Of a stretch of DNA of 50,392 nucleotides, positions 1 through 50,392 are shown piece by piece (position 1 is the stretch's first letter; each line of letters opens with the position of its first letter). Below the pieces are notes generated by a model. It saw only the letters and a list, made by a program, of their open reading frames with translations, had not been told where the DNA came from and did not search any database. The position numbers were made by a program, and so were the translations under genes. The DNA is from Candidatus Sulfotelmatobacter sp. (GTDB lineage Bacteria; Acidobacteriota; Terriglobia; Terriglobales; Acidobacteriaceae): contig JADGNQ010000028.1 in assembly GCA_017883385.1 (NCBI GenBank), positions 1 through 50,392 of the forward strand, in the 5' to 3' direction.

Positions 1-960
1 GACGCGCTGATGAATATGATCGTCTACCAGGGCGACACGGAGTTCGCGAGCGTGGAGCAGCAGCGCAATCTGTTCGAGATGGCGCCCACGGACTGGGATC
101 GCAAGGCGCTCACCCGTGTCATGATCGAAGAAATGCGGCATGGCTGGCAGATGTGCGCCCTGCTGGTCGATCACTTTGGCTATTCGGGCAAGGTTGAAGC
201 GCAAAAGATGCTAGAGCGACGTGCGTTTGAGAACAAGCGGTTGCTGGGCGCGTTCAACGTCGACGTCGACAACTGGATGGACTTCTTCACGTACACCGAT
301 TTCGTTGACCGCGACGGAAAGTTCCAGTTGCAGATGCTGAAGTATTCCGCGTTTGCACCGCTGGGGCGATCGATGTCATACATGCTGCGCGAAGAAGCGT
401 TCCACATGGGTACCGGCAACGACGGACTGCGGCGCATCGTGGAAGCGGGAGTGATCCCGGCGTGGCTGATCCAGAAATATCTCAACAAATGGCTTTCAAG
501 TTCCTACGATCTTTTTGGTACCGATCATTCCTCGTCGGCGCACTGGGCGTACGTCTGGGGTGTGAAGGGCCGCTACGATGAGCCAAAAAACGAGAAGGCT
601 CCGGACCTCGACGACCTGAACGACTACAACCGGAATCTCTATCGCGACGAAGTGGCGGGACTGATCGAGCGGTTTAACGGCCCGCTGAAGGCGGGCGAGC
701 CGAAGCTGTATGCGCCGAATATCAAGTTCAACCGCGCCATTGGAAAGTGGGCGGGGCAGAAGTTCCACGCGCAGACGGGCGAGCCGATCGATGATCGTGC
801 TTACGAGGAACACCTGAAAGATTTCATGCCGTCGGCGGCGGACAAGAAGCTTCTGCTCGACATCATCGGAAACGAAAAGAAGTGGATCGCGGAGAAGACG
901 GGCGCGCGCGATCCGCTCTCTACTATTGGAGAAGTTCGGAAGTCTGCAATCAACCTGTAG
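1..960 (+). CDS. boxB: Benzoyl-CoA 2,3-epoxidase subunit B-like di-iron oxygenase (5' partial)
   Basis: The reading frame is open to the left edge, so the N-terminus is missing; 319 residues remain of a family usually near 470. BoxB is the di-iron oxygenase component that, with the reductase BoxA, epoxidises the ring of benzoyl-CoA using O2. Visible ferritin-like di-iron motifs are EEMRHGWQM near the start and EEAFHMGTG about 90 residues later; the stretches FFTYTDFVDRDGKFQ and FNKW/LNKWLSSSYDLFGTDHSS resemble BoxB rather than PaaA. It is followed 46 bp later by a crotonase and then by a 4-hydroxybenzoyl-CoA reductase set, which supports an aromatic acyl-CoA substrate. A PaaA-type or another ring-epoxidising paralogue is the main alternative. 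The family is fairly certain, the exact substrate less so. Confidence 0.75.
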   Translation, partial: DALMNMIVYQGDTEFASVEQQRNLFEMAPTDWDRKALTRVMIEEMRHGWQMCALLVDHFGYSGKVEAQKMLERRAFENKRLLGAFNVDVDNWMDFFTYTDFVDRDGKFQLQMLKYSAFAPLGRSMSYMLREEAFHMGTGNDGLRRIVEAGVIPAWLIQKYLNKWLSSSYDLFGTDHSSSAHWAYVWGVKGRYDEPKNEKAPDLDDLNDYNRNLYRDEVAGLIERFNGPLKAGEPKLYAPNIKFNRAIGKWAGQKFHAQTGEPIDDRAYEEHLKDFMPSAADKKLLLDIIGNEKKWIAEKTGARDPLSTIGEVRKSAINL

Positions 961-1006
961 CGGACGTTCTGATCACCACGGAGACACAGAGGCACGGAGA
1001 ACAACC

Positions 1007-1792
1007 ATGACGCCAGAAGCCGTGGTCAGTTTCGCTTCGCTGATGGTTAAGGTGGATCCGCCCTTAGCCCGGGTATCCCTGCACCATCCCCCTCTGAACG
1101 TGATCGATATCCCGATGATGGAGGAACTAGCGCGGTCCTTGGCAGAGATTGAGGCGCAACCAGACGTTTCGGTGCTCGTGTTGAGCGGTGAGGGCAAGGC
1201 GTTTTCAGCGGGGGTAGACGTCGGCGCTCATACTCCCGACAAAGTCGAGGAGATGCTGGCAAAGTTCCATGCTGTGATCCGCGCCGTGGTGGCGGCTAAG
1301 AAAGTTACGATTGCCGCGGTGCACGGGAACTGCCTGGGCGGTGGCGCAGAACTGGCCATGGTGTGTGACACGGTGTTCACAACGGAATCCGCGAAGTGGG
1401 GATTTCCGGAGATCAAGCTGGGGTGCTATCCACCGGTGGCTTGCACCGCGCTCGCCGCGCTCGTGGGCCAGAAGCGCGCTGCAGAGCTGATTCTGACGGG
1501 GCGAACGATTGACGGCAGAGAGGCGGCTGAGATTGGTTTGGCCAACCGTGCTGTGCCGGAGAGTGATCTGGATGCTGCCGTAGAGGAATGTCTCGGGCAT
1601 TTGCGCAAGCTCAGCCCCGCAGCGCTGGCGTTGGCCAAGAGAGCATCTTACGCGTGGGACTCGATGCACTTCGACAAGGGTCTGGCCCGTGCCGAGCGGG
1701 TCTATTTCGACGACTTGATGAAGACTGAGGATGCTCACGAGGGCGTTCGCGCCTTCATGGAGAAGCGCGAGCCGAAGTGGACAGGGAAATAA
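1007..1792 (+). CDS. Enoyl-CoA hydratase/isomerase, cyclohexa-1,5-dienecarbonyl-CoA hydratase-like
   Basis: This is a crotonase-fold protein of 261 aa, normal for the family. The oxyanion-hole segments are visible as GKAFSAGVDVG and HGNCLGGGAELA. The phrase HTPDKVEEMLAKFH after the first of these is typical, as far as I recall, of cyclohexa-1,5-diene-1-carbonyl-CoA hydratases (Dch), which add water to the diene formed from benzoyl-CoA in the anaerobic pathway. The ATG at 1007 is chosen because GGAGA precedes it by 6 bases, although the frame is open further upstream through a repeat-like stretch. It sits between the BoxB-like oxygenase and a rhodanese on the same strand. It could equally hydrate another unsaturated ring or chain acyl-CoA made by this cluster. 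The fold is certain and the substrate is inferred. Confidence 0.75.
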   Translation: MTPEAVVSFASLMVKVDPPLARVSLHHPPLNVIDIPMMEELARSLAEIEAQPDVSVLVLSGEGKAFSAGVDVGAHTPDKVEEMLAKFHAVIRAVVAAKKVTIAAVHGNCLGGGAELAMVCDTVFTTESAKWGFPEIKLGCYPPVACTALAALVGQKRAAELILTGRTIDGREAAEIGLANRAVPESDLDAAVEECLGHLRKLSPAALALAKRASYAWDSMHFDKGLARAERVYFDDLMKTEDAHEGVRAFMEKREPKWTGK

Positions 1793-1810
1793 CCGCGAGA
1801 CTTGCAATTG

Positions 1811-2134
1811 ATGGATTACGAAATCACTCCCGAAGAAGTGAAGGGCAAGCTGGATGATGGGGAGCCGTTCACGCTGCTGGATGTTCGCGAGCCGTGGGAA
1901 TTTGAGACCGCACGAATCGCCGGAGCCAAGTTGATACCCATGGGCGATGTGCCGTCGCGAGCGCATCAGGAACTCGATCCCGAGGATCGCGTGGTTGTCG
2001 TTTGCCACCACGGCGTGCGGTCGATGAACGTGACGGTCTGGCTACGGCAGCAGGGGTTTGAGAAAACGCAGTCCATGCGAGGCGGCATCGATGCGTGGTC
2101 GCGTCGCGTGGACAGCAAAGTGCCGATGTACTGA
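1811..2134 (+). CDS. Single-domain rhodanese-like sulfurtransferase
   Basis: This 107-aa protein is one rhodanese domain with no signal peptide, so it is cytoplasmic. LLDVREPWEFE is the N-terminal rhodanese signature, and the active-site loop VVCHHGVRS carries the catalytic cysteine that would hold a persulfide. A C-terminal MRGGIDAWSRRVD completes the domain. The ATG at 1811 is preferred over an in-frame TTG at 1802, because GAGA at 1797-1800 is well spaced for the former and almost touches the latter. It begins 18 bp after the crotonase gene, so co-transcription is likely. Its role in the aromatic cluster is unknown; small rhodaneses can serve sulfur transfer, for example to molybdenum or Fe-S enzymes, which would fit the adjacent molybdoenzyme. 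That link is inference. Confidence 0.85.
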   Translation: MDYEITPEEVKGKLDDGEPFTLLDVREPWEFETARIAGAKLIPMGDVPSRAHQELDPEDRVVVVCHHGVRSMNVTVWLRQQGFEKTQSMRGGIDAWSRRVDSKVPMY

Positions 2135-2135
2135 A

Positions 2136-2213
2136 GAAGCTCTCAGCCTTCAGCGATCAGCTCTCAGAACGGGCCTTAGCTGACGGATGACTGCTGAGAG
2201 CTCAGAGCTCCAA
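2136..2213. repeat. Intergenic simple repeat of AGCTCTCAG/CTGAGAGCT units
   Basis: The 81-bp gap between the rhodanese and hcrC consists mostly of degenerate units such as AGCTCTCAG, CAGCGATCAGCTCTCAG and CTGCTGAGAGCTCAGAGCT, which can fold back on each other. Similar units recur at 35095-35125 and 35225-35256. It leaves no clear ribosome-binding site in front of hcrC. Confidence 0.6.
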
Positions 2214-2215
2214 AA

Positions 2216-2707
2216 ATGAAGAAAGAACTGATCGAACTCCGAGTCAACGGCCGCCCACACGAGCTTGCCATCGAGCCCAGCGCTCTCCTCCTCGATGTTC
2301 TGCGGCAGGACCTGCAGCTAACGGGCTCGAAGCGCGGTTGCGACGACTCCTCCTGCGGAGCATGCACCGTGCTCGTCGATGGCGTTGCCATGATGTCGTG
2401 CACGCTACTCGCCGCGAGCTGTGAGGGGCAGGAGATCACGACCATCGAAGGCGTGAGCGAACATGGCTCTCTCGCGGCGATCCAGAAGGCCTATGGGGAC
2501 TGGGGCGGCGCGCAGTGCGGCTACTGCACGCCGGGCTTCATTATGACGGTGAAGTCGCTGCTGGCGGAGAATCCGGATCCGTCGGCAGCCGACGTTCGCG
2601 CGGCGTTGAGCAGCAATCTCTGCCGCTGCACCGGTTACAGCCAAATGTATGAGGCGATTCGAGCGGCGATTGCGGCGGAGCGACAAGGAGTGGCGATTGC
2701 GAAGTGA
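2216..2707 (+). CDS. hcrC: 4-hydroxybenzoyl-CoA reductase-type gamma subunit, 2x[2Fe-2S] protein
   Basis: This 163-aa protein has the two-domain build of small subunits of the xanthine oxidase family. The plant-ferredoxin-like cluster cysteines are C42, C47, C50 and C62 (GCDDSSCGAC and SC), and the four-helix domain cluster uses C101, C104, C136 and C138 (CGYCTPGF and CRCTGY). The clusters pass electrons between the molybdenum and flavin subunits. The next two genes encode those subunits, in the order gamma-alpha-beta. The size matches HcrC of Thauera (about 161 aa). The family assignment is very secure; the HBCR identity rests mainly on the beta subunit's extra cysteine loop. Confidence 0.85.
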   Translation: MKKELIELRVNGRPHELAIEPSALLLDVLRQDLQLTGSKRGCDDSSCGACTVLVDGVAMMSCTLLAASCEGQEITTIEGVSEHGSLAAIQKAYGDWGGAQCGYCTPGFIMTVKSLLAENPDPSAADVRAALSSNLCRCTGYSQMYEAIRAAIAAERQGVAIAK

Positions 2708-2708
2708 C

Positions 2709-2760
2709 GTCGTCCCGGCGAGCAAGATACCAGATTCCTCGCTTTGCTCGGAATGACAAA
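2709..2760. repeat. CTCGCTTTGCTCGGAATGAC-type intergenic repeat
   Basis: The hcrC-hcrA spacer contains CTCGCTTTGCTCGGAATGAC. A near-identical core, TTCGCTTTGCTCAGAATGAC, occurs upstream of mnmA around 13532-13551. The element runs up to the hcrA start and supplies misleading upstream start codons in the hcrA frame. Confidence 0.65.
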
Positions 2761-2764
2761 CGAA

Positions 2765-5398
2765 ATGGGAAATGACTTCTCCATTATTGGCAAGCCCACG
2801 GCGATGGTCGACGCCGCGCAGAAGACTACCGGGTCGGGCAAGTACACCGACGATCTTAGCTTGCCTGGCATGCTTGTCGGCAAGATTCTGCATTCGCCTT
2901 ATCCGCACGCGCGCATCAAGCGCATCGACACGAGCCGGGCCGAGAAATGCGACGGCGTCGTTGCGGTTGTAGTGGGCAAGGATGCGCCGAATCCCTATGG
3001 CATTCTTCCCGTAGGTCACGATGAGCATGCGCTGGCGCTCGACAAGGTGTGCTATGTCGGCGACAACGTCGCTTGCGTCGTTGCCGTTTCCGAGGCTGTT
3101 GCGGAAAGATCGCTTGAACTCATCGACGTCGAATACGAAGTCCTGCCGGCCTACTTCAATCCTGAAGAATCGATGAAGGCGCAGACCGATCTTATCCACG
3201 ACAACAAACCCGGCAACCTGGAGAAGGATTACCACCACGTCTTCGGCGATCCCGACAGAGGTTTTGCCGATGCCGATCACGTAGCTGAAGCGCGCTTTGT
3301 CGCTAATGAAGTGACGCACGCGGCCATGGAGCCGCATTCCACACTGGCATCGTTCGAAGTGGATCCGCACACAGGCAAGCCCGGACGACTAACCGTCTGG
3401 TCTTCGACCCAGGTGCCGTACTACTTGCAACACAAGCTGTCGCTCGTGCTGGAAATGCCGATGCAGCAGATTCGCGTGATCAAGCCGCTGGTGGGCGGCG
3501 GATTTGGCGGCAAGAGTGAAGTGATTCCTCTCGAGATCATTGCGGCGGTGGCTGCGCGCAAGGCGCAGGCTCCGGTCAAAATCACTTACACGCGTGAGGA
3601 AGTGTTCTGGGCGCACCGCGGGCGGCCGCGCACTATCATTGACCTTAAGACTGGGGCGAAGAGCGATGGCCGCATCACCGCCGTGAACGCGCGTGTCGTG
3701 CAGGATGGCGGGGCCTACTGCTCGTACGGCGTGGTGACGATTCTCTATTCTGGCGCGCTGTTGGGCGCACTCTACGACATCCCAAACATTCAGTACGACG
3801 GATACCGGGTGCTGACGAACAAGCCCGCGTGTGGAGCGATGCGCGGCCACGGCACGGTCAATGTGCGCTTTGCTTTCGAATCGCAGCTCGACGAACTGGC
3901 GGCGACGATCGGGATGGACCCGGCCGAGATTCGCCAGCGCAACTTGCTGCAGCCTCCCTGCATTACCGTGAATGGCCTGCGGGTTCAGAGCTACGGGTTG
4001 CCGGAGTGCATCGAGAGAACGGTCGAGCGTTCAGGTTGGAAAGAGCGCAAGGGCAAACTGCCCAGGGGACGCGGCTTGGGCATCGCTTGCAGCCACTACG
4101 TCAGTGGCGCGGCCAATTCGATTATTCGTTCCGACATGCCGCACTCGACGGTCAACATCAAGATCGACCGGGACGGCGGTGTCGTGGTCTATACCGGAGC
4201 GTCTGAAATTGGCCAAGGGTCGGACACGATGACGGCACAGGTCGCGGCTGAGGTGCTGGGGTGTTCGCTGCCTCGGGTGAGGGTCATCGCGGCCGATACC
4301 GACCTGACGCCGATTGATATCGGCTCTTACTCCAGCCGCGTAACCTTCATGGCGGGGAATGCAACCCTGCGAGCGGCGGGGGAAGTGAAGAAGCTGATTG
4401 CGGCTGCTGCGGCAAAGAAGATGGGATGCGACGTAGAGCAGCTTATCTTTCGCGACGATGCGATTTTCAAGAAGAATGGCCTGGGGTCAGCCAAGAGCGA
4501 GTCCGCGCAAACACTGCGCGGACCGGACGGCCGGGGGCGGCCGTCCCCACATGGTTCGTCTTCGTCCGCGCATATCGAATCGGCCTCGGTCAGCGGGCGC
4601 GTGGAAGGCCAAATCCTGCGGGGATCGCTGCAGCAGAAGCGCAAAGACGAGGGACCGAAAGAATGGATGACGTTCGAAGAAGCCGTCGTCGCCGCGATTG
4701 ATTTTCACGGAGCGCTCACCGGCACTGGTTCTTACGCTCCTCCGCTGGAGGCGCGCGGCGGCAAGCACAAGGGTGCGGGCGTGGGCCCCTCTCCGGCTTA
4801 TTCGTATTCCGCGCAGGTTGCCGAGGTCAGCGTCGACGAAGAAACTGGCGAAGTCACGGTGCACAAAGTCTGGGCGGCGCACGATTGCGGGCGCGCGCTG
4901 AATCCCGTATCGGTGGAAGGGCAGATCATTGGGTCGGTGTGGATGGGCATGGGGCAGGCGCTCACGGAGGAAATGGTTTGGAAAGACGGCATGCTGATGA
5001 ATCCCGGGTTGCTCGAATATCGCAGTCCGTCATCGGTGGAGTCGCCCGAGGTTGAGCCCATCATTGTCGAGAGCGTTGATCCGGAGGGGCCGTTTGGTGC
5101 GAAGGAGTGCAGCGAAGGCTCGCTGGCGGCGACGATCCCAGCGATTGCGAACGCAATTTACGACGCGGTTGGTGTGCGGTTGCACGAGTCTCCGTTTACG
5201 CCGGAGAGAGTTCTAGCGGCGCTGCGCGCGAAGAAGAATGCCAAGGCGCTGAACCTGACCGAAGGGGTTGACCCGACCTCACCTGTGCGCTTCCGAGAGC
5301 ACGGAGGGGCGCTCTGTTTCAAAGGGAAGGGACCGGAGCGGCACGCGCTCGATCCGGCGCGGCGCGAAGCGCGATCCGTACCAGGAGGCGCGGATTGA
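2765..5398 (+). CDS. hcrA: 4-hydroxybenzoyl-CoA reductase-type alpha subunit (molybdopterin subunit) with internal insertion
   Basis: This is the molybdenum-cofactor subunit of a xanthine oxidase-family enzyme. KTTGSGKYTDD opens the N-terminal a/b hammerhead, GGGFGGKSE is the first molybdopterin-binding loop, and GPFGAKECSEGS near residue 781 carries the catalytic glutamate. In HBCR this subunit reductively removes the ring hydroxyl of 4-hydroxybenzoyl-CoA. The protein is 877 aa against about 770 usual. About 62 codons (4481-4666) form a low-complexity insertion holding two palindromes, and about 45 extra residues sit at the C-terminus. The ATG at 2765 is preferred because the upstream in-frame TTG 2744 and ATG 2753 lie in an intergenic repeat. 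It overlaps hcrB by 4 bp. Aldehyde/xanthine dehydrogenase-like substrates cannot be excluded from this subunit alone. Confidence 0.85.
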   Translation: MGNDFSIIGKPTAMVDAAQKTTGSGKYTDDLSLPGMLVGKILHSPYPHARIKRIDTSRAEKCDGVVAVVVGKDAPNPYGILPVGHDEHALALDKVCYVGDNVACVVAVSEAVAERSLELIDVEYEVLPAYFNPEESMKAQTDLIHDNKPGNLEKDYHHVFGDPDRGFADADHVAEARFVANEVTHAAMEPHSTLASFEVDPHTGKPGRLTVWSSTQVPYYLQHKLSLVLEMPMQQIRVIKPLVGGGFGGKSEVIPLEIIAAVAARKAQAPVKITYTREEVFWAHRGRPRTIIDLKTGAKSDGRITAVNARVVQDGGAYCSYGVVTILYSGALLGALYDIPNIQYDGYRVLTNKPACGAMRGHGTVNVRFAFESQLDELAATIGMDPAEIRQRNLLQPPCITVNGLRVQSYGLPECIERTVERSGWKERKGKLPRGRGLGIACSHYVSGAANSIIRSDMPHSTVNIKIDRDGGVVVYTGASEIGQGSDTMTAQVAAEVLGCSLPRVRVIAADTDLTPIDIGSYSSRVTFMAGNATLRAAGEVKKLIAAAAAKKMGCDVEQLIFRDDAIFKKNGLGSAKSESAQTLRGPDGRGRPSPHGSSSSAHIESASVSGRVEGQILRGSLQQKRKDEGPKEWMTFEEAVVAAIDFHGALTGTGSYAPPLEARGGKHKGAGVGPSPAYSYSAQVAEVSVDEETGEVTVHKVWAAHDCGRALNPVSVEGQIIGSVWMGMGQALTEEMVWKDGMLMNPGLLEYRSPSSVESPEVEPIIVESVDPEGPFGAKECSEGSLAATIPAIANAIYDAVGVRLHESPFTPERVLAALRAKKNAKALNLTEGVDPTSPVRFREHGGALCFKGKGPERHALDPARREARSVPGGAD
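4501..4546. repeat. Paired palindromes inside hcrA (in-frame REP-like insertion)
   Basis: Two perfect 8-bp inverted repeats lie back to back inside the hcrA frame: GTCCGCGC (4501-4508) with GCGCGGAC (4516-4523), and GGACGGCC (4525-4532) with GGCCGTCC (4539-4546). The encoded stretch is Gly/Arg/Pro/Ser-rich and absent, as far as I know, from ordinary HcrA proteins. The first hairpin shares the GCGCGGAC motif with the arms of the element at 44740-44873. Confidence 0.75.
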
Positions 5399-6390
5399 GT
5401 CTCCCGCAGTTCAAACTTCTGCGGCCTCGGTCAGTAGAGGAGGCCGTCGGCGACCTCGGCAGACGTGTAGGCAACATCCGCGTCCTGGCCGGCGGTACCG
5501 ATCTGATTCCTTCCATGCGCCAGAAGCTTTTCGAGCCGGAGCATGTGCTCGACTTGCGCGGCATCGGCGAGCTGCGGGGGATCAAGCCGCAGGCCGACGG
5601 CGGCGTCGAAATCGGCGCTCTCACCACACTCCGTTCGATTGAGCGGTCAGAATTCCTGCGGCAACAGTATCCGGTTCTGACGGAGGCTGCGGCCACTGTC
5701 GCTTCGCCAGTACTGCGCAACATGGGTACGATCGGCGGCAACATCTGCCTCGACACGCGTTGTCTTTGGTACAACCAGTCGCTCACCTGGCGCAAAGGCT
5801 GCGGATTCTGCATCAAGAAAGATGGGGACTTGTGCCACGTGGCTCCCGGCGGAACGAAGTGCTGGGCCGTGTTTTCCGGCGACACGCCTCCGGCCCTGCT
5901 GTGCCTCAATGCGGAGATCGAAATCGCCGGCCAAGCGGGCGCGCGGCGGATTCCTCTGCGAGAGTTCTACACCGGGGACGGAGAGAATTACCGTAGGTTG
6001 CAGCCGGGTGAGCTCGTCACCCGCGTAATCTTGCCGGCACCGGCGGCAGACTTTCGCGGCGTCTACCGCAAACTCCGGGTTCGCGGATCGATCGATTATC
6101 CGCTGGCCGGTGTCGCCGTGGCTATGAAGTGCTCGAACGGCCATGTCGCCGACGTGCGCATCGGCATTACAGCCGTGAATCCCGCGCCGCTGCTGGTGGA
6201 AGGCGTATCCGAGTTGCTGGCGGGAAAGGCCGTCGATCAAGCCCTTGCCGAAGCCGCTGGTGACTTGGCGGCGAGAATTAGCAAGCCGTTGACAACTTCC
6301 GCCCTCACTCCGGAGTATCGTCGCGAGATGATTCGGGTATTCACGAAAAGGGCGGTGCTCGCAGCGGCCCAGGTGGCTGATCGAAACTGA
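5395..6390 (+). CDS. hcrB: 4-hydroxybenzoyl-CoA reductase-type beta subunit with extra [4Fe-4S] loop
   Basis: This 331-aa protein is the FAD subunit of the molybdoenzyme; LAGGTDLIPSMR and NMGTIGGNICLD are the FAD-binding motifs. After the second motif comes a loop with cysteines at 123, 139, 147 and 156. Spacings of 16, 8 and 9 match the [4Fe-4S] ligands reported for Thauera 4-hydroxybenzoyl-CoA reductase (122, 138, 146, 155). Ordinary xanthine dehydrogenase FAD subunits lack this loop, so this is the best evidence for HBCR identity. The TTG start at 5395 is supported by AGGAGG at 5383-5388, six bases upstream, and by the TTGA overlap with the hcrA stop, which indicates translational coupling. 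Extra cysteine C136 lies beside the cluster. Confidence 0.9.
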   Translation: MSLPQFKLLRPRSVEEAVGDLGRRVGNIRVLAGGTDLIPSMRQKLFEPEHVLDLRGIGELRGIKPQADGGVEIGALTTLRSIERSEFLRQQYPVLTEAAATVASPVLRNMGTIGGNICLDTRCLWYNQSLTWRKGCGFCIKKDGDLCHVAPGGTKCWAVFSGDTPPALLCLNAEIEIAGQAGARRIPLREFYTGDGENYRRLQPGELVTRVILPAPAADFRGVYRKLRVRGSIDYPLAGVAVAMKCSNGHVADVRIGITAVNPAPLLVEGVSELLAGKAVDQALAEAAGDLAARISKPLTTSALTPEYRREMIRVFTKRAVLAAAQVADRN

Positions 6391-6420
6391 ACAAGGCGTC
6401 CTCGCTGAAAGGAGAAGCTG

Positions 6421-6924
6421 ATGGCCAACTACCACATCGCGCAGGTCAACATTGGTCGAGTGAAGGCACCGGTCGAGGATCCGCTGATGGCCGGATTTGT
6501 GGCGCGGCTTGACGAGATCAACGCACTCGCCGACCGCAGTCCCGGCTTCGTTTGGCGGCTGCAGACACCCGTCGGTAATGCGACCTACTTCCGACCTTAC
6601 CCAGACGACGACCGGATTCTCATCAACATGTCGGTTTGGGAGACGGTTGAGGCACTGCGGCATTACGTTTACAAGACGGCTCACGCAGAACTTCTTCGGC
6701 AAAGGGAAGCATGGTTCGAAAGGTTCTCAGGCGCATATACCGCACTGTGGTGGGTTCCCGCGGGGCATCGTCCCGGCATGGACGAGGCGACGAAACGGCT
6801 GGCCCATCTCGCGCAGCATGGGCCTACGGAGTTTGCCTTCACTTTCAAAACGACTTTTCAACCGGACGAGCAATTTCAGCGTGCGATTGATTGGTCGTCG
6901 TTTCAGCCCTGTCCGGCGACTTAG
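6421..6924 (+). CDS. DUF3291 domain protein
   Basis: This 167-aa cytoplasmic protein resembles DUF3291 proteins: it begins with YHIAQVNIGRVKAP, continues with a FVARLDEINALADRSPGFVWR helix, and has an aromatic-rich core (SVWETVEALRHYVYKTAH) of the ferredoxin-like antibiotic-biosynthesis-monooxygenase type. AAAGGAG lies about 8 bases before the ATG. It is 30 bp after hcrB on the same strand and so probably in the same transcript. No function is established for DUF3291. A small ring-modifying or heme-binding monooxygenase-like role would suit the setting but is speculative, and no catalytic residues can be named. Confidence 0.75.
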   Translation: MANYHIAQVNIGRVKAPVEDPLMAGFVARLDEINALADRSPGFVWRLQTPVGNATYFRPYPDDDRILINMSVWETVEALRHYVYKTAHAELLRQREAWFERFSGAYTALWWVPAGHRPGMDEATKRLAHLAQHGPTEFAFTFKTTFQPDEQFQRAIDWSSFQPCPAT

Positions 6925-6997
6925 CCGCACAGGCGACAAATTGCGGACGATCACCGCAGCACCCTGATAAACTGCTTGCTCAATACGACCAATCCCT

Positions 6998-7840
6998 TTG
7001 ATCACTGATTGCCACATCCACATCCAGCCGATGGAGATGTTCAAACCCCACGCCTTGGAACTCATGAAGAGGAAGCGGCCGAACTTCGACCAGATTGTCG
7101 AGTTCTGCCGATCACCCAAGGCCTTTCTCAAGTTCATGGACGCGAGCGGCATCGACCGTGCCATGCTGATCAACTACGTGGCTCCGGAAGTGATCGGGTT
7201 TACCAGCGGCGTGAACCAGTTTGTCGCCGACTACGTGAAGGAAGATCCCCGGCGCCTGCTCTCTTGTGGAAGCCTGCATCCACGACATACAACCAACGTC
7301 CTGGCTGACGTGGAACAGATTCTGCGGCTCGGGCTGAAGATGATCAAGATTCATCCGCCTCATCAGTTGCTGTTTCCCAACGACTACCTCAGCGGCGTGA
7401 AGGAACTTGAGATCATCTACCGCGCTGCTGAAGCGAATGGTGTGCCGGTGATGTTTCACACCGGGACGTCCATTTTTCCAGGCGCGCGGAATAAGTATGG
7501 CGATCCGATCCACGTCGACGATGTCGCGGTCGATTTCCCCAAGCTGAAGATCCTGCTGGCACACGGTGGGCGCCCGTTGTGGATGCAAACGGCGTTCTTT
7601 CTTGTGCGGCGGCATCCGAACGTGTATCTGGACATCAGCGGTATCCCGCCCAAGACATTGCTGAAGTACTTTCCGCGCCTCGAAGAAATTGCGCACAAAA
7701 CGCTGTTCGGCACGGACTGGCCCGGCCCGGGAGTGCCCGACATCAAGAAAAATCTCGACGAATTCCGGGCGCTTCCGCTCAGCCCAGCCGTTCAGCAACA
7801 GATTCTGAGCAAAAGCGCGCTGACGATGTGGCCGGCCTGA
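6998..7840 (+). CDS. Amidohydrolase family (COG2159-type) metal-dependent hydrolase/decarboxylase
   Basis: This 280-aa TIM-barrel protein carries the family metal-site motifs: ITDCHIHIQ at the N-terminus, KIHPPHQL, MFHTGTS, LLAHGGRP and the late FGTDWPGP aspartate. The relatives I recognise are the amidohydrolase_2 group, which includes ACMSD and other nonoxidative aromatic-acid decarboxylases as well as hydrolases. The start is TTG at 6998, the only codon that keeps the DCHIHI motif at the extreme N-terminus; no strong ribosome-binding site is visible. It ends the aromatic cluster, so decarboxylation or hydrolysis of a ring-derived intermediate is plausible. The substrate cannot be read from the sequence. 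Confidence 0.8.
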   Translation: MITDCHIHIQPMEMFKPHALELMKRKRPNFDQIVEFCRSPKAFLKFMDASGIDRAMLINYVAPEVIGFTSGVNQFVADYVKEDPRRLLSCGSLHPRHTTNVLADVEQILRLGLKMIKIHPPHQLLFPNDYLSGVKELEIIYRAAEANGVPVMFHTGTSIFPGARNKYGDPIHVDDVAVDFPKLKILLAHGGRPLWMQTAFFLVRRHPNVYLDISGIPPKTLLKYFPRLEEIAHKTLFGTDWPGPGVPDIKKNLDEFRALPLSPAVQQQILSKSALTMWPA

Positions 7841-7997
7841 TTTTTGTCCTCGACGCCCCGCTTTGACGCTACCGATGCTTGACTACTCCTCGAGTGGGGA
7901 CGGCACCGGCGCGGGTTGTGGATTCCTTCCGCGTTGCCCGTTTGCCCATAATCGAAGGACTAGGTTAGCCTTTGGAGGCAAGGATAAGGCAGAAGCC

Positions 7998-8423
7998 ATG
8001 GCGGAGAACAAAACCAAGCCCACTAAGTTGAGTGTGGCAGCGTTTATTGCAGCCGTTCCCGACCCGGCCCGGCGCGCAGACGCCCAGGCGCTCGTCAAGT
8101 TGATGCAGAACGCGGCTGGGGAAAAACCGCAGTTGTGGGGGCCGTCCATCATCGGCTTCGGCAGCTGTCACTACAGGTATGACAGCGGGCGTGAGGGCGA
8201 TGCGCCGCTGATCGCATTTTCTCCGCGTAGGGCCGCCACGGTTCTGTATGGAGTGACCGGATGCAGCGACTCGAAGGCTCTGCTCGCTAGGCTCGGCAGG
8301 CACACCACCGGCAAGGGTTGCCTCTACATCAAGAAGTTCGCCGACGTGGACCAACAGGTGTTGGAGGCCATGGTCGTCAAGTCCCTCGCGACCACGCGAG
8401 CGCGACACGCTAAGGCAACGTAG
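7998..8423 (+). CDS. DUF1801 domain protein
   Basis: This 141-aa protein is of the DUF1801 (YdhG-like) type, recognised by FIAAVPDPARRADAQALVKLM, then PQLWGPSIIGFGSCHYRYDSGREGD and a C-terminal KGCLYIKKFADVD. The ATG at 7998 is used; the frame is open further upstream but that part has no family character. There is no signal peptide. The function of the family is unknown. It lies between the aromatic cluster and the converging S46 peptidase gene and has no obvious operon partner. Confidence 0.8.
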   Translation: MAENKTKPTKLSVAAFIAAVPDPARRADAQALVKLMQNAAGEKPQLWGPSIIGFGSCHYRYDSGREGDAPLIAFSPRRAATVLYGVTGCSDSKALLARLGRHTTGKGCLYIKKFADVDQQVLEAMVVKSLATTRARHAKAT

Positions 8424-8556
8424 TTGTTCCCTGAGCGTTTCTTTGAGAATCGTAGCCGGGGCCAGCGCAGTCGGCAAATCAGGCAGCAAGTGACTCTCCG
8501 GCTTGCACCTATCGCAAAATCGCATTTCACTGCATGGACCGCGACGTTGCTGGCAC

Positions 8557-8583
8557 AAAAAGGCCCGCATCGAGATGCGGGCC
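8557..8583 (-). terminator. Rho-independent terminator of the S46 peptidase gene
   Basis: On the minus strand a 10-bp perfect stem GGCCCGCATC/GATGCGGGCC with a 2-nt loop is followed by TTTTT. It lies about 30 bp beyond the peptidase stop codon. On the plus strand the stem is preceded rather than followed by the A/T run, so it acts mainly leftward. Confidence 0.9.
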
Positions 8584-8614
8584 AATGGTTCTTCTGCAGT
8601 AATCTGTGACCGGT

Positions 8615-10711
8615 TTACTTTCCTGCCTTGGCCCCTTCTGCCTTGGTTCCGAGCAGTTCGTCCGCTAGGGCGGTCGCGCCGTAGATCTTCCGCAGGGCCT
8701 CCTGAATGCCGCGCGAATCCACGGACACGGCGCGTCCCTGTACTTCGCTGAAGGCGAAGTTCCAGGGCAGCGACTCGATGTTGCCGTCGAAGATGATCCC
8801 TACCACCTCCCCATTTTTGTTCACGGTGGGCGATCCGGAGTTGCCTCCGATAATGTCGGCGGTGGAAACAAAGTTGAACGGAGTCTTCAAATCGAGGTTC
8901 GCCTTCGACTTCGTCCAACTCTCCGGCACGTTGTAGGGCGACTGGTTGTTGTGCTCCGCCGCATGCTCGTAGGCGCCGCCCATGACGGTCGCAAAGGGAA
9001 TCGCCTTGCCATTCTCCTGATAGCCCTGCACCTCGCCATAGCTCAGGCGAAGAGTGAACGTGGCATCCGGAGGTTGGGCAAAGCCACTCTGGGCAAAGCG
9101 CGCCTTGGCGACGATTGTGCCATCACGGCGCACGATCGAGTCGACCTTGTCGTCGAACTGTTTGCGAGCGGCACGTGCCGTAGGATCGATCGCGCGCATG
9201 ACAACGATTAGGGGATCGGTACTGGCGTCGATGGCTGCCTGCCCGCCCTCATAAAGCTGCTTGCGCACAGCCACGTCATTGAGTTTCGTGTTGGCGAGCA
9301 GGTCCTTCGCGGCGTCGGCTGGCGTCTTCCCCTGCAGTACTTTCTGCACATCGGGACTGTCTTTGCCTAGTGCATCCTGCATCTCGCTCAGCGAGTCGGC
9401 AAGCAGAGCAGTCTCCAGGTTCTTGTAAACCGGCTCGGCGGAGAATAATTGCTGCTCAAGCGAAGGCAAATTGGAATCGCGGAACTCCCGCATGCGCTCC
9501 GAATTCGGCTTCGGTTTCTCGGCCGCTGCCCGCACTAGAACCCGAGCCAACTGGGACAGGCGTGAGGCGAAGCCGCGCATTCGCTCGAGATAAGTCAGGT
9601 TGGGATAAATGGAGTGCTGCAGCTTGATGGCCTGGGCAATTTCATCCCACGGATCGGCAACTCCAACGTTCTTGGGATCGGCCTTGAATGCGGCACGCAA
9701 CTTGGTCTCGTCAGTGGCCTTGCCGTCCATGATCGACTTGTCGAGCAGGCCCGACTGGTAGCCTGTGATGGCCTTCTGAGAGTTCTGCAGTCCAAAGAGT
9801 TCTTCTTTTGCGATCCGGGCGTTTTCTTCCGACTGCTTACTGAAGTCCTGTAGTAAGGCGATGCGCCGCTGGAAGAGCTTCAGGAGTATCGGGTACTGCA
9901 CATCCCGCATGAATTCGAGCTGCGCCACGGTGAGCAAGCGCCCGGTGTTTCCCGGATGTCCGGAGACGAAGATCAGGTCGCCGTCTTTCACGCCCGTGCG
10001 CGACCACTGTAGATAGTGATCCAGGTGCGCCGGTTTGCCGTCTTCATAGACGCGGAAGAAGGTGATGTCGAGATCGTAACGAGGATAGGTGAAGTTGTCG
10101 GGATCTCCGCCGAAGAAGGCAATGTCGAATTCCGGTGCGAACACCAGGCGCACGTCCGTGTATTTCTTGTATTTGTAGAGGTTATAAACCTGGCCGGAAT
10201 AGAAGATGGCCACGTCGCAGCGCAGTCCGGTTGCGGTGGTGCAGTCTTTCTCGACCTGCGACATGGCGGCGCGCTGTGCCTGCCCGCCCTCTGCGGCCGA
10301 CATTTCCGGTTTCACACCGGCATTGACCTTGTCAGTTACATCCTCAATGCCGACGAGTTGGTTGAGTTCAAGGTTCGGGCACTTGGCCTCTTCTGCCTGC
10401 GTTTTGGCGTAAAAGCCGGTCTTGATGTAGTCGTGACCCTCGGTCGAAAGCTGCTGGACGCATCCCGCACCCACGTGATGGTTCGTGAAAGTCAAGCCGT
10501 CGGCCGAAACAAAGGAGCCGGAACCGCCGTTGTTAAAGCGCACGGAAGACAGGCGAACGTGATCGAGCCATTCCTGGGTGAGTTCGAAGCCGTATTTGGC
10601 TTTGATCTTGTCCTTCGGGGGAGCGTTGTAGAGCCACATGCCCTCGTCGGCCGAGGCCAGAGTGGAAAAGACGAAGGCAAACGTAAGCAGAACTGAGAAG
10701 AAGCGTTTCAT
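8615..10711 (-). CDS. Secreted S46-family dipeptidyl-peptidase, DPP7-like
   Basis: This 698-aa protein starts with a signal peptide (MKRFFSVLLTFAFVFSTLASA, cleavage before DEGMW) and has the S46 chymotrypsin-like catalytic parts. The His lies in FTNHHVGAG, the Asp in the DNFTYPRYDLD segment, and the Ser in GGNSGSPT. These exopeptidases release N-terminal dipeptides in the periplasm. Eighteen residues after the nucleophilic Ser is a Gly (FDGN); in Porphyromonas enzymes Gly there marks DPP7 (hydrophobic P1) and Arg marks DPP11 (acidic P1), so DPP7-like specificity is predicted. The start is placed at 10711 because GGAGGA lies 10 bases before it, while the in-frame ATG at 10729 is part of that same ribosome-binding site. 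It is monocistronic with its own terminator. Confidence 0.92.
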   Translation of the reverse strand: MKRFFSVLLTFAFVFSTLASADEGMWLYNAPPKDKIKAKYGFELTQEWLDHVRLSSVRFNNGGSGSFVSADGLTFTNHHVGAGCVQQLSTEGHDYIKTGFYAKTQAEEAKCPNLELNQLVGIEDVTDKVNAGVKPEMSAAEGGQAQRAAMSQVEKDCTTATGLRCDVAIFYSGQVYNLYKYKKYTDVRLVFAPEFDIAFFGGDPDNFTYPRYDLDITFFRVYEDGKPAHLDHYLQWSRTGVKDGDLIFVSGHPGNTGRLLTVAQLEFMRDVQYPILLKLFQRRIALLQDFSKQSEENARIAKEELFGLQNSQKAITGYQSGLLDKSIMDGKATDETKLRAAFKADPKNVGVADPWDEIAQAIKLQHSIYPNLTYLERMRGFASRLSQLARVLVRAAAEKPKPNSERMREFRDSNLPSLEQQLFSAEPVYKNLETALLADSLSEMQDALGKDSPDVQKVLQGKTPADAAKDLLANTKLNDVAVRKQLYEGGQAAIDASTDPLIVVMRAIDPTARAARKQFDDKVDSIVRRDGTIVAKARFAQSGFAQPPDATFTLRLSYGEVQGYQENGKAIPFATVMGGAYEHAAEHNNQSPYNVPESWTKSKANLDLKTPFNFVSTADIIGGNSGSPTVNKNGEVVGIIFDGNIESLPWNFAFSEVQGRAVSVDSRGIQEALRKIYGATALADELLGTKAEGAKAGK

Positions 10712-11014
10712 TTCGGGTGGTTCCTCCATGAGGAATATATGAAGAGCAAATACAGAACCTGTGGCGTGCTAAAGGCGAACCTTCTAATATACTCCGCGCG
10801 GAAGGCATGCGGCAAAGGGCTCTCCCATCGCAATCTCAGCCAAAACGCACTAAATATGCCCGCTCGGAGGCTTCGCGTCGTCGTCCCGATGCTGCGCGAG
10901 AACTTCGGGAGGTTGGTAACTTACCAGCGTTTCAGGTATAAAAAAAGGTTGCATTCCCCGCGTCCCTCCTCGCGCGGTCCGGCAACAAAAATCCAGGATC
11001 GAAGCGAGAGACTA
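10712..11014. other. Divergent intergenic region, S46 peptidase / citrate synthase
   Basis: About 300 bp between two divergent genes, presumably holding both promoters. TGGTAA-C-TTACCA (10914-10926) is a 6-bp inverted repeat around one base that could be a regulator site or part of a leader hairpin about 90 bp before the citrate synthase start. No confident -35/-10 pair is seen. The citrate synthase frame stays open here, but the encoded residues are not family-like. Confidence 0.4.
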
Positions 11015-12157
11015 ATGTCCAGCGTGACCACAAATCATGCCCCCAGGGGACTTGAGGGCGTCGTTGCCACCACTTCCAAGATCTGCTACATCGACGGCGA
11101 TCGCGGCGTGCTGGCGTATCGCGGCATCGACATTCACGAACTGGCTCATCAGTCGAATTTCGAAGAGACGTGCTACCTGCTGTGGTTCGGAAAACTGCCT
11201 ACTCGGCGCGAGTTGCGCGAACTGCACGAGCGTCTGGCCGAGGAGCGCAAGCTGGATGCGTCGATCATCACTCTGTTGCGCAACGCGCCCCGGCACGCAT
11301 TGCCTATGGACGTGCTGCGCACCGCCGTCTCGGCGCTGTCGTTCTACGATCCCCAGGAGAAGAGCAACGACAGCAAGGCCAATGTGGATAAGGCGATACG
11401 CATCACGTCGCAAATCGCCATGATCGTCGCCGCCTATGACCGCATTCGCAAGGGGCAGTCGGTAGTCGAACCAGACCGCTCACTCTCTCACGCTGCGAAT
11501 TTCCTGCTCATGCTGAACGGCAAGCAGCCTTCACCGACGGCCGAGCGCGCGCTCGACATCGCGCTGATTCTGCACGCGGATCACGAACTCAACGCCTCGA
11601 CGTTTGCTGCACGCGTTACCGCTGCGACGTTGTCTGACATGCATTCTGCCATCACGTCGGCGATTGGGGCTCTGAAAGGACCGCTGCACGGCGGTGCCAA
11701 CGAAGCGGTATTTCAAATTCTGCAAGCGATCGACGCCTCCGGCGCTGATCCGATCGACTACGTCAAAGGCATGCTGGCTCAGAAGAAAAAGATTCCCGGC
11801 TTCGGTCATCGCGTCTATCACACCGAGGACCCCCGTGCCACGCACCTGAGAGCCATGTCCCGCGACCTTGGCACTTCCAGCGGTCAGGCCAAGTGGTTCG
11901 AGATTTCGCACAAGATTGAAGAATTTGTGAAGGCCGACAAGAAACTGAACGCCAACGTCGATTTCTACTCGGCTTCCACCTATCACACGCTAGGTATTGA
12001 CGTCGATCTGTTCACACCCATCTTTGCCGTTTCCCGCGTCAGCGGCTGGGCTGCCCATGTGATCGAGCAACTCGAAGACAACCGCCTGATTCGGCCGCGA
12101 GCGGAGTATCTTGGCCCGGAATACCCCAACCACTACGTGCAGATCGATCAGCGGTAG
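11015..12157 (+). CDS. gltA: Citrate synthase (short bacterial type)
   Basis: This 380-aa enzyme condenses oxaloacetate with acetyl-CoA at the entry of the TCA cycle. Catalytic parts visible are GPLHGGANEAVF (first His), PGFGHRVYHTEDPRA (second His and oxaloacetate-binding Arg) and the late NANVDFYSASTYHTLGI with its catalytic Asp region. The length and the N-terminus VATTSKICYIDGDRGVLAYRGIDI are those of the CitZ/2-methylcitrate synthase-like subfamily rather than the long E. coli GltA form. The ATG at 11015, after GAGAG, fits homologous N-termini. The gene stands alone between the divergent peptidase and a palindromic repeat. A methylcitrate synthase role is possible but no prp genes are nearby. 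Confidence 0.92.
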   Translation: MSSVTTNHAPRGLEGVVATTSKICYIDGDRGVLAYRGIDIHELAHQSNFEETCYLLWFGKLPTRRELRELHERLAEERKLDASIITLLRNAPRHALPMDVLRTAVSALSFYDPQEKSNDSKANVDKAIRITSQIAMIVAAYDRIRKGQSVVEPDRSLSHAANFLLMLNGKQPSPTAERALDIALILHADHELNASTFAARVTAATLSDMHSAITSAIGALKGPLHGGANEAVFQILQAIDASGADPIDYVKGMLAQKKKIPGFGHRVYHTEDPRATHLRAMSRDLGTSSGQAKWFEISHKIEEFVKADKKLNANVDFYSASTYHTLGIDVDLFTPIFAVSRVSGWAAHVIEQLEDNRLIRPRAEYLGPEYPNHYVQIDQR

Positions 12158-12167
12158 GGGTGGTCAT

Positions 12168-12240
12168 AGAGACGTTGCTTGCAACGTCTGTCTCACCATG
12201 ATTCGAAATGCCGCCAGCAAGACGTAGCCAGCTACGTCTC
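12168..12240. repeat. Two GACGTxGC palindromes between gltA and cysteine desulfurase
   Basis: GACGTTGC-TT-GCAACGTC (12171-12188) and GACGTAGC-CA-GCTACGTC (12221-12238) are two perfect 8-bp hairpins of one repeat family. Further copies are at 29627-29648 and 42204-42227. Neither is followed by a T-run, so they are not ordinary terminators. Confidence 0.8.
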
Positions 12241-12277
12241 TACGACGCCTGCAAGGTAGAATAGAAGCGGGTTCTGT

Positions 12278-13444
12278 ATGCATCGCATTTACTTGGACAA
12301 CAATGCCACCACTCCGGTCTTGCCCGAGGTGTTCGAGGCGATGCGCCCGTATTTTGGGGAGCAGTTTGGAAACGCCTCGTCCATTCACCATCACGGGCAG
12401 CAGACCCGGGCCGCGGTGGAGGATGCCCGTGAGTCGGTGGCCGCGTTGCTCGGCTGCCGCGCGTCGGAGATCGTTTTCACGAGCGGCGGCACTGAGGCCG
12501 ATAACCTCGCCATCTCCGGCCTGGTAGCGGCGGGCGATCACGTGATCACGTCAAGCATCGAGCACCACGCCGTGCTGCATGCCTGCAAGCACCTGGAAGA
12601 GATCGGGTGCGAGGTGACGTACCTTCCGGTGGACGGCCGTAGCCAAGTCGATCCCGACGATGTGCGCCGGGCGCTACGGCCGAATACCAAGTTGATCTCG
12701 GTGATGATGGCAAACAATGAGACCGGAATGTTACAACCGGTCGACGAGGTTGGAAGAATCGCAGCAGAAGCCGGTGTCTGCTTTCACACAGACGCCGTGC
12801 AGGCTGCGGCCAAGACAGCGATTGATGTGAAGCGGATCGGTTGCACTGCGCTCTCCATCTCCGGCCATAAGATTCACGCGCCGCAAGGCGTTGGCGCGCT
12901 CTACGTCAAGAAGGGAACGCAGATCCGGCCGCTGTTTTATGGTGGCCGTCACGAGCGCTCGCGGCGGGCCGGTACAGAGAACGTCCCAGGAATTGTGGGT
13001 CTGGGCAAGGCTGCGCGACTGGCGAAGGATGCGCTCGACCGCGGCGAAGACAAGAAAATGGCCGCAATGCGCGACCGCTTGCAGCAGGGAATCCTCGCCC
13101 AGGTCGAGGAATCGGGCGTGAATGGCGACGGTGCGGCGCGCGTGCCGAATACCACGAACATCCACTTCGACCACATCGACGGCGAAGCAATGGTGATAGC
13201 CCTCGACCTGAAGGGACTGGCGGTGTCCACGGGCGCTGCCTGCTCCTCGGGCGCGAACGAGCCGTCGCATGTACTGGTGGCGATGGGCCTGCGCCCGGAT
13301 CAAGCGCGAGCCAGCATTCGCTTCAGCCTGGGCAAGCAGACGGTCGCAGAAGATATTGAGTTGGCCTTGGCGCTCGTGCCGGAGACGGTGGCGCGTCTCC
13401 GGGAGATTTCGCCGAGGTACAAGAAGCTAGCAGTGAGCAGTTAG
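12278..13444 (+). CDS. Cysteine desulfurase (NifS/IscS class), paired with mnmA
   Basis: This 388-aa PLP enzyme removes sulfur from cysteine as a protein persulfide. YLDNNATTP is the N-terminal signature, SGHKIHAPQG contains the PLP-binding lysine, and GAACSSGANEPSH holds the active-site cysteine in a short class I-like loop. The next gene in the same direction is mnmA, about 145 bp away, so the likely sulfur acceptor is MnmA and the product s2U34 in tRNA, as in the YrvO-MnmA pair of Bacillus. No iscU or other Fe-S scaffold gene is adjacent. A second cysteine desulfurase occurs at 18432-19637. TAGAAT around 12257 could be a -10 element. Confidence 0.92.
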   Translation: MHRIYLDNNATTPVLPEVFEAMRPYFGEQFGNASSIHHHGQQTRAAVEDARESVAALLGCRASEIVFTSGGTEADNLAISGLVAAGDHVITSSIEHHAVLHACKHLEEIGCEVTYLPVDGRSQVDPDDVRRALRPNTKLISVMMANNETGMLQPVDEVGRIAAEAGVCFHTDAVQAAAKTAIDVKRIGCTALSISGHKIHAPQGVGALYVKKGTQIRPLFYGGRHERSRRAGTENVPGIVGLGKAARLAKDALDRGEDKKMAAMRDRLQQGILAQVEESGVNGDGAARVPNTTNIHFDHIDGEAMVIALDLKGLAVSTGAACSSGANEPSHVLVAMGLRPDQARASIRFSLGKQTVAEDIELALALVPETVARLREISPRYKKLAVSS

Positions 13445-13464
13445 CGGTCAGTCAGATTACGGTG

Positions 13465-13557
13465 TCGTCCTGAGCGGCGCATTCTGCCGCGAAGACCCAT
13501 GCATTTTGCCGGCGCCGGCAAACCTCATAGGTTCTTCGCTTTGCTCAGAATGACAAG
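13465..13557. repeat. Intergenic repeat with TTCGCTTTGCTCAGAATGAC core
   Basis: The spacer before mnmA starts with GTGTCGTCCTGAGCGGCGC and ends with TTCGCTTTGCTCAGAATGAC, the same core as at 2731-2756. The two ends look like partly complementary arms of one hairpin-forming element with TGCCGGCGCCGGCA in between, itself a perfect 14-bp palindrome (13506-13519). Confidence 0.7.
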
Positions 13558-13589
13558 CACACGGATATTCAGAAGCCAGGAGCCAGACC

Positions 13590-14699
13590 CTGAGTACGAA
13601 CACTATTGCGGTAGCCATGTCGGGCGGTGTGGATTCCTCCACCGTCGCGGCCATGCTGCGTGCCGAGGGACACACCGTCATCGGCCTGACCATGCAACTC
13701 TGGAACCAGCGGCGCATGGCCGGGCGCGAGGGCATGCCCGAGTCGGTTCAGGGACGCTGCTGCTCGCTCGACGACGTCTACGACGCCCGCCGTGTGGCCC
13801 AGCAGATCGGCATCCCCTACTACGTGGTCAATCACGAGGAGCGCTTTGAGCGTGACGTGGTGCGCCCGTTTGTCGAGGAGTATCTCTCCGGGCGTACGCC
13901 GATCCCTTGCAGCCTCTGCAACAATCACCTGAAGTTTGATCAGTTACTGATTGTCGCCCAGCAGATCGGCGCCGACTGCGTCGCCACGGGACACTATGCC
14001 CGCGTGGCCTATGACGAAGCGCGAGGCCGCTGGCTGCTCAAGCGTCCTGCTGACCTCAGCAAGGATCAGACGTACTTTCTCTTTGGGCTGACCCAGGAGC
14101 AGCTGAGTCGCACGATCTTCCCGCTTGGCGACATGACTAAGCCCGAAGTCCGCGAACTTGCCCGCCAGCATGGGCTCGCGCTGGCAGAGAAGCCCGACTC
14201 GCAGGAGATTTGCTTCGTCCCCGGTGGCGACTACAAGCGCTTCATCGATGCCTACCTAGCCGAGCAGGGCGAGGCGTTGCCCGACACCGCGGGCGATCTT
14301 GTAACCACGAGCGGCGAAGTGATCGGCGAGCACAGCGGCATTCACAACTTCACCGTCGGCCAGCGCAAGGGACTCGGCGTGGCCACAGGATCGCCGCTCT
14401 ACGTCATCCAGATCAGCGGCGCTAACAAGCAGGTTGTCGTGGGCGACGCCGAGAATCTTTATTCGCGCACTCTGCGCGCGCGCCGCGTGAACCTGATCTC
14501 GATCGACGACCTGCACGAGCCGATGCGCGTGGCCGTGAAGATTCGCCATCGCCACGAGCCCGCCGCTGCCCTGATCGAAAGAACCGCCAGCGACGAGATC
14601 CTCGTCACCTTCGACGAGCCTCAGCGCGCCATCACCCCGGGCCAGGCCGCAGTCTTCTACGATAGCAACATCGTCGTCGGTGGCGGCTGGATCGCATAG
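13590..14699 (+). CDS. mnmA: tRNA-specific 2-thiouridylase MnmA, probable CTG start
   Basis: MnmA adenylates U34 of tRNA-Lys, -Glu and -Gln and replaces oxygen with sulfur from a cysteine desulfurase. The PP-loop SGGVDSS, the catalytic cysteine in PIPCSLCNNHLKF and the second in QEICFVPGGDY are all present, and FTVGQRKGLG is the C-terminal signature. The first ATG (13617) would begin one residue before the PP-loop and delete the strand leading into it. Nine more codons in frame (from CTG at 13590, reading STNTIAVAM) restore a normal N-terminus, and AGGAG sits at 13578-13582, seven bases upstream. A CTG start is therefore preferred, giving 369 aa. It follows a cysteine desulfurase gene in the same direction. 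Confidence 0.93.
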   Translation: MSTNTIAVAMSGGVDSSTVAAMLRAEGHTVIGLTMQLWNQRRMAGREGMPESVQGRCCSLDDVYDARRVAQQIGIPYYVVNHEERFERDVVRPFVEEYLSGRTPIPCSLCNNHLKFDQLLIVAQQIGADCVATGHYARVAYDEARGRWLLKRPADLSKDQTYFLFGLTQEQLSRTIFPLGDMTKPEVRELARQHGLALAEKPDSQEICFVPGGDYKRFIDAYLAEQGEALPDTAGDLVTTSGEVIGEHSGIHNFTVGQRKGLGVATGSPLYVIQISGANKQVVVGDAENLYSRTLRARRVNLISIDDLHEPMRVAVKIRHRHEPAAALIERTASDEILVTFDEPQRAITPGQAAVFYDSNIVVGGGWIA

Positions 14700-14898
14700 G
14701 CCCCTTACGCCAACCCGTTCGGCCTTTCCCACGCCAATATGCTCGCTCAGCGATTTGCTCCAGCAGGGCAGCCATCTTCCTGTTGCCGGGAGACTGGTAG
14801 GGCTCATTCTCCGCCGGGCGCGGTTGTGCGGCGAGGGTGAATGCCTGCGTGGCTAGCACGAGAAGCAGGGCACGAGCGAGGAATTCACTGCAACACAT
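14700..14898 (-). pseudogene. Possible remnant of a secreted protein N-terminus
   Basis: Between mnmA and the Cys-rich gene the minus strand encodes MCCSEFLARALLLVLATQAF, which looks like a signal peptide, then a short SPGNRKMAALLEQIAERA segment. The frame then runs Arg-rich and without family character into the antisense of mnmA. The N-terminal part resembles exported acidobacterial proteins, but nothing of the mature domain follows, so a decayed 5' end is the best reading. It may also be chance. Confidence 0.3.
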
Positions 14899-14949
14899 TA
14901 GAACGGCGGACAAACGTTGGCACTAGGAGTATTCAACGGAAACGCGGAA

Positions 14950-15366
14950 TCAACCCCGGCGCAGCTTGTCGAAGCAGGTGGCCGGTGCCCGGTTTCGCAG
15001 CGAGTCGAGAAAAGGACTGCCTTCCGCTTTGAGTTTCTCTTCCAGCCGCGCGGTGCAGTCGCAGTCGCTGCAGGCCCAGGGTTCCGCGCCATTGTCGTCA
15101 CGGCACTGTCTGCGGTCGTGCGCATCCTGCACGCGAGTCAGTTCAAAATATTCCTCCCAGTAGGACCGCTCTTCTTGCAGCGGAGTAGGACAGTAGCAGA
15201 CTTCCACCCAGCGCGCGATCTGGTCGGCGTACAGCCGCGCCTCCTGCATGTTTCGCAGATACTCGCCTTCGGCGACGGAGCCCTGGCCCAGCGTCTCCTG
15301 CTCGATGGCGTCGAGCAGATCAGCCTCACGACCGGGTTTCACGCGGGCTCGAACCAGATACCGCAC
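14950..15366 (-). CDS. Conserved-looking Cys-rich protein of unknown function
   Basis: I do not recognise this 138-aa protein. The N-terminus MRYLVRARVKPGREADLLDAIEQ resembles a YCII/ABM-like ferredoxin-fold strand-helix start. The second half is cysteine-rich: CYCPTP near residue 60, then QCRDDNG, and ACSDCDC, which together could bind zinc or an Fe-S cluster. The segments ARWVEVCYCPTPLQEERSYW and EEYFELTRVQDAHD look like conserved helical parts. There is no signal peptide. It is transcribed away from mnmA and lies 54 bp downstream of the TlpA-like gene on the same strand, so it may share its transcript. Confidence 0.6.
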   Translation of the reverse strand: MRYLVRARVKPGREADLLDAIEQETLGQGSVAEGEYLRNMQEARLYADQIARWVEVCYCPTPLQEERSYWEEYFELTRVQDAHDRRQCRDDNGAEPWACSDCDCTARLEEKLKAEGSPFLDSLRNRAPATCFDKLRRG

Positions 15367-15420
15367 AATATTTGGACCTCAAAACACGTAGCCCCGGACG
15401 CATTCGTCCGCGCTCGCGAT

Positions 15421-16311
15421 CTACTGCAGACCTGCCTGCGCGAGCATTTCCAGAAACTGATTCCTCGTGCGCATGTCAATCGACTGTGCAACCATCTTGC
15501 CGGCGCGATCGTAAACGAAGCTCTTGGGAATCCCTTCCACGATGAAAGCATCATTCACCTTGCGCCCGGGATCGAGCATCACCGGATAGCTGATCTTGCG
15601 CTCGGCAATAAACGGCGTAACCTTCGCGGCCTCTTCATCGGAAATCGCCAGCACCACGAAGCCCTGATCCTTAAACTTGTTATACAGGGCGTCCAGATCG
15701 GGCATCTCCTTGCGGCAGGGTGGGCACCACGTCGCCCAAAAATTTACCAGCACCACTTTGCCGCGAAGGTCCTGGAGATGCCAAGCCTTTCCCTGCAAAT
15801 CGCTGAGTGTGAAGTCGGCATTCTGACGCTTCGCATCGTCGGCTTCCAGCCTGGCCAAGGCTGCTGCAAACTGCGGATTGTCCGACGTGGCTTGCATGCG
15901 TTCGTAGCGGACCAGGGAGGCCAGTTCCACATACGCAGAATCGGGCTCGCCCTTCTTTTCTACGGGAGGCTGTTCGCGCAATGCGGCGGCCAGAGTGGTG
16001 GTCACTTCCTGCAGAGTGCTGCGCCCGAAGTCGCCTTCGGTTGAGAGATTTGCCAGCGCTACGGCGAGCCTCAGCTTGTTCGGAACGACGGGCAGTTGCC
16101 GGATACGTAGCGCGAGATCCTTGGTGGTACCGGCGCGCACATTGTCATCGAGCTTACGGAGGCCGCGAATATGCTCGACGATCGGCTTCTCCTGGTCGCT
16201 CCAGACAACCTTGTCCTGGGCCGCGAGAGAGGCGGAAAGAAGAATCAAAGTGCCGACTAGAAGAATGGTCGCAACGACCTGATGACGGGGAACAGAGTGA
16301 GAACGCAGCAT
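15421..16311 (-). CDS. TlpA/ResA-like thioredoxin-fold thiol-disulfide protein, exported
   Basis: This 296-aa protein has an N-terminal hydrophobic signal or anchor (VVATILLVGTLILLSASLAAQ), a helical linker of about 120 residues and a C-terminal redoxin/TlpA domain. The domain begins FTLSDLQGKAWHLQDLRGK and carries the active site WATWCPPCRKEMPDL. The cis-proline region is GIPKSFVYD. Such proteins act on extracytoplasmic cysteines, for instance in cytochrome c maturation. The start at 16311 is chosen because the longer frame upstream is not protein-like. Neighbours do not identify a client. The linker is longer than in simple TlpA proteins and contains no motif I can name. Confidence 0.85.
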   Translation of the reverse strand: MLRSHSVPRHQVVATILLVGTLILLSASLAAQDKVVWSDQEKPIVEHIRGLRKLDDNVRAGTTKDLALRIRQLPVVPNKLRLAVALANLSTEGDFGRSTLQEVTTTLAAALREQPPVEKKGEPDSAYVELASLVRYERMQATSDNPQFAAALARLEADDAKRQNADFTLSDLQGKAWHLQDLRGKVVLVNFWATWCPPCRKEMPDLDALYNKFKDQGFVVLAISDEEAAKVTPFIAERKISYPVMLDPGRKVNDAFIVEGIPKSFVYDRAGKMVAQSIDMRTRNQFLEMLAQAGLQ

Positions 16312-16369
16312 TGGGAGTGTGCCTGCTTTAAGGGTGAGAAATCCAAACGAACCGCAGTTGATGCACGAC

Positions 16370-16888
16370 TTAGATGAACATCTCATCCTGCGGAACCGGA
16401 CGCCGCTCCTCGCGGCTGCCGCCATTTCTGCGGCCCCTGCTCCCGAACAGGAATTCAAGACCCACGGTGATCCCCTGCATCAGACCCGAAAGCTGGCGGA
16501 CCGGTGAGATGACGGTCTTGTGCACCATGTCGGAGGTTTGTTCCACTCGGTCCAGAGTTCGGCTGAGCAGTTCGTCGGCGCGAATGACCTGCAAGCGCGC
16601 CCGATCGACCACGTCATTGACGGTCGCGTCGATGCGCTGCACCTGCGTTCTCATCACGGTGGTCGACTCCTGCAGATTGTCGGCGATCACCTGTATTTTG
16701 GGGCGAACGTCGGTCAGCAGAGCCTGGGCCTGCTCCACAGTTGGCAGGACTTTTGTCTTTATCTCCGTCGCGATGGCTTCGATGCGCGCACTGCTCTTGC
16801 GCATGGCCATGTAGATGGCCACGAGGACGCCAGCCTGCAGCAGAACCGCAATCCCCGTTAGCGCGATGAACACCGTGATCTTGTCCAT
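16370..16888 (-). CDS. DUF948-like membrane-anchored coiled-coil protein
   Basis: This 172-aa protein has one N-terminal membrane helix (ITVFIALTGIAVLLQAGVLV) followed by a long amphipathic helical region with heptad-like spacing and the phrase QLSGLMQGITVGLEFLFG near the end, then a basic tail. This is the layout of DUF948-type proteins, whose function is not established. GGAGG precedes the start by seven bases. It lies about 65 bp downstream of the YtxH-like gene on the same strand, a common pairing of small envelope-stress-type proteins, and the two are probably co-transcribed. Confidence 0.75.
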   Translation of the reverse strand: MDKITVFIALTGIAVLLQAGVLVAIYMAMRKSSARIEAIATEIKTKVLPTVEQAQALLTDVRPKIQVIADNLQESTTVMRTQVQRIDATVNDVVDRARLQVIRADELLSRTLDRVEQTSDMVHKTVISPVRQLSGLMQGITVGLEFLFGSRGRRNGGSREERRPVPQDEMFI

Positions 16889-16954
16889 AAGCGTGCCTCC
16901 ACGCGGTTCCAGTCGGCGCCGTGCCAGGAGGGGATCACCCGGCGCCGCAATGAA

Positions 16955-17263
16955 TTACAAATTCTTAGGTGCGCCAGTCTCCGTCGTGGCTTCGTGATAA
17001 GCTTGGCGGCCGGCCTCATATGCGGCCCGGAACTGTTCCTTCTGGGTGTTGACCGCATCGCGGCCACGGTCGGCCCACTGTGCAGCCTGCTCGCGCGCGT
17101 CACGCGCACGATTGCGAACATAGTCGCGGCCTTCTTCAGCGCGTGCCCGAAGCACTTCGCGCGTCTCGCTGCCTGAGCGGGGCGCATAAAGCACTCCTGC
17201 CAGCGCTCCCAAACCCAGTCCTGCCAAGAACCAAACGAAACTATTGCCGTCACGATCTGACAT
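16955..17263 (-). CDS. YtxH domain protein
   Basis: This 102-aa protein has a glycine-rich membrane helix (FVWFLAGLGLGALAGVLYAPRSG), the hallmark of YtxH/gas-vesicle-like small proteins, followed by an alanine- and arginine-rich helical tail (RARAEEGRDYVRNRARDARE). AGGAGGT stands in front of the ATG. It leads a short minus-strand pair with the DUF948-like gene. Members are often stress-induced, but no function is known here. Confidence 0.85.
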   Translation of the reverse strand: MSDRDGNSFVWFLAGLGLGALAGVLYAPRSGSETREVLRARAEEGRDYVRNRARDAREQAAQWADRGRDAVNTQKEQFRAAYEAGRQAYHEATTETGAPKNL

Positions 17264-17453
17264 GTCGTTACCTCCTGATCAATAAACCCTATGACGGATG
17301 GTAGCATCCTGCGTCATGGAAATCCAATGAAGGAGAACTTGCGGGCAGGACAAAGTGGGACTTATGCCGAACGCAATGTCCTCGCACGGCCCGCTGGCCA
17401 AGCCAATCGAGCGCCATGCGGGGGCCGAGGGAAGCGGTTAGCAAGCAACGTAG

Positions 17454-17792
17454 TTATTTCTTTTGTGCTGGTGCCGCAGGGTTAGGCGTAGGTGTTAGCG
17501 CGGGTTGCGTCTTCACCGGTTGCGACTTGAGTCCCTGCAATACGGAAGCCGGACCACCACGTCGGGTGGCGTAGACCGACAACGTAATGGATGTGATCAT
17601 GAAAGCCACAGCCGACCAGGTGGTTGCCCTCGAAAGTGCGCTGGCTGCGCCACGGGGGCCGAATGCGGTCTGGCTGCCCTGCCCGCCGAAAGCCGCGGAG
17701 ATGTCGCCGCTCTTGCCGCTCTGCAGCAGCACGACGATGATAATGAAGAAACAGACAATGATGTGGATGGTTACGATCAAACCGTAAATCAT
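17454..17792 (-). CDS. secG: Protein translocase subunit SecG
   Basis: This 112-aa protein has two membrane helices (GLIVTIHIIVCFFIIIVVLL and ATTWSAVAFMITSITLSVYA) separated by the SecG signature LQSGKSGDISAAFGGQGSQTAFG, which faces the cytoplasm. A Pro/Gln-rich tail follows. SecG stimulates SecYEG-dependent export. The tRNA-Leu gene lies 92 bp upstream on the same strand. In many bacteria secG follows tpiA; here tpiA is about 6 kb away. Confidence 0.95.
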   Translation of the reverse strand: MIYGLIVTIHIIVCFFIIIVVLLQSGKSGDISAAFGGQGSQTAFGPRGAASALSRATTWSAVAFMITSITLSVYATRRGGPASVLQGLKSQPVKTQPALTPTPNPAAPAQKK

Positions 17793-17883
17793 GAGTTTAT
17801 GTTTTCCTGACCGCGCGTGTTGCGGCTTCTTAAAGGCTGCCGACTCGCTCCTTCAGCGCATATGCTCCGGCTGGCAGAGTTCA

Positions 17884-17968
17884 TGGTGCGGAAGGGGGGA
17901 TTTGAACCCCCACGCCTTTCGGCGCCACCCCCTCAAGATGGTGTGTCTGCCAGTTCCACCACTTCCGC
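17884..17968 (-). tRNA. tRNA-Leu (anticodon GAG)
   Basis: Read on the minus strand, this 85-nt class II tRNA has acceptor stem GCGGAAG/CTTCCGC, an anticodon stem CCATC/GGTGG around loop TTGAGGG (anticodon GAG, reading CUC and CUU), a variable arm GGCGCC-gaaa-GGCG, a T arm GGGGG-TTCAAAT-CCCCC, discriminator A and an encoded CCA (17884-17886). The long variable arm and the anticodon both indicate leucine. Confidence 0.97.
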
Positions 17969-18159
17969 ACAGCTTGAAACGGGACCACGAGGCAGCAGTG
18001 ATTATAGCAAAACAGTCCCTCCGCCCACTAAGACCGGCACGCTGATACGGCTTTCAACTGAGCCACGCACATTTGCGGTTGTTGTCTTTGGCGCTGTCGA
18101 GGACCAAATGCCTCCGTAAGAATGGCAGAATCTGCACCACTGCCCGATTCCTTAATTTC

Positions 18160-18188
18160 TTGACATCATCTCCCGATCGCCCTATCGT
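18160..18188 (+). promoter_or_regulatory. Sigma-70-type promoter for the riboswitch leader
   Basis: TTGACA (18160-18165) and TATCGT (18183-18188) are separated by exactly 17 bp. Transcription would start near 18195, about 30 nt before the riboswitch P1 stem. Confidence 0.7.
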
Positions 18189-18223
18189 AGTCGCATTCAG
18201 GCTTTCGAGCTTGAGTTAACTGT

Positions 18224-18340
18224 AGTCTCATGCAGAGTGGCTGAGGGTAACGGGCCCGTAGAAGCCACGACAACCGGATCAGGAACCAGCCTGATCATAT
18301 GGTGTCAATTCCCGCCCGGTTTGCGGGGGACATGAGATCT
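18224..18340 (+). promoter_or_regulatory. SAM-I-type (S-box) riboswitch aptamer
   Basis: The RNA has the S-box layout. P1 is TCTCATG (18226-18232) with CATGAGA (18331-18337). P2 is GTGGC/GCCAC (18237-18241/18264-18268) around GAGGG and GGCCCGTAGAAGCC. The conserved CAACC is at 18271-18275, P3 is GATCAGG/CCTGATC (18277-18283/18290-18296), the core GGTGTCAATTCC is at 18301-18312, and P4 is CCCGC/GCGGG. GGGGAC (18326-18331) can instead pair with GTCCCC (18358-18363) in the terminator stem, giving a plausible antiterminator. High S-adenosylmethionine should therefore switch off the downstream cysteine desulfurase. A SAM-I/IV variant is possible. Confidence 0.9.
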
Positions 18341-18351
18341 CGGTGAGCAAC

Positions 18352-18391
18352 TGCCTCGTCCCCATATCCCGGATGAGGCATTCGTGTTTTT
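18352..18391 (+). terminator. Riboswitch expression-platform terminator
   Basis: TGCCTCGTCC (18352-18361) pairs with GGATGAGGCA (18371-18380) over ten base pairs with one G-U, followed by TTCGTGTTTTT. It lies 15 nt after the aptamer P1 stem and 41 bp before the cysteine desulfurase start. Confidence 0.88.
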
Positions 18392-18431
18392 AGGGCGCGC
18401 AGGGCCCAGCGCAGCCAACTGGAGAAGCATC

Positions 18432-19637
18432 ATGCAATCGCGAATCTACTTTGATCATTCCGCCACCACGCCGCTCGATCCTCGGGTGCTCGCGGCGATG
18501 GGGCCTTTTCTTGGCGGAGCGTTTGGAAATCCGTCGAGCCTGCATTATGAGGGCCGCTTGGCCCGCGAGGCAGTCGAGACCGCGCGCGCGCAAGTGGCAG
18601 CGCTCATCGGCGCCGAGCCGGACGAAATCATTTTTACCGCCAGCGGCACCGAAGCCGACAACCTGGCGTTGATCGGCGCAGTGCGCGCCAGCGGCAAGCC
18701 CGGTCATGTGGTAACCAGTGCCATCGAGCACGCTGCGATCCTCGAGACCTGCCGCTTCCTCGCCGCGTCGGGTACGAAGATCACGCATCTCCCGGTTGAT
18801 GGCGACGGGATTGTTGGTCCGGAGGGCCTGCTGCGTGCGCTGCAGTCGAACGCGACCGTCGTCTCCATCATGGCGGCGAGCAACGTGGTGGGTACGCTGC
18901 AGCCGATCGAGGAACTCGCTCATCTCACGAAACTACACGGTGTGTTATTTCACACGGATGCGGTTCAGGCCGCTGGCAAGATTCCGCTCGACGTGAATTG
19001 CTTGAACGTCGATCTGCTCTCTCTGTCGGCGCACAAGCTGCACGGGCCGAAAGGCATCGGAGCGCTTTACGTTCGCAAGGGTGTGTGCTTGTCGCCCATC
19101 GTTTTTGGAGGCGGGCAGGAACGCGGACTGCGCTCGGCCACAGAAAATGTCGCAGGCATTGTCGGCTTCGGGGCCGCAGCGGCCATCGCAGGAGAAGAGC
19201 TAGCAAGCGAAGCAGCGCGCCTCGCGGGATTCCGCGAGCTCATCGCGGCTGAACTCACCCGGACGCTGCCTAATTCGTATCTCTTCGGGCATCCATCGAA
19301 ACGCTTGCCCGGCCACCTGAGCTTCGGATTCCGCGGCCAGGAGAGGGAAGTCGGCAAACTCCTGCTCGCGCTCGATCGTGCCGGCGTTGCCGTGTCCGCG
19401 GGCAGCGCATGTAGCGCTCATCATTCCGGAGAGCCATCGGGTGTGCTCCTCGCCATGGGATATGATTCGGAGCGCGCTCGGGGTCTGCTGCGCGTCAGTC
19501 TGGGCCGCTTCAATACGCAGCAGGAGGTTGATCGCTTTTTGGAGATACTGCCTCGGGCCGTCGCTGCATTGAATGGAGGCGCAAGGCAGAGTCTGCCATT
19601 GCAGTCGGTTGAGGTGTCCGCAGTGGCACCGGCGTAG
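18432..19637 (+). CDS. Cysteine desulfurase (NifS/IscS class) under riboswitch control
   Basis: This 401-aa PLP enzyme begins IYFDHSATTPLDP, has the PLP lysine in SLSAHKLHGPKG and the catalytic cysteine in SAGSACSAHHSGEPS. It is the second cysteine desulfurase in the window and differs clearly from that at 12278-13444 in the cysteine loop and C-terminus. GGAGAA lies five bases before the ATG at 18432. No Fe-S scaffold or tRNA-thiolation gene adjoins it; it is alone between its riboswitch leader and a bidirectional terminator. Control by an SAM riboswitch suggests a role in sulfur supply linked to methionine or SAM, for example providing sulfur when SAM is scarce. That is inference. Confidence 0.92.
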   Translation: MQSRIYFDHSATTPLDPRVLAAMGPFLGGAFGNPSSLHYEGRLAREAVETARAQVAALIGAEPDEIIFTASGTEADNLALIGAVRASGKPGHVVTSAIEHAAILETCRFLAASGTKITHLPVDGDGIVGPEGLLRALQSNATVVSIMAASNVVGTLQPIEELAHLTKLHGVLFHTDAVQAAGKIPLDVNCLNVDLLSLSAHKLHGPKGIGALYVRKGVCLSPIVFGGGQERGLRSATENVAGIVGFGAAAAIAGEELASEAARLAGFRELIAAELTRTLPNSYLFGHPSKRLPGHLSFGFRGQEREVGKLLLALDRAGVAVSAGSACSAHHSGEPSGVLLAMGYDSERARGLLRVSLGRFNTQQEVDRFLEILPRAVAALNGGARQSLPLQSVEVSAVAPA

Positions 19638-19695
19638 CCGCGAAACCGGCGCGCGCGTGCGCGATTCCGCGCCAAACATCGACGCAAAGAACAAA

Positions 19696-19726
19696 GGCCG
19701 GTCTTGTTAGACCGGCCCTTGTTTTA
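19696..19726. terminator. Bidirectional terminator between cysteine desulfurase and aceA
   Basis: GGCCGGTC-TTGTTA-GACCGGCC (19696-19717) forms a perfect 8-bp stem flanked by TTGTTTT on the plus side and, read leftward, TTTGTTCTTTG. It separates the convergent genes ending at 19637 and 19752. Confidence 0.88.
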
Positions 19727-19751
19727 GCGCCACGGTTCTGACGGCGGCTGC

Positions 19752-21260
19752 TTAGTCCCCAGACGGCAACAACATCTCCTCCGGCCCCAGGTCGATTGTG
19801 ACCGGCATGTGCGGACAGTCGCCGAGAATGGGCTGACAACCCGCGTCGGGGCCGCGTTCCGGCCGCACCCGCGGTTTCTTCCCCATGAACTGTTCCGCTT
19901 CGGTTGAACCGGCCAACGCCGTGGTCGACGTGAGACCGCCGCTGATTACCTGCTGCACCTGGTCAAAGTATCCCGTGCCTACGAAGCGCTGGTGCTTCAC
20001 CGCCTCATAGCCGTATTGTGTTTCGCGGCTGAATTCCTTTTCTTGCAGACGCGAATAGGCGGTCATGCCCGCCAGCTTATATCCGCGCGCAAGCTCGAAC
20101 ATGCTGAGGTTCAGCGCGTGGAAGCCGGCCAGCGTCACGAACTGGAACTTGTATCCCATGCGTGCCAGTTCCGGCTGGAAGCGTGCGATCGTCGCTTCGT
20201 CCAGATTCTTGCGCCAGTTGAAGCTGGGCGAACAGTTGTAGGCGAGCGCTTTTCCCGGATACTGCGCATGAATCGCGTCGGCAAAGCGCCGTGCCTCTTC
20301 CAAGTCCGGATGCGAAGTCTCGCACCAGATCAGGTCGGCGTAAGGCGCGTAAGCCAGGCCGCGCGCGATAGCCGACTCGATGCCGCCGTTGATTCGAAAG
20401 AAGCCTTCCGGCGTGCGCTCGCCCGTGCAGAAGGCGCGGTCGCGCGCGTCAATGTCGCTGGTCAGCAGGTGAGCGCTGTCCGCGTCGGTGCGCGCCATGA
20501 TCAGTGTCGGCACCCCCATGACGTCCGCCGCGAGTCGTGCTGCCACGAGTTTCTGGATTGCCTCGGTCGTGGAAACCAAGACCTTGCCGCCAAGGTGGCC
20601 ACACTTCTTGGCCGAGGAAAGCTGATCTTCGAAGTGAACGCAGGCCGCGCCCGCCTCGATCATGCCTTTCATCAATTCGAAGGCATTCAGCGTGCCGCCG
20701 AATCCTGCCTCGGCATCTGCAACGAGTGGCGCGAACCATGTCTGCCCCGGAGCTACTTTGCCCTCCGCGTGATGAACCTGATCCGCACGCAACAACGCAT
20801 TGTTGATACGCCGGCAAAGATTCGGAACGCTGTCGGCCGGATACAGGCTCTGGTCGGGATACATCGTGCCCGCGTTATTGGCGTCGGCCGCAACCTGCCA
20901 TCCGCTGACATAGATTGCCTTCAGCCCCGCCTGCACCTGCTGCACCGCCTGGTTGCCGGTCATAGCACCCAGTGCGTTGATGTAAGGGTCGGTCTGCAGC
21001 AGTTTCCACAGACGCTCGGCGCCCATGCGCGCGAGCGTGTGCTCGATGTGGATCGAGCCGCGCAAACGCAGCACATCTTCGGGAGTGTAGGGACGCTCAA
21101 CCCCCTGCCAGCGCGGATTGGCCGCCCAATCATGGTTCATTGCGGCCTGGGCAAGAGCATATTGCGCGACGCGTTCCTGCTCGCTCAACGGGTGCTCGAT
21201 CTGGCGCTGGGGAGTTGAGGGTTGCTTGCTGTGTCCGTTTCCGTTGGCCGACATGTACAT
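19752..21260 (-). CDS. aceA: Isocitrate lyase with C-terminal tail
   Basis: Isocitrate lyase splits isocitrate into succinate and glyoxylate in the glyoxylate shunt. The catalytic loop [11 protein letters not shown] holds the active-site cysteine, and substrate motifs [28 protein letters not shown] and [10 protein letters not shown] are all present. The protein is 502 aa. The E. coli enzyme ends soon after the TALTGSTE..QF motif; here [13 protein letters not shown] is followed by about 43 further residues with a C-x-C pair ([13 protein letters not shown]). It ends the aceB-aceA pair on the minus strand, 40 bp downstream of aceB and with a terminator behind it. An AGGAG stands just before the start at 21260. 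Regulation is probably by the divergent IclR protein. Confidence 0.96.
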
Positions 21261-21299
21261 TTTTCTCCTGAAAGAACTGGTGTAAGGGTGGGTGGCGAC

Positions 21300-22891
21300 T
21301 TAAGCCGGGTTGAATTCTCCGTTTACGATCATGGCTTCACTGATCTCGCGAGCGCGGCGGAAGCGGTCCGCCTCCTCTGGACTTGCATCCGCCGGGAGTT
21401 CGGCCAGCAACCGGTCGAGTTCTTCGTCGAACAGCCGCGTGATGAACTCCGGTGTATGCTTCACCGCCCCGCCCTTCTCGTCCTGTATTTCAACGAGATC
21501 GCGGTGCAACACCCGTTGCGCAATCATCAGGCGGTAGATGCGATCCGTGGCCAGGTCTTCCATGTAGCCGTCGAGCAGGCTGGCTCCTCGGCCGCTGAGC
21601 ACGCCGTGCCGGTAGCGGATGACCGTTCGCACCGCCGCCCGCGTGCCTTTCACCGTTCGTACTCCTACGCCCACCGGCTCTGGCCGCAGGTTTGGATAGC
21701 GGCTCGCCGTCTTGGGCCGCGACTGAAGCTGGTTCGGGCAAGGGAACTGCGCCACAGCAATCGCGTTCTGGTCGGGATGTCCCGTCCATGCGCCATCCAT
21801 CAGACAGTCAGCTTCGTTCTTCTTGTCCTTCTCCAGAATGGCGAGCGCGCGGGTGTTGAGTTCCGCATCTTCGCGGCTTGGATACAGCGCAGTCATGCCG
21901 CCAAGCGCAAGAATTCCGCGGTGGTGACAAATCTCGGGCATCAGCTCGCGCAGGTTCTGGAAGAAAGCAACGTTGTGTGGAAGCGTATTGCGGTCGGGCA
22001 ACACCCAGTCAGGATCGTCGAGATTGAAGTGGATCAGGCTCGCCATGTAGTCCCACCGTCCCAGGTTGAGCCCGATGATGTGGTCGCGCAAGTTGTAGGC
22101 GAACTCTTCCATCTGAAACGCCAGTGGGTGCGATTCCACCAGCGCCATGCATTTGATGTAGTCGCGCGGCAGGCCTCGCCACTGGGCCAGCGCCTGGAAC
22201 AGGTCGCGCCACCAAAGGGCCTCTTCCGCAGACTCCGATTTTGGAGTGTAGATGCAGAGCGGATGCTTGAGTTCGGTAGGGTCGATTTCGAAAAAGATGC
22301 GCGCCACATCGAACAGCGACGCGGAAACCAGCTCGCCTTCAATCAGACCGGCCTGGTTCAAGTGCAATCCGCGCGGGCGCGTAAAGATCACCGTGCTACT
22401 CGGCTGAATCACTACGGTCCGGCTGCGCTTCTTGTCGTAATAGCTGAGCTGGCCGCGGAGGCACGCCAGAATATTGGCCACGCCCGTCTGGTGATGCGAC
22501 CACTCGTTGACGCACGAATCTTCCAGGTCGAGCATGACGCCGGGAGCGCCCGAGTTGAGCATCTTGACGCAGAGTTCGCCGTCATCCGCGGGGCCGGTCA
22601 TCTGGTTGCGCTGGTCCTGGCACCACTCCGGCAGCGTGATCCGCCAGCCGTTGCGCACCGTGTCGGAAGGGAAGCGATGTGCAGGCTTGCTGCCCTCAAG
22701 CGATCTCTGGAGCACCTCAACCCGTTTCAGACCCGTTCCTGCTGGCGCGGAGTGAGCGCCCGGTGCAGCGGGAGCAGGAAGTCCATGAAGCCCGCCGGAA
22801 GATCGCGGGAAGGATCGAACTCAAGCGGCGTGCGGTTGATTGGGTTTACTAGGGTGCCGGCTTCCGGCGTGGATACTGCGGTGGACATCAT
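21300..22891 (-). CDS. aceB: Malate synthase A, interrupted by a frameshift near 22731
   Basis: Malate synthase joins glyoxylate and acetyl-CoA to malate. The main frame (21300-22715) contains family motifs such as LDLEDSCVNEW, FTRPRGLHLN, YTPKSESAEEALWW, HIIGLNLGRWDYMAS, GGMTALYPS, DGAWTGHP and DGYMEDLATD, but lacks a proper N-terminus and start. The missing part is encoded in another frame from an ATG pair at 22888/22891 preceded by GAGGAG: MSTAVSTPEAGT through PAGFMDFLLPLHRALTPRQQ, ending in TGA at 22727-22729. A single missing base in the GGG run at 22732-22734 (minus strand CGGGTCTG) would join the two. It may be a sequencing or assembly error, a real mutation, or less likely recoding. 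It is followed by aceA. Confidence 0.88.
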
Positions 22892-22922
22892 GGTCTCGGG
22901 GCTCCTCGGCTTCGCTCTGATG

Positions 22923-22940
22923 TGTTCACTATAGTGAACA
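22923..22940. promoter_or_regulatory. 18-bp perfect palindrome, probable IclR-family operator
   Basis: TGTTCACTATAGTGAACA is perfectly self-complementary and lies 32 bp before the aceB start and 124 bp before the divergent iclR-type gene. Its size and AT centre suit an IclR dimer site, and TATAGT or the neighbouring TATAAC on the minus strand could be the aceB -10 box, so binding would control aceBA directly. Confidence 0.75.
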
Positions 22941-22996
22941 GCAGTTCGTTATACTGGCCGATCCTAGGCCGGCACGAAACACAGGTCAAGGGTGGT

Positions 22997-23038
22997 GTGC
23001 AACATATAGAACACTAATTCATTTTGTTGGCCGACCCT
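22997..23038. promoter_or_regulatory. Second, degenerate copy of the operator region
   Basis: This stretch aligns imperfectly with 22922-22965: both have a GTG start, a central TATAG followed by GAAC, then an A-TTC-TT run and TGGCCGAYCCT. It keeps one good half site (AGAACAC) and lies nearer the regulator gene start at 23064, as expected for an autoregulatory site. Confidence 0.5.
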
Positions 23039-23063
23039 GTTTTGCTACCATAACGATTTGGCT

Positions 23064-23858
23064 ATGTCCACGAACCACGAATCTCCTTCCGTCGCCGTCG
23101 AACGCGCGCTCGCCATGCTCGAGGCAGTTGCCCAGGAGCGGGAAGGCCTCAGCAACGCAGACATCAGCCGCAAACTCCAGATTCCAAAGAGTTCGGCGAG
23201 CTACATTCTGCGCACGCTGGAAAAGCAGGGCTATCTCAATCGAGAGGCGGAGAGCGGCAAGTACCGGGTCGGACTGAAGATCCTGAGCCTCAGCCGCGGC
23301 GCGCTCAGTGGGATCGACGTGCGCGAGGTTGCGTTGCCCATCATGCGCCACCTGGTAGAGAAGACCGCCCTTACCTGCCATCTGGCGATTCTGGATGGGC
23401 CCGAGGCTGTTTATATCGAGAAGGTCGAGCCACCGGGATTCATCCGCATGGACACTTGGGTCGGCCGCCGCATGCGGGTTCATGCCACGAGCGTGGGCAA
23501 AGCACTGGTGGCACACATTCCGCAGGGGCGGCTAGAGAAGATCCTTTCTGAGCGGGCCATGGAGAAGCGCACTCCGAAAACCATCACTACCGTGCCGCGG
23601 CTGTTGAAAGATCTGGAGAAGGTGCGCACGCAGGGCTATGCCGTCGACGACGAGGAGAACAACCTGGGAGCGCGATGTGTGGGCGCGCCGGTGTTCAATC
23701 AGCAAGGCGCGATCGAGGCCAGTGTGGGCCTGAGCGGAACCATTGGCCAGGTCAACGCCCAAACCATGCCCCGCATAGTGGAGGCGCTGAAAGACGCCGC
23801 GCGGCATATCTCCATGCAGTTGGGCTATCGCGCACCGCACCGCCGGGTCGGCGCATAG
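23064..23858 (+). CDS. IclR-family transcriptional regulator of the glyoxylate shunt
   Basis: This 264-aa protein has an N-terminal winged helix-turn-helix (SVAVERALAMLEAVAQE, then NADISRKLQIPKSSASYILRT) and a C-terminal IclR effector domain with HATSVGKALVAH, GYAVDDEENNLGARCVGAPVF and ASVGLSGT. IclR proteins are dimeric or tetrameric regulators that bind small acids. The gene is divergent from aceB-aceA with the palindrome between, so it almost certainly controls the shunt, perhaps in response to glyoxylate or pyruvate as in E. coli; the effector is inferred. The start is ATG 23064 rather than an in-frame TTG at 23058. It converges with tpiA. Confidence 0.9.
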   Translation: MSTNHESPSVAVERALAMLEAVAQEREGLSNADISRKLQIPKSSASYILRTLEKQGYLNREAESGKYRVGLKILSLSRGALSGIDVREVALPIMRHLVEKTALTCHLAILDGPEAVYIEKVEPPGFIRMDTWVGRRMRVHATSVGKALVAHIPQGRLEKILSERAMEKRTPKTITTVPRLLKDLEKVRTQGYAVDDEENNLGARCVGAPVFNQQGAIEASVGLSGTIGQVNAQTMPRIVEALKDAARHISMQLGYRAPHRRVGA

Positions 23859-23894
23859 AAAGTTCCGGTGTTACGAGGATGGGTTCGCGCCGCC

Positions 23895-24644
23895 TTAGTA
23901 CTTCACAATCGCTGTGAACGACTTTGGATCCAGCGATGCTCCGCCCACCAGCGCGCCGTCGATCTCTTCCTGCGATATCAGCGTGGTGGCGTTTTCAGGC
24001 TTCACTGACCCGCCGTAAAGAATGCGCAGATTGGCAGCGAATTCCTCGCCAAAGATCTCAGTCGCTTCCGTGCGGATGACAGCATGCGCCTCCGCCGCGA
24101 GTTCCGGAGTCGCCGTCTTGCCGGTGCCGATCGCCCATACCGGCTCGTAGGCGATGATTAGCTTGGCCGCTTTCTTGGCCGAGATGGCGTGGAACGCTCG
24201 CACGCACTGGCGGCGCAGAACGTCGTCGGTGAGTCCGGCCTCGCGCTCTTCGAGCACTTCACCGACGCAGCAGATCGGGATGAGTCCCGCTTCCAGAGCG
24301 GTTTTCAGGCGCAAGTTCACCGTGTCGTCGGTCTCGCCAAAGTACTGCCGCCGCTCCGAGTGTCCGATGATCACGTGGGTCACGCCCAGCGCAAGCAACA
24401 GAGCCGCCGAAGTCTCACCCGTAAAGGCACCTTCCTCTTTCCAGTGAACATTCTGCCCCCCGATGGAAACATTCGATCCCTTGGCCGCTTCCAGCGCCGC
24501 GGGCAGGTCGAGGAACGGCGGGCACACGACGATCTCATCGCGGGTGTGTCCCGACACGAGTGGCAGAAAGTCGCGGAAGAAGTCGCGAGTCTGGTCGGGA
24601 GTCTTGTACATCTTCCAGTTGGCGGCCATTACTTTTGTTCTCAT
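23895..24644 (-). CDS. tpiA: Triosephosphate isomerase
   Basis: This 249-aa TIM barrel interconverts dihydroxyacetone phosphate and glyceraldehyde 3-phosphate. All landmark residues are present: the Asn-Lys of ANWKMYK, the electrophilic His in IIGHSERRQ, the catalytic Glu in IAYEPVWAIGTGK with its mobile loop, and the phosphate-binding LYGGSV and GALVGGASL. The start overlaps the stop of the macrodomain gene by 4 bp (ATGA), showing translational coupling. With pgk and gap upstream on the same strand it forms a glycolytic group. Confidence 0.97.
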   Translation of the reverse strand: MRTKVMAANWKMYKTPDQTRDFFRDFLPLVSGHTRDEIVVCPPFLDLPAALEAAKGSNVSIGGQNVHWKEEGAFTGETSAALLLALGVTHVIIGHSERRQYFGETDDTVNLRLKTALEAGLIPICCVGEVLEEREAGLTDDVLRRQCVRAFHAISAKKAAKLIIAYEPVWAIGTGKTATPELAAEAHAVIRTEATEIFGEEFAANLRILYGGSVKPENATTLISQEEIDGALVGGASLDPKSFTAIVKY

Positions 24645-25234
24645 GAGTGAGCCTTTTCAATTTTGAATGGGGGAGTGGTGTTCAAACGATGAAGTTTTTC
24701 GGCGGCGCGCTCGAAGGCGCGCAGAGCTGAGATGTCAAAGAGCACGAATCGACATTTCGTGACGTGCTTAGTCCCGGTTAGTGCCTCGATGGTGGCAGAA
24801 ATCGCGACCGGCGCCGCGAGTGTCACGGGATACAAGAACGCTCCCGTAGAAATCGCAGGAAAAGAGAGGGAGCTAAGACCGTGCTCGTCGGCAAGCCGCA
24901 CCGACTCACGGTGACAGCTGGCCAGAGCTTCGGCTTCTCCGTGTTTACCGTCGCCGTAGACGGGGCCGACCGTGTGAATTACGTGCTTGGCGGCAAGCTG
25001 TCCGCCTGTGGTGATAACCGCCTGCCCATCCGGCAACTTCCTGATCTTGCTCACGATTAGCCGGCACTCGGCGAGGATGGCAGGGCCGCCCGCGCGGTGA
25101 ATCGCGCCGTCTACTCCGCCGCCGCCCAAAAGAGATGAGTTTGCTGCATTCACGATCGCATCCGTAGTTTCTCGAGTGATATCGGCTGGCCCATCGATTT
25201 CGATCGTCTTCGCGTTATTGAGCAGAAGCCGCAT
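24641..25234 (-). CDS. Macrodomain protein, ADP-ribose/O-acetyl-ADP-ribose hydrolase-like
   Basis: This 197-aa protein is a single MacroD/YmdB-type macrodomain. ADP-ribose-binding motifs are DAIVNAANSSLLGGGGVDGAIH and FPAISTGAFLYP. MacroD enzymes remove ADP-ribose from proteins, nucleic acids or O-acetyl-ADP-ribose. The gene lies between pgk and tpiA, overlaps the tpiA start by 4 bp, and is separated from pgk by about 95 bp containing a simple repeat. It is therefore probably co-translated with a glycolytic enzyme, which is an unusual position. Its function there, if any, is unknown; a link to NAD metabolism is speculation. Confidence 0.9.
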   Translation of the reverse strand: MRLLLNNAKTIEIDGPADITRETTDAIVNAANSSLLGGGGVDGAIHRAGGPAILAECRLIVSKIRKLPDGQAVITTGGQLAAKHVIHTVGPVYGDGKHGEAEALASCHRESVRLADEHGLSSLSFPAISTGAFLYPVTLAAPVAISATIEALTGTKHVTKCRFVLFDISALRAFERAAEKLHRLNTTPPFKIEKAHS

Positions 25235-25293
25235 TTCATGTAGCTGCGTAGCGCATAGAGTTCTCGGCGCAACCTGAAATGCCCTGCGCTTAA

Positions 25294-25324
25294 CTGAGAA
25301 CTGAGAACCGAGAACTGGGAACTG
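25294..25324. repeat. CTGAGAACTGAGAACC simple repeat
   Basis: Tandem units of CTGAGAA/ACCGAGAACTGGGAACTG lie between pgk and the macrodomain gene. A closely similar array is at 41159-41190, before the glycosyltransferase gene. Confidence 0.7.
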
Positions 25325-25330
25325 TTTTTG

Positions 25331-26542
25331 TCATTTCTTCTCGGTCAGCGCCTCGACTCCCGGCAGCTTTTTCCCTTCCAGAAATTCCAGCGACGCGCCG
25401 CCTCCCGTCGAGATATGCGTGATCTTATCGGCAACGTCAGCCGCGTGTACGGCCGCAACGGAATCACCGCCGCCTACAATCGTAATTGCGCCGCCATTCT
25501 CTGCGACCGCATGCGCGATCTTGAACGTTCCACGAGAGAATGCCGGCACTTCAAACACCCCCATCGGACCATTCCACACAATCGTTCGCGCCGTCGAAAT
25601 TTCCTCGGTAAACAATTCAATGGTCTTTGGTCCAATGTCGAGCGCCATCTTTTCGGCGGGGATCGGCTGGCCTTCGCCGATCTGCTGCACTACGGCGTTA
25701 GCTTCCGGCTTCATCGCGACGACATGATCGACCGGTAACAAGAACTTCAGATTCCGCTTCTTCGCCTCCGCCAGCAACTGCTTGGCGAGGTCGACCTTGT
25801 CGGCTTCGAGCAGCGATTTGCCGATCTCATGTCCTTGCGCTTTGAGGAAGGTATAGGCCATGCCTCCGCCAATGATCAGCGAGTCGACCTTGTTCATCAG
25901 ATTCTGGATCACGCCGATCTTGTCGCTAACCTTGGCGCCGCCCAGAATCGCCACAAAAGGCTTCTCCGGATGCTCCAGCGCCTTGCCCAGGTATTTCAGT
26001 TCTTTCTCCATGAGCAGCCCTGCGGCGGACTGCTTTACGAACTTGGTGATCCCAACGGTCGATGCGTGCGCACGATGCGCCGTACCGAACGCGTCGTTGA
26101 CGTAATACTCGGCCAGATTCGCGAGCTGCTTGGCGAACTTCTCGTCATTCGCTTCTTCTTCGGCATGGAAGCGCAGGTTCTCGAGCAGGAGCGTCTGGCC
26201 CTTCTCCAATTGAGTTGCGACCTCTTCGGCTTCGGGCCCAACGCACTCTGGACAGAAGCCGACGTTTTCTCCGCGTGCCAGCTCCTTGTCGAGCAACATA
26301 CGCAAGCGCTCGGCCACCGGCTTCAGGCTCATCTTGGGATTGGGCTTGCCTTTGGGCCGGCCCAGGTGCGAGGCCAGGATCAGGCGTGCTCCGTGGCGCA
26401 GGGCGTATTCGATGGTAGGCAGCGTCTCGCGGATACGGGTGTCGTCCATGACGCGCCCGTCTTCCAGCGGCACGTTGAAGTCGACACGCATGAATATCCG
26501 GTTGCCATTGAGCGGAAGATCACGAATGGAAAGCTTGGGCAT
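25331..26542 (-). CDS. pgk: Phosphoglycerate kinase
   Basis: This 403-aa enzyme transfers phosphate from 1,3-bisphosphoglycerate to ADP. Motifs include [85 protein letters not shown] and [10 protein letters not shown], in the usual order. The start at 26542 (MPKLSIRD) is chosen because AAAGGA precedes it and the longer upstream frame has no family similarity. It follows gap after 89 bp; a strong palindromic repeat sits in that gap. Confidence 0.97.
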
Positions 26543-26583
26543 GGCTGGTCGTCCTTTTTGCAGGCAGATAGGTGCGGGTGCCT

Positions 26584-26617
26584 CATCCTGACGTCGCTCT
26601 CTTGCGACGTCAGGATG
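26584..26617. repeat. 14-bp-stem hairpin repeat between gap and pgk
   Basis: CATCCTGACGTCGC (26584-26597) and GCGACGTCAGGATG (26604-26617) form a perfect stem with a 6-nt loop and no T-run. A second, longer copy is at 40605-40645. It lies between two genes expected to be co-transcribed, so it could stabilise or attenuate the upstream gap mRNA. Confidence 0.85.
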
Positions 26618-26631
26618 GGTTCCGCAATTGT

Positions 26632-28002
<1,371 letters not shown>

Positions 28003-29130
28003 TCACGGGGTCCGGCTGGCGTAGAGGGTGGCCCTGTGATCGCTGAGAATTGCCAGTTTCGACCCGTCAGGCGAGAGGGCGACATCGTAGTCATGTTTAG
28101 GCGGGGGAGAAATCGAGACGGTCATCACACGTTTTTTCGCGGACAGATCGTACACCACGACACGTAATGAAGTACTGTGCCCGCCCGTGTCCCGGACGTC
28201 CCTAAAATTCTTTAGCAATACGGCAACATACCTGCCATTTTGCGCGACCGCTATTTGAGTGTCAATGCCGTCCCCCTTTGCAAAGGGATCAGTCATCAGG
28301 ATCTCGCCATTGGTCGAAGACATTACAAACTCTCGGGAGCCACACACGAGCAAGCTTTCTGTGACGAAGACTCCAGAGCGGGCAGGACTGCAGGCCCCCC
28401 GACTCAATTCAAACAACGGATTCCAAACTGCGCTTCCAAACTCTGTCGCAACGACCATGCCCGGTCCGCTCTCGTACCGTTCCGCGGCGATCATCCTGTC
28501 CGTGATCGCGAATTTGTCGATGATCCCCGGAGATTCAGCCCAAATGACTCTCGGTTTGAGCGTGTCTCCATCTAGCACCTCGATGCGGCTGAATTCCATT
28601 TTCTCTTCGCGATTGAGATGGTAGGTGTTTAACAGCACCGTCTTGCGGCTGGTGGAGACTCGTATTTCTAACCCTTGGTTGGGATCGCTCGAAACAGGAG
28701 TCGTTGCGATCTCGCGGAAATCCTTGGAATAGAGCCGCAACACGTCGCCGGTTCGGATCACAAGTCCACCGCCTGTGACATGAACCGACGTGTCCTTATG
28801 CCGAGTTCCCCATTCCTTGGTCGATATGATTTTTCCCGAGTTGGCGTCGAGCACTGACAGCCGAAGCCTGAAGGAGCTGGAAGTATCTGCACTCTTGCGC
28901 GAGGAGAGTTGTCCAGCATCGAGGGTCACTTGAGAAACGATCAGCTGGCCGTTGTCGAGAAACGCGATCTGGGGAGGATTTCGCCCTACGCCGCTGAGGT
29001 CCTGAACTACATCGGCGCTCCAGAGGGGGTTGGCGTACTCGTGCCCCTTCGACTGGCCTCCATGCGAAGGTGCGGCACAGATAACTCCTAAGGCAAGCAA
29101 TGCCTTCAATTGGATATAGCTAGCTGCCAC
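28003..29130 (-). CDS. Exported beta-propeller-like protein of unknown function
   Basis: From a GTG at 29130 the frame encodes 375 aa with a likely signal peptide (ASYIQLKALLALGVICAAPSHG). The mature part consists of repeated beta-strand blocks of the kind seen in WD40/YncE/TolB-like propellers, for instance PPQIAFLDNGQLIVSQ, LRLSVLDANSGKIIST and the last blade DVALSPDGSKLAILSDHRATLY. No catalytic motif is visible. The frame continues upstream for over 200 codons without stops, but that part is antisense to a zinc-ribbon gene and not protein-like. No clear ribosome-binding site supports the GTG, so the start is uncertain. Confidence 0.65.
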   Translation of the reverse strand: MAASYIQLKALLALGVICAAPSHGGQSKGHEYANPLWSADVVQDLSGVGRNPPQIAFLDNGQLIVSQVTLDAGQLSSRKSADTSSSFRLRLSVLDANSGKIISTKEWGTRHKDTSVHVTGGGLVIRTGDVLRLYSKDFREIATTPVSSDPNQGLEIRVSTSRKTVLLNTYHLNREEKMEFSRIEVLDGDTLKPRVIWAESPGIIDKFAITDRMIAAERYESGPGMVVATEFGSAVWNPLFELSRGACSPARSGVFVTESLLVCGSREFVMSSTNGEILMTDPFAKGDGIDTQIAVAQNGRYVAVLLKNFRDVRDTGGHSTSLRVVVYDLSAKKRVMTVSISPPPKHDYDVALSPDGSKLAILSDHRATLYASRTP

Positions 29131-29361
29131 TACGTGGTGATTGTACTGCAGGGATTCTTTGGATTCGGTAGCTGGCGCAAAATCGCGGTTACATTCATCG
29201 AACCGTGATTCTGCCGCCCCATCCCCCCTGTGACCCCGGTCACCAACCCGAGCGACCCTTGTCACTGCCCAACAGCTGTCCCCATCCTCTAATGGAAACC
29301 GCGGAGAGAACGGTCGAAACCGGCACTCATTCCGCGAGATTCCTTGACCAAGAGGGGCCTC

Positions 29362-29613
29362 ATGGTTAATGACGATGTTGTGAAGTGTCCGCTGTGTGGC
29401 GGATTCACCCATATCGAGAAGCCCGACCTGCTGGCGGCTCTGAAGAATCCCCGTCTGCGCGAACAGGTCGAACAGTACATCGCGGAACTCCTGAAGTCCC
29501 CGGTGGAGGACTTGACCACGGTCGGCGCCACCCAGGCGGGGCGCGATTTCCAAAAAGATGTTCATAGCTGGAATCCGTGCGTGCCCATGTGGCGGAGAAG
29601 CCCGAAAGAGTAG
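29362..29613 (+). CDS. Small zinc-ribbon-like protein
   Basis: This 83-aa protein starts MVNDDVVKCPLCGGFTHIEKP, with a CPLCGG knuckle, then a helical segment (LLAALKNPRLREQVEQYIAEL) and a C-terminal HSWNPCVPMW containing a third cysteine and a histidine. A single zinc could be bound by the two N-terminal cysteines plus the C-terminal His/Cys. AGAGGGG lies in front of the ATG at 29362. I do not know a function. It precedes the GTPase gene by 64 bp that contain a palindromic repeat. Confidence 0.65.
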   Translation: MVNDDVVKCPLCGGFTHIEKPDLLAALKNPRLREQVEQYIAELLKSPVEDLTTVGATQAGRDFQKDVHSWNPCVPMWRRSPKE

Positions 29614-29626
29614 GGTTTCAGCCCAG

Positions 29627-29648
29627 GAGACGTAGCAAGCTGCGTCTC
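29627..29648. repeat. GAGACGTAGC palindromic repeat
   Basis: GAGACGTAGC-AA-GCTGCGTCTC is a 10-bp hairpin with one G-U, of the same family as at 12171-12238 and 42204-42227. It lies in the spacer before the GTPase gene. Confidence 0.8.
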
Positions 29649-29677
29649 TATGAAGAAGGCGAAGGAAAGGTGCGTCT

Positions 29678-31015
29678 ATGAAAGCGAAAAAGATCCTGAT
29701 TCTCGGCGCCGCTGGAAGAGACTTCCACAACTTCAACGTAGTGTTTCGTGGCAACGCTGAGTACAACGTGGTGGGGTTCACCGCCACCCAGATTCCCGGC
29801 ATCGCCGACCGGCGCTATCCGGCGGAACTGGCTGGGTCGCTCTATCCGGCCGGCATCCCAATCTTCGAGGAGAAGGATCTGGAGCGGCTCATCGACCAGC
29901 ACGAAGTCGACGCGGTCGTCTTTTCCTATAGCGACATTTCGCACGCGAACCTGATGCACCTGGCCTCTCGTGTGGTCACCACCGGAGCCGATTTCTGGCT
30001 CCTCAGCTCGGAACGCACCCAGCTGAAGGCTTCGGTGCCCGTGGTGTCAATCTGCGCCGTCCGCACCGGTTGCGGCAAGAGCCCGCTCGGCCGCCTCGTG
30101 ACTTCGGAACTGAAACGCGAAGGCTGGAAGCCGGTTGTCGTGCGTCATCCCATGCCTTACGGCGATCTGGCGGCGCAGGCCGTCCAGCGCTTCGCTGTGG
30201 TGGACGATCTCGACAAGCACCAATGCACGATCGAAGAGCGCGAGGAGTATGAGCCCCATCTCCGCGAAGGCACCATCGTCTACGCCGGAGTCGACTATGG
30301 CCGAATCCTGCGCCAGGCGGAGAAAGAAGCCGACATCGTCATCTGGGACGGCGGCAACAATGACACTCCGTTCTACGCCTCCGATCTGGAGATCGTCGTC
30401 GTCGACCCGCACCGTCCAGGGCATGAACTGGCCTACTACCCGGGTGAGGTGAACCTGCGCCGGGCCGATGTGGTCGTCATCAACAAGGTCGACACAGCCG
30501 CTCCACAGGACGTCGAAACCGTGCGCAAGAATGTGCGTGCCTGCAACCCCAAAGCGGCAGTCGTCGAGATGGCCTGCCGCGTCGCCGTCTCTGCGCCGGA
30601 ATTGATCAAGGGCCGCAGGGTACTGGTTGTCGAGGATGGTCCGACCCTTACCCATGGCGAAATGCCTTACGGCGCCGGGGTGGTGGCCGCACGGCAGTGC
30701 GGCGCAGCGGAACTGGTCGATCCACGGCCCTTTGCCGTGGGGTCAATCCGTGGCACCTACGAGCGCTATGGCCACCTGACCAGTTTGCTGCCAGCCATGG
30801 GTTACAGCGCCATGCAGTGCCATGAACTGGAGGAGACCATCAACCGCGTTCCCTGCGATCTTGTGCTGGTCGCAACCCCCATTGACCTGGGCCATCTGAT
30901 CAAGCTCAACAAGCCGAGTCTGCGCGTCACCTATGAAGTGGAGGATCTGACCCATCCCGGTATGGCCGAGATTCTGGTTCGGTTTACCAAGGAACGAGCC
31001 GGAGTGGGGGTCTAG
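29678..31015 (+). CDS. Cyclic 2,3-diphosphoglycerate synthetase-like P-loop GTPase
   Basis: This 445-aa cytoplasmic protein begins with a Rossmann-like KKILILGAAGRDFHNFN, followed by DAVVFSYSDISHANLMHLAS, a P-loop AVRTGCGKSPLGRLV and a nucleotide specificity motif VVVINKVDTA (NKxD of GTPases). This is the COG2403/cyclic 2,3-diphosphoglycerate synthetase family, first described in thermophilic methanogens, where it makes an ATP-dependent cyclic compatible solute. Bacterial members are common but their product is not established. It lies just upstream of a malic enzyme gene in a region rich in carbon-metabolism genes. Whether it makes a cyclic phosphoglycerate here is open. Confidence 0.8.
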   Translation: MKAKKILILGAAGRDFHNFNVVFRGNAEYNVVGFTATQIPGIADRRYPAELAGSLYPAGIPIFEEKDLERLIDQHEVDAVVFSYSDISHANLMHLASRVVTTGADFWLLSSERTQLKASVPVVSICAVRTGCGKSPLGRLVTSELKREGWKPVVVRHPMPYGDLAAQAVQRFAVVDDLDKHQCTIEEREEYEPHLREGTIVYAGVDYGRILRQAEKEADIVIWDGGNNDTPFYASDLEIVVVDPHRPGHELAYYPGEVNLRRADVVVINKVDTAAPQDVETVRKNVRACNPKAAVVEMACRVAVSAPELIKGRRVLVVEDGPTLTHGEMPYGAGVVAARQCGAAELVDPRPFAVGSIRGTYERYGHLTSLLPAMGYSAMQCHELEETINRVPCDLVLVATPIDLGHLIKLNKPSLRVTYEVEDLTHPGMAEILVRFTKERAGVGV

Positions 31016-31374
31016 CCCACGACTCCACGCTCACGACAGAATGTGATCCCAATCACAGCCTGGCACTGGGGGCGGGCATATACCCAAGAGTAGGATGGTA
31101 TCTAGGGGCCGCGGTGTGCGCCAGCGGGAGATATGCCATGCCAATTCCGGGACTTACGCGTATCTCCTCAAAAAACACTCTCGGTTGTAACAGCTTCTCT
31201 CCGGCGTTCAGCGGGGTTTTGCCGTTTGCGCTGGCCAACGCCTGTTGCTGCCAAAGTGTTTGGCAGTGCCCCAGTATCCGGGCGCACTGCGTACGGAGTT
31301 GAGTTCGAAGCGCCGCAACGTTTCTGCCGGAGAGGCTCGAAGGCGCCCGTCGCCAAAGAAGTACGGAGGAAGTT
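31016..31374. other. Leader region of the malic enzyme gene
   Basis: About 360 bp. It contains the CRP/FNR-like dyad at 31042-31057, then TGGCACTGGGGGCGGGCAT, whose -24/-12 spacing does not fit sigma-54. The remainder shows no reading frame of protein character and no clear hairpin. Confidence 0.4.
31042..31057. promoter_or_regulatory. CRP/FNR-family binding-site-like palindrome
   Basis: TGTGATCCCAATCACA has perfect 6-bp arms around a 4-bp centre and matches the TGTGA-N6-TCACA layout of CRP sites. It is 318 bp before maeB and 27 bp after the GTPase gene. Weaker relatives occur at 35126-35141 and 44899-44914. Confidence 0.65.
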
Positions 31375-33687
31375 ATGTTAATCAGCAAGCAGCAGGTCCT
31401 CGACTATCACAATGGGCCGCGTCCCGGAAAGATTGAAGTTACACCCACAAAGCCCTGCCGCACGCAGCGCGATCTCAGTATGGCGTACACGCCCGGCGTA
31501 GCCGAGCCTTGTCTGGAAATCCAGAAGAATCCGCAGGACGCCTACAAATACACCGGCCGCGGTAATCTGGTCGCGGTGTTGAGCAATGGCACCGCGGTAC
31601 TCGGTCTGGGCGACATTGGTGCGCTCGCCGGAAAGCCAGTCATGGAAGGCAAGGCCGTGCTCTTCAAGCGCTTTGCCGATGTCGATGTCTTCGACATCGA
31701 GGTCAACAGCCACGATCCCGAAGAGATCATCAAGCTCTGCCAGTTGCTGGAGCCCACGTTTGGCGGCATCAACCTCGAAGACATCAAGGCGCCCGACTGC
31801 TTCCAGATCGAGGAGACTCTACGCAAGACCATGAAGATTCCGGTCTTCCATGACGACCAGCACGGAACGGCGATCATCTCAGGGGCGGCACTGCTGAACG
31901 CTCTCGAAGTTGTGGGGAAAGATATCGGCAAGGTCCGGGTGGTCTTCAACGGAGCCGGTGCGGCCGGCATCGCCTGTGCCGAGCACTATGTGCGTCTTGG
32001 AGTGAAGCGCGAAAACATCATTCTCTGCGACACCAAGGGAGTCGTATACAAAGGCCGCAAAGAAGGTATGAACAAGTACAAAGAGCGCTTCGCCCAGGAC
32101 ACGAACCTGCGCACCCTGTCCGAAGCCATGGCTGGCGCCGACGTCTTCGCCGGGCTCTCCGTGAAAGATGCCATCAATCAAGATATGGTGCGCTCCATGG
32201 CGTCCGACCCCGTCGTCTTCGCCATGGCCAATCCCGATCCCGAAATTACCTACGAAGAAGCCAAGGCCGCTCGCCCAGATGTCATCATCGCCACCGGACG
32301 CTCCGACTATCCCAACCAGGTCAACAACGTGCTCGGTTTCCCGTTCATTTTCCGCGGAGCTCTCGATGTGCGCGCTACCGCCATCAACGAAGAAATGAAG
32401 TTGGCAGCCACGCACGCCCTGGCCAATCTTGCCAAGGAAGACGTTCCCGATTCCGTCTGCCGCGCCTACGGAGTGCCCCGCCTGCAATTCGGCCGCGAGT
32501 ACCTCATTCCCAAACCTTTCGATCCGCGCGTGTTGATGTGGGAAGCGGCTGCCGTGGCCGAAGCCGCCATGCTAAGTGGAGTCGCCCAGGCACCGGTCGA
32601 TCTCAATACCTACCGCGCTCAACTGGAGCGGCGACTGGGCAAGGCCTACGAAGTCTCGCGCACCATGATTCACAAGGCCCAGGCGAATCCCAGACAAGTG
32701 GTATTTCCCGAGGGGGACAACGAGAAGATCCTGCGGGCTTGCCACGTACTGGTCGAAGAAAATATTGGAAAGCCCATCCTGCTCGGGGAGCCCGGCAAGA
32801 TTCAGAGCCGGGCCCACGAGTTCGGCGTGGATATTGAAGGCATGCAGATTGTCGATCCGGCAACGTCGGAGCATCGCGAAACCTACGTCCAGGAACTGTT
32901 TCGCCTGCGGCAGCGCCGCGGCGTCACCCTCCAGGAGGCCGAGACGCTGATCAACAACCGCAACGTGTTCGGCTCGATGATGGTTCACATGGGCGATGCC
33001 GACGCACTGGTTTCCGGAGTCACCCAGCATTATCCCGACACCATTCGCCCAGCGCTGCAGATTGTTCGCATGCGCGAGGGCCTGCACCGCGTCTCCGGCT
33101 GCTACGCCGTGATCACGCGCAAAGGAGAAGTCTTCTTCCTTGCCGATACCAGTGTGAACATCGAGCCCACGGCAGAAGATCTGGTTGAGATCGCTCTTTG
33201 TACGGCTCACATGGCGCGCCGCTTTGACATTTCGCCGCGGGTCGCGCTGTTGTCATTCTCCAGTTTCGGCGGCGTCGACCATCCCATTTGCACCAAGATG
33301 CGCAAGGCGGTGGAGCTGATCAAGTTTGCCGACCCCACGCTGATCGTCGACGGAGAAATCATGGCGGACGAAGCACTTTCTCCAGAGATCATCGAAGAGC
33401 AGTATCCGTTCAGTTCTCTGAAGGGCGGCGCCAATGTGCTCATCTTCCCCGACCTCGCATCGGCCAACATTGCGTGCAAGTTGGTGGCGAAGATTGGCGG
33501 CGGCGAACTGATCGGCCCCATCCTTATGGGGATGAGCCGTCCGGTGCACGTGCTGCAGCGTACTGCGACGGTGGAAGAGGTTGTCAACGTCGCGGCCATC
33601 GCTGTGGTCGATGCGCAGGAGAATGATACCTATGCGCATCCGCGTGTACATGTGCCAGTCGAGCCTGAACTCGTAGGCGAAGACTGA
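31375..33687 (+). CDS. maeB: NADP-dependent malic enzyme with C-terminal phosphotransacetylase domain
   Basis: This 770-aa protein is the MaeB-type fusion. Residues about 10-390 are malic enzyme: [16 protein letters not shown], the catalytic region [20 protein letters not shown], the metal site [10 protein letters not shown], and the NADP Rossmann segment [18 protein letters not shown]. Residues about 430-760 are a phosphate acetyltransferase-like domain ([61 protein letters not shown]), which in E. coli MaeB is regulatory and binds acetyl-CoA. It decarboxylates malate to pyruvate and yields NADPH. GGAGGA stands four bases before the ATG. It fits the shunt and TCA genes of the window. Confidence 0.95.
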
Positions 33688-33754
33688 TTAGAGAATACCG
33701 AATCGCGAAGACTGGCAGGCTTAGGAAAAGGGCAGAACCGGGAGGATTCAGCGC

Positions 33755-35011
33755 ATGTCCACGCTTTGGAAGTTGCGCTACGCGCAGCGGACGCTGGGAG
33801 TCAAGAGCTCCCCCATCCGTGAACTGCTGAAGGTCACGCAGAAGCCGGGGATCATTTCTTTCGGCGGCGGACTGCCTGCTCCGGATGTGTTCCCGGTCAA
33901 GCGCTTCGAGGAAGCCTGCCACAAAGTCCTGACGGAAGATGGCGCCCAAGCCCTGCAGTATGGCGCAACCGAAGGCTACGAACCGCTGCGCGAGATGATT
34001 GCCAACAACATCGCCCGCTACGGTATCCTTGCCAAGGCCGAAAATGTTCTCATCACCTCCGGCTCGCAGCAGGCGCTCGACCTGATCGGCAAGCTGCTCA
34101 TCAACCGTGGAGATCGTGTCCTGGTCGAAGCGCCGACCTACCTGGGTGCCCTGCAGGCGTTTAGCGTCTACGGAGCGCAATACGTCTCCGTTCCGGTCGA
34201 CGATGATGGTCTCCTCACCGATCAACTCGATCCCAGTCTCCGCGCTGGTCCGAAATTCATGTACGTCCTGCCGAACTTCCAGAATCCTGCGGGAGTGACG
34301 CTGTCGGAAGGCCGCCGCCACCAACTCATTCTCCTGGCCGACAAATACGGCGTCCCGATCATCGAAGACGATCCCTACGGCCAGTTGCGTTATGAAGGCG
34401 AGCATCTTGCGCCGCTCGTGGTGCTCGACCGCGAAAACCTGCGCCGTGACAATGGTTTCACTCTCGGCAACGTCATCTACCTGAGCACATTCTCCAAGAC
34501 GCTGGCACCGGGAATCCGTTTGGCGTGGATCGTCGCCCCCGAAGATGTGATCAGCAAGTTGGTCCAGCTCAAGCAGGCTGCAGACCTGCACACTTCGACC
34601 TTTAGCCAGTATGTTGCCTACGAAGTGGCGCGCGACGGTTTTCTCGACCAGCACGTCAAGCTCATTCGACAGGTGTATCGCGAGCGCCGCGACGCCATGC
34701 TTCACGCTTTGGAAGAGTACTTCCCACACGAAGTGACCTGGACCCATCCCAAGGGAGGCCTTTTCCTTTGGGTAACCCTGCCCGCAGGCTCTGACTCCCA
34801 AACGCTATTGCCCGCCGCTCTGGCGGAGAATGTCGCGTTCGTCGCCGGAGACAGTTTCTACGCCAACAATGGCCACGAGGGCAGCCGCCACATGCGGTTG
34901 AATTTCTCGTACTCCCAGCCAGAACAGATCCGCGAGGGCATCCGCCGCCTGTCGGTCGCGGTAAAGATGCAACTGCGAGGAAGCCATCACCCCTCAGAGG
35001 TCGGCCGCTAG
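33755..35011 (+). CDS. PLP-dependent aminotransferase, LysN/2-aminoadipate transaminase-like
   Basis: This 418-aa fold-type I aminotransferase has the features of the LysN/MocR-catalytic group: ISFGGGLPAPDVFPV near the N-terminus, LQYGATEGYEPLREMI, VLPNFQNPAGVTLS, VPIIEDDPYGQLRYEG, the PLP lysine in STFSKTLAPGIRLAWI, and HPKGGLFLWVTLP. Members act on 2-aminoadipate, branched-chain or aromatic amino acids and cannot be separated by eye. GGAGG precedes the ATG. It follows maeB by 67 bp and could share its transcript. There is no N-terminal DNA-binding domain, so it is an enzyme rather than a MocR regulator. Confidence 0.88.
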   Translation: MSTLWKLRYAQRTLGVKSSPIRELLKVTQKPGIISFGGGLPAPDVFPVKRFEEACHKVLTEDGAQALQYGATEGYEPLREMIANNIARYGILAKAENVLITSGSQQALDLIGKLLINRGDRVLVEAPTYLGALQAFSVYGAQYVSVPVDDDGLLTDQLDPSLRAGPKFMYVLPNFQNPAGVTLSEGRRHQLILLADKYGVPIIEDDPYGQLRYEGEHLAPLVVLDRENLRRDNGFTLGNVIYLSTFSKTLAPGIRLAWIVAPEDVISKLVQLKQAADLHTSTFSQYVAYEVARDGFLDQHVKLIRQVYRERRDAMLHALEEYFPHEVTWTHPKGGLFLWVTLPAGSDSQTLLPAALAENVAFVAGDSFYANNGHEGSRHMRLNFSYSQPEQIREGIRRLSVAVKMQLRGSHHPSEVGR

Positions 35012-35094
35012 AGACGTTTCATAAGTGGTTCTTGGGAAGGGCACGGGCTTTAGCACCTGAGGCTCCAGTCGTTGTCCGAGGACACGTCACTTCG

Positions 35095-35260
35095 CCTGCT
35101 GACAGCTGGTAGCTGAGAGCTCCTTCGTGATCCTAATCACATTTTCTGGTGACGCAGGGCACCGCTCCCAAGTCGTTCAGCACCGATACTGTAAGTACCC
35201 ACAGTACGGCCTGGTCAGGCTCTTCCTGACAGCTGAGGGCTGATAGCTGACGGCTGCTTT
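35095..35260. repeat. AGCTGAGAGCT/GACAGCTG-type simple repeats
   Basis: Two clusters of units like CTGACAGCTGGTAGCTGAGAG (35098-35118, one base over if merged) and CTGACAGCTGAGGGCTGATAG flank the region before the multi-Cys gene. They are of the same type as 2136-2213. A GTAAGTACCCACAGTAC stretch lies between them. Confidence 0.55.
35126..35141. promoter_or_regulatory. CRP/FNR-like dyad before the multi-Cys protein gene
   Basis: CGTGATCCTAATCACA keeps GTGAT-N4-ATCAC with one outer mismatch to the site at 31042-31057. It is 134 bp before the start at 35275. Confidence 0.5.
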
Positions 35261-35274
35261 ACCGGAGGTGATGT

Positions 35275-35841
35275 ATGACGGTCACGATGCTGATTGTTGT
35301 CGCCGTCCTCGCACTGGCAGTTGGGCTCTTCGTGTTTCGCGCCATCCCGGGAGTGCGTGCCTACTTCGCCTACCGCGGCAAACGGCTGGTGACTTGCCCC
35401 GAAACCCACAAAGCGGAAGCCGTAGATGTCGCTGCGACAGAAGCGGCCGTGGGCGCCTTTCTTTCCGAGCCTACGTTGCGTCTCACCGAGTGTTCACGCT
35501 GGCCCGAGCGTCAGGACTGCGGCCAGGACTGCCTGCAACAGATCGAGATCGATCCGCAGAACTGCCTGGTTTGGAATATCGTCTCGAACTGGTATGAAGG
35601 GAAGAGTTGCGTATTTTGCCGCAAGCAGATCGGCCCGCTTCATCACATTGATCATGTCCCTGCGTTGCTGGGGCCAGATCACGTGACGGTCGAGTGGAAG
35701 CTGATCCGCCCGCAGCAGTTGATGGAGGTCTTCGAGAGCCACCGCCCCGTCTGCTGGAACTGTCACGTCACGGAAAGCTTCCGGCGCCTGCATCCCGAGC
35801 TTGTCGTTAACCGGCAACCGGAACCGAAGCGCACATTCTAA
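35275..35841 (+). CDS. Membrane-anchored multi-Cys protein with one CxxCH motif
   Basis: I do not recognise this 188-aa protein. It has one N-terminal membrane helix (TMLIVVAVLALAVGLFVFRA) and a soluble part rich in cysteine and histidine: CPETHK, a CSRWPERQDCGQDC cluster, CVFCRKQIGPLHHIDH and VCWNCHVTESFRRL. CWNCH is a heme c attachment signature (CxxCH), but one such motif can arise in zinc proteins, and the CxxC pair CVFC with CWNC and the HHIDH cluster could instead form a zinc or Fe-S site. GGAGGT is spaced five bases before ATG 35275. Its stop overlaps that of the convergent gene by 4 bp. The sidedness of the soluble domain is not clear. Confidence 0.65.
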   Translation: MTVTMLIVVAVLALAVGLFVFRAIPGVRAYFAYRGKRLVTCPETHKAEAVDVAATEAAVGAFLSEPTLRLTECSRWPERQDCGQDCLQQIEIDPQNCLVWNIVSNWYEGKSCVFCRKQIGPLHHIDHVPALLGPDHVTVEWKLIRPQQLMEVFESHRPVCWNCHVTESFRRLHPELVVNRQPEPKRTF

Positions 35842-36650
35842 GGCAGTAGTGTCTTGTCCGGATCGTGCTTGTGCTGCATTTTGCGGTGGATGTCCGGCCA
35901 GAATTCCTTCATCAGGTTCGAGACACCGTCCCACATGTCCAACATTCCGTACGTGCCCAGGTTCCGGCCCAGCGTGCGATCTTCCGGTGCGTGGTAAACA
36001 TTCGAGAGGCCCGCGGCCGCGGCATTCCCAATCAGTTCGGAATAGTTGAAGCGGCTGTGTCCGGAATCCGTTCGGGCCACGACCAACCGGCTCAGGGTGT
36101 AAAAAGTACGGTGAGAAAAACTGCCGTGTCCCAACTGGTAGTAGCGCGGATCTTCGTGGAGCATGCTCGGGAAGATCGCGGTGGTCATGTAAGTGCCGAT
36201 TCCATTGTCGGCAAAAGATGCGCCATAGCGTTTGCCATACGCCCCCCAGCCCTGTCCCCAGGATTTCGGAGCATTATTGGCCTGATCGATTGCGGCCAGG
36301 GTTCCGATGAATGGGAATGTGAAATAGTCCAACACCCCGGCTGTGGCCAGCCTGTATTTCTGGCCGCTTGAAATCGGCGGCAGCGTTTCGGCATTTTCGA
36401 CGGTGCCGTAGTTCGGCATTACCGTCAGTATGCGGTCGTTGATGGTCCCGGTTTCCTTTTCCAGCTTGGTCTTGCCTTCTCGCGCGCCCGGCTTGGCATC
36501 GTCCGAAGCCTCCTGTCCACTTGGCGTCGTTGGTGTCTGCTGGTTTGTTGAGGTGGAAGCCGGTGCTTCCGCTTGCTGCGCGGCACACGGAAGCGACAGC
36601 ACGCCGCCGATGGCGAGGCACGAAACAGTGAAGTTCCAGAAGCTTTTCAA
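35838..36650 (-). CDS. Exported protein of unknown function
   Basis: This 270-aa protein starts with a signal peptide (FWNFTVSCLAIGGVLSLPCA then AQQAEA), followed by a Ser/Thr/Pro/Gln-rich linker to about residue 60 and a globular part. Phrases such as YFTFPFIGTLAAIDQANNAP, SFADNGIGTYMTTAIFPSML, HEDPRYYQLGHGS and FNYSELIGNAAAAGLSNVYH look conserved and recall exported proteins often seen in Acidobacteriota, for which I know no function. The repeated aromatic and glycine pattern would suit an outer-membrane or periplasmic location. It ends overlapping the convergent multi-Cys gene. Confidence 0.65.
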   Translation of the reverse strand: MKSFWNFTVSCLAIGGVLSLPCAAQQAEAPASTSTNQQTPTTPSGQEASDDAKPGAREGKTKLEKETGTINDRILTVMPNYGTVENAETLPPISSGQKYRLATAGVLDYFTFPFIGTLAAIDQANNAPKSWGQGWGAYGKRYGASFADNGIGTYMTTAIFPSMLHEDPRYYQLGHGSFSHRTFYTLSRLVVARTDSGHSRFNYSELIGNAAAAGLSNVYHAPEDRTLGRNLGTYGMLDMWDGVSNLMKEFWPDIHRKMQHKHDPDKTLLP

Positions 36651-36780
36651 ACGCTATTCCCCATTCGCGCCTGCTGGTGTCACAGACGCTTTGTGATCCA
36701 TCTTACCAAGACAGTTTCTCTGCGAAGGGGATTGCTACAGAACTTTACATTACCCTCGTGTGCTTGACCGGACGAGGATG

Positions 36781-36813
36781 GGGCACCGCGGAGTTTTCAC
36801 GTCCGCGATGCCC
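36781..36813. other. 12-bp near-perfect hairpin after the TonB-receptor gene
   Basis: GGGCACCGCGGA (36781-36792) pairs with TCCGCGATGCCC (36802-36813) with one mismatch. It lies 22 bp past the receptor stop on the minus strand but lacks a T-run, so it may be a processing or factor-assisted end. Confidence 0.5.
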
Positions 36814-36834
36814 AGGTTTCGCGGGTGCCTCCTT

Positions 36835-39600
36835 CTAGAAGTGGAACGCCACCTCCGCCGTAACCGTCCGCGGGGTCACGTAGTGTGTCCCGCTGAACGT
36901 AGATAGGAAGTTGTAGAGCGCATACTTGTTGGTCACGTTGATGGCGGTCAGCCGCAGGCTCACCTTGTACTTGTCGCCCTTGAATAGGTTGTCATGCCCA
37001 ATGGCCACGTCGAACAGGCTCCTCGGCGCGATCCGCGGAGGATTGTGGTCATCGTTCTCGGTATTCGCGGCCGGCACCTGCAACAGAGTCGACCCGAATT
37101 GCGACACAGGGCATGGATTGGGCAGCGCTTGCGTCGGAGTAGCACGCAGCGATCCGCAGAACAAGCCAGCTTCGAATTCCTCATCCGCGCTGAGAGGAAT
37201 TCCGAACGAGTCCGTCATCGCTATCGCTGGCTGGCCCGTCGATGTAGTGGTCGTCTGCGCGCAGTTACCGCCGTAGCAAGGAGTCTGCCCTGCGACCAGT
37301 CCGCTGTCATAGCGCCAGTTGAACCCGAACCACGGTCCGGTTTTCCAGGGCTGGTACTGCAGGTGTGTAGTCAGATTGAATTTCTCGTCGTGATCGATCC
37401 GGAAGGGGACTGAGCCTCCGGCCAACACCGCCGACGGGACTGCGCCCGCTCCGCCGATCTGCGGCGTGAAGAACCGCGCCGCCACGCTGGAGAACACTGC
37501 TAGAGCCGAGAATCCATGAACGTTCGGTACGCTCACCCGGCCGGCATATCCCGGAATCTTCGACCTCTCCCATTCCACCGGAAATGTGATTGGAGTATTG
37601 CCGAGAATGCTGAAGTCGTACCCGTTGTGGGTGTATTTCCAGATGTACTCTCCGGAAAAGACCAGGTACCGCCCAAAAGCCTGCTGGATTCCTGCGTGAA
37701 ATTCATTGCGCCAGCCAGGGCTGAGAGGCGTTTCCTGACCTTGGGCAAAGCACCCAAGCAGCGGATTCAAAACAACGTTGTTGCACCCAACGCTGGCGAG
37801 GATGAGGTTTTCATTGAACGGCGTTTCCAGCACTCGCGCGTAGGAAGCGCGCAGCACCGTGTTGGTTTTCTTGATGTTGTAAGCGACTCCCAGTCGCGGT
37901 TCGGCTTCGCGCTGGGTGGATAGGCCGTTGTAGAAATCGCCGCGCAGCCCAAGGTTCAGTGACCAGTTTCCCTTGGTGATGCTGTCCCGTACATAGAGGG
38001 CGAGTTCCTTCACATCAGTATGCCCGCTGAACGAATACAGGCTGCCTCCGCCAGGCTGTGTCAAATCGTACGGAAATAGGCTCGTGCACGGCGCAGCGAT
38101 AGCCTGGTGAGTAGTCGCGTTGTAGCACGGGATTCCATTCGCGTCCGCGAGCGAAGGCAGCAGCGTCGGGTCGACAATGCCAAGCCGGTCGTTCTCGTTG
38201 AGAAACGTCTGCTGATAAACCACTCCCGCCTTCAAGTTGTGAATCCCCTTGACGTAGGAGAGATCGGAGCGCAGCCCCGCATTAGTGAGGTTGCGGCTCT
38301 GTCCCACGGTCTCCCGTTGCAGATTCGTCGGGCCGAGATCGGCGAACGGATTGCCGCTGGGGTAGTAGTTGAACTGGTCGCGCCGGACAAAGCCGCCCAG
38401 CGTAAACACGGAGTTCGCGCTAATCAGGCGGGTCCACGAGGGAGCGATGTTAAACGTCTTGATCTGCGAACGCTGGTCCGCGGCTCCGACAACATTGCCG
38501 TTCGGGTCGAGCCCACCGTTGTCCACTACAACCCCATTCCACGGCGTCGCGCTCTGGGAATCGAACGTGTTCGGCGTCTGGAACCACGATCGCGTGTAGC
38601 CAAGATTGACGTGAATCGAGTCCGCTGCGGAGACTTGATAGTCCACCCGGTCGAACAAATTCTCCTCGTTCCCCTTGTCGTGCATCACGATAAACTCCGG
38701 AGGATCCAAAAAACGCCCGCTGTTCAGCCCGCTCGCCGAAATGAAGTTTCCCCAGTTTTTGCCTCCGTAGGCGAGATTGAAGTCAACATTCGAGGTGCCA
38801 AACGAGCCATAGGAAGTCGTCAGACTGCCGTGAGGAGTGGTGACGCCCTGCCCCGACTGGGTGGTGACGTTTATGACGACGCTCGTCTTATCGCCATACT
38901 CCGCCGGCGGCGCGCCCGCGATCACCTCCATCGACTGGATCGCGTCCAGCGGAATCTGATTGGAAAAAATCTTGCTCTGCTGATCCGTGATGGGCTGGCC
39001 ATCTACGGAGAACGAATTCTCCGCGTGGTCCCCCAATCCATGGAAAAGGCCATTCGAGTCGGCGGAGATTCCAGGGGTGGACAGCGTCACCAGCGAACTT
39101 ACCGACGACGATTGGCTTTCCAGGGGCAGCTTGTCAAACAATCCGCGGTCCACGTCGGTGTGAAACGTCGGATCGTTTTCCACCAGGTCGCCGCCTTCCG
39201 CTTCCACGGTCACTGCCGTGGTCGACCCAGCGACCTCGAGCTTGATCGAAACGCTGATCGGCACCGACGAGCGCGGTTCCACATCCCGCGCGTAGACCAT
39301 GAATCCGGTCGCCACGACGCTGAGGTGGTAGGGATTGAACGGAATGTTCGTGAACGCGAACTTCCCCGCGCTGTCGGTAGTCGCGAAACGATCAAACTCG
39401 CTGACTGGGTTGTGGAGTTCCACTTTGGCGTTGGGGACGACAGCTCCGGTTGGGTCGAGCACCGTGCCGTCTACAGAACCGGAATTACCCACGGATTGCG
39501 CGCCCGCGATCGTGACGGCAAACGATAGTACGATCGCAACCGATGCAGCGAAGTGCCACGCACATGAATACCGAGAAGAATGACGATGGAACGTAGGCAT
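36835..39600 (-). CDS. TonB-dependent outer-membrane receptor with carboxypeptidase-regulatory-like domain
   Basis: This 921-aa protein has a signal peptide (FAASVAIVLSFAVTIAGAQ), an N-terminal Ig-like carboxypeptidase-regulatory domain (GSVDGTVLDPTGAVVPNAKVEL...DSAGKFAFTNIP), a plug domain (around SFSVDGQPITDQ and PPAEYGDKTSVVINVTT) and a long beta barrel ending in VTAEVAFHF with terminal Phe. This architecture is expanded in Acidobacteriota and Bacteroidota for uptake of oligomers or chelates; the ligand is unknown. There is no obvious TonB box. AGGAGGGG precedes the start. A small His/Cys secreted protein lies directly upstream on the same strand and may be co-expressed. Confidence 0.93.
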   Translation of the reverse strand: MPTFHRHSSRYSCAWHFAASVAIVLSFAVTIAGAQSVGNSGSVDGTVLDPTGAVVPNAKVELHNPVSEFDRFATTDSAGKFAFTNIPFNPYHLSVVATGFMVYARDVEPRSSVPISVSIKLEVAGSTTAVTVEAEGGDLVENDPTFHTDVDRGLFDKLPLESQSSSVSSLVTLSTPGISADSNGLFHGLGDHAENSFSVDGQPITDQQSKIFSNQIPLDAIQSMEVIAGAPPAEYGDKTSVVINVTTQSGQGVTTPHGSLTTSYGSFGTSNVDFNLAYGGKNWGNFISASGLNSGRFLDPPEFIVMHDKGNEENLFDRVDYQVSAADSIHVNLGYTRSWFQTPNTFDSQSATPWNGVVVDNGGLDPNGNVVGAADQRSQIKTFNIAPSWTRLISANSVFTLGGFVRRDQFNYYPSGNPFADLGPTNLQRETVGQSRNLTNAGLRSDLSYVKGIHNLKAGVVYQQTFLNENDRLGIVDPTLLPSLADANGIPCYNATTHQAIAAPCTSLFPYDLTQPGGGSLYSFSGHTDVKELALYVRDSITKGNWSLNLGLRGDFYNGLSTQREAEPRLGVAYNIKKTNTVLRASYARVLETPFNENLILASVGCNNVVLNPLLGCFAQGQETPLSPGWRNEFHAGIQQAFGRYLVFSGEYIWKYTHNGYDFSILGNTPITFPVEWERSKIPGYAGRVSVPNVHGFSALAVFSSVAARFFTPQIGGAGAVPSAVLAGGSVPFRIDHDEKFNLTTHLQYQPWKTGPWFGFNWRYDSGLVAGQTPCYGGNCAQTTTTSTGQPAIAMTDSFGIPLSADEEFEAGLFCGSLRATPTQALPNPCPVSQFGSTLLQVPAANTENDDHNPPRIAPRSLFDVAIGHDNLFKGDKYKVSLRLTAINVTNKYALYNFLSTFSGTHYVTPRTVTAEVAFHF

Positions 39601-39702
39601 AAGCCCCTCCTGATATGAAAAGGAAAATAGGGAATCGGCCGGCCCTGACGTTCACACGTCAAGCGGGAGCATCAGGCCGGAACTTTCAATTTGTGAGGAT
39701 CC

Positions 39703-39972
39703 CTACAGAACAGGAGGACCGCGAATTCCGAGCTCAGAGAAATCGAACCGGGCTTTCGCGACGACGTCTACTTCTCGCAGCCGACCGATCGCGGTAAACA
39801 CCGGAGCGGCCAGGCTGGAACTTATAGTGGGGCGGGTGCTGTGCGCCGCCACGCAAATCGAGCAGGAAGCAGCGCCGGTCTGGCTCGGGTGATTGTGGGT
39901 AGACTCCGCCGCCACCGTCCACAACATCAGGGACAGGCAGAGCCACGCCGACCATCGCACCCACAAACGCAT
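39703..39972 (-). CDS. Small exported His/Cys protein (DUF2946-like)
   Basis: This 89-aa protein has a hydrophobic N-terminus (WVRWSAWLCLSLMLWTVA) and then ESTHNHPSQTGAASCSICVAAHS, a compact set of histidines and a CxxC pair. Small proteins of this shape, some called DUF2946, often sit beside TonB receptors and are suspected of metal binding. It lies 102 bp upstream of the TonB-dependent receptor on the same strand. Metal binding and a partnership with the receptor are inference. The C-terminal half has no motif I can name. Confidence 0.55.
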   Translation of the reverse strand: MRLWVRWSAWLCLSLMLWTVAAESTHNHPSQTGAASCSICVAAHSTRPTISSSLAAPVFTAIGRLREVDVVAKARFDFSELGIRGPPVL

Positions 39973-40310
39973 CGACTACCCCAGACAACGCTTTCCTGCT
40001 TTGGGATTAGACGCTGTTGAGCTTATAACGGTTATCCAACCCAAGGCAATGCCCGGCAAGTTACTATAGAAGTGGACGTTCATCATGGCCTAACCTGTGT
40101 GAGAATTCTCGGTTGCAGCGACGAACGAAGTCCGAAAGCACAGCCGCGGAGCGGCGCAAGAGTCCAGCCCACAGCGTAAGCTGTGGGTGGGACCGAGGAA
40201 AATCGACAAGCCCCGGGGGCGTAAGAAGCAGTATTCTGTTCTGACCCGGAGTTCACACATCGAAGGGCCAGTAGTCCGGTAACGCACTCATATCAAACGA
40301 GAGGTAATGC
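39973..40310. other. Intergenic region with a multi-part repeat element
   Basis: About 340 bp between divergent genes. From about 40110 to 40235 it holds what looks like a mobile-type intergenic repeat: GCAGCGACGAACGAAGTCCG, CGGAGCGGCGCAAGAG, and a perfect hairpin CCCACAGC-GTAA-GCTGTGGG (40168-40187) with a tetraloop, then CCCCGGGGGCG. No T-run follows. AGAGGTA before 40311 is the likely ribosome-binding site for the next gene. Confidence 0.5.
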
Positions 40311-40562
40311 ATGGCAGAACCAACCTACGAAGAACTGAAAGCGAAGCTGTCTCAACTGGAAAAGGAAGTCGAAACCAAGAAGCGCAGCGGCGACCTGATA
40401 TTTAAAGTGGGCGAGAAGGGCGGCGTCAGCGTCTACGGCCTGGGACGTTTCCCGGTCACTCTCTACTACGAGCAATGGAATCGCCTGCTCGGCGCAGCCA
40501 ACGAGATCAAGAGCTTCATGGAAGAAAACAAGTCGAAGCTAAAGCTCAAAGAACAGGGATAA
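40311..40562 (+). CDS. Small conserved-looking protein of unknown function (83 aa)
   Basis: The 83-aa product has a coiled-coil N-terminus (YEELKAKLSQLEKEVETKKR) and a compact domain with KVGEKGGVSVYGLGRFPVTL and a C-terminal helix EIKSFMEENKSKLKLKEQ. The GxVSVYGLGRFPVTLY phrase recurs, as I recall, in small proteins of many bacterial phyla with no assigned function. AGAGGTA precedes the ATG by five bases. It stands alone, followed by a hairpin repeat and a long non-coding stretch. Confidence 0.7.
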   Translation: MAEPTYEELKAKLSQLEKEVETKKRSGDLIFKVGEKGGVSVYGLGRFPVTLYYEQWNRLLGAANEIKSFMEENKSKLKLKEQG

Positions 40563-40604
40563 CAGGAAGGACCACACCGCCCGTCCGAAGGATATCCGAG
40601 GGTG

Positions 40605-40645
40605 CCCCATCCTAACGTCGCGTTCTCTGCGACGTTAGGGTGGGG
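40605..40645. repeat. 17-bp-stem hairpin repeat
   Basis: CCCCATCCTAACGTCGC (40605-40621) pairs with GCGACGTTAGGGTGGGG (40629-40645) over 17 bp with one G-T. It is the second copy of the element at 26584-26617 and may terminate the 83-aa gene on the plus strand, though only a short T stretch (ACTTTGA) follows. Confidence 0.85.
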
Positions 40646-41158
40646 ACTTTGACCTTCGTCTTCGTTTTTGCTGCGCCCACCCGCAGATTCTCCGCACCGG
40701 TATACACCGGCGTAGCATCTCCGCTCATCGACCCCAAGCTTCCACTCTTCGCAAGGAAACGGCGACCGGAACCCGACCAGAGTTTTCCTCAGGCTCCATG
40801 TGACGTCCAACCTTGACCTTGAACCTCAAAGAGCAGATCATCGTCAAGGCGGAAGCGGTGTAGGAAGAAGCCGCGAATGATGGTCTAAGTCCTTTGTTGT
40901 CAATATTTTGACCTCTAAACCCTTGGGGCTCAAGATTTTGCAGACCATTTTTGCAAACCCCGCGCCAGTCAAGCCTTTCAGAGGGTAGGGGGGAGGGGGG
41001 TACCCCTTGGGACCGCCCCTTTTCCCGAAATGAAACCCGCTCGCGCTGCCCCACAGAGGTGAAAGTCCGGAGTTTTTTTTCGGGAGATATCCACACGATC
41101 AGGCGATCCGGGCTACTGCTCGAACAACCAGTCGCTTACCAGACCCCAACGTACCCAC

Positions 41159-41190
41159 CTGAGAACTGAGAACCGGGAACTGAGAACTGC
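41159..41190. repeat. CTGAGAACTGAGAACC simple repeat, second array
   Basis: Four degenerate CTGAGAA/CCGGGAA units in tandem, almost the same as 25294-25324, immediately before the glycosyltransferase promoter. Confidence 0.7.
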
Positions 41191-41199
41191 TTTTCGGTC

Positions 41200-41205
41200 T
41201 ATAAT
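41200..41205 (+). promoter_or_regulatory. TATAAT box close to the glycosyltransferase start
   Basis: A consensus TATAAT ends only nine bases before the GTG start at 41215, so transcription would begin at or next to the start codon and the mRNA would be leaderless. No good -35 is seen. Confidence 0.5.
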
Positions 41206-41214
41206 CAAGGGACT

Positions 41215-42192
41215 GTGCCCAAGTTCTCCATCGTCGTCCCGCTGCACAACGAGCAAGAGAACGTGACCGACCTCTACGACCGCCTGAAAGTGGTAATGGA
41301 GACCCACGGTGAAACCTTCGAAATCGTGCTCGTGGACGACGGCTCCAGCGATCAGACCTTTGCCATGCTGCGCGAGATCGCGGCAGTCGACAGTCGTGTG
41401 ACGGTGGTCAAGCTGCGCCGCAACTTCGGCCAAACCGCTGGACTTGCAGCCGGTTTCGACCACGCCCGCGGCGAGTACATCATCGCCATGGATGGCGATC
41501 TGCAGCACGACCCCAACGACATCCCGCTGTTCCTGGAAAAGATTGCTGCCGGCTACGACATTGTCAGCGGATGGCGCAAGGTGCGCGTCGACAATTACTG
41601 GATGCGCCGCGTCCCGTCGCGCATCGCCAACTGGATGATGGCCAAGATCAGCGGCGTCGATATCCACGACTTCGGCACCACGTTCAAGGCCTACCGCCGC
41701 GACATTCTCGATCAGGTGCCACTCTACGGCGAACTGCACCGCTTCATTCCAGCCTTGGCTTCGTGGCACGGCGCGACGATCTGTGAAGTGCCCATCCGCA
41801 ATGTGAACCGCGAACGCGGCGTTTCTCACTACGGCATCACGCGCACGTTCCGCGTGTTCTTTGATCTGCTGACGATTCGTTTCCTGCTGCGTTATCTGTC
41901 GCGCCCGCTGCACTTTTTCGGCAGCTTCGGCATGGCGAGCATTTTCGGCGGCAGCGCCATCGTGCTCTGGCTTGGCTTGGAGAAGTTTTTGCGCCACGTT
42001 CCGGTCATGGGCGAGCATGGCCCATTGATGATGGCTGCTCTAGGCCTGCTGCTCGGCGGATTGAACCTGCTCGCGATCGGCCTGCTGGGAGAAATGCAAG
42101 TCCGCCACTACCACGAACCCAGCCGCCGCGCCCCCTATTCCGTCGATCGTGTCCTCCGTTCGCAAAACGAAGAACACAGCGTCTCGGAGTAA
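41215..42192 (+). CDS. Glycosyltransferase family 2 (polyprenol-phosphate glycosyltransferase-like) membrane protein
   Basis: This 325-aa protein has an N-terminal GT-A domain (SIVVPLHNEQENV, IVLVDDGSSDQT, KLRRNFGQTAGLAAGF, the DxD-like IAMDGDLQHDP and GTTFKAYRRDIL) followed by two C-terminal membrane helices (FGMASIFGGSAIVLWLGL and MMAALGLLLGGLNLLAIGLL). This layout is that of DPM1/ArnC-like enzymes that load a sugar onto a polyprenyl phosphate at the cytoplasmic membrane. The sugar cannot be told. GTG at 41215 is the only start that leaves the domain complete. It is followed by a palindromic repeat, so it may be monocistronic. Confidence 0.9.
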   Translation: MPKFSIVVPLHNEQENVTDLYDRLKVVMETHGETFEIVLVDDGSSDQTFAMLREIAAVDSRVTVVKLRRNFGQTAGLAAGFDHARGEYIIAMDGDLQHDPNDIPLFLEKIAAGYDIVSGWRKVRVDNYWMRRVPSRIANWMMAKISGVDIHDFGTTFKAYRRDILDQVPLYGELHRFIPALASWHGATICEVPIRNVNRERGVSHYGITRTFRVFFDLLTIRFLLRYLSRPLHFFGSFGMASIFGGSAIVLWLGLEKFLRHVPVMGEHGPLMMAALGLLLGGLNLLAIGLLGEMQVRHYHEPSRRAPYSVDRVLRSQNEEHSVSE

Positions 42193-42203
42193 GCCCGATT
42201 CGT

Positions 42204-42227
42204 AGAGACGTAGCTTGCTACGTCTCT
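42204..42227. repeat. AGAGACGTAGC palindromic repeat
   Basis: AGAGACGTAGC-TT-GCTACGTCTCT is a perfect 11-bp hairpin 11 bp after the glycosyltransferase stop, same family as 12171-12238 and 29627-29648. A degenerate TTTGTGTACCTTCGTGCCCT stretch at 42371-42390 resembles, in reverse sense, CGGAGACACAGAGGCACGG at 980-998. Confidence 0.8.
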
Positions 42228-42418
42228 CCTAACCACCTGCTGATCTGCCCGGATCTTCCAGCGCTCTTCGTACTTAGCTCCATTGCGGAGGCGGTTGCCC
42301 GTTCTCGCGGCCACACGATGAAGTCAGTCATCGGAGCGTTCCGCGGAGGCTTTCATTCGTAGAGATTTCCTTTGTGTACCTTCGTGCCCTTGGTGGTTTA
42401 TGTCCTCGCCTGCGGGCG

Positions 42419-42424
42419 TATAAT
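42419..42424 (+). promoter_or_regulatory. TATAAT -10 box of the aminotransferase gene
   Basis: TATAAT lies 46 bp before the ATG at 42471. No clear -35 is found at 17 bp, only GC-rich sequence with CTCGCC, so an extended or activator-dependent promoter is possible. Confidence 0.45.
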
Positions 42425-42470
42425 GTGCCGTTTGTCGTTCCGCGAGTTTTCCAGCCGGAGTTCTAAAAAT

Positions 42471-43664
42471 ATGGAGAAGGCCATCCAACACGAATTGCAA
42501 CTCGCCCGTCGGATGTCGCGGCTGGGCACCGAGACTGCTTTTGAAGTTTTGAACAAAGCGCGTGCACTGGAGCGCCAAGGCAAGAGCATCATTCACCTCG
42601 AGATCGGCGAACCGGACTTCGACACGCCGTCGAACGTGGTCGAGGCGGGTATTGATGCTCTGCGCAAAGGCTGGACGCACTACGGTCCCTCCGCTGGCTT
42701 GCCGGATTTGCGTCAGGCACTAGCCGAATACGTCAGCCGTACGCGCGGCGTGAAAGTCACCAGCGACGAAGTGGTGGTCGTCCCCGGCGGCAAGCCGATT
42801 ATCTTCTTCACGATTCTGTCGCTCATTGATGAGGGAGATGAAGTTATCTACCCCAATCCCGGCTTTCCCATTTACGAGTCGATGATCCACTATGTTGGCG
42901 GACGCGCCGTGCCGATCCAGCTGCGCGAGGAACGCGACTTCTCACTCGACGTGAATGAACTAGCCTCGCTCATCAACGATCGCACCAAGCTAATCATCTT
43001 AAACTCACCCCAAAACCCAACCGGTGGCGTGCTGGAGCGCCGCGACATCGAGCAGATTGCGAAGGCGATCGGCGACCGTAACGTGTTTGTGTTATCCGAC
43101 GAAATCTACAGCCGCCTTCTGTTTGACGGAGGCCAGCACTTCTCCATCATGTCCGTGCCCGGAATGCAAGAGCGCACCATCCTGCTCGACGGCTTCTCGA
43201 AGACCTACGCCATGACCGGATGGCGCATGGGCTATGGCGTGATGCGTCCTGACCTGGCCGCGCACATGACGCGGTTGATGACCAACTCCAACTCGTGCAC
43301 GGCGAGCTTTACGCAGGTCGCGGGAATCGAAGCGATCCGTGGCGATCAGAGTTCCGTCGATCACATGCGCGACGAATTCCAGCGCCGCCGCGACGTTTTC
43401 GTGGCGGGACTGAACAAGATCAAAGGCTTCTCCTGCCGCATGCCCAAAGGCGCGTTCTACGTGTTCCCCAACATCACGAAGACGGGATGGAAGTCGAAGG
43501 CCCTCGCCGACGCACTGCTGGAGCAAGCGGGAGTAGCCGCGTTGTCGGGTACATCCTTCGGCGAATTCGGCGAAGGTTATCTGCGCTTCAGTGTGGCGAA
43601 TTCGCTTGAGAACTTGCAGCAGGCACTTGACCGCGTCGAGCAGTGGACGAAGAAGAACCTATAA
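42471..43664 (+). CDS. PLP-dependent aminotransferase (AspC/AlaA-like, class I)
   Basis: This 397-aa enzyme shows IIHLEIGEPDFDTP, HYGPSAGLPDLRQALAEY, the PLP-contacting LNSPQNPTGG, VLSDEIYSRLLF, the lysine in LDGFSKTYAMTGWRMGYG, and MPKGAFYVFPN near the end. These place it in the aspartate/alanine/aromatic aminotransferase group; the substrate is not resolvable by eye. GGAG lies ten bases before ATG 42471, and residues upstream of it are not conserved in character. The following small gene starts six bases after its stop. Confidence 0.9.
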   Translation: MEKAIQHELQLARRMSRLGTETAFEVLNKARALERQGKSIIHLEIGEPDFDTPSNVVEAGIDALRKGWTHYGPSAGLPDLRQALAEYVSRTRGVKVTSDEVVVVPGGKPIIFFTILSLIDEGDEVIYPNPGFPIYESMIHYVGGRAVPIQLREERDFSLDVNELASLINDRTKLIILNSPQNPTGGVLERRDIEQIAKAIGDRNVFVLSDEIYSRLLFDGGQHFSIMSVPGMQERTILLDGFSKTYAMTGWRMGYGVMRPDLAAHMTRLMTNSNSCTASFTQVAGIEAIRGDQSSVDHMRDEFQRRRDVFVAGLNKIKGFSCRMPKGAFYVFPNITKTGWKSKALADALLEQAGVAALSGTSFGEFGEGYLRFSVANSLENLQQALDRVEQWTKKNL

Positions 43665-43669
43665 CCGCT

Positions 43670-44170
43670 ATGCTCAGTCTCGATGATCCTCGCTGGACTC
43701 GACTTAACGGGGGATATCGAATGCCGTGTGATCCCCGGCCGTTGCTAGCAAAACTTGAGGCCGGCGAGGACACAGAATCGGTATGGCATTCCCTGTGGGA
43801 CGGACTCCACCATCAAGGAGACGTGGACGAGGCCTCATACGCGTGCGTTCCGCATCTCGTGCGGATTTATCGACAGCGCGGCATATTGGACTGGAATACT
43901 TATGCGATTGTTGTGACCGTCGAGTTAGCACGTGGAGTAGGTAAGAACCCGCAAGTGCCCGATTGGCTAGCAGCGAGCTACTTCGCCGCTCTCCAAGAGT
44001 TGGCCGAGATAGGCATCAGCGAACTTGACTACGCGAAGGATGTCGAGGATGTCCGTGCCATACTCAGCGTTATCGCCCTGCAAAAGGGTGCTCGAACTCA
44101 TGCCCGATTTCTTTTGGAGTACTCCGGCGAGGAATTGCTGGAAATCGAGTCGCCAGCCTCTGAGACATAG
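43670..44170 (+). CDS. Conserved-looking protein of unknown function (166 aa)
   Basis: I cannot name this family. The protein starts MLSLDDPRWTRLNGGYRMPC, continues with a segment rich in Trp and His (WHSLWDGLHHQGDVDEASYACVPHLV when read whole spans more than 20 residues; the core is LHHQGDVDEASYA) and ends with helices containing FLLEYSGEELLEIE. Its all-helical, HEAT-like look and the phrase AVPHLVRI in relatives recall small uncharacterised or immunity-like proteins. It begins six bases after the aminotransferase stop, so it is probably in that transcript, but no toxin or secretion gene is near. It has no signal peptide. Confidence 0.65.
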   Translation: MLSLDDPRWTRLNGGYRMPCDPRPLLAKLEAGEDTESVWHSLWDGLHHQGDVDEASYACVPHLVRIYRQRGILDWNTYAIVVTVELARGVGKNPQVPDWLAASYFAALQELAEIGISELDYAKDVEDVRAILSVIALQKGARTHARFLLEYSGEELLEIESPASET

Positions 44171-44221
44171 CTTTAGCTTGCAAGAGTCGTTGGGCCTACT
44201 GCTGCACACGCGAGGAATCCT

Positions 44222-44734
44222 CTGAGGAAAACGAAGATCATTCGACAACCCAGGTCCAGCCGCCCTCACGCGCCTGGCTACGGCTTCCCTAAGGGCACCA
44301 AAGGTCTGCTGCCCTGGTCCTGGGCCGAGCAGCGACTGAAGAAGTCGCACAACTACTGGATCACCACGGTGAAGCCCGAAGGCTCTCCTCACGCCATGGT
44401 CGTCTGGGGCTTGTGGCAGGACGGACGCTTCCTGTTCAGCACGGGCAACGAGTCGCGCAAGGCGCGTAATCTGGCAGTCAACACGAACTGCGTGGTCTGC
44501 ACGGAGCACGCACATGAGGCTGTGATCGTCGAGGGCGTCGCGGAAATCGCCGACGTCGCTTCTCGTCGCAAGTTCCTTCCGGTTTACGAGAAGAAATACA
44601 AGTTCGACATGTCAACGATGAAAGACGACATTTTGTCCATGAAAGAACCCGTCTTCGCCGTGCGCCCTCGGATTGTGTTCGGGCTGCCGGAGAAACACTT
44701 CCAGAGCAAGTCTACGCGCTGGAAGTTTGCCTAG
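44222..44734 (+). CDS. Pyridoxamine 5'-phosphate oxidase-fold flavoprotein, probable CTG start
   Basis: The frame encodes a split-barrel FMN/F420-type domain: SRPHAPGYGFPKGTKGLL, WAEQRLKKSHNYWITTVKPE, MVVWGLWQDGRFLFSTG, RKARNLAVNTNCVVCTE and a C-terminal RPRIVFGLPE. Only GTG 44369 is a common start codon in the frame, yet it would delete 49 residues that look like the family N-terminus. There is no ATG, GTG or TTG between the upstream stop at 44174 and 44369. CTG at 44222, preceded by GAGGA at five bases, gives 170 aa, a usual size. Either the start is CTG (or a rarer codon) or the 5' end has lost its start. Substrate and cofactor (FMN, F420 or heme) are unknown. Confidence 0.8.
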   Translation: MRKTKIIRQPRSSRPHAPGYGFPKGTKGLLPWSWAEQRLKKSHNYWITTVKPEGSPHAMVVWGLWQDGRFLFSTGNESRKARNLAVNTNCVVCTEHAHEAVIVEGVAEIADVASRRKFLPVYEKKYKFDMSTMKDDILSMKEPVFAVRPRIVFGLPEKHFQSKSTRWKFA

Positions 44735-44739
44735 GTCGT

Positions 44740-44873
44740 GTGGCGCGGACACTCCTGTCCGCGAAATGCTGGAAGCAACCTCGAACGCGACAATCCATTA
44801 CTCCTTACAGTCTCAGTAGACGGAGGCAGCTGGAACCAGGGAGAGGTCTCGCGGACAGGAGTGTCCGCGCCAC
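44740..44873. mobile_element. MITE-like element with 25-bp terminal inverted repeats and 4-bp flanking duplication
   Basis: Positions 44740-44764 and 44849-44873 are perfect 25-bp inverted repeats (left arm starts GTGGCGCGGACACTCC, right arm ends TGTCCGCGCCAC) around an 84-bp non-coding centre. TCGT stands immediately outside both ends (44736-44739 and 44874-44877), as a target-site duplication would. Each arm is itself a hairpin (CGCGGACA/TGTCCGCG). There is no transposase, so it would need to be moved in trans. It lies five bases after the flavoprotein stop and upstream of transketolase. Confidence 0.75.
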
Positions 44874-44898
44874 TCGTAAGTCTCGCGTCACCCGGCAA

Positions 44899-44914
44899 TG
44901 TGACCATAATCACG
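44899..44914. promoter_or_regulatory. CRP/FNR-like dyad upstream of transketolase
   Basis: TGTGACCATAATCACG keeps the GTGA-N6-TCAC skeleton. It lies 22 bp past the MITE-like element and 79 bp before the tkt start. Confidence 0.45.
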
Positions 44915-44992
44915 GCCCCGGCGATGGCCTCCGCATACCCTCTCTGGAGCACGTTCTGTGCGCTTTTCTGTCCGGCGCGGGAGGGGAAGTCT

Positions 44993-47062
44993 ATGGCCCT
45001 TACGAATTCCACCAGCGGGAAGGTCATCCGCGACTATTCCATCGAACATCTTAAGGACGCCGCCAACCTGATGCGCGGTTACGATCTGGTCGCGCTGCAT
45101 GCGGCCGGCTCGGGACACGCGGGCGGCACGCTTTCCATCATGGACATCACGGCGGCGCTCTATCTGAAGATCGCCAATCATGATCCGCAGAATCCCAACT
45201 GGGTTGGCCGCGACCGCATCATCTGGTCCACGGGGCACAAGGCTCCCAGCCTGTACCTGGGGCTCGCGTTTGCGGGATTCTGTCCGGTCGACGACGTGGT
45301 CACGCTGCGCAAGCTGAGGTCGCCGTATCAAGGTCATCCGCACTGGCTAAAGCTGCCGGGTGTCGAAGCGTCTACGGGATCATTGGGGCAGGGTTTGAGC
45401 ATCGCGGTGGGTCTGGCGCTGGCCGCGCGGCTCGATGACAAGAATCACAAGATTTTCTGCATCATGGGCGACGGCGAACAGCAGGAAGGTCAGGTCTGGG
45501 AAGCGGCGATGGAGGCCGGACACTACAAACTCGACAATCTGATCGGCATCATCGATTGCAATCGCCTGCAAATTGATGGCTGGGTCAAGGACGTGATGGA
45601 TGTAGAACCGCTGGCCGCGAAATACGGCAGCTTCGGCTGGGACGTGCTGCGTATTGACGGCCACGACATGAACCAGGTGGTGGACGTGCTGGAGCAGGCC
45701 AAGGCAGTCAAGGGAAGGCCAGTCGTAATTCTGGCGGATACGGTGAAGGGCAAGGGCGTCACCTTCATGGAAGATCAGGCGGGCTGGCATGGAAAGACCC
45801 CGAATTACGAAGAGCTGACGAGGGGCCTGCAGGAACTTGGGCTGAGCGAACAGATTCCTGTACAGGCGTTGTTGGATAAGGCGAAAAACTACCAGGCTGA
45901 AGTGGAGCGGAAGCTCGAGGCAAAGATGCCGAAATTCACCCGCAACTACTGGTGGAATGCCGGCGACACGATGAAGGTGAAGATGGAGCCCACGCGCAAG
46001 GGCTTCGGTCAGTCGCTGGCGGAGAACGGCGGTGACGAACGGGTAGTCTGTCTGGGCCTCGACATCTCCGGATCGATCACGATCAGCGATTTTTATGCCG
46101 GGAAGCCCGAGCGCAAGGAGCGCTGGATCAGCATGGGCATTGCCGAGCAGTCAGCGACATCCGCTGCGGCCGGTTTGGCAAGGGAAGGGAAGTTGCCCGT
46201 GCTGGGCACATACGCGACGTTTGCTGCGGCGCGCAATCTCGACCAGATCCGTACGTCCGTCTGCTACGGAAACTTCAATGTGATGATTGCCGGAGCGCAT
46301 GGCGGAGTTTCGGTTGGTCCCGACGGCGCTACGCACCAGGCGTTGGAAGACCTTTTTGCCATGCAGGGACTGCCCAACATGTCGGTGGTCGTGCCTTGCG
46401 ATATGGTGGAAACTCGCAAGGCGACAAACTATCTGCTGCTGCAACACAAGGGGCCGAAGTACATCCGTTTCGCGCGGGAAGCGACGCCGATTGTCACCGA
46501 CGAAAAGACCCCGTTCGTGTTCGGTCAGGCCAACGTGATTCGGCTGCGGCGTGAAGGGTCCGGTTTCCTTGAGGCGTTCGAAACCGTACTGGCCTCGTCT
46601 TACAAGAACGAGGATGAGCATCTGAGCATCATCGCCTGCGGACCTATGGTTCCTGAGGCGATGCGCGCGGCTTACATTCTGAAGAAGGAATTCGGATACG
46701 AGACGCGTGTTCTCAATCTTCACACGTTGAAGCCGATCGATGCCGACGCCATCGTTCGCGCAGCGCAGGAAACAGGAGTTGTGGTGACCGCTGAAGAGCA
46801 CCAGATCGGCGCCCTCGCGTGGCGCGTGAGCAACCTCCTGACCGAGAGCCCGCAACTCTACGGCCTGCCGGTTATCACCGGCGCAATTGGTGTGAAAGAC
46901 CGCTTCGGAGACTCGGGTGCTCCCTGGGAATTGATCAAGGAATTCGAAGTCAGCGCCGAGCACATTGCGCACAAGGCTGCGGAGTTGATGGCGTTCAAGA
47001 AGAAGTGGTCGGAAGAGAAAAGGGAAGAGCGCGAACATCTCTTCTACGCGGGCATGCGCTAG
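44993..47062 (+). CDS. tkt: Transketolase
   Basis: This 689-aa thiamine-diphosphate enzyme moves two-carbon units between sugars in the pentose phosphate pathway. It carries GSGHAGGTLSIMDI, the substrate His in STGHKAPSLYLG, TGSLGQGLSIAVG, the ThDP motif GDGEQQEGQVWEAA ending in IIDCNRLQIDG, the pyrimidine-domain glutamate region WISMGIAEQSATSAAAGLA, and a C-terminal domain with TAEEHQIGAL. The order and size are those of a complete single-chain transketolase. ATG 44993 with GGAGGGGAAG before it is used; the frame is open further upstream, but that part encodes the MITE-like element and is not protein. The gene is monocistronic as far as can be seen. Confidence 0.95.
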   Translation: MALTNSTSGKVIRDYSIEHLKDAANLMRGYDLVALHAAGSGHAGGTLSIMDITAALYLKIANHDPQNPNWVGRDRIIWSTGHKAPSLYLGLAFAGFCPVDDVVTLRKLRSPYQGHPHWLKLPGVEASTGSLGQGLSIAVGLALAARLDDKNHKIFCIMGDGEQQEGQVWEAAMEAGHYKLDNLIGIIDCNRLQIDGWVKDVMDVEPLAAKYGSFGWDVLRIDGHDMNQVVDVLEQAKAVKGRPVVILADTVKGKGVTFMEDQAGWHGKTPNYEELTRGLQELGLSEQIPVQALLDKAKNYQAEVERKLEAKMPKFTRNYWWNAGDTMKVKMEPTRKGFGQSLAENGGDERVVCLGLDISGSITISDFYAGKPERKERWISMGIAEQSATSAAAGLAREGKLPVLGTYATFAAARNLDQIRTSVCYGNFNVMIAGAHGGVSVGPDGATHQALEDLFAMQGLPNMSVVVPCDMVETRKATNYLLLQHKGPKYIRFAREATPIVTDEKTPFVFGQANVIRLRREGSGFLEAFETVLASSYKNEDEHLSIIACGPMVPEAMRAAYILKKEFGYETRVLNLHTLKPIDADAIVRAAQETGVVVTAEEHQIGALAWRVSNLLTESPQLYGLPVITGAIGVKDRFGDSGAPWELIKEFEVSAEHIAHKAAELMAFKKKWSEEKREEREHLFYAGMR

Positions 47063-47309
47063 GGCTCCGAGGTTGCTCTTCGTTGTTTTCCGCGGGATTC
47101 GACGATCTGACGCTGAATGTAGTTCGTTACTTTCGTTACCCATGGGGCACTGTTCCAGTTAAGCGCAGTTGCGATCCTCCCACCTATAATTCGATCAAGC
47201 CACACAGACCGAGGCCTCGCGAAACGGCGACAGGATGCCGCGCAAGGCGAGATTGTGGCCGTGGCGTCTGTCGCTGAGCCGCTCGTCTGCGAGCCAAGGC
47301 GCCGTAACA

Positions 47310-47339
47310 GTAAGCGGTCGTCAAGTAAGCGGTCGTCAA
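47310..47339. repeat. 15-bp perfect tandem duplication before the membrane/TPR gene
   Basis: GTAAGCGGTCGTCAA occurs twice in a row (47310-47324 and 47325-47339), ending six bases before the ATG at 47346. It occupies the place where a ribosome-binding site would be expected. Confidence 0.9.
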
Positions 47340-47345
47340 GTGAAC

Positions 47346-49556
47346 ATGGGAAAATCCCTCCCGAATCCGAAGGAACAGGCGACGCCCTGGATCTACAATC
47401 CATGGCTCGACCTGATTGTGGGATGCGGAGCGTGGTCTGCGCCCTTGTTGCTGCTTTCGTATTTTTCGCTGGCTTCGAGCGCGCGCACCTGGTCGGTTGT
47501 GTTCTACGGGCTGGCGTTCTTCTTCAACTACCCGCATTACATGGCGACGATTTACCGCGCCTACCATCGCTCCGAGGACTTCCAAAAGTATCGAGTTTTC
47601 ACCGTCCATATCACAGCACTGCTGGTGCTGACACTTCTGCTGTCGCACTTTTGGCTGCGCCTTCTGCCCTGGATCTTCACCATCTATCTGACGTGGAGCC
47701 CGTGGCACTACAGCGGGCAGAACTATGGGCTGTTCATGATGTTTGCCCGCCGGGCGGGAGCCGATCCCGACAAGGCAGGGCGTCGCGCCCTATACGGCGC
47801 TTTCGTAGTTTCGTATCTGATTCTGTTTCTCGGCTTCCACACAGGACCCTCGACCGATCCCCTGTTTGTGTCGCTGGGAATTCCGGCCGTAGTGAGCCGC
47901 TGGGAACAGATCATTCTGTGCATCGCGTTCGTGGGACTTTCCGTCTTTGGGTTTTCGCGGCTGGCGCGGGGGACAGAATGGCGGAAGCTGATTCCTTCAC
48001 TGACGCTGTTCTCTTCGCAGTTCCTGTGGTTCATGCTGCCGTCCGCGATTTCGCTGTTCAGGGGCCTGGAGATTCCGCAGAACCGGTACAGCACGGGCGT
48101 GTTGGCAGTGATGCATTCCGCGCAGTATCTGTGGATCACCAGCTACTATGCGCGACGCGAGGCCGCAGGGGAAGCAGCGGGCGGTGTGGGGCAGAAGTCG
48201 AGGCGCAACTGGCGTCCCTTGGCCTATTTCGGGGTGCTGGTCGTGGGCGGGATCGCGTTGTTCGTGCCTGGGCCATGGTTGGCCAGCCGCGTGTTTCATC
48301 ATGACTTCACGGCCAGCTTTCTGATCTTCACGGCGCTGGTGAACATTCATCACTTCATTCTCGACGGCGCCATCTGGAAGCTGCGCGACGGGCGAATCGC
48401 GTCCTTGCTGCTGAATTCACGGGAGCGGATTTCGGACGTGGCGGCCGATGCTGGCGGGCGCTTTGCTGCTGCGGGACGATGGCTGGTAGGAAGCACAGTT
48501 GGAGCGCGTTCGTTGCGGGTGGGCGCTGCGTTGTTACTGCTGGCTTGGGGGACGGTCGACCAGGCTCGGTATTATCTTGCGCTGCGCACCGACGACTTAC
48601 ACGATCTGCAGCGTGCCGAGGCGCTCAATTCATTCGACAGTTCGTTGCAGATGCGGCTGGCGCATCGCGCGATGGAAGACGGCCAACCGCAACAAGCCGA
48701 GGCTGCGTGGAGACGGGCGGTGCAGGCCAATCCGGCGGATCCGGCCCCGCACCAGGCGCTGCTGCGGTTTCTGATCGATCAGAACCGGTTTGACGAAGCG
48801 TCCGATTTGACGGAAGCTTCGCTCAAGCTCACACCTAAGGATGCCAATCTGCTGGTCGACAGGGGATTCCTGGACCTGCGCCAAGGCCATGCCGACAAGG
48901 CTCTGGCGAGCTGGGATGCGGCACTCGCGGCGGATCCGGGGCAGTCGCTCGCGCATCTGTACATGGCGGACGAACTGGATCGGGAGGGAACGGCGCAAGC
49001 CGCGGCTTCCCACTACAACGCTTTCCTCGTAAAAGTTGCCAGGCAGCCGGCGCAGGATCGTCCGGCACCGGACAAGATCATCGCCATTGTATTGCGCATG
49101 GCGGATTGCCAGGCGCGTTCGTCACAGACGGATCTAGCGGTGAAGTCGTATCACCTAGCGGAGAAGCTCGCCGCGCAGACGCATCAGGCCAAGCTGGAAA
49201 GCGTGGCGGACGTGAATGAAGCTGCGCTGCAGGTCAAGACCGGCAGGTTGAGTGAGGCGTTGCAGCTTTACCAGCATGCGCTGCAGTTGGACGGCTCGAT
49301 TTCCGACACCAGCGCCAGCGCAGAAGACTGGTTTGCCTACGGCCGGTCCCTCGATGATGCTGGATTCCCGGCGCGGCTGGCGTATGCGTGCGTCGTGAAG
49401 TCGGAAACCCTGACGCGATCGCTTCCCAATGCTGCGGTTCCGGATGCTCTGGCCGCGGCTCGAAGGCAATTGGAGAAGCGGCTGGGTGCGGAGGCGATGT
49501 CGGTACGCCGCAATCCTGAACCGGCGTTGCAGGAAGCGTTGGCAGTTCGGCGCTAG
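47346..49556 (+). CDS. Polytopic His-rich membrane protein fused to TPR repeats
   Basis: The 736-aa product has about ten membrane helices in residues 20-340 and a soluble TPR region from about 440 to 700 (for instance MRLAHRAMEDGQPQQAEAAW and RGFLDLRQGHADKALASWDA). Histidines sit in conserved-looking membrane phrases: FNYPHYMATIYRAYH (H64, H74), SPWHYSGQNYGL (H121), AVMHSAQYLW (H257) and VNIHHFILDGAIWK (H335, H336). Such a set inside membrane helices suggests a metal or heme site or an integral-membrane oxidase/desaturase-like enzyme, but I do not recognise the family. The start at 47346 is preferred over upstream codons because the earlier residues come from a duplicated stretch. There is no close partner gene apart from the coiled-coil protein downstream. 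Confidence 0.7.
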   Translation: MGKSLPNPKEQATPWIYNPWLDLIVGCGAWSAPLLLLSYFSLASSARTWSVVFYGLAFFFNYPHYMATIYRAYHRSEDFQKYRVFTVHITALLVLTLLLSHFWLRLLPWIFTIYLTWSPWHYSGQNYGLFMMFARRAGADPDKAGRRALYGAFVVSYLILFLGFHTGPSTDPLFVSLGIPAVVSRWEQIILCIAFVGLSVFGFSRLARGTEWRKLIPSLTLFSSQFLWFMLPSAISLFRGLEIPQNRYSTGVLAVMHSAQYLWITSYYARREAAGEAAGGVGQKSRRNWRPLAYFGVLVVGGIALFVPGPWLASRVFHHDFTASFLIFTALVNIHHFILDGAIWKLRDGRIASLLLNSRERISDVAADAGGRFAAAGRWLVGSTVGARSLRVGAALLLLAWGTVDQARYYLALRTDDLHDLQRAEALNSFDSSLQMRLAHRAMEDGQPQQAEAAWRRAVQANPADPAPHQALLRFLIDQNRFDEASDLTEASLKLTPKDANLLVDRGFLDLRQGHADKALASWDAALAADPGQSLAHLYMADELDREGTAQAAASHYNAFLVKVARQPAQDRPAPDKIIAIVLRMADCQARSSQTDLAVKSYHLAEKLAAQTHQAKLESVADVNEAALQVKTGRLSEALQLYQHALQLDGSISDTSASAEDWFAYGRSLDDAGFPARLAYACVVKSETLTRSLPNAAVPDALAAARRQLEKRLGAEAMSVRRNPEPALQEALAVRR

Positions 49557-49673
49557 AGGCATCGTCCCAGCGCATGCATGGCATCCTATGAGCCAATTGA
49601 CACTGTAGTGGTCCTGCTGAACAATTGAGTATTCCTGCAATCTATTCTTTTGTTTCCTGAGGAGGAAGCGTGT

Positions 49674-50392
49674 ATGGCCGATGAAGGCGATCAGATACAT
49701 ATGGAACATCAGTCGAACGCGGGTAAGTGGATTCTGACTGTGCTGGCCGTGCTGGTCGTGGCGGTATTCGGATACGCACACTACATGACGTATTCATCTG
49801 TCCAGAAGCTGACCAAGGACCTGAGCACCAGCCAGGCCCAGGTTAAAGAGCTGCAGAATCGCGTGCAGAACGCCGAGGAGACGGAAGAGACGCTCGGGCG
49901 CCAGACCGGGATGACCAAGCAGGAACTCGCCCAACGAACCGGCGAGTTGCGCTCTCAGCAGAAGGCCGCAGAGGCCCGCCTGGAAAAAGAACAGAAAGAA
50001 CAGATCGGCCAGGTAAGCGGAGAAATCTCGGGCGTGAAGACCGACGTGGGTGGAGTGAAGACCGATGTCGCTTCGACCAAGGCGGATCTTGAGGCCACGA
50101 AAGCGAAGCTGCAGAGCACGATTGGCGATCTGGGCGTGCAGAGCGGATTAATCGCGCACACGGCCGGCGATTTGGACGTCCTGAAGCACAAGGGCGACCG
50201 CAACTACTATGAGTTTACCCTGCTCAAGGGTGCCAAGCCGCAGCCGGTTTCGACCGTGAGCCTGCAGTTGAAGAAATCGGACCTAAAGAAGGGCAAGTTC
50301 ACGATGAACGTGACGGCGGACGATAAGACGATCGAGAAGAAGGATCGCAATATTGCCGAGCCGATTCAGTTCTACTCTGGACGCGATCACCT
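49674..50392 (+). CDS. Membrane-anchored coiled-coil protein (3' partial)
   Basis: The frame opens at ATG 49674 after a strong AGGAGGAAG and runs off the right edge, giving the first 239 residues. One membrane helix (WILTVLAVLVVAVFGYAHYM) is followed by a coiled coil to about residue 160, with a heptad-like repeated VKTDVGGVKTDVASTKADL segment, then a beta-rich domain beginning NYYEFTLLKGAKPQPVSTVS and KKGKFTMNVTADDKTIEKKD. The type is one I associate with Acidobacteriota, without known function. It follows the membrane/TPR gene by 117 bp. The remainder is outside the window. Confidence 0.75.
   Translation, partial: MADEGDQIHMEHQSNAGKWILTVLAVLVVAVFGYAHYMTYSSVQKLTKDLSTSQAQVKELQNRVQNAEETEETLGRQTGMTKQELAQRTGELRSQQKAAEARLEKEQKEQIGQVSGEISGVKTDVGGVKTDVASTKADLEATKAKLQSTIGDLGVQSGLIAHTAGDLDVLKHKGDRNYYEFTLLKGAKPQPVSTVSLQLKKSDLKKGKFTMNVTADDKTIEKKDRNIAEPIQFYSGRDH

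Follow-up and report, generated by a model that had tools for sequence, protein, structure and literature searches.

The window, that is, the whole stretch of 50,392 nucleotides analysed here, was contig C213 of Candidatus Sulfotelmatobacter sp., whose draft genome measured 6.8 Mb. On its forward strand, positions 18432 to 19637 encoded a NifS/IscS-like cysteine desulfurase of 401 amino acids, a PLP enzyme of aminotransferase class V (PF00266, 265.6 bits). The fold family of this protein was not in doubt. The best NCBIfam equivalog was NifS (444.5 against a cut-off of 530.75), and IscS scored 348 against 643.2, so that neither cut-off was reached. Both the PLP lysine motif SAHKLHGPKG and the catalytic cysteine motif SAGSAC were intact in all 14 desulfurases that we found behind the same type of leader. 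Translation most likely started at the ATG at 18432 rather than at the upstream GTG at 18384, to judge from the sequence. Namely, a GGAG resembling a ribosome-binding site (18421-18424, forward strand) lay 7 nt ahead of this ATG and was shared by all 11 aligned leaders, and the GTG fell between the stem of a terminator and its T run.

Downstream of the desulfurase, before the convergent next gene, an inverted repeat followed by a T-rich tract (19696-19725, read by eye from the letters) was likely to be a terminator; therefore, the desulfurase unit would be monocistronic here. The convergent frames, at 19752-22715 on the reverse strand, resembled by eye isocitrate lyase and malate synthase of the glyoxylate shunt, and similar neighbours recurred beside the desulfurase in several relatives. 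Three other genomes (G001, G023 and G035; loci L043, L051 and L052) had a class I methyltransferase-like frame directly 3' of the S-box desulfurase, on the same strand and within about 30 nt or overlapping (assigned by Pfam for L051 only). The cysK and cysE genes adjoined the S-box desulfurase in 2 of 14 genomes, on the same strand in L098 and convergently in L215. A second, different IscS/NifS-like desulfurase was encoded in the window at 12278-13444, followed by an MnmA-like frame (tRNA 2-thiouridylase, by eye), the two together spanning 12278-14699. A desulfurase and MnmA are the classic pair for tRNA thiolation. Thus, the S-box desulfurase was a paralogue with its own control. The window also contained an Acido-Lenti-1 RNA, an Rfam sRNA family, at 40142-40187 on the reverse strand (44.4 bits).

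The sequence-only reading had proposed a full S-box aptamer ahead of the desulfurase, and the covariance search bore this out. A SAM-I (S-box) riboswitch aptamer with helices P1-P4 was matched on the forward strand at 18225-18338 by RF00162 with 69.3 bits, above the gathering score of 44.4 (E 3.2e-14 in the 50 kb window), and the match covered model positions 1-108 of 108, i.e. the full length. The promoter proposed with it, TTGACA and TATCGT separated by 17 nt (18160-18188, forward strand, 10 of 12 matches), proved to be the sole sigma-70-like site on either strand between 18040 and 18440, where shuffled sequences gave a mean of 0.3. Leader counts here and below took in 11 of the 14 desulfurase leaders; in all 11, the TTGA of the first hexamer and the TA of the second were kept. 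Just 5' of P1, an extra hairpin preceded the aptamer (18195-18216, forward strand, nine pairs and a loop of four). Its sequence differed between genomes and its stem was retained in several of the 11 leaders despite these changes (e.g., TTCCGGC..GCCGGAA and CTCGGGC..GCCTGAG).

The desulfurase aptamers differed from other S-box aptamers in one pair of P3, which we take to lie at the edge of the SAM pocket. Of the 11 desulfurase aptamers tested, 7 had A.C and 4 had A-U at this pair; 45 of 48 other aptamers had G-C, the exceptions being L206 (A.C), L054 (broken) and L055 (sub-threshold). Judging from this pattern, the A.C or A-U pair may tune SAM affinity. A chance or misannotated riboswitch was ruled out by the full-length covariance match together with conservation in 14 genomes.

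The intrinsic terminator that had been read from the letters was likewise found. It occupied 18352-18391 on the forward strand, with a stem of ten pairs (18352-18361/18371-18380), a nine-nucleotide loop and a T run at 18387-18391, and its core stem had nine of nine pairs in 11 of 11 leaders. A simple terminator scan with a loop limit of 8 skipped the 18352-18380 stem and gave a shorter overlapping one, and the fold was used instead. The antiterminator was upheld in a modified form. The pairing suggested earlier, 18326-18331 with 18358-18363, was possible in this genome, but the form kept across relatives (nine of nine pairs in 11 of 11 leaders) combined 18326-18330/18359-18363 with 18333-18336/18355-18358. 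Position 18358 was G or A across genomes and was paired in both alternative helices. The predicted antiterminator (18326-18363, forward strand) overlapped the 3' strand of P1 and the 5' strand of the terminator, coupling the expression platform to P1. Since it engages the 3' strand of P1 together with the base of P4, it excludes both P1 and the terminator.

Folding energies for this leader were -71.0 kcal/mol with P1 and the terminator and -61.9 kcal/mol in the antiterminator form. When the leader was cut at the 5' half of the terminator, the values were -56.3 kcal/mol for P1 and -50.0 kcal/mol for the antiterminator. All 11 full leaders favoured the form with P1 and the terminator; among the 11 cut leaders, L100 alone did not favour P1 over the antiterminator. 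Because the energies favoured the off form in every full leader, the on form must rely on the order of folding during transcription. The usual logic of S-box riboswitches is to be off with SAM, and SAM-dependent shut-off of the desulfurase gene is predicted from the sequence here. With SAM bound, P1 (18225-18232/18331-18338) would close, the terminator would form and the desulfurase would be off. At low SAM, the 3' strand of P1 and the base of P4 would pair with the 5' half of the terminator and the gene would be read. The leader resembled other SAM-I riboswitches in its full P1-P4 aptamer, its terminator platform with a competing antiterminator and its target in sulfur metabolism. It differed from the usual ones in that this target was a cysteine desulfurase, not a gene of methionine or SAM synthesis or transport.

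In 14 distinct genomes, which belonged to at least three genera, we found the orthologous desulfurase to have an S-box ahead of it. Nine came from a survey of 61 genomes (this one and 60 relatives), and the others were L098 (G061), L100, G382, G328 and G152. G117 and G062 were counted as one genome because their contig number and spacing agreed, and L097, L099, L102, L105 and L107 were treated as the same records as G007, G017, G016, G030 and G299. The survey gave 55 S-box rows, 44 of them before a MetM-like/ThrC-like gene and 9 before the desulfurase; of the other two, L008 lay at a contig end, and L055 was sub-threshold (28.7 bits) with neither gene downstream. Among 398 genomes of the family, 16 matched the desulfurase at E 1e-120 or below, and 13 of these had an S-box directly upstream; with L098 (G061) the total came to 14. 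The homologues in G016, G030 and G299 were 64-67% identical and had no S-box at the desulfurase (L066, L067 and L214, none at E 0.01); G030 and G299 do have the MetM S-box. An ortholog of 80% identity or more was lacking in 28 of 37 genomes of the genus.

The 13 nearest homologues examined (L101-L113, 59-67% identical) had an S-box at the gathering score in 0 of 13 loci, which ruled out that the S-box extends to homologues at this distance. These leaderless genes were often clustered with an ABC-type ATPase, a CobW/HypB-type GTPase and a PF04060 Fe-S protein (e.g., L107:2417-5905 and L102:2362-5875). Of the 13 loci, 9 showed ATPase and/or GTPase frames and 6 showed the Fe-S protein when read by eye, with Pfam assignments for one example each. 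From its gene content, this looks like an uncharacterised cluster for sulfur or metal-centre assembly in Chloroflexota, Acidobacteriota and Verrucomicrobiota.

In a protein tree of 39 rows (the 14 S-box desulfurases, the 13 near homologues and 12 others), the S-box desulfurases formed one side of a branch with support of 100/97, and the 13 leaderless homologues were adjacent. An earlier tree had taken in 65 of 112 homologues, with 5 duplicate loci left out, and with 40 of the remaining lower-identity rows and the second desulfurase of the window kept. The aptamer tree, from which L054 (a run of N) and L055 (28.7 bits) were omitted, separated the 14 desulfurase aptamers from 50 MetM-side aptamers (L008 included) by one change, with support of only 87. 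A stray leader left by rearrangement was ruled out by the two trees, according to which leader and gene share one origin. Moreover, the leader stayed with the desulfurase in 14 of 14 genomes of the clade, which excluded a one-off rearrangement. The sequence-only reading had suggested a search for the same arrangement in other Acidobacteriota, and this is what the clade provided. It had also named two findings that would count against it, a leader with no covariance match and orthologous desulfurases without the leader; the match lay over the cut-off, and the leader was kept in all 14.

This genome contained two S-boxes, both over the cut-off. The only other one (C400:315-428) preceded a ThrC-like gene and a ThiS/MoaD-like carrier of the ThiS family, so that the S-box desulfurase and the MetM/MetO-like genes were on different contigs. 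An S-box before MetM was also present in 13 of the 14 genomes with an S-box desulfurase, G020 having one S-box only. Among the surveyed loci, the carrier followed MetM in 22 of 22 that reached at least about 300 nt beyond MetM; the MetM of L046 and the carriers of L038 and L040 were matched in two pieces, possibly through frame breaks in draft assemblies, and were counted unmended. In 17 of the 22 loci the carrier matched a terminal pattern of GG followed by at most 6 residues, and 0-6 residues were present there (GGAK in G000, this genome); the residues after GG suggested trimming.

The ThrC-like protein of this module exceeded the TIGR00260 threonine synthase cut-off (261.4 against 167.1) and scored 275.8 with PRK08197, under 303; no MetM model was among its NCBIfam matches. 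Two further ThrC-like genes of the genome, at 31-32% identity, were found beside thrB (C440) and at C280, and the S-box copy was therefore unlikely to be the sole threonine synthase. Elsewhere, an E1 enzyme with a rhodanese domain adjoined a second carrier (G000:C102:45159-46792), and a JAMM protease adjoined a cysM-like gene (G000:C146:24806-26353). These two loci resembled the mycobacterial CysO/CysM/MoeZ route to cysteine via a thiocarboxylate. The carrier with residues after GG, the JAMM protease and the E1 were also reminiscent of the HcyS/HcyD/HcyF thiocarboxylate route to methionine in Wolinella. That route uses MetY and acylated homoserine, whereas a ThrC-like enzyme and homoserine kinase are found here.

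The layout of an S-box before a ThrC-like enzyme and an adjacent sulfur-carrier gene is the one reported for Streptomyces albulus. According to the passages on this system in PMC12172450, which deals with a cyanobacterial threonine synthase and cites Hasebe et al. 2024, MetM is a ThrC-like homocysteine synthase with a SAM riboswitch upstream, and metO is named as a gene of the sulfur-carrier family. The likeness to this O-phosphohomoserine route was at the level of layout, and the present case differed in that a desulfurase elsewhere in the genome has its own S-box. The same passages describe a MetM relative from Microcystis that had threonine synthase/deaminase activity and, in the authors' judgement, did not fully serve as MetM (PMC12172450).

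An independent parallel came from the reannotation of Streptomyces lividans TK24. In its riboswitch entries, a SAM-IV riboswitch (RF00634) precedes the cysteine desulfurase SLIV_26975, filed under thiamine metabolism, and an S-box precedes SLIV_16930-SLIV_16925, filed under "threonine biosynthesis" (PMC8079986). These entries link the desulfurase neither to methionine nor to the threonine-labelled genes behind the S-box (PMC8079986). In the light of MetM, and by analogy, this pair reads as the same two targets in another phylum and with another riboswitch class. As far as the entries go, a desulfurase behind a SAM-sensing RNA and a probable MetM-type unit behind an S-box occur in one genome, as here; the differences were the riboswitch class and the phylum, and the two desulfurases were matched at the level of annotation. 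The parallel strengthened our best reading and lowered its novelty.

That reading, which we considered moderately probable, was that a SAM-I leader predicted to terminate at high SAM stands before a predicted desulfurase likely to supply persulfide for homocysteine synthesis via a probable MetM/MetO route. The second S-box module, a ThrC-like enzyme with a ThiS/MoaD-like carrier, has the reported MetM/MetO layout in its sequence. An E1 of the rhodanese type is expected to receive its persulfide from a cysteine desulfurase. Here, the S-box desulfurase would hand persulfide to the E1-like enzyme at its rhodanese domain, and this enzyme would form the thiocarboxylate on the trimmed carrier. MetM would then move the carrier sulfur to O-phosphohomoserine and yield homocysteine. 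As a net result, cysteine sulfur would reach methionine without cystathionine, and only at low SAM. The earlier suggestion that SAM control ties persulfide supply to methionine status was well supported up to the sulfur hand-off, and the hand-off itself is our proposal. The related suggestion of a protein-thiocarboxylate methionine pathway gained support from the MetM/MetO-like pair behind the only other S-box and from what is recorded for S. lividans, with the same hand-off as the proposed step. Co-occurrence was weak evidence for this pathway, because 22 of 30 genus genomes with a MetM S-box lacked a desulfurase of 80% identity or more. MetO must therefore be loadable by another desulfurase, e.g. 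the one at 12278-13444, and the S-box enzyme would be a supplement.

The riboswitch could also be real and the desulfurase serve general sulfur needs, such as Fe-S clusters and thiolated tRNA, that rise at methionine or SAM shortage. We considered this unlikely. General supply is the usual role of NifS/IscS-like enzymes, the carrier, E1 and MetM genes were not seen beside the desulfurase in the stretches read, and a close ortholog was missing from the 28 of 37 genus genomes mentioned above. However, the window already had an IscS/NifS-like desulfurase beside the MnmA-like frame, and it is not evident why a housekeeping Fe-S donor should be under SAM control. Additionally, the only other S-box target of the genome resembled a homocysteine-synthesis module, and the entries for S. 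lividans pair the same two kinds of target.

It was less probable still that sulfide or persulfide from the desulfurase is used by direct sulfhydrylation or by another transsulfuration enzyme instead of the MetO carrier. Two strong PF01053 (Cys/Met-PP) enzymes in the genome spoke for this, and owing to them a cystathionine route may remain. Nevertheless, both were under the O-acetylhomoserine sulfhydrylase cut-off, and no convincing MetX was found: the single match in the genome scored 104.6 bits with the MetX model and 533.1 bits with NF005071 ("hypothetical protein"). Since none of the control genomes reached the MetX cut-off of 500 either, the comparison between models was what counted, and this match was rejected as MetX because it fitted NF005071 far better. 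Finally, the desulfurase might mainly move sulfur for another product whose demand the S-box marks, as the methyltransferase-like frame downstream in G001, G023 and G035, the different cluster around many of the closest homologues and the thiamine heading in the Streptomyces entries (PMC8079986) could suggest, but this was very improbable given that leader and gene had stayed together in all 14 genomes, from at least three genera, and that no methyltransferase lay beside the desulfurase in this window.

In the papers found that join riboswitch or S-box with desulfurase or IscS, the passages seen reported no S-box before a cysteine desulfurase, and one SAM-IV case (PMC8079986). For Clostridium perfringens, the S-box genes named in the relevant passage were metK and metT, with iscS listed apart under iron-sulfur clusters (PMC2940859). 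In Vibrionales, csd is given as a MetJ target (PMC4239095). As far as this entry goes, it is similar at the level of function, as a cysteine desulfurase under methionine control, and it differs in that the regulator there is the protein repressor MetJ, while here it is RNA (PMC4239095). The csd of Streptococcus pneumoniae, described in the passage concerned as acting on cystathionine, was dismissed as a parallel on that ground (PMC5359408). Accordingly, the idea of a SAM riboswitch ahead of a desulfurase is already known, and the novelty here lies in the version with an S-box, in the clade that carries it and in the pairing with MetM/MetO in Acidobacteriota.

A wider form of our preferred reading was possible and somewhat more tentative. 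Namely, a dedicated SAM-gated desulfurase would be the sulfur donor of a cystathionine-free pathway from O-phosphohomoserine via the MetO thiocarboxylate, in which the donor module and the acceptor module each have a SAM riboswitch of their own, and this arrangement would have been reached independently in Acidobacteriota (two S-boxes) and in Streptomyces (SAM-IV and S-box). The S-box desulfurase is thus a direct and testable candidate for the sulfur source of MetM/MetO. If the reading is true, it would account for S-boxes on genes labelled "threonine synthase", which is the only label in the gene listing. Two phyla with a desulfurase and a MetM-type unit under different classes of SAM riboswitch would point to one shared physiological logic, in which persulfide supply is tied to methionine status.
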